This document shows, piece by piece, positions 1-40,656 of a stretch of 40,656 nt of DNA. Numbering within the stretch: position 1 is the stretch's first letter; every line of letters starts with the position of its first letter. A model generated the notes under the pieces. The model made no database searches. It was not told the origin of the DNA and saw only the letters and a list, made by a program, of their open reading frames with translations. The DNA comes from Litoreibacter sp. (GTDB lineage: Bacteria; Pseudomonadota; Alphaproteobacteria; Rhodobacterales; Rhodobacteraceae): positions 1 to 40,656 of the forward strand of contig JAPORH010000017.1 of assembly GCA_026710325.1 (NCBI GenBank), given 5' to 3'. Position numbers and translations under genes: made by a program.

Positions 1-296
1 CGGGCGCTTTCAAGCCCAAAATCGAAGGCTATTTCGCCGTGAGTCGTGTACCGTGCCTTTGCGCTTAAAACTACGGAGCGTTTTGGGCAGAACAAGTCCC
101 CCGTCGAACCGCTCGCGCAAATGTTTGCTATTATGAATGTCTAGGCGCGGTTTTGCGCCGAAATGTAGATCGTGAAATCGGCTTAAATTGAAATTCTAGG
201 TAGATGTAGGTGCCATCGTGGCCAAAATTCCCCCCTTGGCTTACCTTAACGCATCGAGCGCCCTCGAAAAGCCCCTTAAGATGACGGCGCGTCGAT
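1..296. other. left edge, no supported gene
   Basis: I see no convincing gene here. On the plus strand, frame 3 is open from the window edge and stops with TAA at 66-68. That could be the last 21 codons of a gene lying to the left, but 21 codons is too little to judge. The minus-strand reading frame across 131-496 is rich in Arg and Pro and overlaps ubiK and its terminator in another frame, so I treat it as noncoding. Confidence 0.4.
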
Positions 297-332
297 AAAG
301 AAAAAGCCCCCGACGCTGCGCGCGACGGGGGC
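297..332 (-). terminator. rho-independent terminator after ubiK
   Basis: A 7-bp perfect GC stem (GCCCCCG at 306-312, CGGGGGC at 326-332) is followed on the minus strand by a run of five T (305-301) and further T-rich sequence. It lies about 35 bp downstream of the ubiK stop. Confidence 0.8.
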
Positions 333-333
333 C

Positions 334-357
334 GAATTATTTTAGATAAAATAATTC
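334..357. repeat. AT-rich perfect palindrome in ubiK 3' region
   Basis: An 11-bp perfect inverted repeat (334-344 and 347-357) has a 2-base spacer. It is almost all A/T and sits between the ubiK stop codon and the GC-rich terminator stem. As RNA it would form a second hairpin just upstream of the terminator. Its function is unknown. Confidence 0.7.
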
Positions 358-368
358 CGCGCAGTGGC

Positions 369-626
369 TTAAGTTTTCTTTTTGGACCCTTTTGTCTCGA
401 GCGCATCCAGCCTGGCTTTGAGCGCCTCATTCTCTTCACGCGCTTTCTGGGCCATCGCGCGGACGGCATCAAATTCCTCCCGCGTGACGAAATCACGATC
501 CGCCAGCCAGCGATCCATCATGGATTTCATGGCGTTTTCCGCTTCGCTGCGCGCGCCTTGGGCCACGCCCATGGCGTTGGTCATGAGCTGGCTCATGTCA
601 TCAAAAAACTTGTTGCGGGTTTGCAT
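369..626 (-). CDS. ubiK: UbiK/YqiC-family accessory factor
   Basis: This 85-residue protein belongs to the UbiK (YqiC, BMFP) family. In E. coli UbiK is an accessory factor for aerobic ubiquinone biosynthesis and works with UbiJ in the soluble Ubi complex. The N-terminal half is amphipathic (NKFFDDMSQLMTNA), followed by FVTREEFDAVRAM and a C-terminal coiled coil rich in Glu, Ala and Lys (about residues 50-78) that ends in a Lys-rich tail. Length and layout fit the family. I chose the ATG at 626 because upstream codons in frame run into the divergent lgt promoter region and do not look like the family. The gene is divergent from lgt and has its own terminator. Confidence 0.85.
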   Translation of the reverse strand: MQTRNKFFDDMSQLMTNAMGVAQGARSEAENAMKSMMDRWLADRDFVTREEFDAVRAMAQKAREENEALKARLDALETKGSKKKT

Positions 627-721
627 GTCGCGCCCTCTTTCCTTGGTTGCCTCTCTATATGGTGAAGCGAAGCGCCGGAGACAAGGTTGACATCGCCGCA
701 GCCCCGGCCCACTCAACCGTT

Positions 722-1615
722 ATGACGCGTTTTGCCCTGCCCTTTCCTGACATCGGCCCAAACATCGTGGCCTTTGAGATTTTTGGCTTCGAGCTAGCAC
801 TGCGCTGGTACGCGATGTCGTATATTGTCGGCATCCTGATCGGTTGGTGGATGGCCGCTCGGCTGATCAAACGCGCGCGGCTTTGGAAAGACGACACATC
901 GCCGATGACCGGGGAGCAGCTGTCCGACCTGATCACTTGGATCGTGCTCGGTATCATTCTGGGGGGGAGGCTTGGCTTTGTGCTGTTTTATCAGCCAGCC
1001 TATTACGTCCAAAACCCTGCGGAAATTTTGCAGGTCTGGCAGGGCGGGATGTCGTTCCATGGCGGCGCTTTGGGCGTGCTTATTGCCGGGCTCATCTTTT
1101 GCTGGCGCAACAAGATCTCGCCCTTTGAGGCGGGCGACATGATCGTTGTGGCAACCCCACCCGCGCTGTTTTTGGGCCGCTGCGCCAATTTCATCAATGC
1201 GGAGCTCTGGGGCCGCCCGACCGAGCTGCCCTGGGGCGTGATCTTCCCCGGCGACGCGGCGCAGGCTTGCGCGACAATTGACCAACTCTGCGCGCGCCAC
1301 CCGTCGCAGCTTTATGAAGCCATTCTGGAGGGGTTGGTCCTTGGTATCGTTTTGCTGTGGTTCGCGCTGCGCAAAGGGTGGTTGAAGACACCCGGCGCCT
1401 CTATTGGCGTGTTTTTCGCAGGCTACGGGCTTGCGCGCTTTTTTGTAGAATTTTTCCGACAGCCAGATGCGCAGTTTTTCTCGGAGACCAACCCCTATGG
1501 CTATGCCCTGGAGATTGCCGGTCCAATTGGGCTCACCATGGGACAGCTGCTTTCCACACCAATGATCGTGATCGGGGTCATCATCGCGCTGGCCGCGCGC
1601 CGACGGGCTTTATGA
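722..1615 (+). CDS. lgt: prolipoprotein diacylglyceryl transferase
   Basis: Lgt is an inner-membrane enzyme that moves a diacylglyceryl group from phosphatidylglycerol to the lipobox cysteine of prolipoproteins, the first step of lipoprotein maturation. The 297-residue protein has about seven hydrophobic segments. It also has the early RWYAMSYIVG stretch, the MSFHGGALG motif and the Lgt signature around GRCANFINAELWG, which carries the conserved Arg, Asn and Glu. The ATG at 722 gives the usual N-terminus (FPDIGPNIVAFEIFGF). An upstream ATG at 647 would add a non-family extension and extend toward ubiK. The gene is first in a plus-strand run with midA (10-bp gap) and pgeF. Confidence 0.95.
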   Translation: MTRFALPFPDIGPNIVAFEIFGFELALRWYAMSYIVGILIGWWMAARLIKRARLWKDDTSPMTGEQLSDLITWIVLGIILGGRLGFVLFYQPAYYVQNPAEILQVWQGGMSFHGGALGVLIAGLIFCWRNKISPFEAGDMIVVATPPALFLGRCANFINAELWGRPTELPWGVIFPGDAAQACATIDQLCARHPSQLYEAILEGLVLGIVLLWFALRKGWLKTPGASIGVFFAGYGLARFFVEFFRQPDAQFFSETNPYGYALEIAGPIGLTMGQLLSTPMIVIGVIIALAARRRAL

Positions 1616-1625
1616 GACTGGCGCT

Positions 1626-2687
1626 ATGAGTCTGAAAGACCGGCTCTTGCGTCAAATTGCGGTCGATGGCCCGATGAGCCTCGCCGAATATATGCAAGCC
1701 TGCCTCTTGGACCCGAAGCATGGCTACTACACGAAACAGGACCCTTTGGGCGCGGCAGGCGATTTTACCACTGCGCCGGAGATGTCTCAGATGTTTGGCG
1801 AGCTTTTGGGGCTGTCCCTCGCGCAGGCGTGGATGGCCCAGGGCAGCGGTGCGTGCGTCTTGGCGGAGCTTGGCCCGGGACGCGGCACCTTAATGGCCGA
1901 CATGTTGCGCGCGATGCGCGCGCTTCCGTATTTGCAACCTGACGTCCATCTTGTAGAAGCGAGCTCCGCGCTGCGCGAAGTCCAGCGGGACACGCTGGAA
2001 GGGTACAACGTTACCTGGCACGACAACGTCTCGGAGCTTCCACAGGCACCGCTTTTCCTTGTCGCAAACGAGTTTTTCGACGCGCTCCCGATCCGACAAT
2101 TTGTCCGGGACGGCCGTGGCTGGGCGGAGCGCCGGGTTGGCGCAAAAGACGAACTGCTGCAGTTTGGGCTTACCGAGCCCGTCCCCATGGAGGCACTGGC
2201 GCCCCGGCTAGCAGATACGGGTGACGGCGACATAGTCGAGATTTGCGCCAGCGCTGGCCCGATCATGTCCGAAATCGGTGCGCGGATCGAAGCGCATGGC
2301 GGCGCGACCATCATTGTGGATTATGGCGATTGGCGCTCAAAGGGCGACACGTTTCAGGCCGTCAAAGCACACATGCCCTGTGACCCGTTGGAAGCGCCCG
2401 GCGCAGCCGACCTGACCGCGCATGTCGATTTCGAGGCGCTGAGCCTGGCCGCGCATTGCGCGGTCAGCCAAATGACGACGCAAGGCGCGCTGCTAAATGC
2501 GCTTGGCATTGGGCCCAGAGCGCAAAAGCTGGCCGAGCGCCTTGACGATGCGGGCGACATCAAAGGGCTCGAGACGCATCTGGCAGCCTACAAACGCTTG
2601 ACGGACCCGGATGAGATGGGGAACCTGTTCAAAGCGATCGCTCTTTACCCGCAACGCGCGGCACCGCCGCCGGGATTTACCCCATGA
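1626..2687 (+). CDS. class I SAM-dependent methyltransferase, MidA/NDUFAF7 family
   Basis: The 353-residue protein belongs to the COG1565 (DUF185) family. The mitochondrial relative NDUFAF7/MidA dimethylates an arginine of a complex I subunit during assembly, and the bacterial role is inferred by analogy. Visible features are the conserved N-terminus (MSLAEYMQACLLDPKHGYY), a GDFTTAPEMSQMFGE stretch, a SAM-binding ELGPGRGTLMADML motif around residue 82, VANEFFDALPI and a later IVDYGDW motif. All are typical of the family. It is co-transcribed with lgt, and its stop overlaps the pgeF start (ATGA at 2684-2687), which suggests translational coupling. Confidence 0.9.
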   Translation: MSLKDRLLRQIAVDGPMSLAEYMQACLLDPKHGYYTKQDPLGAAGDFTTAPEMSQMFGELLGLSLAQAWMAQGSGACVLAELGPGRGTLMADMLRAMRALPYLQPDVHLVEASSALREVQRDTLEGYNVTWHDNVSELPQAPLFLVANEFFDALPIRQFVRDGRGWAERRVGAKDELLQFGLTEPVPMEALAPRLADTGDGDIVEICASAGPIMSEIGARIEAHGGATIIVDYGDWRSKGDTFQAVKAHMPCDPLEAPGAADLTAHVDFEALSLAAHCAVSQMTTQGALLNALGIGPRAQKLAERLDDAGDIKGLETHLAAYKRLTDPDEMGNLFKAIALYPQRAAPPPGFTP

Positions 2688-3436
2688 CGCTTGAGATCAT
2701 CACTGCCGACAGCCTAGCCCCTTTGCGACACGGGTTTTTCACGCGGCGCGGTGGCGCGTCCTCGGGCATTTACGAAGGTTTGAATTGCGGCTTCGGCTCC
2801 TCTGACCAACGCGACGCCGTGGCGACAAACAGGGCCCGAGTCGCTCAAGCTATGGACGTCGCAGCGGATCATCTGCTTACCGTTCATCAGGTGCATTCGG
2901 CCGATGTGGTGACGGTGGAAGACCCAAAAGCAGAGCGCCCCAAGGCGGACGCTATGGTGACCAACATGCCGGGCGTTGCATTGGGCATATTGACGGCCGA
3001 CTGCCAGCCCGTGCTGTTTGCCGACCCCGTAAATGGTGTGATTGGAGCCGCCCATGCCGGTTGGGGCGGGGCGTTTAAAGGCGTCTTGGAGGCCACCGTC
3101 GATGCGATGGAAGCAATCGGGGCGGAGCGGTCCAAGACACGCGCCGTAATTGGCCCCGCGATCAGCCAAGCCGCCTATGAGGTCGGGCCAGAATTTTTCG
3201 ACCGCTTTATGGAGCAGGATTCGGAAAACGGGCGTTTCTTTGCCAGTGGCGCGGGTAATCGGATGCAGTTTGACCTTCCCTGCTACGGGCTAGAGCGGTT
3301 GCGCAAAGCGGGGATCGAGGCGGAATGGACTCGCTATTGCACCTATTCCGATCCCAAACGGTTTTATTCCTACCGTCGTTCTGTTCACGAAAAGCAGCCC
3401 GACTACGGACGCTTGATCGCAACAATCAGGCTTTAG
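2684..3436 (+). CDS. pgeF: peptidoglycan editing factor PgeF (YfiH / laccase-domain family)
   Basis: The 250-residue protein belongs to the YfiH/DUF152 family, once called polyphenol oxidase. In E. coli PgeF keeps L-Ser out of the peptidoglycan stem peptide. Other members are reported to act on purine nucleosides. Metal-site motifs are visible: VHQVHSADV (His), TADCQPVLFAD (Cys) and AAHAGWGG (His). The N-terminal HGFFTRRGGAS and SSGIYEGLNCG segments are also typical, as is the C-terminal YRRSVHEKQPDYGR. The start overlaps the midA stop by 4 bp. It ends the lgt-midA-pgeF run. A perfect AT-rich palindrome lies 123 bp beyond its stop. Confidence 0.9.
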   Translation: MTLEIITADSLAPLRHGFFTRRGGASSGIYEGLNCGFGSSDQRDAVATNRARVAQAMDVAADHLLTVHQVHSADVVTVEDPKAERPKADAMVTNMPGVALGILTADCQPVLFADPVNGVIGAAHAGWGGAFKGVLEATVDAMEAIGAERSKTRAVIGPAISQAAYEVGPEFFDRFMEQDSENGRFFASGAGNRMQFDLPCYGLERLRKAGIEAEWTRYCTYSDPKRFYSYRRSVHEKQPDYGRLIATIRL

Positions 3437-3558
3437 CTGGGCTACATTGTTTCCTGTATCATGACAGTATCGGGGCAAATCGCGTCTTAGTTTCGCCACT
3501 TTGATCAATCGGCCACAAAAAAACCATTTGAAATCAATGTATATCCGGTTGCCCGGGG

Positions 3559-3588
3559 GCGCAAAAAATTTTCTTAAATTTTTTGCGC
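3559..3588. repeat. perfect 13-bp inverted repeat
   Basis: The arms GCGCAAAAAATTT (3559-3571) and AAATTTTTTGCGC (3576-3588) match perfectly around a 4-base spacer. The order of a GC cap outside an A/T core is not that of a classical terminator, where a U-run follows a GC stem. The repeat lies between pgeF and the mini-gene at 3723. It could end pgeF transcription in both directions or be a protein-binding site. Confidence 0.75.
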
Positions 3589-3628
3589 TCGCCATTCTTG
3601 CGCCCGATTGCCCGGCCAATTTGCATCT

Positions 3629-3705
3629 TGTCCCTAGGTGGGGACATCAACGATCGGCCGGGTCAACCTTCCAAGTTGGCCCCCTCCAACTCAACCCGGC
3701 TGACC
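3629..3705 (+). promoter_or_regulatory. structured 5' leader of the 51-codon gene
   Basis: Two stem-loops precede the small gene. The first pairs TGTCCC (3629-3634) with GGGACA (3641-3646). The second is compound: GCCGGGT (3657-3663) pairs with ACCCGGC (3694-3700), and inside it AGTTGG (3674-3679) pairs with CCAACT (3686-3691) around a C-rich loop. The Shine-Dalgarno sequence of the downstream gene starts 7 nt after this. It may be a regulatory leader or a stable sRNA 5' end. I cannot match it to a known RNA family. Confidence 0.45.
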
Positions 3706-3722
3706 AACGATGGAGAGACAAG

Positions 3723-3878
3723 ATGGCAAAAACATCGAGATGGATGGCATGGATCCTCAAGGAAAGTGCCAAACCGCAAGACGCTTTGCCCTGGGCTCGT
3801 GGCAGGCCCTCCCCTCGTCTTTCCGACACGACCCAAAAAGGGTCAGACCGTGGCGAAGCAGACGCCCAAACGGCCTGA
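3723..3878 (+). CDS. small basic protein, 51 residues
   Basis: A GGAGAG Shine-Dalgarno at 3712-3717 stands 5 nt before the ATG. The 51-residue product starts MAKTSRWMAWILKESAK and contains DALPWARG, then a Ser/Arg/Asp-rich polar tail. I recall short Rhodobacteraceae proteins that combine a hydrophobic/basic N-terminal helix with a PW-x-RG motif, but I cannot confirm the family here. The gene has its own structured leader and a strong terminator 21 bp after its stop, so it looks like a separate transcription unit. That context is the main support for it. Its function is unknown, and it could be a small protein embedded in an sRNA. Confidence 0.6.
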   Translation: MAKTSRWMAWILKESAKPQDALPWARGRPSPRLSDTTQKGSDRGEADAQTA

Positions 3879-3899
3879 CTTTCTTTTTGGCGAACAAGA

Positions 3900-3949
3900 G
3901 GCGCGCGCTCAGGACCCCTCAACCTCTTTGAGCGCGCGCCTTTCTTTTT
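3900..3949 (+). terminator. strong rho-independent terminator
   Basis: A 12-bp perfect stem (GGCGCGCGCTCA at 3900-3911 and TGAGCGCGCGCC at 3929-3940) is followed by TTTCTTTTT. It closes the unit of the 51-codon gene. Confidence 0.9.
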
Positions 3950-4002
3950 GCTTTGCAGATCGTGACTTGACGGGACATGCACCGGCGCTCTTATCCTAAG
4001 AC

Positions 4003-4557
4003 ATGAGACGCCTGCTCCTTTGCTTCATATGTTTGCCCGGCCTCGCTATGGCCGAATGCCCCGCACCGTCCGAGCGATCCGAGCGGCAAAACATGCTGAT
4101 GTCCGAGATCGCGAAAGCAGAGACGGAGGCAGAGGCGCAAGAGCTTTCAAACGCGCTCTGGGAAATCTGGACAACGGCACCGGATGACGCAGCGCAGGAT
4201 ATGTTGACCAACGGCATGGCGCGGCGCGGCTCTTACGATTATCTGGGGGCGTTGACGCAATTCGACGCGCTCGTGGCCTACTGCCCCGATTATGCAGAAG
4301 GCTACAATCAACGGGCCTTCGTGCATTTCCTATCAGGCTCTTACGACAAGGCGCTGCAGGACCTCGACCGGACGCTTGAAATTACCCCCGACCATATTGG
4401 CGCCTTGTCGGGACGCGCATTAACCCTGTTTGAACTTGGACGAGAGGAACAAGGCCAGCTCGCGCTACGCGCCGCACTTGCATTTAACCCGTGGCTGCCC
4501 GAGCGGTTCCGGCTGCGCCCACTTGAGCCGAAAGATCCTGACGATACCGAGCTCTAG
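4003..4557 (+). CDS. secreted tetratricopeptide-repeat protein
   Basis: The 184-residue protein starts with a short signal peptide (MRRLLLCFICLPGLAMA, probable cleavage after residue 17), so it is probably periplasmic. Residues from about 65 to 155 form two to three TPR units. Typical positions can be seen in DYLGALTQFDALVAYCPDYAEGYNQRA and in the following SGSYDKALQDLDRTLEITPDHIGALSGRA. The C-terminus is acidic. TPR proteins are protein-interaction scaffolds and no partner can be named. The Shine-Dalgarno is weak, and the signal peptide is the reason for this start. It follows the strong terminator at 3900-3949, so it has its own promoter. Confidence 0.8.
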   Translation: MRRLLLCFICLPGLAMAECPAPSERSERQNMLMSEIAKAETEAEAQELSNALWEIWTTAPDDAAQDMLTNGMARRGSYDYLGALTQFDALVAYCPDYAEGYNQRAFVHFLSGSYDKALQDLDRTLEITPDHIGALSGRALTLFELGREEQGQLALRAALAFNPWLPERFRLRPLEPKDPDDTEL

Positions 4558-4676
4558 CCCGTCACGGAAAGGGCTCGTTAACCAAAAACTGTCACTTCTA
4601 GAGCGTCAGGCCATTGTTTTTGAAAGATGCAACGGCTAGGCACGCGATCAGGGCCTTGAGCCTGTCCCACGCGTTT

Positions 4677-4762
4677 GCGGGCGTGGTGGAATGGTAGACA
4701 CACCAGACTTAAAATCTGTTGGGCGAATGCCCGTGGGGGTTCGAGTCCCCCCGCCCGCACCA
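4677..4762 (+). tRNA. tRNA-Leu (anticodon TAA)
   Basis: The acceptor stem pairs GCGGGCG (4677-4683) with CGCCCGC (4752-4758), followed by A and an encoded CCA. The anticodon loop CTTAAAA sits between CAGA and TCTG. There is a long variable arm (GGGCGAATGCCC) and a GGTTCGAGTCC T-arm. The 86-nt length and long variable arm are those of a leucine tRNA. Confidence 0.97.
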
Positions 4763-4813
4763 CTTTCATAAAACAAATGCCGTAGAGCGTCGCGCTTGCA
4801 CGTAGGCGCCCGT

Positions 4814-5932
4814 TCAACAAAACCGCTCAAGTAACCTCGACAGAAAGGCATCGCAGGTTTCGAGCTGTTCAGCCTCGATAGACTCGTCTGCTTTGTGCCC
4901 CTGCCCCGCCATTGAGCCTGGGCCGCAGACAAGCGTTGGCACGCCCATGTCGGACAAGACGCCGGCTTCGGTTCCAAAGGCGACCTTTGTCGGGCTTTGC
5001 GCCGCGATATTCTGAATTTCCCTGACCCAAGGCAGGGTCGCATCCACATCGAGGCCGGGGTAGCTATTGGTGCAAGACAGATCGACCTGTGCTGCGCCGC
5101 CACGGGTCGCCAGCGCCTCGATACGCGCGTAAAGCGCCTTTACATCCTGCGCGGCGAGAGAGCGCATCTCGAACTTCATTTCGGCCATTTCGGGAACTAT
5201 ATTGAGCGCGGTGCCGCCCGACAAAGTGCCTACATGCAAGGTTGTGTAGGGTACATCATAGCCGTCATCGAAAGGGCCGTCTTGCGCGATCTCGGATTGG
5301 AGCGCGCGCAACCCGGTGATGAAATCCGCGGCCAGATGCAACGCGTTTTGGAAGCGCGGGGCGAGCGCGGAGTGGCCCGCCTCACCGTGGAATATGGCCT
5401 TGTAGGCCGACTTGCCTTTGTGACCTGTCGCAATTTGCATTTCGGTCGGCTCGCCCACGATGCATAACGCAGGTGCTTTTAGAAGGGACGCAAGTTGGGA
5501 CTGGATCTGTTGCAACCCCACACAGCCAATCTCTTCATCATAGCTCAGGACAAGGGCGAGCGGGCGCTTCAACGAGGCGTTTTGCGTTTTGATCGCTAGG
5601 GCGAGCGCGCAAGCGACAAAGCCCTTCATATCTGTGGTACCACGCCCGAAAAATTTGCCGCCCTCTGATGTGAGCTTGAAGGGTGGTTTGCTCCAGTCCT
5701 GCCCCTCGACCGGGACCACATCAGTGTGGGCTGACAAAAGCAGACCGCCCGCGACCTCCGGCCCGATTTCTGCATAGAGACCCGCTTTCTCGCCGCAGGG
5801 GGATGGCAGGCGGGTCGTGCGGAAGCCGGCCTTTTTCAACAGTGCCTCGACAAAGTTGATCAGGGCTAAGTTGCTCCTATGACTGACCGTGTCGAAACCG
5901 ATCAGCTTTTCGAGGATGTCGAGCCGGTTCAC
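4814..5932 (-). CDS. argE: ArgE-type M20 deacylase (acetylornithine deacetylase family)
   Basis: The 372-residue zinc peptidase-fold enzyme matches the ArgE branch of M20, which hydrolyses N-acetyl-L-ornithine to ornithine and acetate. Metal-site motifs are SAHTDVVPVEGQDW (His and catalytic Asp), GRGTTDMKGF (bridging Asp), SYDEEIGCVG (catalytic Glu pair), GEPTEMQIATGHKGK and the C-terminal VCGPGSMAGQGHKADE (last His). A GTG start at 5932 overlaps the LysR stop (GTGA) and gives the normal family N-terminus (VNRLDILEKLIGFDTVS). The longer frame from 6004 would run inside the LysR gene. Rhodobacterales usually make ornithine through ArgJ. As the last gene of an oxidative operon, this protein may instead deacylate a pathway intermediate. 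The exact substrate is uncertain. Confidence 0.85.
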   Translation of the reverse strand: MNRLDILEKLIGFDTVSHRSNLALINFVEALLKKAGFRTTRLPSPCGEKAGLYAEIGPEVAGGLLLSAHTDVVPVEGQDWSKPPFKLTSEGGKFFGRGTTDMKGFVACALALAIKTQNASLKRPLALVLSYDEEIGCVGLQQIQSQLASLLKAPALCIVGEPTEMQIATGHKGKSAYKAIFHGEAGHSALAPRFQNALHLAADFITGLRALQSEIAQDGPFDDGYDVPYTTLHVGTLSGGTALNIVPEMAEMKFEMRSLAAQDVKALYARIEALATRGGAAQVDLSCTNSYPGLDVDATLPWVREIQNIAAQSPTKVAFGTEAGVLSDMGVPTLVCGPGSMAGQGHKADESIEAEQLETCDAFLSRLLERFC

Positions 5933-6831
5933 GGGTTCATCTCCGTGATGCAATGCTCCAGAAACGCTTTGCAAACCCGGCGGCGCAAAGACCCTTTGGC
6001 ACAAAGCACGCCCACGGGAATGGGCGGCACATCACTGATGAGCGGGACGAAGGTGAGGGGTTTTCCGTCAGGGGCATGCGTCCCGATGGGACGGTAATTT
6101 GCAATGGAATAGCCGAACCCATTGGCCACCAGACTGCGGGCCACGGCCATATCCTTGGTTCGCTCCGCGACGCGTGGTGACGCGCTGACCGCGTCGAAGA
6201 AGGACCGGAAGTAGTCAGAGCTGAGCGGCAGGTCGAGCAGTACCATTTCAAAAGGGGCAAGTTCGGCAACTGTCAGGCTCTCAGCCCCCGCCAAAGGATG
6301 ATCAGGGGCGAGCATCACGAAAGGCGGAAGCGTTTTTATCGGGTGAAACTCCAGATCATCGGGGATGTCGATGGCGTAGCTGAGGCCCAGGTCAATTTCA
6401 GCGCGCCGGATGGCTGCGAATATGTCGGGCTGGGTCAGCTCGGTCTGGCTGATGGAGACGCCAGGATGCGCGCCCTCGAAAATGCGGCGTAGGTCTGGCA
6501 CCACGATCTGCGCGAATGTCACCAGACAACCAAGCCTGAGCGGGCCTTGTACCGCGTCCGAGACGGTTCCGGCGAGCCGGGTCAGCTCAGTGGCCTCGGA
6601 CAAGACCTTTTTGGCCTGCGCGGCCAAGGTGCGACCCGCCTCGGTCAAAGAGAGGCCTTGGGCACGGTGACGCAAGAAAAGGGCAGTTCCGAGCTCGGCT
6701 TCCACTTGCGACAGTGCGGTCGAGATCGAAGCGGAGGAGACGTTCAGGACACGCCCAGCAGCAGCGATACTTCCGACCTCCGTGACGGCGGTAAAATACT
6801 CCAACTGTCTGAGTGTGAATCGCGTCTGCAT
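5929..6831 (-). CDS. LysR-family transcriptional regulator
   Basis: The 300-residue LysR-type regulator has an N-terminal winged helix (about residues 5-65: FTLRQLEYFTAVTEVGSIAAAGRVLNVS...) and a C-terminal periplasmic-binding-protein-like effector domain starting near residue 90. The ATG at 6831 gives the usual LysR N-terminus. An upstream ATG at 6870 would add 13 atypical residues. It lies inside the minus-strand operon, 57 bp after the DUF1028 gene and overlapping argE by 4 bp. It probably senses a pathway compound and controls this operon. The usual divergent arrangement is absent, so autoregulation through the upstream promoter near 11.53 kb is the simplest guess. Confidence 0.88.
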   Translation of the reverse strand: MQTRFTLRQLEYFTAVTEVGSIAAAGRVLNVSSASISTALSQVEAELGTALFLRHRAQGLSLTEAGRTLAAQAKKVLSEATELTRLAGTVSDAVQGPLRLGCLVTFAQIVVPDLRRIFEGAHPGVSISQTELTQPDIFAAIRRAEIDLGLSYAIDIPDDLEFHPIKTLPPFVMLAPDHPLAGAESLTVAELAPFEMVLLDLPLSSDYFRSFFDAVSASPRVAERTKDMAVARSLVANGFGYSIANYRPIGTHAPDGKPLTFVPLISDVPPIPVGVLCAKGSLRRRVCKAFLEHCITEMNP

Positions 6832-6888
6832 GACCCGATGGTGGCCGAGCCCGGATGCGCGGTCAAACATGCCCGTCAGTTGTCCCTA

Positions 6889-7563
6889 TCAATCATCCCC
6901 GGGCACGCCGTAAGACGGGGCCTCCCGCGGGTCGATAGCTCGTTGAACATAAGCGTCGAGCTGCGGTTTGTAGACCTCCCAAGCCGTGGCGATGGCTTCA
7001 ATCGGGCAGTCCTCGGTCCAGTCGCAGCGCAGATCGGCCACGGGCCAAGGCACCCGGTCGACCAGCTTGAGCCCGGCCGAATGCACAGGGCCTGCTTCGC
7101 CCCCTGCCGCAAGACCCGCGCGCAAAGCAGCGATCAGCCGGTCGCCCAGATGGCCCGTGCTGTTTTTAAAGCCGTCCACAATGGCGGCAGGCACGTCCTC
7201 ATTTGCCAGGAGATTGCCGCCAGAGGCTACGTCCTCGCCCTGCGCTTGGGTCCAGATGCCAAGCGAATTGGGGCCAGAGTGAATGGCGGTGCTGCCCGCT
7301 TTGTCGATGGCCAGAACCTGCCGGTACTCGATGAATTTGCCAATGGATTGCACGCCCTGAATGGCCTCCGCCGCCGACATGCCGCCTTGCATCAAATCCA
7401 GCGCGAGGGGTCCGAGCGTGGGGTCCGTAACGTTCTGCGAGGCGACCGCGCCCACGCCTGCGCGCGCGTAAGAACAGCGTGCGGCCACAGCAGGGGAAGA
7501 GGATGAGATCGCAAGGCCAAACATCCCCGTCTCGGCACAGCGGGCCACGAGCGAGAAGGTCAT
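6889..7563 (-). CDS. DUF1028 Ntn-hydrolase-superfamily protein
   Basis: The 224-residue protein has the DUF1028 N-terminus: MTFSLVARCAETGMFGLAIS, then YARAGVGAVASQNVTDPTLG. DUF1028 proteins have an Ntn-hydrolase fold, and the residue after Met (here Thr2) is the presumed nucleophile. Amide-bond hydrolysis is the expected chemistry, but substrates are not established. Family members are often found beside RidA-like genes, as here: the RidA stop overlaps this start (ATGA, 7560-7563). I chose the ATG at 7563 because it exposes the MT start, while the longer frame begins with unrelated residues. In this operon it could hydrolyse an amide made after ring or N-methyl oxidation. Confidence 0.85.
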   Translation of the reverse strand: MTFSLVARCAETGMFGLAISSSSPAVAARCSYARAGVGAVASQNVTDPTLGPLALDLMQGGMSAAEAIQGVQSIGKFIEYRQVLAIDKAGSTAIHSGPNSLGIWTQAQGEDVASGGNLLANEDVPAAIVDGFKNSTGHLGDRLIAALRAGLAAGGEAGPVHSAGLKLVDRVPWPVADLRCDWTEDCPIEAIATAWEVYKPQLDAYVQRAIDPREAPSYGVPGDD

Positions 7564-7979
7564 GCCGGGATCACCGCGGTGCCGTCGATCTCCACAAGCC
7601 ATTCGGGCCGCGCGAGCGCTTGTACCACCAGTCCTGTCGAGACCGGATGCACGCCTTTGATATATTCGCCCATGGTGCGATAGACGGCCTCCCGGTGGCG
7701 GACATTAGTGATGTAGACGACGACTTTGACCAGATGGCTCATATCGCCGCCCACCTCCTCGATCAGCTGCTTGATGTTCTGCATCACCTTATGGGTCTGC
7801 TCGACCGGGTCATGGCTGTCGATATTGGCCGCATCATCCAGGTTTTGCGGGCATTGGCCGCGCAGCCAGACGATCTTGCCGCTGGCCTCGGTCACCACCG
7901 CCTGACAGAGATCATTGTCGAGGTTTTGTTCCGGATAGGTGTCGGAGGTGTTGAATTTGCGGATGCGGGTATGGGCCAT
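7560..7979 (-). CDS. RidA-family protein lacking the usual catalytic Arg
   Basis: The 139-residue protein has the RidA (YjgF/YER057c/UK114) fold. A hydrophobic/charged core around IVWLRGQCPQ, QTHKVMQNIKQLIEEVGGDMSHLVKVVVYITN and LVEIDGTAVIPA is visible. Classical RidA hydrolyses reactive 2-aminoacrylate-type imines and uses an Arg in a PARS(C/T) motif. Here that stretch reads HPVSTGLVV, so the Arg is replaced by Ser. This resembles the Rid4-Rid7 subgroups, which lack the Arg and mostly have unknown roles. It starts 9 bp after the Rieske gene and overlaps the DUF1028 gene by 4 bp, so it is part of the pathway operon. Confidence 0.88.
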   Translation of the reverse strand: MAHTRIRKFNTSDTYPEQNLDNDLCQAVVTEASGKIVWLRGQCPQNLDDAANIDSHDPVEQTHKVMQNIKQLIEEVGGDMSHLVKVVVYITNVRHREAVYRTMGEYIKGVHPVSTGLVVQALARPEWLVEIDGTAVIPA

Positions 7980-7988
7980 GAGCTGTCC

Positions 7989-9086
7989 TTAAATGCGGTA
8001 TTGCGCTGCCAGCCATAGCTGAAAATCGCGGATCGTGCCTTCGTAATCGTCACCAGCAAGCGGGCCGGACAGCGCGTAATCTGATCCGAGAGCAACTTGC
8101 ATGCGTTCCAGCTTTTCGCGATCCTCCTGATTGACCTCCTCCCACAGTTTGACGCGGGCCGCGACGGTATCGGCGTCCAGATCATCGCCATAGGTCGAGA
8201 GCGTCCATTTTACGCGCACTTGGCCAGCGTTCAGCGGGAAGAGGAAGAGAGAGACGAGAAGGCTCGCCGCCTGGCTTGCGACCTGAGTGGGAAAAACTGA
8301 GAAAAGCGTGGACCTGAGCCGTTCATCTTCAGTCAGGTTTGGTGCGCCCAGCCCGCGTGACGGAATGTCCTTTGGGTAGTTCGCAGCGTAGGAGGTGAAG
8401 CCGTCGCCGCCTTCCAGCTTACGAGCGAGACCTGTGGGCGTGTAACTGTGCAGCGTTTCCGGATGGACGACCGAGAGGTGGTAGCCCTCCATGAAATTCT
8501 CGACCAGGCATTTCCAGTTTGTGTTCCAGACCTCCTCCGCGACATGCGCGATCTTGAAATCGGCGCTTTGGTAGTTGGCCAGAAGCTTATCGAGAGCGGG
8601 ATGGTCAAACGGCAGGGCGTCTGCGTCGAGGTTCACGTAGATGAACCCGTTCCAAAGCTGGATGTTGTGGCGGTGTAGGCTGCAATTTTTGGCGTCAAAG
8701 CCTGCGTTTTTCATGCGCGCCGCGCGCAAGAGACCACCGTCGAGGTCGTAGGCCCATGCGTGGTAGGAGCACACGAAACGCTTTGTGCTCCCCCTGCCCT
8801 CCGCCAGCGGCATGCCCCGGTGGCGACAGACATTGGCGAGGACCGCGATATCGCCATCTGTTTGTCTGACAACGATCAACGGCTCGTTTAGTACCTGCGC
8901 GGTGAAGAAGTCGCCCGCCTCACGAACCTCGTCCGCGCGACCAAGACAGTGCCAGCCGCGCCGCAAAACACCGGCTGCCTCCCGCTTGAACTGGTCTTCG
9001 CAGGTGTAAAACGCGCCGGGCATGGTCATGAGGCGGTCCGCGGGAAGGGCTGCCACCTGCTGCAATTGCGCGGAAAGCGTTTGCAT
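7989..9086 (-). CDS. Rieske oxygenase alpha subunit 1
   Basis: This 365-residue Rieske non-heme iron oxygenase alpha subunit has the [2Fe-2S] ligands in CRHRG and CSYHAW (about residues 88-110), giving the C-x-H and C-x2-H pairs. The catalytic-domain motif NWKCLVENFMEGYH...H supplies the two His ligands of the mononuclear iron, with an acidic third ligand expected near EDREKLERMQ. The residue bridging the two iron centres is Glu (ME-GYH), not the common Asp, as in carnitine oxygenase CntA. The ATG at 9086 has GAGGGG upstream. A GTG at 9092 that overlaps the preceding stop is possible. The substrate is unknown, but a quaternary or N-methylated amine is the best guess. Confidence 0.88.
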   Translation of the reverse strand: MQTLSAQLQQVAALPADRLMTMPGAFYTCEDQFKREAAGVLRRGWHCLGRADEVREAGDFFTAQVLNEPLIVVRQTDGDIAVLANVCRHRGMPLAEGRGSTKRFVCSYHAWAYDLDGGLLRAARMKNAGFDAKNCSLHRHNIQLWNGFIYVNLDADALPFDHPALDKLLANYQSADFKIAHVAEEVWNTNWKCLVENFMEGYHLSVVHPETLHSYTPTGLARKLEGGDGFTSYAANYPKDIPSRGLGAPNLTEDERLRSTLFSVFPTQVASQAASLLVSLFLFPLNAGQVRVKWTLSTYGDDLDADTVAARVKLWEEVNQEDREKLERMQVALGSDYALSGPLAGDDYEGTIRDFQLWLAAQYRI

Positions 9087-9088
9087 GC

Positions 9089-10255
9089 TCACCCCTCGCC
9101 GAGACCAGCCGGAACGTAGGACGGATCCATCCGGCTCATCAGATATTGGGCGAAGTCAAAATTCGGGCGTTCCAGATGCGACAGATGACCCGGCTCCGCC
9201 CCATCAGCGGAAAGGCCGCGATAAACCTTCTCGGTGCAACCGCGATCCTCGACATTGACCTCGTCGAGGAGCGTTTTGAGGTCGAGCAGATTTTGCTGCG
9301 CCTCCGCGTCTTCTTTGTAGTCATCCGACATGCCCCCGCCAAAGCGGATTTGCACTTGACCGGGGCCTTGTGGATGCAGGCTGAGATACCAGAAATAGCC
9401 AGGCGTCAGAGTGATCAGAAGGCTGGGGTAGATCGCCAGCAGGAACGTCGTGCGCCGCTCATCGCCCATCAATCGGTCATTCTTGGGATGCGCCATCGCA
9501 ATACGCAGCGTCTCGTCTTTCAGGATCGTGTGGTAATTGAACGCCTTGCGCCCGGGTGGGCAGATCATCTCATCGAGCTTGGAAAGGCCGCCAATCGTGC
9601 CCGCGTGGCAGACCGGTAGGTGATAGCTTTCCATGAAATTCTCGGCGAGGACCTTCCAATTCGTGTCCCAAAGATGCTCTTCAAAAAACGTCTCGGTGTA
9701 GTTGGTCATGTCATAGCCTTTGACCAGCTCTTCGACCTCCTTCAGCTCTTCGGCCACGGGTGTGGCGTCGGGGTTCAGGGTGATGAAGACCCAGCCGAGC
9801 CATTCCTCGCAAGCGACATCGGGCAGGCTGTAATCGTCCTTGCAAAAGGCTGTGTTGCCATTCATCGCGGGTGCGCCGCGCAGGCTGCCATCGAGATTAT
9901 AGGTCCAGGCGTGATAAGGGCAGACGATGGTTTTCGCGTTGCCTCGGCCATGCAGCAGCGTCGACATACGGTGGCGGCAGACATTGGAGAAGGCCCGCAG
10001 CGCCCCATCCTTGTCGCGCAGCACGATCACAGGTTGGCCCGCCAGATCGCAGGTCACATAGTCACCGGGGTTTGCCAAAGCGCTGGCCCGCCCGACGCAG
10101 AACCAAGTTTTCTTGAAGATATGTTCCAGCTCCGCCGCGACGAAAGTCTCGGAGGTGTAGACCTCCGGCGGCATGGCGCGCGCCTGTTCGAACGGCACGG
10201 AGACGTTGGAGCGCAGCGTTTCGATCGGGTTTGGAATTGGCTTGGCGATGGTCAT
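9089..10255 (-). CDS. Rieske oxygenase alpha subunit 2
   Basis: This 388-residue protein is a second Rieske oxygenase alpha subunit, clearly different from its neighbour. The Rieske cluster motif is CRHRM...CPYHAW (about residues 92-114). The iron site lies in TNWKVLAENFMESYHLPVCH, again with Glu at the bridging position. A late EDRGCTEKVYRGL segment resembles the C-terminal part of amine-demethylating Rieske proteins. The ATG at 10255 follows the flavoprotein gene by 16 bp. The two Rieske genes abut or overlap depending on the chosen start of the next one. Two alpha subunits in one operon suggest two successive oxidations or a mixed oligomer. No reductase is encoded nearby, so electrons must come from elsewhere. 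Confidence 0.88.
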   Translation of the reverse strand: MTIAKPIPNPIETLRSNVSVPFEQARAMPPEVYTSETFVAAELEHIFKKTWFCVGRASALANPGDYVTCDLAGQPVIVLRDKDGALRAFSNVCRHRMSTLLHGRGNAKTIVCPYHAWTYNLDGSLRGAPAMNGNTAFCKDDYSLPDVACEEWLGWVFITLNPDATPVAEELKEVEELVKGYDMTNYTETFFEEHLWDTNWKVLAENFMESYHLPVCHAGTIGGLSKLDEMICPPGRKAFNYHTILKDETLRIAMAHPKNDRLMGDERRTTFLLAIYPSLLITLTPGYFWYLSLHPQGPGQVQIRFGGGMSDDYKEDAEAQQNLLDLKTLLDEVNVEDRGCTEKVYRGLSADGAEPGHLSHLERPNFDFAQYLMSRMDPSYVPAGLGEG

Positions 10256-10271
10256 GATGCGGCTCCCAGTC

Positions 10272-11528
10272 TCAGGCGGATGCGGGGCGATAATCGCGGT
10301 AGTTGCGTTGGATCTCTATCTGGTCTGCGACATGTGCAGCGTCGTGCCAGACCCCCCAGATAAAGGTGGAGCCCCGGCGCGATTGCCATGGCAAGCCTAA
10401 AAAATAGAGCCCCGTCTCAGGCGAGACCCCGCGCTGATGGAGCGGTGCACCGGTTTGATCAAAGGCATGAGGCAGATCAATCCAGCTGAAATCCTGCCGG
10501 TAACCCGTCGACCAGATCACGGTTGTGATCCCGGCTGCGGCCAGATCAAGTTCCCGAATAGGATTGGTCAGACAATCTGGGTCGGCGGGCAGCACGTAAG
10601 CCTCAGGCTCCTCGGGCAGGTCGAGGCCAAACCGCTCGATATAGGCATCGGCCTGCGCCAGCATGTCGAGGTAATTGGCGTCGCCCGCCGCGATATTCTC
10701 CGCCAAATCACCATCGAACAAAAGCTTTCCGTCCTCGAAACCGGAAGCACGACCCAGAAGCGTCATACTCGCATGCGCGAGCCTGCGGAAATCAACCGTT
10801 TCGCCGCCCCGCGCGCCGCTGACCGAAATAGTGAGATGCTCAGTGCCCGGGGCTTTCGCGGCCAAATCCCAAAGACCTAAAACGCCGAGCCACCAGCAAT
10901 AGTCGCGGCCGCGATAGCTGCGCGGCGGGCGATCATGGGGGCCTACACATAGATAGACCTTGCGCCCGGCGCGTTGCAGCTCATCCGCGATCTGCCCGCC
11001 GGATGAGCCCGCACCCACCACAAGCACGGCACCTTCGGCCAACTGATGCGGGTTTCGGTAGCTGGCAGAATGGATTTGCGCCACCCCTGCGGTTTCGGGG
11101 ATGAAATCGGGAAAGACCGGCGTCTGGAATGCGCCCGTGGCGGACACGATGTTTTGCGCCTCGATCGTACCCTCAGATGTGTCGACCAAAAAACCGGACC
11201 GACCCGCCGCGCGTCGTGCTTGTTTGACCTCGACCCCGGTGCGGATTGGCGCGTCATGGGTTTCGGCGAAGCTTTGCAAAGTGTCAGCAACTTCATCCTT
11301 GCCCGGAAACCCCTCGGGGCCCGTGTTTGGAAAACTCATGCCCGGAAAGCAGTCATGCCAAGCGGGGCCGTTGGCCACGAGCGAGTCCCAGCGGCGCGAC
11401 CGCCAGCTTTCTGCGATACGGTCCCGCTCCAGAACAAGATGCGGGATCCCGCGCCGCGTCAGATGCGCGCTCGCAGCAATTCCCGCCTGCCCGGCGCCGA
11501 CGACGAGTGTATCTATGGTTTCGCTCAA
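10272..11528 (-). CDS. FMO-like FAD/NAD(P)-binding oxidoreductase
   Basis: This 418-residue flavoprotein is of the CzcO/flavin monooxygenase type. An N-terminal FAD Rossmann motif (VVGAGQAGIAASAHL), a second dinucleotide motif for NADPH (VVGAGSSGGQIADEL) and an FMO-like stretch with IHSASYRNP before it are visible. It may hydroxylate a nitrogen or insert oxygen into a carbonyl compound. I chose the TTG at 11528 because AAGGAG stands 8 nt before it and the next residues (SETIDTLVVGAG) are the expected N-terminus. The GTG three codons earlier is too close to that ribosome-binding site. It is the first gene of the seven-gene operon. Confidence 0.85.
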   Translation of the reverse strand: MSETIDTLVVGAGQAGIAASAHLTRRGIPHLVLERDRIAESWRSRRWDSLVANGPAWHDCFPGMSFPNTGPEGFPGKDEVADTLQSFAETHDAPIRTGVEVKQARRAAGRSGFLVDTSEGTIEAQNIVSATGAFQTPVFPDFIPETAGVAQIHSASYRNPHQLAEGAVLVVGAGSSGGQIADELQRAGRKVYLCVGPHDRPPRSYRGRDYCWWLGVLGLWDLAAKAPGTEHLTISVSGARGGETVDFRRLAHASMTLLGRASGFEDGKLLFDGDLAENIAAGDANYLDMLAQADAYIERFGLDLPEEPEAYVLPADPDCLTNPIRELDLAAAGITTVIWSTGYRQDFSWIDLPHAFDQTGAPLHQRGVSPETGLYFLGLPWQSRRGSTFIWGVWHDAAHVADQIEIQRNYRDYRPASA

Positions 11529-11637
11529 AACGCACACTCCTTGGTGAACAAGCTGATTTTGCAGCTCAGTAGCCTCAAATAAAGCGCAAATTCCCAAAGG
11601 CCGCGTTAGGCAAAGCCTAACGCTGGTGGCACTCGAT

Positions 11638-12066
11638 TCAAATGACTTCCCGAAGGAGCGGGCAGGTCGCCGAATTTGAAACGCCGGGGATTTCACGGAT
11701 GCGGTTAAGGACCGCATCGAAATCGGACAAAGTGGATGTCTCAAGTTGGATGACCATATCCCAGACGCCACAGGTGCGATGCAGACGCACCACTTCGCTC
11801 ATACGTTTTAGCGCCTTTTCAACGCTCGCTGCCGCATTGCCGCGCACCTCGATCATCATCATGGCGTGGACTCGCTCGCGCGTTTCGACCTCCCCCAACT
11901 CGACCGTGAAGCGTTTGATGGCGCGGGTTTCGGTCAAACGTGAAAGGCGGTTTTGCACGGTACCGCGCGCCAGCTTCAATTGCCCAGCGAGGGTCGTGAC
12001 AGAAGCGCGCGCATCGAGCGTGAGCGCGTCGATGAGCTTTCTGTCGATATCGTCCAGTTCGATCAT
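11638..12066 (-). CDS. Lrp/AsnC-family regulator, divergent from arginase
   Basis: The 142-residue protein has an N-terminal AsnC-type helix-turn-helix (ELDDIDRKLIDALTLDARASVTTLAGQLKLARGTVQNRL, about residues 2-45) and a C-terminal RAM ligand-binding domain. It is divergent from arginase across a 109-bp gap that holds a perfect 10-bp inverted repeat. By analogy with regulators of arginine catabolism it probably activates the arginase-ornithine cyclodeaminase operon in response to arginine or ornithine and represses itself. The effector is inferred, not seen. Confidence 0.9.
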   Translation of the reverse strand: MIELDDIDRKLIDALTLDARASVTTLAGQLKLARGTVQNRLSRLTETRAIKRFTVELGEVETRERVHAMMMIEVRGNAAASVEKALKRMSEVVRLHRTCGVWDMVIQLETSTLSDFDAVLNRIREIPGVSNSATCPLLREVI

Positions 12067-12142
12067 TTTGATTTTTTGACCTCATCTTTCTGAGCAAAAT
12101 TATCAACGATCAATCAATTTTGAAAGAGACTGATCAAAATGA
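12063..12142. promoter_or_regulatory. candidate operator pair in lrp-arginase intergenic region
   Basis: TCATTTTGAT (12063-12072) and ATCAAAATGA (12133-12142) are perfect inverted copies about 70 bp apart, roughly seven helix turns. One copy covers the start codon of the Lrp-type regulator and the other is about 34 bp before the arginase start. Such spacing on one DNA face suits an Lrp octamer that wraps DNA. Chance cannot be excluded in this AT-rich gap. Confidence 0.4.
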
Positions 12143-12175
12143 GCATCAGATATTACCTTCAAAGGAAGGCTACAG

Positions 12176-13111
12176 ATGCAAAAACACTGCTCGATACTTG
12201 GAATACCCGTTGAATCAGGCGCCGGGCGGCGCGGCTGCATGATGGGCCCGGACGCTATGCGCACCGCAGGCCTTGCGGAGACGCTGGACAGCTTGGGCTA
12301 TGTTGTTGAGGACCTCGGCAATTTGGTGCCACCGCAGGACATCGTAGACGTCAAAGGGCCCGCACATCTGGTCCGGCTCAGCGAAACGGTGGCTTGGACC
12401 CAAACCATTCACGACGCGGCCTATGCGCTAAGTCAAAAAGAGACATGCCCGATCTTTGTCGGCGGGGATCACTCGATGGCGGCCGGTACGCTGACGGCAA
12501 TGAGCCGCCTCGCCGCCGAGCAATCCCGCCCGCTTTTTGTCCTCTGGCTTGATGCGCATCCGGATATGAACACGTTGAGCTCGACCGTGTCGGGTCACCT
12601 GCACGGTACACCCGTGGCCTACGCCATGGGGCAGGACGGATTTGACGGCATCTTTCCACCTGTGGATCACCCGCTCGACCCCGCGAAACTATGCATGATT
12701 GGCCTGCGCTCGATTGACCCGCCAGAACAGAAGCTGATCGGAGAGCTCGGCGTCGACGTTTGGGATATGCGTCGGATTGATGAGGGCGGTGTAAAGGGTG
12801 CCATCATCGACCTGTTGGAACGCGTAAACGCGGCGGATGGCTTGCTGCATGTCAGCTTCGATGTCGACTTTCTGGACCCCAGCATTGCCCCTGCGGTTGG
12901 CACGACTGTGCCGGGTGGTGCTACCTTTCGGGAGGCCCATCTGATCATGGAACTGCTCGCTGATAGCGGGCGTGTCACCTCCCTCGAACTCACCGAGCTT
13001 AACCCGTTTCTCGACACGAGCGGCAAGACCGCAGACCTGATGACTGATCTGACCGCGTCGCTGTTTGGCAAACGCGTGCTCGACCGCCCAACTGCTAGGA
13101 GCGCCGCATGA
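12176..13111 (+). CDS. rocF: arginase
   Basis: The 311-residue ureohydrolase is of the arginase type and converts L-arginine to L-ornithine and urea in the cytoplasm. The binuclear manganese motifs are present: GGDHS (His), WLDAHPDMNT (Asp-His-Asp) and SFDVDFLDP (two Asp). The IPVESGAGRRGCMMGPDAMR start is typical of arginases rather than agmatinases. It is first in the plus-strand amino-acid operon, and its stop overlaps the ornithine cyclodeaminase start (ATGA at 13108-13111). Its control by the divergent Lrp-type regulator is inferred from the arrangement. A homologous ureohydrolase with another guanidino substrate is possible, but the ornithine cyclodeaminase neighbour argues for arginase. 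Confidence 0.92.
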   Translation: MQKHCSILGIPVESGAGRRGCMMGPDAMRTAGLAETLDSLGYVVEDLGNLVPPQDIVDVKGPAHLVRLSETVAWTQTIHDAAYALSQKETCPIFVGGDHSMAAGTLTAMSRLAAEQSRPLFVLWLDAHPDMNTLSSTVSGHLHGTPVAYAMGQDGFDGIFPPVDHPLDPAKLCMIGLRSIDPPEQKLIGELGVDVWDMRRIDEGGVKGAIIDLLERVNAADGLLHVSFDVDFLDPSIAPAVGTTVPGGATFREAHLIMELLADSGRVTSLELTELNPFLDTSGKTADLMTDLTASLFGKRVLDRPTARSAA

Positions 13112-14157
13112 CCCCTCCCTCCGCACTTGCCCTTGTACCCTTCGTCAGCGTCGCCAACATGATGCGGCTGATCCACGCCATTGGCCCGCGCAGTGCGGTG
13201 GCCGATATGGTTGGCTATATCGAGGAAGACTTTCGACGCTGGAAACAGTTTGACAAAACCCCGCGCGTGGCCGCGCATTCCGAGGAAGGCGTGATTGAGC
13301 TTATGCCCACGGCCAATGACGAGCTTTATGGGTTCAAATATGTCAACGGCCACCCCGCCAATATGAAACGAGGCTACCAGACCGTGACGGCTTTTGGCGT
13401 CTTATCCAAAGTAGCCACCGGCTACCCCGTGTTGTTGACCGAGATGACGCTTCTGACCGCACTTCGCACTGCGGCGACATCCGCTATGGCCGCGAAATAT
13501 CTTGCGCCCGAAGGTGCCACTGTCATGGCGATGATCGGCAATGGGGCTCAGTGCGAATTTCAGGCCTTGGCTATGGCCGAGATTTGCGGGATCAAGACGG
13601 TGCGGCTTTACGATATCGATCCTAGCGCGACTGAAAAGTCGGCTACGAATTTGCAGGGCCAAGGGCTAGACGTCATTAGCTGCGCCACGCCAGAAGAGGC
13701 CATCGCAGGCGCGCAGATCATCACCACCTGCACAGCCGATAAACGCAATGCGACGGTGCTGACGGACAATATGGTCGGCGCGGGCGTCCATATTAACGCC
13801 ATTGGCGGCGACTGCCCCGGCAAGACCGAGCTGCACCCGGATATCTTGCATCGTTCCGACATCTTTGTGGAGTTTCCGGACCAAACCTGGATTGAAGGTG
13901 AAATTCAGGTGTTGGACCGCGATCATCCGATTACCGAGCTTTGGCGCGTGATTTCGGGGGAAAAATCGGGGCGCGAAAACGCAAACCAAATCACGCTATT
14001 CGACAGTGTCGGCTTCGCAATGGAGGATTTTTCGGCGCTCCGCTACATCCGCGACCAATTGGACAAGCATCCCTATTTTGACGAGTTGGATATGCTGGCC
14101 GACCCTGATGAGCCGCGCGATCTGTTTGGGATGCTGCAGCGCTCCTCCGCTGCATGA
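13108..14157 (+). CDS. ornithine cyclodeaminase
   Basis: The 349-residue NAD-dependent enzyme belongs to the OCD/mu-crystallin family and converts L-ornithine directly to L-proline and ammonia. Its features are a substrate-side N-terminal region (HSEEGVIELMPTANDELYGFKYVNGHP), the TEMTLLTALRTAA segment, a Rossmann motif (MIGNGAQCEFQALAM), and TTCTADKRNATVL with the later INAIGGDCPGKTEL. The length matches the long OCD branch (about 350 residues). The 4-bp overlap with arginase means the product of one enzyme is the substrate of the next. The proline made here can be oxidised by PutA, encoded at 22.7-26.0 kb. Confidence 0.92.
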   Translation: MTPPSALALVPFVSVANMMRLIHAIGPRSAVADMVGYIEEDFRRWKQFDKTPRVAAHSEEGVIELMPTANDELYGFKYVNGHPANMKRGYQTVTAFGVLSKVATGYPVLLTEMTLLTALRTAATSAMAAKYLAPEGATVMAMIGNGAQCEFQALAMAEICGIKTVRLYDIDPSATEKSATNLQGQGLDVISCATPEEAIAGAQIITTCTADKRNATVLTDNMVGAGVHINAIGGDCPGKTELHPDILHRSDIFVEFPDQTWIEGEIQVLDRDHPITELWRVISGEKSGRENANQITLFDSVGFAMEDFSALRYIRDQLDKHPYFDELDMLADPDEPRDLFGMLQRSSAA

Positions 14158-14299
14158 AAGGAGGGGCGTGGCCTGAAATCGGCGCGGTGCAGGCTCAAAT
14201 TGTTCGACCAGTCGCGATGTTCGCGTCGGATACATTCAATGAGTTCCATGATCATTTATGATGCGGTACCAACAACGCGCTGAGCTCAGGAGGCGCGAT

Positions 14300-15229
14300 T
14301 TGACGGCTGCACCATCTCGAACCGAACTACAGGACATGCTTTCGAGGATTGACTGCGACGTTCGCGCGACTGCGGATTGGGGAGTGCCTGCACAGTATAT
14401 TCCGCAACTGGCCCAAATTGAGCCTGCCCAACTTGGGATCGCGATTTGCGACGCGAGCGGGGAGTGCTTCACCGCCGGTGATGCGAGCGTGCCCTTTTCG
14501 ATCCAGAGCGTGTCCAAGGTCTTCGCCCTGATCGCCGCCCTCGGACGGATCGGCGATCAGCTTTGGTACCGCGTCGGGCGGGAACCGTCGGGGACTTCAT
14601 TCGATTCAATGGTGCTTTTGGAAAGCGAGGCCGGGCGCCCGCGCAACCCGTTTGTGAATGCTGGCGCTTTGGTGGTGACTGACGCGCTTTTGTCCGGGCG
14701 GGCACCAAAACAAGCACTGGCGGAGGTTCTTGGGCTCGTGCGCGCCCTCTCCGAGGATGACGCCATTCATATCGACGCGGATGTCGCCCGGTCGGAGCAA
14801 GCGACAGGTGCGCGCAACAAAGCGCTCGCGCACTACCTCGACAGCCACAAGAACCTGCGCGAAGAGCCGGAGAAAGTCCTGGGCACTTATTTCCACCAAT
14901 GCGCGATTGAAATGACTTGCGTACAACTGGCCATGGCCGGACGCAGCCTTGCGGGGCTGCCGGGCGCGCCTTCTGTTTTGTCCGAAACAAGGGCACGGCG
15001 CATAAACGCCTTGATGATGACCTGTGGCCATTATGATGGATCTGGCGAGTTCGCGTTTCGCGTGGGTCTACCCGGCAAATCCGGCGTCGGCGGCGGCATT
15101 TTGATCATTGCCCCTGGACGCGCGTCCATTGCGGTTTGGTCGCCTGGGCTGGACGAATACGGGAATTCGAAAGCCGGAACTCGGGCAGCGGCCTTGCTCA
15201 GCGAAGCCACAGGGTGGTCGGTGTTTTGA
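14300..15229 (+). CDS. glsA: glutaminase A
   Basis: The 309-residue serine-dependent glutaminase hydrolyses L-glutamine to L-glutamate and ammonia. Catalytic SVSK (Ser-x-x-Lys) lies near residue 75. NPFVNAGAL, HQCAIEMTC and the terminal GKSGVGGGI loop are also family hallmarks. I place the start at TTG 14300, since a perfect AGGAGG ends 6 nt before it and the resulting length equals that of known glutaminases. An ATG at 14258 would add 14 residues and place this ribosome-binding site inside the gene. It follows ornithine cyclodeaminase by 142 bp and overlaps the next gene by 4 bp. Confidence 0.93.
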   Translation: MTAAPSRTELQDMLSRIDCDVRATADWGVPAQYIPQLAQIEPAQLGIAICDASGECFTAGDASVPFSIQSVSKVFALIAALGRIGDQLWYRVGREPSGTSFDSMVLLESEAGRPRNPFVNAGALVVTDALLSGRAPKQALAEVLGLVRALSEDDAIHIDADVARSEQATGARNKALAHYLDSHKNLREEPEKVLGTYFHQCAIEMTCVQLAMAGRSLAGLPGAPSVLSETRARRINALMMTCGHYDGSGEFAFRVGLPGKSGVGGGILIIAPGRASIAVWSPGLDEYGNSKAGTRAAALLSEATGWSVF

Positions 15230-16065
15230 ACGACAACACCCCTCAGCAGCTGAAGCTTGGGTTGATCGGCGACAAGATCGCATCGTCACGCGCCCCCGCG
15301 CTGCACCGTGCAGCTGGCACTATTGCAGGGTACCAGGTCACCTATGACCTGCTGATACCGCAAGAGCGCGGTCTGCCTTTTGAAGCGCTTTTTGAATGGG
15401 CGCGAGACGCAGCCTATCACGGGTTGAACATCACCTACCCGTATAAAGAACGGGTTGTCGAATACGTCACTATCGATGGTGTGGAATTACGGGCGCTTGG
15501 CGCGGTGAACACAGTTTTGTTCCAGCCAGACGGGGCGCGCGGGTTCAACACCGATCACGACGGGTTCTTGTACGCCTTTAGGGAGGCCCTCGGTGATATG
15601 CATCCGGGCGTGATCTGCCTCATCGGTTGCGGCGGTGTTGGGCGCGCGATTGGCTTTGCCCTCGCGGGATTAGGCGCGGCTGAAATCCGCTGCGTCGACC
15701 TTGATCTTTCGCGTGCAGAACGACTTTCAGATGACCTGAGCCGCGCGTTTCCTTTGCTTCGCGCATGTCCGTCGCGCGATGCGGTGACCTCGGCGCAGGG
15801 CGCCCAGGGCGTGTTGAATTGCACGGCAGTTGGTATGGAGGGCAAAGGTGGTCCGGTTTTGACCTCTACTCAGCTAGACGGGGCCGATTGGGCTTTTGAC
15901 GCCGTCTATACCCCTATGAAAACAGGGTTTTTGAGAGAGGCCGCAGCCGCCGGGGTCCAGATCATAAGCGGTTATAAGTTGTTCTTCTGGCAAGGCGTCT
16001 ATGCTTGGAAGTTGTTTTCCGGCACAGATATCGATCCTGCGGCTTTGAGACGCGCCTTGGTCTGA
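15226..16065 (+). CDS. AroE-like shikimate dehydrogenase family protein
   Basis: The 279-residue NAD(P)-dependent dehydrogenase is of the AroE fold. The N-terminal substrate site has GDKIASSRAPALH, NITYPYKE (catalytic Lys) and GFNTDHDG (catalytic Asp). The Rossmann motif is GCGGVGRAIGFAL. The end has AVYTPMKTGFL and GYKLFFWQG. A TTG at 15226 overlaps the glutaminase stop (TTGA), and a GTG at 15214 is possible. Position in an arginine/glutamine operon suggests a role other than aromatic amino acid synthesis, for instance quinate/shikimate catabolism or another hydroxy- or amino-acid substrate. The Ser-Ser of the substrate loop fits shikimate-like ligands, so the exact substrate stays open. Confidence 0.82.
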   Translation: MNDNTPQQLKLGLIGDKIASSRAPALHRAAGTIAGYQVTYDLLIPQERGLPFEALFEWARDAAYHGLNITYPYKERVVEYVTIDGVELRALGAVNTVLFQPDGARGFNTDHDGFLYAFREALGDMHPGVICLIGCGGVGRAIGFALAGLGAAEIRCVDLDLSRAERLSDDLSRAFPLLRACPSRDAVTSAQGAQGVLNCTAVGMEGKGGPVLTSTQLDGADWAFDAVYTPMKTGFLREAAAAGVQIISGYKLFFWQGVYAWKLFSGTDIDPAALRRALV

Positions 16066-16224
16066 AGCGCGTCACACACAGGAATTTCGAGCTATTTTTT
16101 TGGATTTTCGACCAAACGATCTACCTCACTTACTAGTCGTGGTCGGGTGCGGCAATTTGTAGAGCTTAACGCGCAAAAGTTTGTGTGGTTAGGCTTGGCC
16201 CAGCACAAAGAACGGAGCGGTTTC

Positions 16225-17631
16225 ATGCTCGACGGCTTTTCCGCGGAACACCTGGCGCGATTTCAGTTCGCCTTCACTGTGTCCTTCCACATTATTTTCC
16301 CGGCCTTTTCGATCGGGCTGGCCTCTTACCTGGCAGTCCTCAATGGCCTGTGGTTGCGGACGCGGGATGAGGTTTACCTGAGCCTCTTCAACTACTGGAA
16401 AAAGATTTTTGCCGTAGCCTTTGGGATGGGTGTCGTGTCGGGCATCGTGATGTCCTACCAGTTTGGCACCAACTGGTCGGTTTTCTCGGACAAGACGGGG
16501 CCAATCCTTGGGCCCTTGATGGCCTATGAGGTGCTGTCTGCCTTCTTCCTCGAGGCAGGCTTCCTTGGCATCATGCTTTTTGGCCGCGAACGCGTCGGCG
16601 ACAAACTGCATTTCTTCGCCACCGCGATGGTCGCCTTTGGCACATTGATGTCCGCCACCTGGATCCTGAGCGTGAACAGCTGGATGCAGACGCCTGCGGG
16701 CTATTCGATGAACGAGGTTGGGCAGTTTGTGCCGGAAAACTGGTGGGAGATCGTGTTCAACCCCTCCTTCCCCTACCGACTGACGCATATGGTGTTGGCC
16801 GCCTATCTGACCACGGCACTGGTCGTCGGTGGAGCCGGAGCTTGGCATTTCCTGCGCGGCACCGCCGGGCCAGCATCCAAAAAGATGTTTTCGATGGCCA
16901 TGTGGATGTTGGCGGTGGTCACCCCGTTGCAGATCGTTGCGGGTGATTTCCACGGGATCAACACCTACGAGTACCAGCCGCAAAAAGTCATGGCGATGGA
17001 GGGGCATTTTGACAGCTACCCCGAAGGCGCGCCGTTGATCTTGTTTGGCATCGTCAACGAAGAAGAAAAGCGGGTCGACTATGCGGTAGAGATACCAAAA
17101 CTGTCGTCCCTCATCCTCAAGCACGATTTGAACGCACCGATGGACGGTCTCGACACGATCCCAGATGAGCTGGAGCCGCCCATCACTATCGTTTTCTGGT
17201 CCTTCCGCGTCATGGTGGGGCTTGGCTTTGCGATGCTGGGGCTTGGGCTGTGGTCGCTCTGGGCACGCTACCGGCGAACCTTCTATGAAAGCATCTGGCT
17301 GCATCGCGCGGCATTCGTAATGGGCCCCACGGGCTTTGTTGCGGTGTTGGCAGGCTGGGTGACGACAGAAGTCGGGCGCCAGCCATTTACGGTTTACGGG
17401 CTTTTGCGAACCTCGGATTCGCTCGCCCCCATTGCTGCGCCCGCGGTTGCGGCCTCGCTCATTGCATTCATCGTGGTTTATTTCTTCATTTTCGGGGCGG
17501 GGACATTTTATCTGCTTCGCATGATGGGCGTACCGCCGAAAGACGCCGACAAGATCAAGCTGCGGGAGGGGCCGTTACGCTCCACCGGCATCCACCCCGC
17601 CCCACCCCCACGCACCACACCGGCGGAGTAA
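16225..17631 (+). CDS. cydA: cytochrome bd (CIO-type) quinol oxidase subunit I
   Basis: The 468-residue integral membrane subunit carries the haems of a bd-type terminal oxidase, which oxidises quinol and reduces oxygen to water. His22 in SFHIIFP is the expected axial ligand of the high-spin haem. The quinol-site GRQPFTVYG (GRQP motif) and several long hydrophobic segments are visible. At 468 residues it lacks the long Q-loop insert of E. coli CydA (522) and fits the cyanide-insensitive CioA branch. I chose the ATG at 16225 because CGGAG precedes it and the N-terminus LDGFSAEHLARFQFAFT is typical. The longer frame from 16147 has no family-like start. It is followed 5 bp later by cydB. Confidence 0.94.
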   Translation: MLDGFSAEHLARFQFAFTVSFHIIFPAFSIGLASYLAVLNGLWLRTRDEVYLSLFNYWKKIFAVAFGMGVVSGIVMSYQFGTNWSVFSDKTGPILGPLMAYEVLSAFFLEAGFLGIMLFGRERVGDKLHFFATAMVAFGTLMSATWILSVNSWMQTPAGYSMNEVGQFVPENWWEIVFNPSFPYRLTHMVLAAYLTTALVVGGAGAWHFLRGTAGPASKKMFSMAMWMLAVVTPLQIVAGDFHGINTYEYQPQKVMAMEGHFDSYPEGAPLILFGIVNEEEKRVDYAVEIPKLSSLILKHDLNAPMDGLDTIPDELEPPITIVFWSFRVMVGLGFAMLGLGLWSLWARYRRTFYESIWLHRAAFVMGPTGFVAVLAGWVTTEVGRQPFTVYGLLRTSDSLAPIAAPAVAASLIAFIVVYFFIFGAGTFYLLRMMGVPPKDADKIKLREGPLRSTGIHPAPPPRTTPAE

Positions 17632-17636
17632 TCGAT

Positions 17637-18644
17637 ATGTTTGGATTGGAACTCTCCTTTATCTGGGCCGGCATCATCGCCTTTGCGGTGTTGGTCTATG
17701 TTATTCTCGACGGGTTTGACCTTGGCGTTGGCATCCTTTTCCCGGTCACCACGGATGAGGAAGAGCGGGACGTCATGATGAACTCAGTCGCCCCCGTCTG
17801 GGACGGCAACGAGACATGGCTGGTGATGGGCGGTGGCGGGCTGTTTGCGGTCTTCCCGCTGGCCTATGCGGTCGTCATGCCCGCGCTTTATATGCCGATA
17901 ACTTTGATGCTACTGGCGCTGGTATTTCGGGGCGTGGCCTTTGAATATCGCTGGCGCACGGAGCGTTGGAAGCGGGTTTGGGACATGGCGTTCGCGGGCG
18001 GCTCGCTTGTGGCGGCCTTCACACAAGGGATCGCACTTGGCGCCTTGGTGCAAGGGATCGAAGTTGCCGATCGCGCCTATGCAGGCGGCTGGTGGGACTG
18101 GCTTACGCCATTCTCGATCCTGACAGGTATCGCGCTGACCGTGGGCTACGCGCTTTTGGGCGCGACGTGGCTGGTGATGAAGTTGGAGGGCCGCATTCAG
18201 CGCCATATGCAGCGTCTGGCGCTGCCCCTCGCCGTGGGCACGGTCTGCTTCATGGGCGCGGTCAGCTTTGCGACGCCTTTCCTGAACGAAGAGTATTTCC
18301 ACCGCTGGTTCGACTGGCCCAATGTGCTGTTCGTCTCCGTCGTGCCAACTCTGGTTGCGATCTGCATTGGCGGGTTGTTCTACAGGCTGCGGCGCATGAA
18401 CGACCACCTGCCCTTCTTGTCGGCCATGGGCATGTTCATTTTGGGCTTCATTGGCATTGGCATCAGCTTCTATCCCAATATCGTGCCGCCTTCGTTGACC
18501 ATCGTTGAGGCGGCCGCCCCGGACTCGAGCTTAAAATTCGCGCTGGTGGGAACAGTAATCCTAATCCCCCTGATCCTCGCCTATACGGCCTATGCCTATT
18601 GGGTCTTCCGCGGCAAGATTGACCCGGCCGAAGGGTATCACTGA
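17637..18644 (+). CDS. cydB: cytochrome bd (CIO-type) quinol oxidase subunit II
   Basis: The 335-residue multi-pass membrane subunit pairs with CydA/CioA. The N-terminal VILDGFDLGVGILFP, the SVAPVWDGNETWLVMGGG segment and FEYRWRTERWKRVWD are hallmarks of subunit II. The start lies 5 bp after the cydA stop, and its stop overlaps the ATG of the DUF2474 miniprotein (TGATG). No cydCD haem/thiol exporter genes accompany it, which is usual for CIO operons. Confidence 0.95.
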   Translation: MFGLELSFIWAGIIAFAVLVYVILDGFDLGVGILFPVTTDEEERDVMMNSVAPVWDGNETWLVMGGGGLFAVFPLAYAVVMPALYMPITLMLLALVFRGVAFEYRWRTERWKRVWDMAFAGGSLVAAFTQGIALGALVQGIEVADRAYAGGWWDWLTPFSILTGIALTVGYALLGATWLVMKLEGRIQRHMQRLALPLAVGTVCFMGAVSFATPFLNEEYFHRWFDWPNVLFVSVVPTLVAICIGGLFYRLRRMNDHLPFLSAMGMFILGFIGIGISFYPNIVPPSLTIVEAAAPDSSLKFALVGTVILIPLILAYTAYAYWVFRGKIDPAEGYH

Positions 18645-18736
18645 TGCAACGGATCGCGTGGTTCATCGGCATTTGGCTGGCCAGCGTCGCGGTGTTGGGC
18701 GTCGTCGCCTACGCGATCCGTTTGGTGCTGCTGTAA
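18644..18736 (+). CDS. DUF2474-type bd-oxidase miniprotein
   Basis: The 30-residue product is a single transmembrane helix starting MQRIAWFIGIWLASVAVLG and ending AIRLVLL. It starts by overlapping the cydB stop. Tiny DUF2474 proteins of this form follow cioAB genes in many proteobacteria. They are thought to be the analogue of CydX, a small subunit that stabilises the haem arrangement. The function here is by analogy. Confidence 0.85.
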   Translation: MQRIAWFIGIWLASVAVLGVVAYAIRLVLL

Positions 18737-18741
18737 GCCCC

Positions 18742-20082
18742 ATGAGCAAGGAGGCGAAGGTTCCCGCGACGCGGCTGTCGCGCATGGCCCGGATGGGTGG
18801 GTTGGCGGCGGGGCTTGCAGGAAATATGGCCCTGACAGGTGCGGGGCAATTGGCCAGCGGCAAGCGCCCGCAAGCGCGCGATCTCTTCATGACCCCCGCC
18901 AACGCGACCCGGCTGCGCAACCAGCTATCGCAAATGCGCGGGGCCGCCATGAAGGTCGGGCAAATGCTGTCGATGGAGGCCTCCGACCTGATGCCGCCCG
19001 AGTTCGGGGAGATTATCGCGGCCCTTCGTTCTGACGCGCATATCATGCCTGGCCCCCAGCTGAAGGCGCAGTTGACGGCCAGCCTTGGTGCGGGCTTCAT
19101 GCAGCATTTCAAGCGCTTTGACGTCCACCCCATTGCCGCCGCCTCCATAGGGCAAGTGCATCGCGCGACCCTGAAAGACGGGCGCGAGGTCGCGCTGAAA
19201 GTGCAATACCCCGGCGTACGCGACAGCATCGACAGCGACATTCGAAACCTCGGCACCTTGATCAAACTGTCCGGTATGTTGCCGCGCGGCGTCGATCTTT
19301 CGGATTTGCTGGAGGAAGCCCGGCTGCAACTGCACGAGGAAGCCGACTACACGCGGGAGGCTGATTACCTGCAACGCTATCGCGCGGCCCTCAGCGATGA
19401 CACGCGGTTCGCGGTGCCGGAGCTGATCGAGGAACTCAGCGGCACCGATCTGCTCGCCATGGAGTTCATGCCGGGGGGCCCTATCGAGGAGTTGGAACAA
19501 GCGGATCAGGAAACGCGCGACCGCGTCGCCACCGAGCTGATCGCACTGACCCTGCGGGAGCTATTCGAATTTGAACTGATGCAGACCGACCCGAATTTCG
19601 CCAATTACCGATACAACAAAGGGAGCGGCCGCCTCATTCTGCTGGATTTCGGCGCAACACGGGTTTTTGCCCCTGAAATGGCACCGCAATATCGCGCACT
19701 TTTGGATGCTGGGCTCAGGGCCGACCGAGCGGCAAGCCGAACTGCGATGCTGGACATAGGCCTCTATGACGCGGGCATACCGGATGCGGTTGAAACCGTC
19801 CTTCTAGATCTGTTTGCCATGGCGATGGAGCCACTTCGCAACGAGGCAATGTATGATTTCGGCGATACCGACCTGTTGGGCGATCTGCGCGCAGCTGGAA
19901 TGGATATGGCCGAGGACCGCGCCTATGTGCCGCTCCCCCCTATCGACAGCCTGTTTTTACAGCGCAAAATTGGCGGGATGTATCTGCTCGCAACTCGGTT
20001 GCGCGCGCGGGTCAACATGCGAGCGCTCTTGGAGCCCTATGCCTCGTCTTCTGAGACATCCCGTCCCGCGCGCGCCTTATAG
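18742..20082 (+). CDS. ABC1/AarF (UbiB-like) atypical kinase
   Basis: The 446-residue protein belongs to the ABC1/ADCK/UbiB kinase-like family. Hallmarks are the KxGQ motif (MKVGQMLSMEA, about residues 70-80), the Ala-rich loop AAASIGQVH, ATP-binding Lys in VALKVQYPG, the ExD-type EEADYTREADY, the catalytic-loop-like QTDPNFANY, and LLDFGA as the DFG equivalent. UbiB/COQ8 members support ubiquinone biosynthesis through ATPase activity. This shorter branch without C-terminal transmembrane helices may be a soluble paralogue. The ATG at 18742 begins 5 bp after the DUF2474 gene, and the longer frame from 18592 would overlap cydB. Its position behind a quinol oxidase operon fits a quinone-related role. 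The 3' end overlaps the convergent TRIC gene by 46 bp. Confidence 0.88.
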   Translation: MSKEAKVPATRLSRMARMGGLAAGLAGNMALTGAGQLASGKRPQARDLFMTPANATRLRNQLSQMRGAAMKVGQMLSMEASDLMPPEFGEIIAALRSDAHIMPGPQLKAQLTASLGAGFMQHFKRFDVHPIAAASIGQVHRATLKDGREVALKVQYPGVRDSIDSDIRNLGTLIKLSGMLPRGVDLSDLLEEARLQLHEEADYTREADYLQRYRAALSDDTRFAVPELIEELSGTDLLAMEFMPGGPIEELEQADQETRDRVATELIALTLRELFEFELMQTDPNFANYRYNKGSGRLILLDFGATRVFAPEMAPQYRALLDAGLRADRAASRTAMLDIGLYDAGIPDAVETVLLDLFAMAMEPLRNEAMYDFGDTDLLGDLRAAGMDMAEDRAYVPLPPIDSLFLQRKIGGMYLLATRLRARVNMRALLEPYASSSETSRPARAL

Positions 20083-20690
20083 GCGGGCAAGGACCAGTTG
20101 TAGCGCAGTGCCAGAACACGGGCGATAAAGGCAAAGGTGAAGGCCGTTCCCAGGGACAGGGCGCGTTCCACCCCGGCCCAGCTCATCTCAATGTAGCTTG
20201 CAGACCCCAGAACGGCCGCAGCCACATAGATCTCGCGTCGCAGGATAATCGAGGGTTCCTGTCCAAGCGTGTCGCGGATGATCCCGCCAAGCGCGGCGGT
20301 CATCACGCCCATCATCACGGCCACGAGCGCCGAGGTCCCAGCATCCAACCCTTTGGCCGTGCCCACAACAGCCACCAGCGCCATACCAAAAGCGTCGAAC
20401 AGCAGGATGTAGCGGTAGCGGCTTTCCATCAGATGGGCCGCAAAATGCACGATGATAGCCGTGAGGATACACGCCACGACAGGTGTCGGATCGACAACCC
20501 AGAACACAGGCACGCCCAAGACAAGGTCACGCACGGTTCCGCCGCCGACCCCAGTGATCACGGCAAGCCATATGAACCCTAGAATATCGAGTTGCTTACG
20601 CGAAGCCACCAACGCCCCGGTGATCGCGAAGGCCACGGCAGCTGCAAGGTCAAGCGTGTAGAGTATGGGGGTCGCCGTATCGAGAAACAT
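20037..20690 (-). CDS. trimeric intracellular cation (TRIC) channel family protein
   Basis: The 217-residue membrane protein of the UPF0126/TRIC family has about seven hydrophobic segments. The family internal repeat shows as GVGGGTVRDLVLG and ALGGIIRDTLGQEP, each with the conserved GG-x-x-RD. Bacterial TRIC proteins are potassium-permeable channels, and YicG-like members have also been linked to glycine uptake. The last 46 bp overlap the 3' end of the ABC1 kinase gene on the other strand. The C-terminal tail is charged and cytoplasmic. Confidence 0.88.
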   Translation of the reverse strand: MFLDTATPILYTLDLAAAVAFAITGALVASRKQLDILGFIWLAVITGVGGGTVRDLVLGVPVFWVVDPTPVVACILTAIIVHFAAHLMESRYRYILLFDAFGMALVAVVGTAKGLDAGTSALVAVMMGVMTAALGGIIRDTLGQEPSIILRREIYVAAAVLGSASYIEMSWAGVERALSLGTAFTFAFIARVLALRYNWSLPAYKARAGRDVSEDEA

Positions 20691-20723
20691 GGGGACAGAC
20701 TATCGCAGTCTTTCGTTCCAGAC

Positions 20724-20752
20724 AAAAAAACGCGCCCCGGCAGGGACGCGCT
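20724..20752 (-). terminator. rho-independent terminator after the DUF6280-type gene
   Basis: An imperfect GC stem (ACGCGCCCC.../...GGGACGCGC around 20730-20751) is followed on the minus strand by seven T (20730-20724). A shorter T-run (20752-20756) on the plus side could let it work in both directions. Confidence 0.75.
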
Positions 20753-20776
20753 TTTTCGGTTTGCTTTTGTCTTTGG

Positions 20777-21091
20777 TCAGGCGGCTTCGGCCTGGGAGCG
20801 ACGCTCGCTCTCTTCGCGCGACAGCGCGACGGAGGTGCGTACCCCATTGCCGACAAATTCCATCAGGCCGGAGACCACGCGCTCATTGGGATCAATCCCC
20901 GCGCAGCTCAGAACTTCGCGCCCGTCGCGGGAGCGTGCCCAGCGAGCAATTTGTTCTGGTCCATTGCCATATTTTTTATCATCCGCAATGGCATCATCCA
21001 ATGCGGCCAAGACAACGGCAGCAAAGAGTTTGCGTGCACGTTGACCCTGTTCAAAGTTGAAAGCTGTACCGTCTACGAAATCAGCAGCCAT
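20777..21091 (-). CDS. DUF6280-type conserved protein
   Basis: The 104-residue soluble protein starts with DFVDGTAFNFEQGQRARKLF and later has NGPEQIARWARSRDGREVLSCAGIDP, then NERVVSGLMEFVGNGVRTSVALSREESERR. I recognise this as a conserved Rhodobacterales protein, and I recall the name DUF6280 for it, with no known function. It is strongly conserved-looking and mostly helical, with a charged C-terminus. It is divergent from efp and ends in its own terminator. Confidence 0.8.
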   Translation of the reverse strand: MAADFVDGTAFNFEQGQRARKLFAAVVLAALDDAIADDKKYGNGPEQIARWARSRDGREVLSCAGIDPNERVVSGLMEFVGNGVRTSVALSREESERRSQAEAA

Positions 21092-21306
21092 TTCGCGTCC
21101 TTTATTTTTGCTCTTGTATCTTTGGCGTGACGTCCCTTATGAAGCATATTTTCCGATTCGTCATTGCAAATCTTTCATGACAGCCATGCAATTTGCGCAT
21201 GGCTTCATTAAGATTTTCACTGCATTTAGCGATCTTGCCCCATAAACATTCAACAGATATAGGTGCCGTCAACTTTTCTTCAACCTTTCGCCAGGGATTT
21301 GACACA

Positions 21307-21870
21307 ATGCCAAAAATTAACGGGAACGAGATTCGCGGGGGCAATGTTCTGGAGCATAATGACGGCCTTTGGGTCGCCGTGAAGGTCGATCACGTCAAAC
21401 CCGGAAAAGGCGGCGCCTTTGCCCAGGTTGAAATGAAAAACCTGCGCAACGGATCGAAATTGAACGAGCGTTTTCGCTCTGCCGACAAGGTCGAACGCGT
21501 CCGGCTCGAGCAAAAGGACCAGCAGTTCCTATACGAGACCGACGGGATGCTGACCTTTATGGACACCGAGACCTATGAGCAGATCGAGTTGCCTTCGGAC
21601 TTGCTTGGCGAGCGACGCCCCTTCCTCCAAGACGGAATGGTCGCACAGATCGAATATTACGAAAGCGAGGCGTTGAACGTCACGCTCCCGCAAAAGGTCA
21701 CCTGCACCGTGACGGAGACCGAGCCAGTGGTAAAAGGCCAGACCGCATCCAAGTCCTTCAAACCTGCGGTATTGGACAATGGCATGCGCATCATGGTGCC
21801 GCCGTTCATTTCAGTCGATGAAGCCATCGTGGTCGACACCGAAAGCATGGAATATAGCGAACGCGCTTGA
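21307..21870 (+). CDS. efp: translation elongation factor P
   Basis: The 187-residue EF-P relieves ribosomes stalled at polyproline stretches. Domain I carries the loop PGKGGAF with Lys34, the position that is beta-lysylated by EpmA in E. coli. The C-terminal OB domains follow, including the [25 protein letters not shown] region typical of EF-P. The ATG at 21307 gives [17 protein letters not shown], the normal start. The frame open from 21193 has no family-like extension. epmA is not visible in the window. Confidence 0.95.
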
Positions 21871-21938
21871 TCGCGATGCGCGGGATGGCGGGTGGGGCGA
21901 TGCGCAAGCTGCGCGAGCGTCACCCAGCCAGCAAAAAA

Positions 21939-22682
21939 CTACTTTCGCTTGCGAATTACCGGCACCGTTGAAGGTGAATATTTAGCTTCGGGATGGGGTG
22001 GATGCCCGTCTGTCTGGCGCCAGAAGGTCTGACCACCACGTCGAAGCCAAAACGGGATCAGAAGCAAGAAGCCGACCACAAATCCACCCGCATGGGCCCA
22101 GTAAGCCACGCCACCGCCGGACAGGTCTGCCGTCACCCCATTGAAGACCTGAAATGCCATCCAAAGGCCCAGCATCACCCAGGCGGGGATCGGGAAGATT
22201 TTGAAAAACACAATGAAAATAACAAAAATGTCGACCTGCGCTTTAGGGAAAAGCAGCAAGTAGCCGCCCATCACGCCCGCAATCGCGCCCGAAGCGCCCA
22301 CATTTGGAATTGGGCTTGTAGGGTCGGCAAGTATCTGACCGAAATCTGCGAGCACGCCGCAAAGCAGGTAAAAGATCAGAAAAGGGACATGTCCCAACTG
22401 ATCTTCGAGATTGTCCCCGAAGATATAGAGAAACAGCATATTTCCCGCCAGATGCATCCAACCGCCGTGTAGAAACATCGAGGTCACAAGAGTATGCAAG
22501 TCTACGCCATTGACGATCTCCACCGGCCGCATCGCCCAAGCATCCCAAAACGCAGCCAACCCTGATGGATCATTTGTCTGCAAAGGCCAATAGCTCAAGA
22601 AAATCAGTATATTAGCAGCGAGCAGCCCGTATGTGACATAAGGCGTTCGCTCAGACGGGTTGTGGTCACGAATTGGAAACAT
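21939..22682 (-). CDS. rhomboid-family intramembrane serine protease
   Basis: The 247-residue membrane protein has about six hydrophobic segments. Rhomboid hallmarks are WMHLAGNMLFLYIFGDNLED (with the conserved Asn of HxxxN) and the catalytic Ser in GASGAIAGVMG. The catalytic His lies in YWAHAGGFVVGF. It would cleave within or near transmembrane helices of unknown substrates. Its start codon directly follows an 8-bp perfect hairpin (22683-22709) that lies between it and putA and carries GGAAGG in its loop. Confidence 0.92.
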   Translation of the reverse strand: MFPIRDHNPSERTPYVTYGLLAANILIFLSYWPLQTNDPSGLAAFWDAWAMRPVEIVNGVDLHTLVTSMFLHGGWMHLAGNMLFLYIFGDNLEDQLGHVPFLIFYLLCGVLADFGQILADPTSPIPNVGASGAIAGVMGGYLLLFPKAQVDIFVIFIVFFKIFPIPAWVMLGLWMAFQVFNGVTADLSGGGVAYWAHAGGFVVGFLLLIPFWLRRGGQTFWRQTDGHPPHPEAKYSPSTVPVIRKRK

Positions 22683-22709
22683 GCGGGCAGAGTGGCCTTC
22701 CCTGCCCGC
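22683..22709 (-). promoter_or_regulatory. hairpin between putA stop and rhomboid start
   Basis: GCGGGCAG (22683-22690) and CTGCCCGC (22702-22709) pair perfectly around an 11-nt loop. On the minus strand the loop reads GGAAGGCCACT and holds the only good Shine-Dalgarno-like sequence before the rhomboid ATG at 22682. It could weaken putA read-through or control rhomboid translation. Confidence 0.45.
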
Positions 22710-22733
22710 TTTGGCAAGCGACCTAATGCAATG

Positions 22734-25700
22734 CTATCCCGCCGCCTCTGCCAGTAGCTGCGCGTTGCCGCCTGCAGCGGTTGTATCTATGCAGACATGG
22801 CGCTCGGAGATGACATCGGCCGCGCTCGGTTGGCCCGTGATAAGGGGAAGGATAGGACCCTCGCGCAGCGCCAAGGCCTGCCTGATGGACCGGGTGGTGC
22901 CATCGTCGCCCCACCAGATCACGCCGCCAAAATTATCGCGTTTGGTCCAGTCATCGAGCGCTCCAACCACAGCCTGACCACCCGCAGCAACTATTGCCTT
23001 TTCCTGCGCTTCTTTATCAGGGCCCAGGCATAGGATCGGAGCACGGGGAGAGATGGAAAGGCGGTTGCTCTCCCCGGTTGGCCCCGGCAAGACATGATCA
23101 GTCAGCGCCGGCGAAGGTGCGTCTGCTTGCAGGAACTTCATCAGGTAGTGTGGACCACCCGCCTTGGGCCCCGTGCCCGACAACCCCTCCCCGCCAAAGG
23201 GTTGGGAGCCGACGATCGCGCCGATCTGGTTGCGGTTGACGTAGATATTTCCGGCATGAACCTGATCCACAACTTCTTGGACACGGTCATCAATGCGGCT
23301 GTGCAACCCGAAGGTCAGGCCGTAACCGGTGGCGTTGATATCAGCGATCACCTGCTGGTGCGTCTCAGCCCTGAAACTCGCGATGTGCAGCACGGGGCCG
23401 AAAATCTCCTCTTTCATTTCTTCGATATCATTCACGCGGATTAGGGTCGGCGTTGCGAAATTGCCCTTTGCATCGGGGGGCGTTTCAAACATCACGCGGC
23501 CCTCCGCGCGAGCGCGCTCAATGTGAATTGCGATCTTGTCCCGCGCAGGCGCGTCGATGATCGGGCCGATATCTGTTTCCATATCCCACGGATCACCCAC
23601 CCGCAGCTCGGCCATGGCGCCGGTCAGCATCTCTATCAGATCATCTGCGATGTCTTCCTGCACATAGAGGCATCTGAGCGCAGAACAGCGTTGGCCTGCG
23701 GACTGGAAGGCGGAGGCCACAATATCGCGAACGGCTTGTTCGGGAAGCGCCGTGCTGTCAACGATCATCGCATTGAGCCCGCCGGTCTCCGCAATCAGCG
23801 GCGCTTTGGCGTTGCCGTGGCGCGCAAGCGTGTCATGTATGCGTTTCGCAGTCGCTGTCGAGCCGGTGAAACACACGCCATCAATCCTGGGGCTCGCTGT
23901 CAGCGCAGCTCCAACCGCACCGCCGCCGGGCAGCAGTTGCAAGGCCGATTTCGGCACGCCAGCCTCATGCAGCAGCCGCGTGGCCAGCGCGGCAATCGCG
24001 GGGGTTTGTTCCGCCGGTTTGGCCAGAACCGCATTCCCGGTTGCGAGCGCTGCCGCGATCTGGCCTGTGAAAATGGCCAAAGGAAAGTTCCAGGGCGAAA
24101 TGCAAGTAAAGACGCCGCGCGCCCTGCCCTGCTGTTTTGGAGCCTCGTCAGCATAATAGCGCAAGAAATCCACCGCTTCGCGAAGTTCACCTATTGTATC
24201 GAGCGTCGTCTTCCCCGCCTCTTTGGCCAATATCGCAAAGATCTCACCATGATGCGCTTCATAGAGGTCCGCCGCTTTGCGCAAGACTGTTGCGCGTTGC
24301 TTCACGTTAGCATCCCACGGGGTGGCATCCGCCAACGCACCCTCGATTTCTTCCTCGGACGCTGGCGCGACTTTCAAGTCAGTCTGCGCGAATGGAGCTC
24401 GCGCCGCCTCAATTTCAGTCATATCCACCGGGTCGTTCCAATCCCATCCGCGCGAGTTCTCGCGCGCGCCGAAAACCCGCGACGGGTGGCAAACTGCGGG
24501 CAACGTTAGCCCGTCAATTTGATCGAACGGGTCGGCGGCCACGGTCTCGGCCGGAACCTCCTCATCCACGATCTGGTTCACGAAAGAGGAGTTTGCGCCA
24601 TTTTCCAGAAGTCTGCGCACCAAATAGGCCAGAAGATCGCGATGCGCGCCGACTGGGGCGTAGATACGGCAACGCGCGCCGCTGCCGTCCATGACAAGAT
24701 CGTGCAGCCGTTCGCCCATGCCGTGCAGGCGCTGGAACTCAAACGCGCTCATGTCATCAGCCATATGCAAGATAGCCGCGACCGTATGCGCGTTATGGGT
24801 GGCGAATTGTGGGTAGATGCGGTCAGTCATCCCAAGCAGCTTTCGCGCATTCGCGATGTAGCTGATATCTGTGGCTTGCTTATGCGTGAAGACAGGAAAT
24901 CCTGAGAGCCCCATGACTTGCGCGCGCTTGATCTCGGTATCCCAATAAGCGCCTTTGACGAGCCGGACCATGATCTTTCGGTCCAACTCTTCTGCCAGCT
25001 TGTAGAGCCAGTCGATCACATGGCCTGCGCGGAAGCCGTAAGCCTGAACGACGACCCCAAACCCGTCCCAGCCTGCGAGCCCTTCATCCCGAAGCGTCGC
25101 CTCAATCACGTCGAGCGACAGGTCCAGCCGGTCGGCCTCTTCCGCGTCGATGTTAAGCCCCACCCCGGCCTCGGCGGCTTGCCCGCAAAGTTCAAGCAGG
25201 CGCGGTTGCAACACCTCCATCACGCCGCGCTTTTGCGGTGTCTCATAGCGCGGATAGAGCGCGGAAAGCTTGACGGAGATCCCGGGATTTTCGCGGATAT
25301 CTGATTTATTGGTGCGGCGCGCGATGGCATTAATCGCATGGGTGTAGCTGTCAAAATAGGCGCGGGCGTCTACCTCAGTCTTCGCGGCCTCGCCCAGCAT
25401 GTCATAGCTATAACTGTACCCCTGCTCCTCCTGGGTGGTGCCGCGCTGCATTGCGCCCTCGATCGTCTCGCCCAGCACGAATTGGCGCCCCATCTCTTTC
25501 ATGGCGCGCGCAGTGGCGGCCCGGATCACAGGCTCCCCCAGCCGCTTGACCATGGAATGGATTTGCCCCGCGATCCCTGGGCTGTCCTCGGCCAAAACCT
25601 TGCCCGTTAGCATCAACCCCCATGTTGAGGCATTGACGAGGGAGGAAGCCGATTTGCCCAGATGCGTCCCCCAATCGGACGGCGCGATCTTGTCTTCGAT

Positions 25701-25988
25701 CAAGGCATCCATCGTCTCGGCATCAGGCACGCGCAACAAAGCTTCGGCCAAACACATGAGGGCGACGCCCTCATCCGTGTTGAGCCCGTATTCGGCGAGG
25801 AAGACTTCCATCAGGCCGGGTTTGGCCGAGCTGCGTATGTCGCGGACGAGTTGAGCGGCGTGGTTCGAGATGCTTTTTCGGTCTTCACTGGTGAGCCGAG
25901 ACGCTTGGATCAGGCGCGCGAGCGTAGCAGCCTCGTCAGGTGCGGTATTGGCTCGTATTTGGGACCGGTAGGAAACGAGATCGGACAT
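22734..25988 (-). CDS. putA: bifunctional proline dehydrogenase / glutamate semialdehyde dehydrogenase PutA
   Basis: The 1084-residue PutA oxidises proline to P5C (FAD-dependent, electrons to quinone) and then glutamate semialdehyde to glutamate (NAD-dependent). The proline dehydrogenase barrel spans about residues 90-450, with LVKGAYWDTEIKRAQ and GMGERLH visible. The aldehyde dehydrogenase module spans about 530-1000, with the substrate/NAD motif CFTGSTATAK, the Glu in ETGGLNAM and catalytic Cys in GQRCSALR. There is no N-terminal ribbon-helix-helix DNA-binding domain, so this is not the autorepressing E. coli-type protein. Regulation probably falls to the divergent Lrp-type gene. I chose the ATG at 25988 with AGG upstream. 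It completes an arginine-proline-glutamate route with the enzymes at 12-14 kb. Confidence 0.96.
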   Translation of the reverse strand: MSDLVSYRSQIRANTAPDEAATLARLIQASRLTSEDRKSISNHAAQLVRDIRSSAKPGLMEVFLAEYGLNTDEGVALMCLAEALLRVPDAETMDALIEDKIAPSDWGTHLGKSASSLVNASTWGLMLTGKVLAEDSPGIAGQIHSMVKRLGEPVIRAATARAMKEMGRQFVLGETIEGAMQRGTTQEEQGYSYSYDMLGEAAKTEVDARAYFDSYTHAINAIARRTNKSDIRENPGISVKLSALYPRYETPQKRGVMEVLQPRLLELCGQAAEAGVGLNIDAEEADRLDLSLDVIEATLRDEGLAGWDGFGVVVQAYGFRAGHVIDWLYKLAEELDRKIMVRLVKGAYWDTEIKRAQVMGLSGFPVFTHKQATDISYIANARKLLGMTDRIYPQFATHNAHTVAAILHMADDMSAFEFQRLHGMGERLHDLVMDGSGARCRIYAPVGAHRDLLAYLVRRLLENGANSSFVNQIVDEEVPAETVAADPFDQIDGLTLPAVCHPSRVFGARENSRGWDWNDPVDMTEIEAARAPFAQTDLKVAPASEEEIEGALADATPWDANVKQRATVLRKAADLYEAHHGEIFAILAKEAGKTTLDTIGELREAVDFLRYYADEAPKQQGRARGVFTCISPWNFPLAIFTGQIAAALATGNAVLAKPAEQTPAIAALATRLLHEAGVPKSALQLLPGGGAVGAALTASPRIDGVCFTGSTATAKRIHDTLARHGNAKAPLIAETGGLNAMIVDSTALPEQAVRDIVASAFQSAGQRCSALRCLYVQEDIADDLIEMLTGAMAELRVGDPWDMETDIGPIIDAPARDKIAIHIERARAEGRVMFETPPDAKGNFATPTLIRVNDIEEMKEEIFGPVLHIASFRAETHQQVIADINATGYGLTFGLHSRIDDRVQEVVDQVHAGNIYVNRNQIGAIVGSQPFGGEGLSGTGPKAGGPHYLMKFLQADAPSPALTDHVLPGPTGESNRLSISPRAPILCLGPDKEAQEKAIVAAGGQAVVGALDDWTKRDNFGGVIWWGDDGTTRSIRQALALREGPILPLITGQPSAADVISERHVCIDTTAAGGNAQLLAEAAG

Positions 25989-26041
25989 AGCGAATAACCT
26001 ATGCAAAGGGGTTTTGTTTGACTTTATCCGTTTCTCAGTTC

Positions 26042-26066
26042 TATTTTTCGCCAGTTTTCAAAAATA
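26042..26066. promoter_or_regulatory. inverted repeat in putA-putR promoter region
   Basis: TATTTTT (26042-26048) and AAAAATA (26060-26066) form a 7-bp inverted repeat in the AT-rich 113-bp gap between the two divergent genes. It is a plausible Lrp-type binding site, but AT-rich DNA makes chance matches likely. Confidence 0.3.
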
Positions 26067-26101
26067 TGCAGCCTAAATCTCCATAGAAAGGGCGCCAGGA
26101 A

Positions 26102-26563
26102 GTGAATTCAAAAGACAAACTGGACGACTATGATAGAGCCATTCTGCGGCTCATGTCTGCTGAAGGACGCATTTCCATCACTGAGCTGGCGGGACGGATC
26201 AACCTGTCCAACACGCCCACACAGGCGCGCGTGAAACGATTGGAAAAAGACGGGATCATTCGCGGATACAAGGCGCTGCTCGACCCCGTGCAATTGGGCC
26301 TCGACCATATCGCCTTTGTTGAAGTGAAGCTCGACGACACGCGAGAGGCCGCGCTGCGCGCCTTCAACGAGGCTGTGATGGCTGTTCCGGAGGTGGAAGA
26401 ATGCCATATGACTGCCTCCCAATTCGACTATTTGCTCAAAGTGCGCACCTCAGACATTCGTGCCTATAGGCGGGTTCTTGGTGAGCAAATCTCCGCGCTG
26501 CCGCATGTCTCGAACACCTCGACACATGTGGTGATGGAGGCGGTCAAAGAAGAGCTGCTTTAG
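26102..26563 (+). CDS. putR: Lrp/AsnC-family activator of proline catabolism (PutR-like)
   Basis: The 153-residue Lrp-type regulator has an N-terminal helix-turn-helix (LDDYDRAILRLMSAEGRISITELAGRINLSNTPTQARVKRL, about residues 6-46) and a C-terminal RAM domain. In alphaproteobacteria such as Rhodobacter capsulatus and Agrobacterium, an Lrp-type PutR encoded divergently from putA activates putA when proline is present. The same arrangement here supports that role. The GTG start at 26102 has GGA directly upstream and AAAGGG further back, so the start is slightly uncertain. Its stop shares the tetranucleotide TTAG with the convergent gene (26560-26563). Confidence 0.9.
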   Translation: MNSKDKLDDYDRAILRLMSAEGRISITELAGRINLSNTPTQARVKRLEKDGIIRGYKALLDPVQLGLDHIAFVEVKLDDTREAALRAFNEAVMAVPEVEECHMTASQFDYLLKVRTSDIRAYRRVLGEQISALPHVSNTSTHVVMEAVKEELL

Positions 26564-27135
26564 CCGTCAAAAACAAAAATCCAAATGAAGACAGGAAAGA
26601 GCTGCATTGCGCCCGCCGCAAGCAGCACCAAACGCGGCAACCAGGTTTTAAACCTCCGCCACAAGATGCCGAGGCAAATCACGCTCGCAAGCATTTCCAA
26701 CGGGCCGACAATTCCGCCATAGTGGTCCCGGTCCCAGTAACTGACAGGGCTAACAAACCTCCAATCCGTTACAGGCCAGAAATGCGCGCGAGCGTCGTCA
26801 TGGTGCAGCGGAAAATCAAGCGCCAGATGCAAGAGCCCGGCGCCCGCAAAAGCAATGAACGCTGGGCTGCGCAGCCAAAGCGCAAAACCGAGCGCCCCGC
26901 CCCAGACGAAGAAAGAATTGTCGACCGCAAAGATAGCCTGCCAGAGGTCGGAAAAATACAGGACATTGAAAACGATCTGTGCCTCGGTGCCTAGAACAAA
27001 CAAATGCCAGCCTGCCATCAGGTAAAGTGACAGATCCGGCGCTAAGGCACCGGCTAAGGCGGCTAGCGTCACGTTCAGTGCGCCCGGCCGCGCGAAAGCG
27101 GCAGCCCCAAAGATCAAATGGGCGGGTGTGTTCAT
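26560..27135 (-). CDS. membrane protein, DUF457/YdjM-like (putative metal-dependent hydrolase)
   Basis: The 191-residue integral membrane protein has about five hydrophobic segments. The N-terminus NTPAHLIFGAAAFARPG and the later LLHLALDFPLHHDDARAHFWP resemble the His/Asp pattern of the YdjM/DUF457 membrane-bound hydrolase family. Genes like this beside cobQ are sometimes labelled cobalamin biosynthesis proteins, but I see no sequence evidence for that. It is divergent from cobQ (58-bp gap) and convergent with putR, with overlapping stop codons. Function unknown. Confidence 0.65.
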   Translation of the reverse strand: MNTPAHLIFGAAAFARPGALNVTLAALAGALAPDLSLYLMAGWHLFVLGTEAQIVFNVLYFSDLWQAIFAVDNSFFVWGGALGFALWLRSPAFIAFAGAGLLHLALDFPLHHDDARAHFWPVTDWRFVSPVSYWDRDHYGGIVGPLEMLASVICLGILWRRFKTWLPRLVLLAAGAMQLFPVFIWIFVFDG

Positions 27136-27193
27136 AGGCTCTTTACTTCCCCCTCGCTTCGCGTCACCTCGAACTTAGCGGGAGGGATCCAAG

Positions 27194-28645
27194 ATGACCA
27201 AGGCAATCATGATCCAAGGGGCAGGCTCGAATGTGGGCAAGTCAATGGTTGTCGCAGGGTTGTGCCGGCATTTTACCCGCAAAGGGCTGCGTGTACGCCC
27301 GTTCAAGCCGCAAAACATGTCCAACAACGCAGCGGTCACGGCGGATGGCGGCGAAATTGGACGCGCGCAAGCTTTGCAAGCACTGTCCTGCGACGTGCCA
27401 CCGATGGTCGACATGAACCCGGTTTTACTCAAACCCGAAACCGACATTGGCGCGCAGGTCATTGTACAAGGAAAACGCTTCGCCACGCTCAAGGCGCGCG
27501 ACTATGCCAAAGCCAAGCCAGAGCTTTTGAGCCGTGCTGTGGAAAGTTACCACAGGCTCGCACAAGACGCCGATCTGATCATCATCGAAGGCGCCGGCAG
27601 CCCTGCAGAGATCAATCTTCGCGCGGGCGACATCGCGAATATGGGCTTTGCCGAAGCGGTCGACGCGCCTGTCATTCTGACCGGTGACATAGACCGGGGC
27701 GGCGTGATTGCGCAGCTCGTCGGCACCCATGCTGTGCTGCCTGAAGCGGATCGGAACCGGATTGTCGGCTTTATCGTCAACAAGTTTCGGGGCGATGTCT
27801 CGCTTTTTGACGGCGGGCGGGTCGAGATAGAAAGCCGGACCGGCTGGGCCGATATCGGCGTTTTGCCCTGGTTCGCAGATGCCTGGAAGCTGCCCGCTGA
27901 GGATATCATGGATATCTCTTCCAGTGCGGGGGATGGTTTCAAGGTCGCTGTGCCGCGCCTTTCGCGGATCGCGAATTTTGACGACCTAGACCCGCTGAGC
28001 CAAGAACCGGGCGTGACAGTTGAGATCATTGAGGCAGGGCGCCCCCTACCCGGCGACGCTGATTTGGTTCTGATCCCGGGTTCAAAATCCACGATCAGCG
28101 ATTTGCAGCATTTTCGCGCGCAGGGGTGGGATATTGACTTGCTGGCCCATGTAAGGCGCGGCGGGCATGTCTTAGGCGTTTGCGGTGGCTACCAAATGCT
28201 GGGCCGAAAAATCGCCGATCCTGAAGGCATCGAAGGCCCGCCGGGAGAGACAGAGGGGCTGGGTCTGCTGAATGTGGAAACCACTATGTCGCCGCAAAAA
28301 CGGTTGGCGCGCGTTGAGGGGTTTGATCTCGCGTCAGGCAGCCCCGTGACTGGGTATGAGATCCATATCGGCGAAACGCATGGGCCCGATTGCGCGCGCG
28401 CCTGGCTTGAGATGGAGGGCAAGCAGCAAGGCGCTGCAAGCGCTGATGGGCGCATCAAAGGCTGCTATATTCACGGGCTTTTCTCGGCCGACAGCTTCCG
28501 GGCGGCATATCTTCAAGGGCTTGGGGCAGTCTCAGAGATCAAGGACTACGCAACACAGGTCGACACGGTGCTCGACGCGCTCTCTGATCACATCGCATCG
28601 CATCTTGAGTGCGACACGCTCCTGAGCTTGGTCAAAGACACTTAG
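27194..28645 (+). CDS. cobQ: cobyric acid synthase
   Basis: The 483-residue glutamine-dependent amidotransferase amidates the b, d, e and g side chains of adenosylcobyrinic acid a,c-diamide in vitamin B12 synthesis. The N-terminal dethiobiotin-synthetase-like domain has the ATP motif QGAGSNVGKS (residues 5-14), RPFKPQNMSNN and GAGSPAEINLR. The C-terminal glutamine amidotransferase domain has the nucleophile Cys in GVCGGYQMLG and CYIHGLF with the active-site His. GGGAGGGA precedes the ATG at good distance. No other cob genes lie in the window. Its stop overlaps that of the convergent PopZ-like gene. Confidence 0.95.
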   Translation: MTKAIMIQGAGSNVGKSMVVAGLCRHFTRKGLRVRPFKPQNMSNNAAVTADGGEIGRAQALQALSCDVPPMVDMNPVLLKPETDIGAQVIVQGKRFATLKARDYAKAKPELLSRAVESYHRLAQDADLIIIEGAGSPAEINLRAGDIANMGFAEAVDAPVILTGDIDRGGVIAQLVGTHAVLPEADRNRIVGFIVNKFRGDVSLFDGGRVEIESRTGWADIGVLPWFADAWKLPAEDIMDISSSAGDGFKVAVPRLSRIANFDDLDPLSQEPGVTVEIIEAGRPLPGDADLVLIPGSKSTISDLQHFRAQGWDIDLLAHVRRGGHVLGVCGGYQMLGRKIADPEGIEGPPGETEGLGLLNVETTMSPQKRLARVEGFDLASGSPVTGYEIHIGETHGPDCARAWLEMEGKQQGAASADGRIKGCYIHGLFSADSFRAAYLQGLGAVSEIKDYATQVDTVLDALSDHIASHLECDTLLSLVKDT

Positions 28646-29910
28646 TCGAGCTCGCGCGCTGCCAAGGCGCGGTTGATCTCCTGACGCACAAGCTTGCGCA
28701 CATTGCGGGTGATCCGTTCGCCAAGTGCGCCGGTCAGCTCCTCGCGCACGATATCTGCGACGAGCTCGCGTAGCACATCCTCGTTGAGCAGGTCTTCATC
28801 GAACAAATCTGGTTCGTCCTCGAGCGGTTCGGCTTCAAGAATGTCTAGCTCTTCATCTGCAAGCTCTGCATCCAATTCGTGGGTCTCGACCTCTGTGTAG
28901 GTGATCTCCCGTCCCGAGCGAACAAAAGTCGCGATCCCTGCAACCTCCGCGTCGTCTTGCTCCCGTGAAAACGGCGCACTGCCCGCCGTGACGACCTCAT
29001 CCCAAGGTTCGGGTGCAGCCTCGGCGGCGGCAAGATGGGCATCAGAGTTGCGCGTACTCTGCCAGGTTTCCTCGTTAGCATCGTTTGAGGTCCGATCATC
29101 CGCGTCAAGATCGTCAAAATCCCAGTCGGTTTGAAAAGAAACATCTGATTTTGACGAACTCCATCCCGGGTCGATCATCGAGACTTGTGTTTCGTCCTCG
29201 ACCCCAGTGGGGTCTAAGTCTGTATCCGCGTGCAGGGCGGAGGCGGCTTCGGCCTCTGAATGCGGCTCTTGCTCAGTCAGAGGGGACAGAACCTCATCAG
29301 TTGTCGCGTCATCAAAGGAAAGATCAGCATCATCGGACGATGGCTCGATAAACGCCTCAGCGTCGTCCAAATCGCTTTCCTCTGGCGCAGCAGAGCTATC
29401 CCCATTTTGCCCTGGTTGATCGTTGGCCTTAGAAGCAGGTGTCAGGTGAAGTACCTCTGCACTCGCTGGCTTTACCGGCGCGACCGAAACATCATCAGGT
29501 GAGAAAGCGTTGGGGTCATCCGCGGCTTCGTCCTCGTAATACTCACTCACTGGGCTTGGCGCGATCCAGTGCAGGGACGCCGTCGGGTGTTCCTCGGGCT
29601 CAGTGGAGGCGGGTCCACTGGCATTTTCAATCGTTTCACTGACGGAGGCGCGCAAACTGTCCAGAGTGCTTTGCTCCACCTGATCTCCGGGCAGCACACG
29701 TTGCGCCGAGGTCAACAAGAGCGCCGTAGGCTTTGCGCCCGTCGCATCAGCTTTAGATACTGAGTCGCCTGAGGGTCCGCGATCTGTTTCCTCGGGTTTT
29801 TCAGCGCCAGTTTCGGCAGTATGCGCCGTATTTGACACCAAACGTTTGATCGAAGACAGCACGTCCTCGACATCTTCAGATTGCTCAGAATTGGCGACTC
29901 TGTCTGACAT
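28642..29910 (-). CDS. PopZ-like acidic pole-organising protein (candidate)
   Basis: The 422-residue protein has a short N-terminal helix (EDVEDVLSSIKRLVS, about residues 13-27) and a long, acidic, presumably disordered middle (about 30-370, rich in Asp, Glu, Ser, Ala and Pro). A helical C-terminus follows (EDVLRELVADIVREELTGAL then RNVRKLVRQEINRAL). This is the PopZ layout. The N-terminal helix resembles the MEEILASIRRIIS helix of Caulobacter PopZ, and the C-terminus resembles its EDVVREL oligomerisation region. The middle is far longer than in Caulobacter (177 residues in total). PopZ organises the cell pole and anchors the chromosome origin. The assignment rests on layout and two short matches from memory. 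GAGG precedes the ATG. Confidence 0.6.
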   Translation of the reverse strand: MSDRVANSEQSEDVEDVLSSIKRLVSNTAHTAETGAEKPEETDRGPSGDSVSKADATGAKPTALLLTSAQRVLPGDQVEQSTLDSLRASVSETIENASGPASTEPEEHPTASLHWIAPSPVSEYYEDEAADDPNAFSPDDVSVAPVKPASAEVLHLTPASKANDQPGQNGDSSAAPEESDLDDAEAFIEPSSDDADLSFDDATTDEVLSPLTEQEPHSEAEAASALHADTDLDPTGVEDETQVSMIDPGWSSSKSDVSFQTDWDFDDLDADDRTSNDANEETWQSTRNSDAHLAAAEAAPEPWDEVVTAGSAPFSREQDDAEVAGIATFVRSGREITYTEVETHELDAELADEELDILEAEPLEDEPDLFDEDLLNEDVLRELVADIVREELTGALGERITRNVRKLVRQEINRALAARELD

Positions 29911-29984
29911 CGCTCAGCCTCGTTAATTTTGTACAAACCGTAACGATTTGCTTGGGGGCTGACAACTAAAGGGTCAGATACTCG

Positions 29985-31376
29985 TTAATTTTCATACCGT
30001 TTTAAGATCCGATCCAGCTTGGCACCTTGCTTGGATCGTTTGATGGGCGCGGATTTTACGGCGTTGAAATACTCCGCCGGGTCATATTGCGCTACGGGCA
30101 AACCAAGGCCCGTGACCGTCAAATCGCCCATAGCAAAGAGAAGCTGATAGGCTGCGGAGAAGACCTGAGTTTCAAATACCACGCCATTGGTCCGCGCATT
30201 TAGCAGCGATTGTTCCGCATCAAGCACGTCAAGCGTGGTGCGCGCACCAAGCTTGGCTTCTTCGCGCACGCCTTCGAAGGCAACCTGTGCTGCACGGATT
30301 TGACGTTCGTTCGCCTCTAGTTGCGCGCGCGCGACTGCAAGCTGGGACCAGCTATCCGCCACGTTCTGGCGCGCGATGAGCACCGTTTGATTGAGATTTG
30401 CGCGTGACGCGTGCACCTGCGCCAAGGCACGTCGCTCCAGCGCACGAAGTTGGCCGCCCTGATAGAGAGGCACCGAAAGCTGCAACGCAACAGAGGAATT
30501 GTTATCCGTGCGCTCGTTGTGACCAACGCTGCCCGACAGGCTAAGCTGCGGCGAGGTTGCTTTTTGTGCGCGCGCCGCGTTTAGCTCGCTAGCTTTGACT
30601 TGATGCTGCGCCTGGTCAATGCTGGGCTGCATGCGAACAGCACGCGCGGTTGCGGCGTCCAGGCTGGCAGGTAGCTTGGGAAAGGACAGCCCGCCATTCA
30701 GCGTGCCTGAGCTGCGACCGACGGCTGCGCGATATTGCTCGCGCGCAATGGCGAGATTGCCAACAGCTTGCGCCAGTTGGCCACGTGCTTCAGCCAAGCG
30801 CGCCTCGGCTTGCGCGACATCCGTACGGGTGACCTCACCCACCTCAAAACGGTCACGCGCAGCGCGCAGCTCTTGCGTAATCAACCGCAGATTGCTCTCG
30901 CGCAGGTTGACCGTCCGCTGTTCTCTCAAGACGCCAAGATAGGCGTTGACCGCCGTGAGCAGGACGGATTGCTCCTGCGCCAGCAACTGCGCGCGGGTCG
31001 CCAGAACTGTCTCTTTTGCAGCTTCAACCGCAAGCTTGGTTGCGCCGCCATCGTAGATCAAAAGCTGCATCTGCAACTCCACCGACGAGGTCAAAGACCC
31101 GCCAGGGAAGTTGGACGCTTGGTCGGCTTGTGTGACGCGCCCAACAGCCGAAATCTGCGGCCGCAGCACCGACAAAGCCACGGCGACATCCTCGTCTGTC
31201 GCGCGCAACAAGGCACGGTTTTGTTCTAGAAGGTTTGAATTCTCATAGGCCGCCGCCAAAGCCTGGCGCAGGCTATCCGCGAAAGACGAAGTCGGCGCGA
31301 AGGCCAAAAAAGCGCCTAAAGCCAACGCAGTACTGCGCCGGCGCAGTTTTGAGTAACATATTACAAATCGTGTCAT
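29985..31376 (-). CDS. tolC: TolC-family outer membrane efflux protein
   Basis: The 463-residue protein has a signal peptide (about residues 1-33, ending SSFA-DS) and two TolC/OEP repeat halves rich in Ala, Gln and Leu helices. Typical segments are NSNLLEQNRALLRA, AYLGVLREQRTVNLRESNLRL, RFEVGEVTRTDVAQAEARLAEA and the second-half ALERRALAQVHASRANL and EEAKLGARTTLDVLDAEQSLLNAR. The protein would trimerise into an outer-membrane channel for type I secretion or drug efflux. It follows the PIMT-like gene by 19 bp and is probably co-transcribed. No inner-membrane transporter is adjacent, as is usual for a general TolC. Confidence 0.93.
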   Translation of the reverse strand: MTRFVICYSKLRRRSTALALGAFLAFAPTSSFADSLRQALAAAYENSNLLEQNRALLRATDEDVAVALSVLRPQISAVGRVTQADQASNFPGGSLTSSVELQMQLLIYDGGATKLAVEAAKETVLATRAQLLAQEQSVLLTAVNAYLGVLREQRTVNLRESNLRLITQELRAARDRFEVGEVTRTDVAQAEARLAEARGQLAQAVGNLAIAREQYRAAVGRSSGTLNGGLSFPKLPASLDAATARAVRMQPSIDQAQHQVKASELNAARAQKATSPQLSLSGSVGHNERTDNNSSVALQLSVPLYQGGQLRALERRALAQVHASRANLNQTVLIARQNVADSWSQLAVARAQLEANERQIRAAQVAFEGVREEAKLGARTTLDVLDAEQSLLNARTNGVVFETQVFSAAYQLLFAMGDLTVTGLGLPVAQYDPAEYFNAVKSAPIKRSKQGAKLDRILKRYEN

Positions 31377-31395
31377 CGGCCTCTCGCCTCATAAC

Positions 31396-32049
31396 CTATA
31401 ATGAAAAATCTTGTGCCGCCTCGAACCCTGGCAAAACAGGTGCGCTCGCGTTGAAGGCGCGTCGCCAAGTGACCTGGCCATCAACAAAGTAGCCTATACG
31501 GCACTCACCCAAAGCGCCTTCCATGAAAATTGCGGCGATGCGCCCGCCCTCTTTGAGCTGCGACAAAAGCGTTTCGGGCACGGCCTCTACGCCGCCTTCA
31601 ATCACGATAGCATCATAAGGACCGTGTTTGGCTGCGCCCGCGGTCAGCGCGCCTTCAAGAACCACAACATTGTCGGCCCCTTCTTCCAAAAGGCTGGCTT
31701 CCGCATCCTTGGCGAGCGCCGCATCTTCCTCAAGGGCTATGACGGCGTCGCACATGCGCGATAGAAGCGCCGCAGTGTAACCAAGCCCGGTCCCAATTGC
31801 CAAAACGACGTCGGAGTTTTGAAGCTCCATCACGTCCAGCATCTTAGCAAGACTGCGCGGCTCCAGGATCACGCGATTGGGGCTCAAAGCGATGTTTGCG
31901 TCAACGTAAGCTGTCTCTTTACGCCCACGAGGAACAAAGGCCTCTCGCCTTACGCTCAACATGGCGTCTATAATTGGAAATTTTGTAACGTCTGACGGCC
32001 GCACTTGGGTGTCGACCATCATCACGCGATTGGCAGAAAAATCAGTCAT
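31396..32049 (-). CDS. protein-L-isoaspartate O-methyltransferase family protein
   Basis: The 217-residue SAM-dependent methyltransferase is of the PIMT (Pcm) family, which repairs isoaspartyl residues in damaged proteins. Features are the REAFVPRG segment, the SAM motif AIGTGLGYTAALLS and DAIVIEGGVEAVPETLLSQLKEGGRIA as the post-motif strand. The N-terminus (ANRVMMVDTQVRPSDV) differs from E. coli Pcm and is typical of the alphaproteobacterial branch that sits next to tolC. In this branch the activity on isoaspartate has not been shown as far as I know. The gene starts at ATG 32049. Confidence 0.88.
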   Translation of the reverse strand: MTDFSANRVMMVDTQVRPSDVTKFPIIDAMLSVRREAFVPRGRKETAYVDANIALSPNRVILEPRSLAKMLDVMELQNSDVVLAIGTGLGYTAALLSRMCDAVIALEEDAALAKDAEASLLEEGADNVVVLEGALTAGAAKHGPYDAIVIEGGVEAVPETLLSQLKEGGRIAAIFMEGALGECRIGYFVDGQVTWRRAFNASAPVLPGFEAAQDFSL

Positions 32050-32528
32050 TGACTAAACTCTTCGGTCTAGTTTCGGTCATTCTCGTTTGACACAGAAATG
32101 TCGACCGAACAACAGATAAGACCCAAACCGAAGGCAGACGTCGGCATGGGTGCGACTTATGTGACAAGTTTTTCTACGATAGCCCCGGAGGAGCGATGTC
32201 ATCATGCCGCATCAAAACGACATGGCCTTGGCTTTTAGACACGAAGCCAAAACATGCTCACAGAGGCTTAAACAACTGCCGCGATAGCTGAAGACACTTC
32301 AGACCAAGGTTCAAAGCGGTTTGGGATAGTTGACGAAGATCGAACCATCGTCTCTACCCATCACCTTTCAGGCCCCTGGCGCCAAACCCAGCAGCGTCGC
32401 TTTTTCGATCTAATCGAAAGAAAAAACCTAGTTGTGACCAAGGCAAATAATCTGGCTGCCGCCCATTCTCTCAGCCAATTCGGCCTTGACGACCAATTCC
32501 ATGCAGATCAAAAAGAACTCACCACGGC
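32050..32528. other. 479-bp gap, no firm gene
   Basis: The gap holds the PIMT/tolC promoter region and the tRNA-Cys upstream region. A GGAGGAGCG Shine-Dalgarno-like sequence precedes an ATG at 32196 that opens a 31-codon frame (to 32291). A second ATG at 32205 opens a 27-codon frame. Neither product is recognisable. A 7-bp inverted repeat, TTTCGAT/ATCGAAA, lies at 32403-32419, flanked by T- and A-runs. Confidence 0.4.
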
Positions 32529-32602
32529 GGCGAGTTGGCGGAGTGGTGACGCAGCGGATTGCAAATCCGTGTACACCGGTTCGATTCCGGTACTCGCCTC
32601 CA
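32529..32602 (+). tRNA. tRNA-Cys (anticodon GCA)
   Basis: The acceptor stem pairs GGCGAGT (32529-32535) with ACTCGCC (32592-32598), then discriminator T and encoded CCA. The anticodon GCA lies in the loop between CGGAT and ATCCG. The T-arm reads CCGGTTCGATTCCGG. The length is 74 nt. Confidence 0.97.
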
Positions 32603-33070
32603 AACAAAATCAATTGCTTAACTAATATCTAGGCGTCACAACAGTGAGCTAAGTCTCTTTTTAATCTCATCGAAAATCGTGTTCCGATAAGTTCAGGAAT
32701 GCTCAACCCTGTATGAGCGGAATCGACTATCCCGGCTTGAAATCGCGCGATCTCAATTTCCAACTCGAGTCCGAGGTCTGCGCTAACCACGATGTAGTCT
32801 GGAGCGGATGTTCGCTCTGCGCGCAGCTAAAGCCCGGAAGGAGCCCATGGCAGTCATTGCGATTTCTCGCTGCGCGCGCACGCAGCAAGAAAGTCGCCGC
32901 ACGTGCGCGGTTCATGACGCCGCGCGGCGGCGGCCATCGCTGCCATTCGTTCACGGCGCAGCGAGAAATTTCAAAGCAACTCACTCTTCGCGGGACAAAA
33001 CGGTCGCTGGTTTCGCGTCTGGCAACGACCGCTCTGACCTCGTTCCTTCTTCCGAAGAAATATAGAGAGG
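32603..33070. other. 468-bp gap with long inverted repeat
   Basis: No firm gene. ATTTCTCGCTGCGC (32862-32875) and its exact reverse complement (32956-32969) form a 14-bp inverted repeat with an 80-bp spacer. The spacer also holds a small GCTGCG/CGCAGC hairpin. An ATG at 32847, preceded by AAGGAG at short distance, opens a 72-codon frame to 33065. Its product is Arg/Ser-rich and unlike any family I know, so I do not call it a gene. The 14-bp repeat could be a relic of a mobile element end or the stem of a structured RNA. Confidence 0.4.
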
Positions 33071-33409
33071 CTAAGCCGCGACGTCCGATTGAGCCTCGCA
33101 GCGTAGCTTGACATCGAACAGGTGATCGTAGCCAGAACCCTCAAGGATGGCTGCGATGTCACGGGATGCATCATGAACCAGGAGTTTCTCACCAGTTCGT
33201 GTGTGAAGCAACTTAGCGGCAACAATCAAAGCCTTGGTGCCTGCGCGCGTCGCCTGCTCTACTTCGCTCAGGTATACCATGACCTTGCCGGGCTCTATTG
33301 ATCCAAGATTAACAATTGAATCGTAGACCGAGCCCATGCCTTTGCTGTCGAGCCGTCCTTGTAACCTCACGCGGGTGACGGGTCCCGTTTTTTCGATGCT
33401 AACCTTCAT
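33071..33409 (-). CDS. STAS-domain protein (anti-sigma-factor antagonist-like)
   Basis: The 112-residue protein is a single STAS domain: VTRVRLQGRLDSKGMGSVYDSI, then EPGKVMVYLSEVEQATRAGTKALIVAAKLLHTRTGEKLLVHDA, and a final helix. In SpoIIAA-like antagonists the phosphorylated Ser lies in a D-S-S-G turn. Here the turn reads ATRAG, so the phospho-acceptor Ser is missing. That suggests a constitutive, unphosphorylated partner-binding protein, or one controlled in another way. Its ATG overlaps the end of the DUF1127 gene by 11 bp with GGGAGG upstream, so the two are coupled. No sigma factor or anti-sigma kinase is nearby. Confidence 0.8.
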   Translation of the reverse strand: MKVSIEKTGPVTRVRLQGRLDSKGMGSVYDSIVNLGSIEPGKVMVYLSEVEQATRAGTKALIVAAKLLHTRTGEKLLVHDASRDIAAILEGSGYDHLFDVKLRCEAQSDVAA

Positions 33410-33767
33410 GGCCCATTACCTCCCGTCGCGCACTCAAAGAAGCAACTTCTTTTGCAATCGCATCTTGCTTCAAAGCTCGCTTGGATCCTGCGATCGCCAA
33501 TCCTTCTAAGGTTAAGTCTGACCTGGAAAGCCCGATATCATAGAGTTCGTAGTCACTCATTCGGTTCAATTCAGCGAAGACGAGTCGGTTTCTACGATCC
33601 TCTGACATTTCCCTGAACGTCGAACGGATCGCATCGCGCATTCGCCGAAGCGCGGTACTGCTCCCTCTGCCGAGGGCGTTCATCGAGGCATATGCGAGTC
33701 TTTGGATTTCAGTTTGCCTTAGGCGCAATGCCGCACCGAATTTCGGGGAGTAAGTCTTTGTATCCAT
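33399..33767 (-). CDS. DUF1127-domain protein
   Basis: The 122-residue basic protein has an N-terminal region rich in Arg, Ala and Gln and a C-terminal DUF1127 (YjiS-like) motif: RLVFAELNRMSDYELYDIGLSRSDL at about residues 69-93. DUF1127 proteins are small Arg-rich proteins. Some in alphaproteobacteria bind RNA and affect stress or nutrient responses, such as CcaF1 in Rhodobacter sphaeroides. This one is longer than the usual 45-75 residues. The ATG at 33767 has GGAAAAG upstream, and the frame extending to 34112 overlaps the divergent lrp gene and is not supported. It is translationally coupled with the STAS gene. Confidence 0.75.
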   Translation of the reverse strand: MDTKTYSPKFGAALRLRQTEIQRLAYASMNALGRGSSTALRRMRDAIRSTFREMSEDRRNRLVFAELNRMSDYELYDIGLSRSDLTLEGLAIAGSKRALKQDAIAKEVASLSARREVMGHEG

Positions 33768-34003
33768 TTTCTTTTCCAATCCATGGGGAACCAAGCCGCT
33801 GCAGTGCCATGCCTCGACCAGCCCCGGGAAGATGCTCGGAGCGTGTTCTGATTTGTGATGAGGCTCATCTTGTGAACCTGTGCCGCTTTTTAGGGGTGGA
33901 CGTTTACGAGGTGGTATCGAAAGTATCGCGTTCGAAACGAACGTTTCGCATTTTTTTTGGTTTTGTGCGAAAATCGCGCATCCGGAAAATTTGGGCATAG
34001 AGC

Positions 34004-34456
34004 ATGGAAGAACTTGATAGCTTTGACCGCAAAATCTTGGCGCTGATGGAAGTCGATGCACGCCGGACCGGAGACGACTTATCCGAAGCAATTGGGTTAT
34101 CGTCGGCTGCATGCCTCCGCCGCCTTCAACGTCTGAGAAAAATTGGGGCTATCGAGCGCGAGGTTGCGGTGATCAACCCGATCTACAAGCGCAAGGGCAT
34201 CGAGATTTTCGTACTGGTGCGTTTTGATCCTCATAATCTGAAGCGGATTGGAACTTTGATGAAACGATTTGGCAAACATCCAGATGTCGAACGCGTCTGG
34301 TCGGTTACCGGCGAGGAAGACGTTGTGCTGTTCTTAAACTGCGCGTCGATGGAGGAGTTCTCTGACTTTGCGGATGCTTACTTGTTTCAACCACCCGTCG
34401 ATGGATTCTTGAGCCTTGTTGTGCTCAAGGAGCTAGCGAAAGAGGCGAGCGTGTAG
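34004..34456 (+). CDS. Lrp/AsnC-family transcriptional regulator
   Basis: The 150-residue protein has an N-terminal helix-turn-helix (LDSFDRKILALMEVDARRTGDDLSEAIGLSSAACLRRLQRL, about residues 4-44) and a C-terminal RAM domain ending at FLSLVVLKELAKEASV. It is divergent from the DUF1127-STAS pair across 236 bp and is the third Lrp-type gene in the window. Whether it controls its divergent neighbours is unknown. No amino-acid enzyme is nearby to suggest an effector. Confidence 0.88.
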   Translation: MEELDSFDRKILALMEVDARRTGDDLSEAIGLSSAACLRRLQRLRKIGAIEREVAVINPIYKRKGIEIFVLVRFDPHNLKRIGTLMKRFGKHPDVERVWSVTGEEDVVLFLNCASMEEFSDFADAYLFQPPVDGFLSLVVLKELAKEASV

Positions 34457-34690
34457 GTCGAACGCGGGCAAAGATGAGTAGCGCAGAATCCAATAACTTG
34501 GGCTCTTCCTGTCGCTTAGCCGCATCTTGGGCGGGAATACAAAATGGCTGCTAGCCGAGAGATCGCTCTGCAACGGGCAAGCCGCGGACGAACCGACCAT
34601 TCATCTCGCATCGATGAATAACCGGTTCATAGTCTTCTAGGATTCAAACCCTCTTTTCAAAGCTATATCGAAGGCAGAATGCGCAGGCGA

Positions 34691-34807
34691 TTATGCGGCC
34701 TTTCGTTCGAAAGCCAATGGGCTTTTGTATCCTAAGGCTGAGTGTTTCCTGCGTAGATTGTAAAATCCGTTGATGTATTGAAACAGGGCGGTTTCGGCCT
34801 GCCGTCT
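34691..34807 (-). pseudogene. IS3-family transposase C-terminal remnant
   Basis: The minus strand reads about 38 codons ending in TAA at 34691-34693. They contain RRQAETALFQYINGFYN, the hallmark RRKHSALGY and SPLAFERKAA, the classic C-terminus of IS3-family OrfB transposases. Upstream in the same frame there is a TAG within a few codons and no transposase-like sequence, so the catalytic DDE domain is gone. It is a truncated insertion-sequence remnant. I see no clear terminal inverted repeats. Confidence 0.85.
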
Positions 34808-34827
34808 TGTCTAGCAAGATTGCCGCG

Positions 34828-34882
34828 AAGAAAAATGCAGCTGAGGTCTGAGAAACGCCAGGCGCTTGCGATCCTCAGCTGC
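34828..34882 (-). terminator. rho-independent terminator after the VPLPA-CTERM gene
   Basis: GCAGCTGAGG (34837-34846) and CCTCAGCTGC (34873-34882) form a 10-bp perfect stem with a further hairpin-forming loop. On the minus strand the stem is followed by ATTTTTCTT. It lies 45 bp beyond the stop of the gene at 34928. Confidence 0.8.
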
Positions 34883-34927
34883 AACCGTGTGGTGCAAAGA
34901 CCACAATAGGGGGTGCATAGATACTGT

Positions 34928-35737
34928 CTACGAAACCATTGAACGCTTACGCAATCGCATGCAACCCAAAGCGCCCAAACCACAGACTATCAAAGGTAGA
35001 CCAGCCGGCAGTGGAACCGGCGCGAGGTCGTCCAGAACCGGACGGAAGTCGCCCGTAGAACTGACCATCCAATCACCATCCAAATTGAGCGTTCCTTGGA
35101 AGAATGCGCCGATCGGCGTGAATTGTCCCATCTGTCCAAACAGGACCATCTCGACGGAAAATTCTTCACCCGCTGCCACGTCTATCTGTCCAGAAAAATC
35201 GAGCGTTCGTATGCCGCCATTGGTGAGAAAAATCGGGTCCGGATCAAGCGTGGACTCATAAATTTGGCCGTAATTGCTTGTCTCGCCGACCAGCGCCAAG
35301 CTGAGGCCATAGTTGTAAAAGTCCCGTAAAGGGGCAAGATCGCTCACGAGCAAATGGAAAATGTCCAAGGTGTAGTCAAAGGTGATGGTTCCGGCTGTAT
35401 CTGCGATATAGCTTTGCCGTTCCTCAACGCGCCCCACACTTGCTGCAAATGCGTCCGGGCTGTTTTCCTGCGTTCGTGCAGAAACCCCGACCCTGTGGTC
35501 ATGCGTGCCTTCATCCGAGGCGGAAAATGTAGATCCACCTGTGTCAGCCGCATTGAGAACCAAGGAATTCTCAGTATTTTCCGGCGGAGCGTCAGTTGCG
35601 AATGGGCCAATATTCTGAATACGGTCGTTATCACTCGTTTCAATGAAGCTTAGAAGTGAGACTGTGCCTGCCTGAGCAGAGGCACAAAAAAGCAGCAAAC
35701 CGCTGAATGCGATTGCGCCAAGAGGCAATTTTGTCAT
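34928..35737 (-). CDS. VPLPA-CTERM sorting-domain secreted protein
   Basis: The 269-residue protein has a signal peptide (MTKLPLGAIAFSGLLLFCASAQA, cleavage near residue 23) and a beta-rich extracytoplasmic domain. A C-terminal tripartite sorting signal follows: the VPLPAGLPL motif, a short hydrophobic helix (IVCGLGALGCM) and a basic tail (RLRKR). VPLPA-CTERM proteins are substrates of exosortase-type transpeptidases in roseobacters and are thought to be surface or matrix proteins, often linked to exopolysaccharide. No exosortase is in this window. The central domain resembles no enzyme I know. Confidence 0.85.
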   Translation of the reverse strand: MTKLPLGAIAFSGLLLFCASAQAGTVSLLSFIETSDNDRIQNIGPFATDAPPENTENSLVLNAADTGGSTFSASDEGTHDHRVGVSARTQENSPDAFAASVGRVEERQSYIADTAGTITFDYTLDIFHLLVSDLAPLRDFYNYGLSLALVGETSNYGQIYESTLDPDPIFLTNGGIRTLDFSGQIDVAAGEEFSVEMVLFGQMGQFTPIGAFFQGTLNLDGDWMVSSTGDFRPVLDDLAPVPLPAGLPLIVCGLGALGCMRLRKRSMVS

Positions 35738-35957
35738 GCCGAATTTCCTGTTCTGTTATCAGTGTCCAATGTCCGGGTTTGCCCTGCGAAGAAGGTCTTC
35801 GAGTGCACGCCAGCGTGTCGGGAAATAGCATCATCGAAGTTTCCGAACTTGAGGATTGCCTGAGGGTTTTATGAAGTTTCGAGGTGACCGATCCATATTT
35901 GGTGCGATCATCCACAAGGACTGTGCCGCTAAGAATTTTGATGTGTGTTCAGCCGGC

Positions 35958-36827
35958 TCATTCGGCTTGTTCGACGGTCACGATGTGCTGTTTTATCAGC
36001 TCGGCGGTTTGATCCCTGAATATCACTGGGCCGAGATGGTTCGCACCTTCATGGGCCACGACACGTGCCTGCGTCATGTTGCTTTTCAAAATCTCAACGA
36101 TCCGGCGCGTATGCGCATGTGTTTGAGTTCCGTAAATCAGCGTTAAGGGTATGTCTTGTGGCATCGGTTCTGAACTGTCTTCATAAAGCAATGCGCCGCA
36201 ATCCAAAGGTGCTTTGGGTGCCCAACGCGCCAGCGCGTCTCTGCGTTGGAGGGTCAGGGCTTCCCAGGCGCCGAGCCCGCCCCAAAACTCTGTCATCAGT
36301 TGGGCTCCGAATTCCGGAACCCCGCGCTCAACAGCATCCTGGATCGCAACGCCGAGCATCTCCAGATCTTGAAACAGGCGACGATCCGCGTGGCTTCCAA
36401 AGCGCAAGACGTAGAAAGACGTAGGCTCATAAAGACACAGCGAGGCGACCAATTGCGGATGCGTGCGTGCAATATGAAGGGCGATACTGCCCCCAAAAGA
36501 GTGACCAACCAAATGTACAGGGCCGCCAGCCCGGCGGATTGTGTCAACAAGCGGCGCGGCCTCATTTTGCAGGCGGTAATTTTCCATTGTCCAACCCCGC
36601 GCAACCATTTCGGCTTCACCGAGTTGCGGGAAGTCGTATGTACGGTTTACCCCCAATACATCCCTCAAATAGTGCCATTGTCCCGCACCTGCGCCAGAAC
36701 TGTGCAGGGCCATAATGGGTCGTATGGCAGAGATACCTGACGATACAGGTGGGGAAGAAAACAACGCTTCCAACTCGCTTGGCGTCACTTGATCTGGTTG
36801 TGAAAAATCAGAGAAAATCTGTTTCAT
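35958..36827 (-). CDS. alpha/beta hydrolase
   Basis: The 289-residue alpha/beta-hydrolase-fold protein has an oxyanion-side LHSSGAGAGQWHYL, the nucleophile elbow LVGHSFGGS, an Asp-side strand at PLTLIYGTQTHAH and a C-terminal His in HEGANHLGP. No signal peptide is seen, so it is cytoplasmic. The ATG at 36827 is preceded by AAAGG. The frame to 36884 adds unrelated residues. It is divergent from the winged-helix/TPR regulator, a common pairing that suggests control by it. The substrate is unknown. Confidence 0.88.
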   Translation of the reverse strand: MKQIFSDFSQPDQVTPSELEALFSSPPVSSGISAIRPIMALHSSGAGAGQWHYLRDVLGVNRTYDFPQLGEAEMVARGWTMENYRLQNEAAPLVDTIRRAGGPVHLVGHSFGGSIALHIARTHPQLVASLCLYEPTSFYVLRFGSHADRRLFQDLEMLGVAIQDAVERGVPEFGAQLMTEFWGGLGAWEALTLQRRDALARWAPKAPLDCGALLYEDSSEPMPQDIPLTLIYGTQTHAHTRRIVEILKSNMTQARVVAHEGANHLGPVIFRDQTAELIKQHIVTVEQAE

Positions 36828-37038
36828 TTTGCTGCCTTTCAAAAGGATCTCAGTTGGTGCGAAAGGTTGTCTTGGCATTGCCATTCAACGTTTCACCGAT
36901 GCGCCATTTGTCGGCTTGATCGGAACCGAATGCTTGATGATCCCATGAGGTGTTCGTGAAGATTTGCGCCTGCCATACGCCCCCTCAGTCAGGCATTGCC
37001 ACTTTTCGCTAGGCTATCCCGACGTTAACATCGCGAAT

Positions 37039-38592
37039 ATGGAATACAGGTTTGAAGACTTCACACTGAGTACATCGCGGGTCGAACTGCGTTCCGAAGC
37101 TGGTTTGGTGGATCTGGAACCCAAGACGTTCGATCTGCTGTCATTTCTTGTGAAGAACCACCATCGCGCTGTCAGCAAGGACGAGGTTCTGGAGGCAGTT
37201 TGGCCGGGCGTATTTGTCTCTGATGCGTCAATTTCACAGGCACTGAAACAGCTTCGTCGCGCGCTCGGGGATGATGGAAGAAATCAGAAGTTCATCAAAA
37301 CATTGCGAGGCAAAGGTTTTCGTTTTGTCGCTGACGTCACCGAAGTGTCCCTGAAACCTGCAATACCTCAAGACATCCAACCGACCAGCCCTCAAGGTCA
37401 ACAAAAGCAGCAGCTTCCCGGTGTCGCGGTTCTTCCTTTTGATTTGGTGGGAGAGGAAAACGGGGATTTGGTTTTGGCCATGGCGGTGGCGCATGACGTC
37501 ATTCAGGCTCTATCGCGCCTGCATTGGCTTCGCGTAATTGCGCGCGCAAGCGCCTTTCAGCTTAAAGGCCGTCCGCTGGGCGAAGTGGCCGAACACTTGG
37601 GCGTAAAGTACTGTCTGACGGGAACAATCGAACGTTTGCCTGATCGCTTGGTGATTGCGGCAGAACTTGTTGATTTGTCTCGAAACAGCGTTGTTTGGGT
37701 CGATCAGTTCGAAGGGCCGATTGATGACGTTCATGATTTGCGTGCAAAGATTGTGCGCGGCACTATGGCTTCAATCGAAATGCGCATCTCCCAGCACGAG
37801 GCACGCTTTGCTCAGTCAGATGCAACTGAAAGCCTTGATGCGTGGTCCGCGTTTCACGTTGGCCTCATCCATATGTATCGGTTTACGCAATCGAACAATG
37901 CCCGTGCAATCTCGTTATTTGATCGGGCGATTTCGCTGGATTCCACATTCGCAAAAGCGCATGCAGCTCTGTCATTCGCGCATTTTCAGAGTGCGTTCAA
38001 CGTGTATGACGGCACAGACAAATCCGGGTCAGCGAAGCTGGCGGTTGCGGCCGCTGAACGCAGTTTGGAACTGGATGAATTCGACCACTTCGCAAATTTT
38101 GTCCGTGGCCGAGCCTGTTGGCTGACCGGAGACTTGGAGCGTGGACTTGGTTGGGTATCGCGTTCCATTGAGATAAATCCCAACTTTGCGCAAGGGCATT
38201 ACTCGCAAGGCCTGTTGGGTGTTTTGTCTGATACTGACATCGACTTCTTGGGGGCCTCCGACCAAGCCACGTTGCTCAGCCCGACGGATCCGTTGATGTA
38301 TGGGTTTCATGGCATACGTGCACTCGGGTACCTTCACGAGGGCGCCTATGCAGACGCCGCGATCTGGGCAGACAAATCAGCGCGTGCGCACAATTCCTTG
38401 GTAGTGATGGATCTGGTCGCTGTGATCGCCAATGATCTGGCAGGGAATGGTGACGCGGCGCAACGTTGGGCTTCCCGCGCGCATGACCGACATCCAGGAA
38501 TAAGCAGTGCGTACTTGTTCGATGCGCTGCCCTTCCGGAACCCCGATTTTCTCGCCAAGGCCACGCAGGTTCTCGGAAAATACGGGGTCTAA
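37039..38592 (+). CDS. winged-helix / TolB-like / TPR transcriptional regulator (CadC-type)
   Basis: The 517-residue protein has three parts. An N-terminal OmpR/PhoB-type winged helix spans about residues 1-100 (FDLLSFLVKNHHRAVSKDEVLEAVWPG and RRALGDDGRNQKFIKTLRGKGFRF). A TolB/FlgO-like alpha-beta region starts at GVAVLPFDL (about residue 130). TPR repeats cover the C-terminal half (for example AISLFDRAISLDSTFAKAHAALSFAHF). No transmembrane segment is evident. Proteins of this build are common in alphaproteobacteria, mostly unstudied, and lie beside small metabolic genes. I chose the ATG at 37039 because it begins the winged-helix domain. No clear Shine-Dalgarno is visible, so the start is uncertain. 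Confidence 0.82.
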   Translation: MEYRFEDFTLSTSRVELRSEAGLVDLEPKTFDLLSFLVKNHHRAVSKDEVLEAVWPGVFVSDASISQALKQLRRALGDDGRNQKFIKTLRGKGFRFVADVTEVSLKPAIPQDIQPTSPQGQQKQQLPGVAVLPFDLVGEENGDLVLAMAVAHDVIQALSRLHWLRVIARASAFQLKGRPLGEVAEHLGVKYCLTGTIERLPDRLVIAAELVDLSRNSVVWVDQFEGPIDDVHDLRAKIVRGTMASIEMRISQHEARFAQSDATESLDAWSAFHVGLIHMYRFTQSNNARAISLFDRAISLDSTFAKAHAALSFAHFQSAFNVYDGTDKSGSAKLAVAAAERSLELDEFDHFANFVRGRACWLTGDLERGLGWVSRSIEINPNFAQGHYSQGLLGVLSDTDIDFLGASDQATLLSPTDPLMYGFHGIRALGYLHEGAYADAAIWADKSARAHNSLVVMDLVAVIANDLAGNGDAAQRWASRAHDRHPGISSAYLFDALPFRNPDFLAKATQVLGKYGV

Positions 38593-38764
38593 GGCGCGCT
38601 GAAACGTTTGTCCGATTACGGACAGGGCCAACTTAAGCGCTTCCGGATGTTTTCCTCTGACGTTTCAAGAAATCCTCACAGAACCATCAAATGCGGCTCA
38701 AGCACGAACGCCAGGGTCTTTCTAAGGCTGATGCGATCAAATCAGACCTTTGAGAGGACCCAAC

Positions 38765-39532
38765 ATGCAACGCATCTTGATCTTTGTGTACGGCATCGCC
38801 GCTTACATTCTTTTTCTGGCAGTCTTTGGCTATATGGCTGCATTTCTTCTGCAACTGTTCGTACCAAAGAACATCAACGACCTGGGAATTTCTGCACCCG
38901 GAGGTGTGCTTGGCGCAATTGTCCTTAACATCGCGCTGATCGCATTATTCGGTTTCTTGCACAGTCTGTTGGCCCGCGATTGGGTCAAATCAAAGCTGTA
39001 CGGCGTCCTGCCCCGCGCCGCGGAACGCAGCACTTATGTTGTCCAGTCAAGCCTCTGTCTTGCGCTGGCAATGTGGCTTTGGCAGCCATTGGACACCATT
39101 ATTTGGTCCGTTTCAGGACCCATGCAGATGATGGCTTTTGCCTCCTTTGCTCTGGGGACCATGCTTGTGCTTTGGTCCACATTCCTGATTGACCACTTTG
39201 AGCTGTTTGGCTTGCGGCAAATCTGGACACATCTGCGCGGGAAGGACATGCCACAACCAGAATTCAAAACACCAGTGCTTTACCGTTTGGTGCGCCATCC
39301 TATGCAGCTTGGGATCATCGTTCTGGTATTTTCAACACCGCATATGACAGTTGGTCACTTGCTCTTTGCCAGTTCAATGACGGCCTACGTTTTTGTTGGT
39401 CTTTACTTTGAAGAGCGGGCTTTGCTGCGCGTTTTCGGTGCACGCTATGAGGTGTATCAGAGGGACGTTCCCTTCTTATTTCCGCTTCCGTTTCGGAAAG
39501 CCAACCGTCGTTCAAACACCGCTGACCTGTAG
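38765..39532 (+). CDS. mddA: methanethiol S-methyltransferase-like (MddA-like) membrane protein
   Basis: The 255-residue integral membrane protein belongs to the NnrU/isoprenylcysteine methyltransferase superfamily. It resembles MddA, which methylates methanethiol to dimethyl sulfide using SAM. Matching features are the YGIAAYILFLAVFGYMAAF start with LFVPKNI, FGFLHSLLARDWVK, AERSTYVVQSSL, STFLIDHFELFGLRQIWTHLRG, then TPVLYRLVRHPMQLG and FEERALLRVFGARYEVYQRDVPFLFP. The RHP and EE/Y positions are the cofactor region. The ATG at 38765 has GAGAGGA upstream. I recognised it by memory of the family, so DMS production is inferred. No methanethiol-forming enzyme is next to it. Confidence 0.75.
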   Translation: MQRILIFVYGIAAYILFLAVFGYMAAFLLQLFVPKNINDLGISAPGGVLGAIVLNIALIALFGFLHSLLARDWVKSKLYGVLPRAAERSTYVVQSSLCLALAMWLWQPLDTIIWSVSGPMQMMAFASFALGTMLVLWSTFLIDHFELFGLRQIWTHLRGKDMPQPEFKTPVLYRLVRHPMQLGIIVLVFSTPHMTVGHLLFASSMTAYVFVGLYFEERALLRVFGARYEVYQRDVPFLFPLPFRKANRRSNTADL

Positions 39533-39597
39533 GTCAGACCTATGCCAGCAGGTGCGCCAACCTGCAGGCCCACTCCTTACAATTAGGACTTAAGCCA

Positions 39598-40323
39598 ATG
39601 ACACAGCATCAAATTATTGCATCTCAAACCTCACTACTTGACCGCCCAATCTGGAACGCGCTGAACACAGATTTTGCCCCAATCGCAGAGTGTATGGGAA
39701 CAGCGCGAGCGCTGCCACGCGAGATGAGCCCATTTGCTGCGTGCGCAGGACTTGCGCTAAACCAGATCCGGGACTTCCTTTTGCTCATCGCGCACCGAAA
39801 GGAGCCCGTGATGACGATCGAAGTGGAAACACCCATATGTCGGCGTCAGTGTATCTTGGAAGACCCAACAGTCGGTATCCAGATGATTGCCAAGCAGCCA
39901 GAGCCGCCGAAAAACACATTAGCAGTTCGCGACCTGAGCGATGCACATGCCACACAGGTTTTGGATTTGGCCGAGCGTTGCAAGCCAGGTCCGTTTCGGT
40001 CCCAAACCCATCGGCTGGGTGACTTCATTGGTGTGTTTCGAGACGAGAGACTTGTTGCAATGGCGGGTCAACGTCTCAAGCTGCCGGGCTTCACCGAAAT
40101 CAGCGCCGTTTGTGTTGAACCGGAGTATCGCGGGAGCGGCTTCGGAGCAGAGCTGGTGCGATGCATGAGCGAACGCATCCCGGATAGTGGAAACGTCCCT
40201 TTCTTGCATGTCTATGCATCCAATACCTCAGCAATTGCGCTGTACGAGCGTTTGGGTTTCGAAGCCCGCGTTCAAGTTCAAGCAACCAACTGGATCAGAA
40301 ACGCGGCGGTCCAGCACGACTAG
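39598..40323 (+). CDS. GNAT-family N-acetyltransferase
   Basis: The 241-residue protein has a C-terminal GNAT (FR47-like) domain from about residue 105. It includes HRLGDFIGVFRDERLVAMAGQRLKL, the acetyl-CoA loop EYRGSGFGAELV and the final strand-helix FLHVYASNTSAIALYERLGFEAR. The N-terminal 100 residues are less typical, but this branch of GNAT proteins often has such a domain. The acceptor is unknown. It follows the MddA-like gene by 65 bp on the same strand and could be co-transcribed. The upstream Shine-Dalgarno is weak. Confidence 0.85.
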   Translation: MTQHQIIASQTSLLDRPIWNALNTDFAPIAECMGTARALPREMSPFAACAGLALNQIRDFLLLIAHRKEPVMTIEVETPICRRQCILEDPTVGIQMIAKQPEPPKNTLAVRDLSDAHATQVLDLAERCKPGPFRSQTHRLGDFIGVFRDERLVAMAGQRLKLPGFTEISAVCVEPEYRGSGFGAELVRCMSERIPDSGNVPFLHVYASNTSAIALYERLGFEARVQVQATNWIRNAAVQHD

Positions 40324-40384
40324 GGTCAGGATCCTTGGCACACCACTGGCTTGCGGCAATGTGATAATCTGTTGGTAGCCAAGA

Positions 40385-40654
40385 CTACCCGTCTACGCCG
40401 CTCAAAGGAGTTCCTACATTCAGCCCACCCTTTGTCCACCCATCAAAAGCTCTACGGACGAGTGGGCCAGTAGCGTAGTGAAAGACCAGCTCGTGGCGGA
40501 TGTCGCGCTCAAAGGTGGGCATGACTTTCAATAAGGCCAGCCTAGCAACTTCAACGGCATTAGCATTACCAAGCTCGGCATAAAACCAGACCTGATGGGC
40601 ATGATACCACGGAAAACCGGGCATCGGCACCTTCTCGATCTCCAGCAGTGCGGC
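40385..40654 (-). CDS. C-terminal part of a TPR protein (cut by window edge)
   Basis: The minus-strand frame is open from the right edge to a stop at 40385, giving 89 residues ending NVGTPLSGVDG. The segment has TPR-like helices (PWYHAHQVWFYAELGNANAVEVARLALLKVMPTF) followed by RHELVFHY and a WTKGGL end. Similar ends occur in adenylate-cyclase/TPR and winged-helix/TPR proteins, so the full gene is probably a regulator of that type. The N-terminal domain lies outside the window. Confidence 0.65.
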   Translation of the reverse strand, partial: AALLEIEKVPMPGFPWYHAHQVWFYAELGNANAVEVARLALLKVMPTFERDIRHELVFHYATGPLVRRAFDGWTKGGLNVGTPLSGVDG

Positions 40655-40656
40655 TT

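Follow-up and report, generated by a model that had tools for sequence, protein, structure and literature searches.

A small transcription unit downstream of pgeF

The window, by which we mean the whole analysed stretch of 40,656 nucleotides of contig JAPORH010000017.1 from Litoreibacter sp., carries a pgeF-type gene followed, after a gap of 290 nt to the ATG, by a small open reading frame (ORF) surrounded by expression elements of its own (Table 1). Two stem-loops, a ribosome-binding site, a 51-codon basic ORF (computed pI of the product 9.98) and a 12-bp terminator stem had been listed in the original prediction, and every one of these elements was found in place. The same prediction described a compact unit of about 320 bp, the start of which agrees with the transcript start near 3627 that we derived independently from the position of the -10 element in a conserved promoter motif; this start lies close to the earlier one, which had been based on the hairpins.

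Table 1. Features of the small-ORF locus (positions within the window)
Feature	Position	Strand	Basis and details
pgeF-type polyphenol oxidase/laccase-domain gene, conserved upstream neighbour	2684-3436	+	Pfam Cu-oxidase_4, E 8.4e-75
Predicted promoter, direct repeat GCC-N8-GCC with extended -10-like element	3591-3622	+	Expectation-maximisation (EM) motif, 129/129 upstream regions; GCC 3591-3593, GCC 3602-3604, G 3615, -10 hexamer ~3617-3622
5' untranslated leader	3627-3722	+	Start from the -10 position, +/- a few bases; diverges more slowly than synonymous sites
Leader hairpin 1	3629-3646	+	TGTCCC/GGGACA, 7 pairs including a closing U-G pair
Leader hairpin 2	3654-3703	+	Outer arms 3654-3663 and 3694-3703; inner arms AGTTGG/CCAACT 3674-3679 and 3686-3691; apical loop CCCCCT 3680-3685
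Shine-Dalgarno GGAG	3712-3715	+	7 nt before the ATG
Small ORF	3723-3878	+	ATG to TGA, 51 codons, MAKTSRWMAWILKESAKPQDALPWARGRPSPRLSDTTQKGSDRGEADAQTA; profile A2 (104 sequences)
Rho-independent terminator	3900-3949	+	Sequence and fold; perfect 12-nt arms 3900-3911 and 3929-3940, 17-nt loop GGACCCCTCAACCTCTT, T-rich tail TTTCTTTTT to 3949

The predicted fold of positions 3610-3955 was stronger than those of all 100 dinucleotide-shuffled controls (z -3.87). The terminator was not listed by a simple terminator scan because that scan accepts loops of 8 nt at most, and no Rfam family reached its gathering score for the unit. The 320-base stretch is best read as a stand-alone gene for a basic protein of 51 residues, with a structured leader, a terminator and, apparently, an activator-type promoter of its own. 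The reading that we prefer, with a probability of about 0.6, is that of a regulated mini-mRNA encoding a lineage-specific small basic protein.

Coding status and distribution of the small protein

When the 51-residue protein was used alone as a query, relatives were retrieved in 15 of the 20 other genomes of the genus and in two other genera (E 3e-7 to 8e-4), each encoded directly downstream of pgeF. A profile built from 18 sequences (A1) gave matches in 148 of 299 sampled genomes of the family, and an enlarged profile of 104 sequences (A2) in 19 of 21 genus genomes and 121 of 150 genomes of the order, with one match per genome. The genome to which the window belongs likewise yielded a single match to profile A2 (E 1.9e-13), the window sequence itself being a row of that profile. 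Among 241 genomes drawn from the whole class only four matches were obtained, all in Rhodobacteraceae, with none in the approximately 237 other alphaproteobacteria, and plasmid records gave no match. Named genera with a homologue include Litoreibacter, Actibacterium, Rhodovulum, Defluviimonas and Acidimangrovimonas.

Of 138 distinct proteins, with a median length of 48 residues and a median net charge of +8, 133 are preceded by pgeF on the same strand and 132 by a Shine-Dalgarno-like site. The family consensus from profile A2, MKxxxRWMKxVLxESAxxxxxMPWARGxRR, leads into a tail that varies among members and is mostly basic; the window protein is less basic than most members (K+R 9, D+E 6). Its gene combines the profile match with the position downstream of pgeF and a GCC-N8-GCC promoter.

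Over codons 2-27, pN was lower than pS in 118 of 120 genus pairs, and dN/dS was approximately 0.06-0.28 in unsaturated genus pairs, distant pairs being often saturated at synonymous sites, which restricts usable ratios to the closer ones. Entropies at the three codon positions were 0.71, 0.72 and 1.35, the third being the most variable. The check on ORF conservation that had been proposed with the original prediction came out in favour of the ORF, both in the spread of homologues within the genus and in the excess of pS. By its distribution the ORF is a genuine gene, and the substitution patterns speak for coding, with purifying selection acting on its 26 N-terminal codons. Structure prediction returned one confident helix at residues 6-15 in a model of mostly low confidence (pLDDT 72, pTM 0.33), and the PDB held no match to the window protein by sequence or predicted fold.

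No family in Pfam, NCBIfam or PHROG matched the window protein, and the best isolated matches among the 104 members had E-values of 0.018 in Pfam and 0.05 in NCBIfam. DUF1127 proteins resemble the family in being very small alphaproteobacterial proteins, often of near 50 residues (PMC12501420), but none of the 104 pgeF-linked members had a match to DUF1127 or any other credible Pfam match. A search of open-licence papers found no literature on these proteins. The family has no Pfam or NCBIfam entry and appears, as far as searched, to be unnamed, linked to pgeF and restricted to Rhodobacteraceae. Retained as a single copy by four fifths or more of the members of a large and ecologically important bacterial family, with a strictly conserved promoter in front of its gene, the protein is a good candidate for a missing element in the physiology of that family.

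The upstream motif and its candidate regulator

An EM motif search over 129 intergenic regions upstream of the small ORF yielded one motif, GCCanAnnnctGCCcCAtTgcncnGncAnAtT, located mostly 74-134 nt before the ATG and scoring on average 22.3 bits against -2.0 in shuffles (129/129 upstream regions). Its strongest columns are G1 (99%), C3 (100%), G12 (99%), C13 (98%), C14 (100%) and A17 (94%), followed by G25 (71%), A28 (89%) and T32 (70%); across the 129 upstream regions it has no -35 hexamer. In the window, the site at 3591-3622 scores 27.8 and is the top site of the 40 kb by 10 bits. Since scores on the training sequences themselves are inflated, cross-validation was run: a matrix from 55 sequences of other genera recovered the identical site for 18 of the 19 genus members, and all 55 held-out sequences of other genera exceeded the 95% level of the null. 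The GCC repeat had a spacing of N8 in 72% of sequences, compared with 1-8% for N5-N7 and N9-N11 and 2% in shuffles, and a strict version of the motif has a single site in the 4.2-Mb genome, at the promoter of the small ORF.

The region behind pgeF was also inspected in 12 genomes that had been scored as lacking the ORF. Three of them had the motif (scores 14-23), each together with a divergent ORF, while the remaining nine had neither motif nor ORF. Since the motif was present only with the ORF in this test, the two belong together; and since such divergent copies escape scoring, the 81% prevalence in the order is, on this sequence comparison, an underestimate.

The motif is missing from the original prediction, which described only the hairpins, the ribosome-binding site, the ORF and the terminator. 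A sigma-32-type promoter, with CCCCATT as the -10 element, was rejected, as inspection of the alignment showed no consistent -35 partner. Between pgeF and the promoter lies a perfect 13-bp inverted repeat, GCGCAAAAAATTT-TCTT-AAATTTTTTGCGC (3559-3588). Its AT-rich core has an aligned, likewise AT-rich counterpart ahead of the GCC repeat of relatives, but the palindrome itself seems to be specific to this genome. Many genus members (e.g. L003, L006, L012 and L016) share a further conserved box, GCGCCACAAT or GGCCACAAT, which precedes the GCC repeat and lies approximately 180-190 nt before the ATG.

Repeats in tandem with such a period, covering the -35 region, are a typical mark of OmpR-family response regulators. 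For CenR of R. sphaeroides the repeat is TGA-N8-TGA (PMC9275681), and a passage of PMC9731502 quotes from Ratib 2018 the consensus N-GCC-N8-GCC for ChvI of Sinorhizobium meliloti, which is the nearest match among published motifs; the Caulobacter ChvI motif has been reported as TTGC-N3-GCAA. The small-ORF promoter has the ChvI-type GCC-N8-GCC site, and the genes of the cognate regulator are found in the same genome in the order pckA-chvI-chvG-hprK, where the ChvG-like kinase matches NF058527 with E 9.6e-114 and 381 bits, below the cut-off of 740, and adjoins an OmpR-family regulator. In the region upstream of chvI the full motif was absent and no good match was found. A scan of 21 genus genomes with a relaxed pattern gave 22 sites against 17 for a control with spacing off by one, which is near chance and leaves no regulon visible at that stringency; the tightest pattern gave six matches in six genomes, including the small-ORF promoter of the window.

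The promoter is likely of the OmpR-family type and under the control of some activator of this type. That the regulator is ChvI, a proposal based on motif resemblance, is given a little under even odds, and envelope-stress control of the small-protein gene is plausible. The layout of the promoter predicts OmpR-type control, with ChvI as the first candidate, which would link the gene to the envelope-stress system. ChvR of Caulobacter crescentus is likewise a small transcript tied to ChvG/ChvI, the tie resting here on the motif, but it is an sRNA from another order that base-pairs with chvT mRNA (PMC6237742), and no homology is implied. Elsewhere in the window, positions 36964-38592 encode a protein with a response-regulator-type winged-helix DNA-binding domain (Trans_reg_C) and weak TPR matches.

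Leader conservation and alternative readings

Pairwise differences within the genus amount to 4-25% in the leader and, for the same pairs, to 18-61% at synonymous sites, so that the leader evolves 2-5 times more slowly. Folded alone, the leader of the window had a z of -2.96, with means of -2.5 for 16 genus leaders and -1.4 for 122 family members. RNAalifold on a MAFFT alignment retained only eight pairs, the hairpin arms being shifted by one base between subclades. For this reason we used a half-swap test, in which hairpin halves were exchanged among 16 genus species, with the shared ancestry of sister species remaining in the result. For hairpin 2, the predicted pairing was -22.5 with own halves and -17.7 with swapped halves, and none of 2000 permutations reached the real value; hairpin 1 showed a slight drop (65/2000 permutations), and an unrelated pair of halves used as a control showed no effect. 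In hairpin 1 a U-A to C-G change stays paired in relatives. The structure-conservation check suggested earlier came out in favour of the leader, both in its sequence and in the pairing of hairpin 2. The proposal that the C-rich apical loop CCCCCT pairs with Shine-Dalgarno sequences fared otherwise: the loop was found only in the genome of the window, the hairpin 2 loops of relatives being unrelated to it, and we discarded it as a conserved seed. The leader is constrained, but an anti-Shine-Dalgarno role of this loop is unsupported. Pairing between the conserved GCCCCATT box and AATGGGGC in hairpin 2 was considered as an alternative and rejected: it was perfect in some species and lost in others, and the box turned out to belong to the promoter motif.

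This constraint bears on several other readings of the locus. A dual-function RNA, the leader and/or 3' end of which would also base-pair with other mRNAs, as has been reported for Pos19 of Rhodobacter sphaeroides, would be in keeping with the slow divergence of the leader, with the matched changes that maintain hairpin 2, with the C-rich loops (e.g. CCUCCC) that the terminators of seven genus members carry, and with the existence of a coding sRNA, Pos19, in the same bacterial family (PMC5036791). We nevertheless consider it unlikely, since the proposed seed loop is not conserved, mRNA stability or translation control would call for a structured leader just as well, and the excess of folding weakens outside the genus. 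No result requires a second function at the RNA level, for which the constraint on the leader leaves room as a possibility. Its stronger form, a core Rhodobacteraceae RNA controlled by ChvGI, in which envelope stress would induce the transcript and protein and leader would both act in the response, is distinctly improbable. Alternatively, the main point of the leader might be to act in cis, its hairpins serving as an attenuator, riboswitch or thermometer that governs translation of the small ORF. The conserved two-hairpin leader does stop 8 nt before GGAG, and in the window the nine nucleotides 3625-3633 (CATCTTGTC), where the leader begins, could pair without mismatch with 3717-3725 (GACAAGATG), which covers the start codon; but this complement is absent from relatives and may lie partly upstream of the transcription start, no alternative pairing was consistent across the genus, and a match in Rfam was lacking, which makes this reading rather improbable.

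It is scarcely credible that the small ORF is simply a downstream part of a pgeF operon, devoid of regulation of its own. The shared strand and constant adjacency of pgeF speak for such an arrangement, yet the gap measures 110-360 nt in nearly all cases and holds the conserved motif, and in the 12-genome test the motif went with the ORF independently of pgeF, which all 12 genomes carry.

For the regulated mini-mRNA that we favour, the following sequence of events is proposed. A response regulator of the OmpR family, with ChvI of the envelope-stress system ChvG/ChvI the most likely one, would bind GCC-N8-GCC, which stands in for a -35 element, and recruit RNA polymerase to the extended -10. The resulting mini-mRNA, approximately 320 nt long, would span roughly 3627-3949. 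Its 5' end would be shielded by the two hairpins of the leader, which might also, or instead, tune translation; the terminator stem would shield the 3' end, and translation would begin at 3723. The protein would act through the predicted short helix near its N-terminus (RWMxxVLxES) and the motif PWxRG, its tail being variable and in most cases basic. It would probably attach to the membrane surface or to another macromolecule during the response, a mode of action that is a guess.

Pos19 (RSs0019) of R. sphaeroides is a 219-nt transcript that contains an ORF of 150 nt, starts from its own stress promoter and ends in a Rho-independent terminator; it resembles the unit in these elements and in belonging to the same bacterial family (PMC5036791). 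It differs in its locus on chromosome 2, where cxp and fadB flank it, in its RpoE promoter and in being reported only from R. sphaeroides strains (PMC5036791), whereas the present unit lies downstream of pgeF, has a GCC direct-repeat promoter and encodes a family-wide protein. Homology with Pos19 was rejected on the differing locus and promoter in the window and its relatives. The C-rich terminator loops of the seven genus members (L004, L012, L015, L016, L156, L157 and L158) are apical, sit in hairpins directly behind the small ORF and read CCUCCC or CCCCCC; Rhodobacter CcsR sRNAs have similar C-rich loops.
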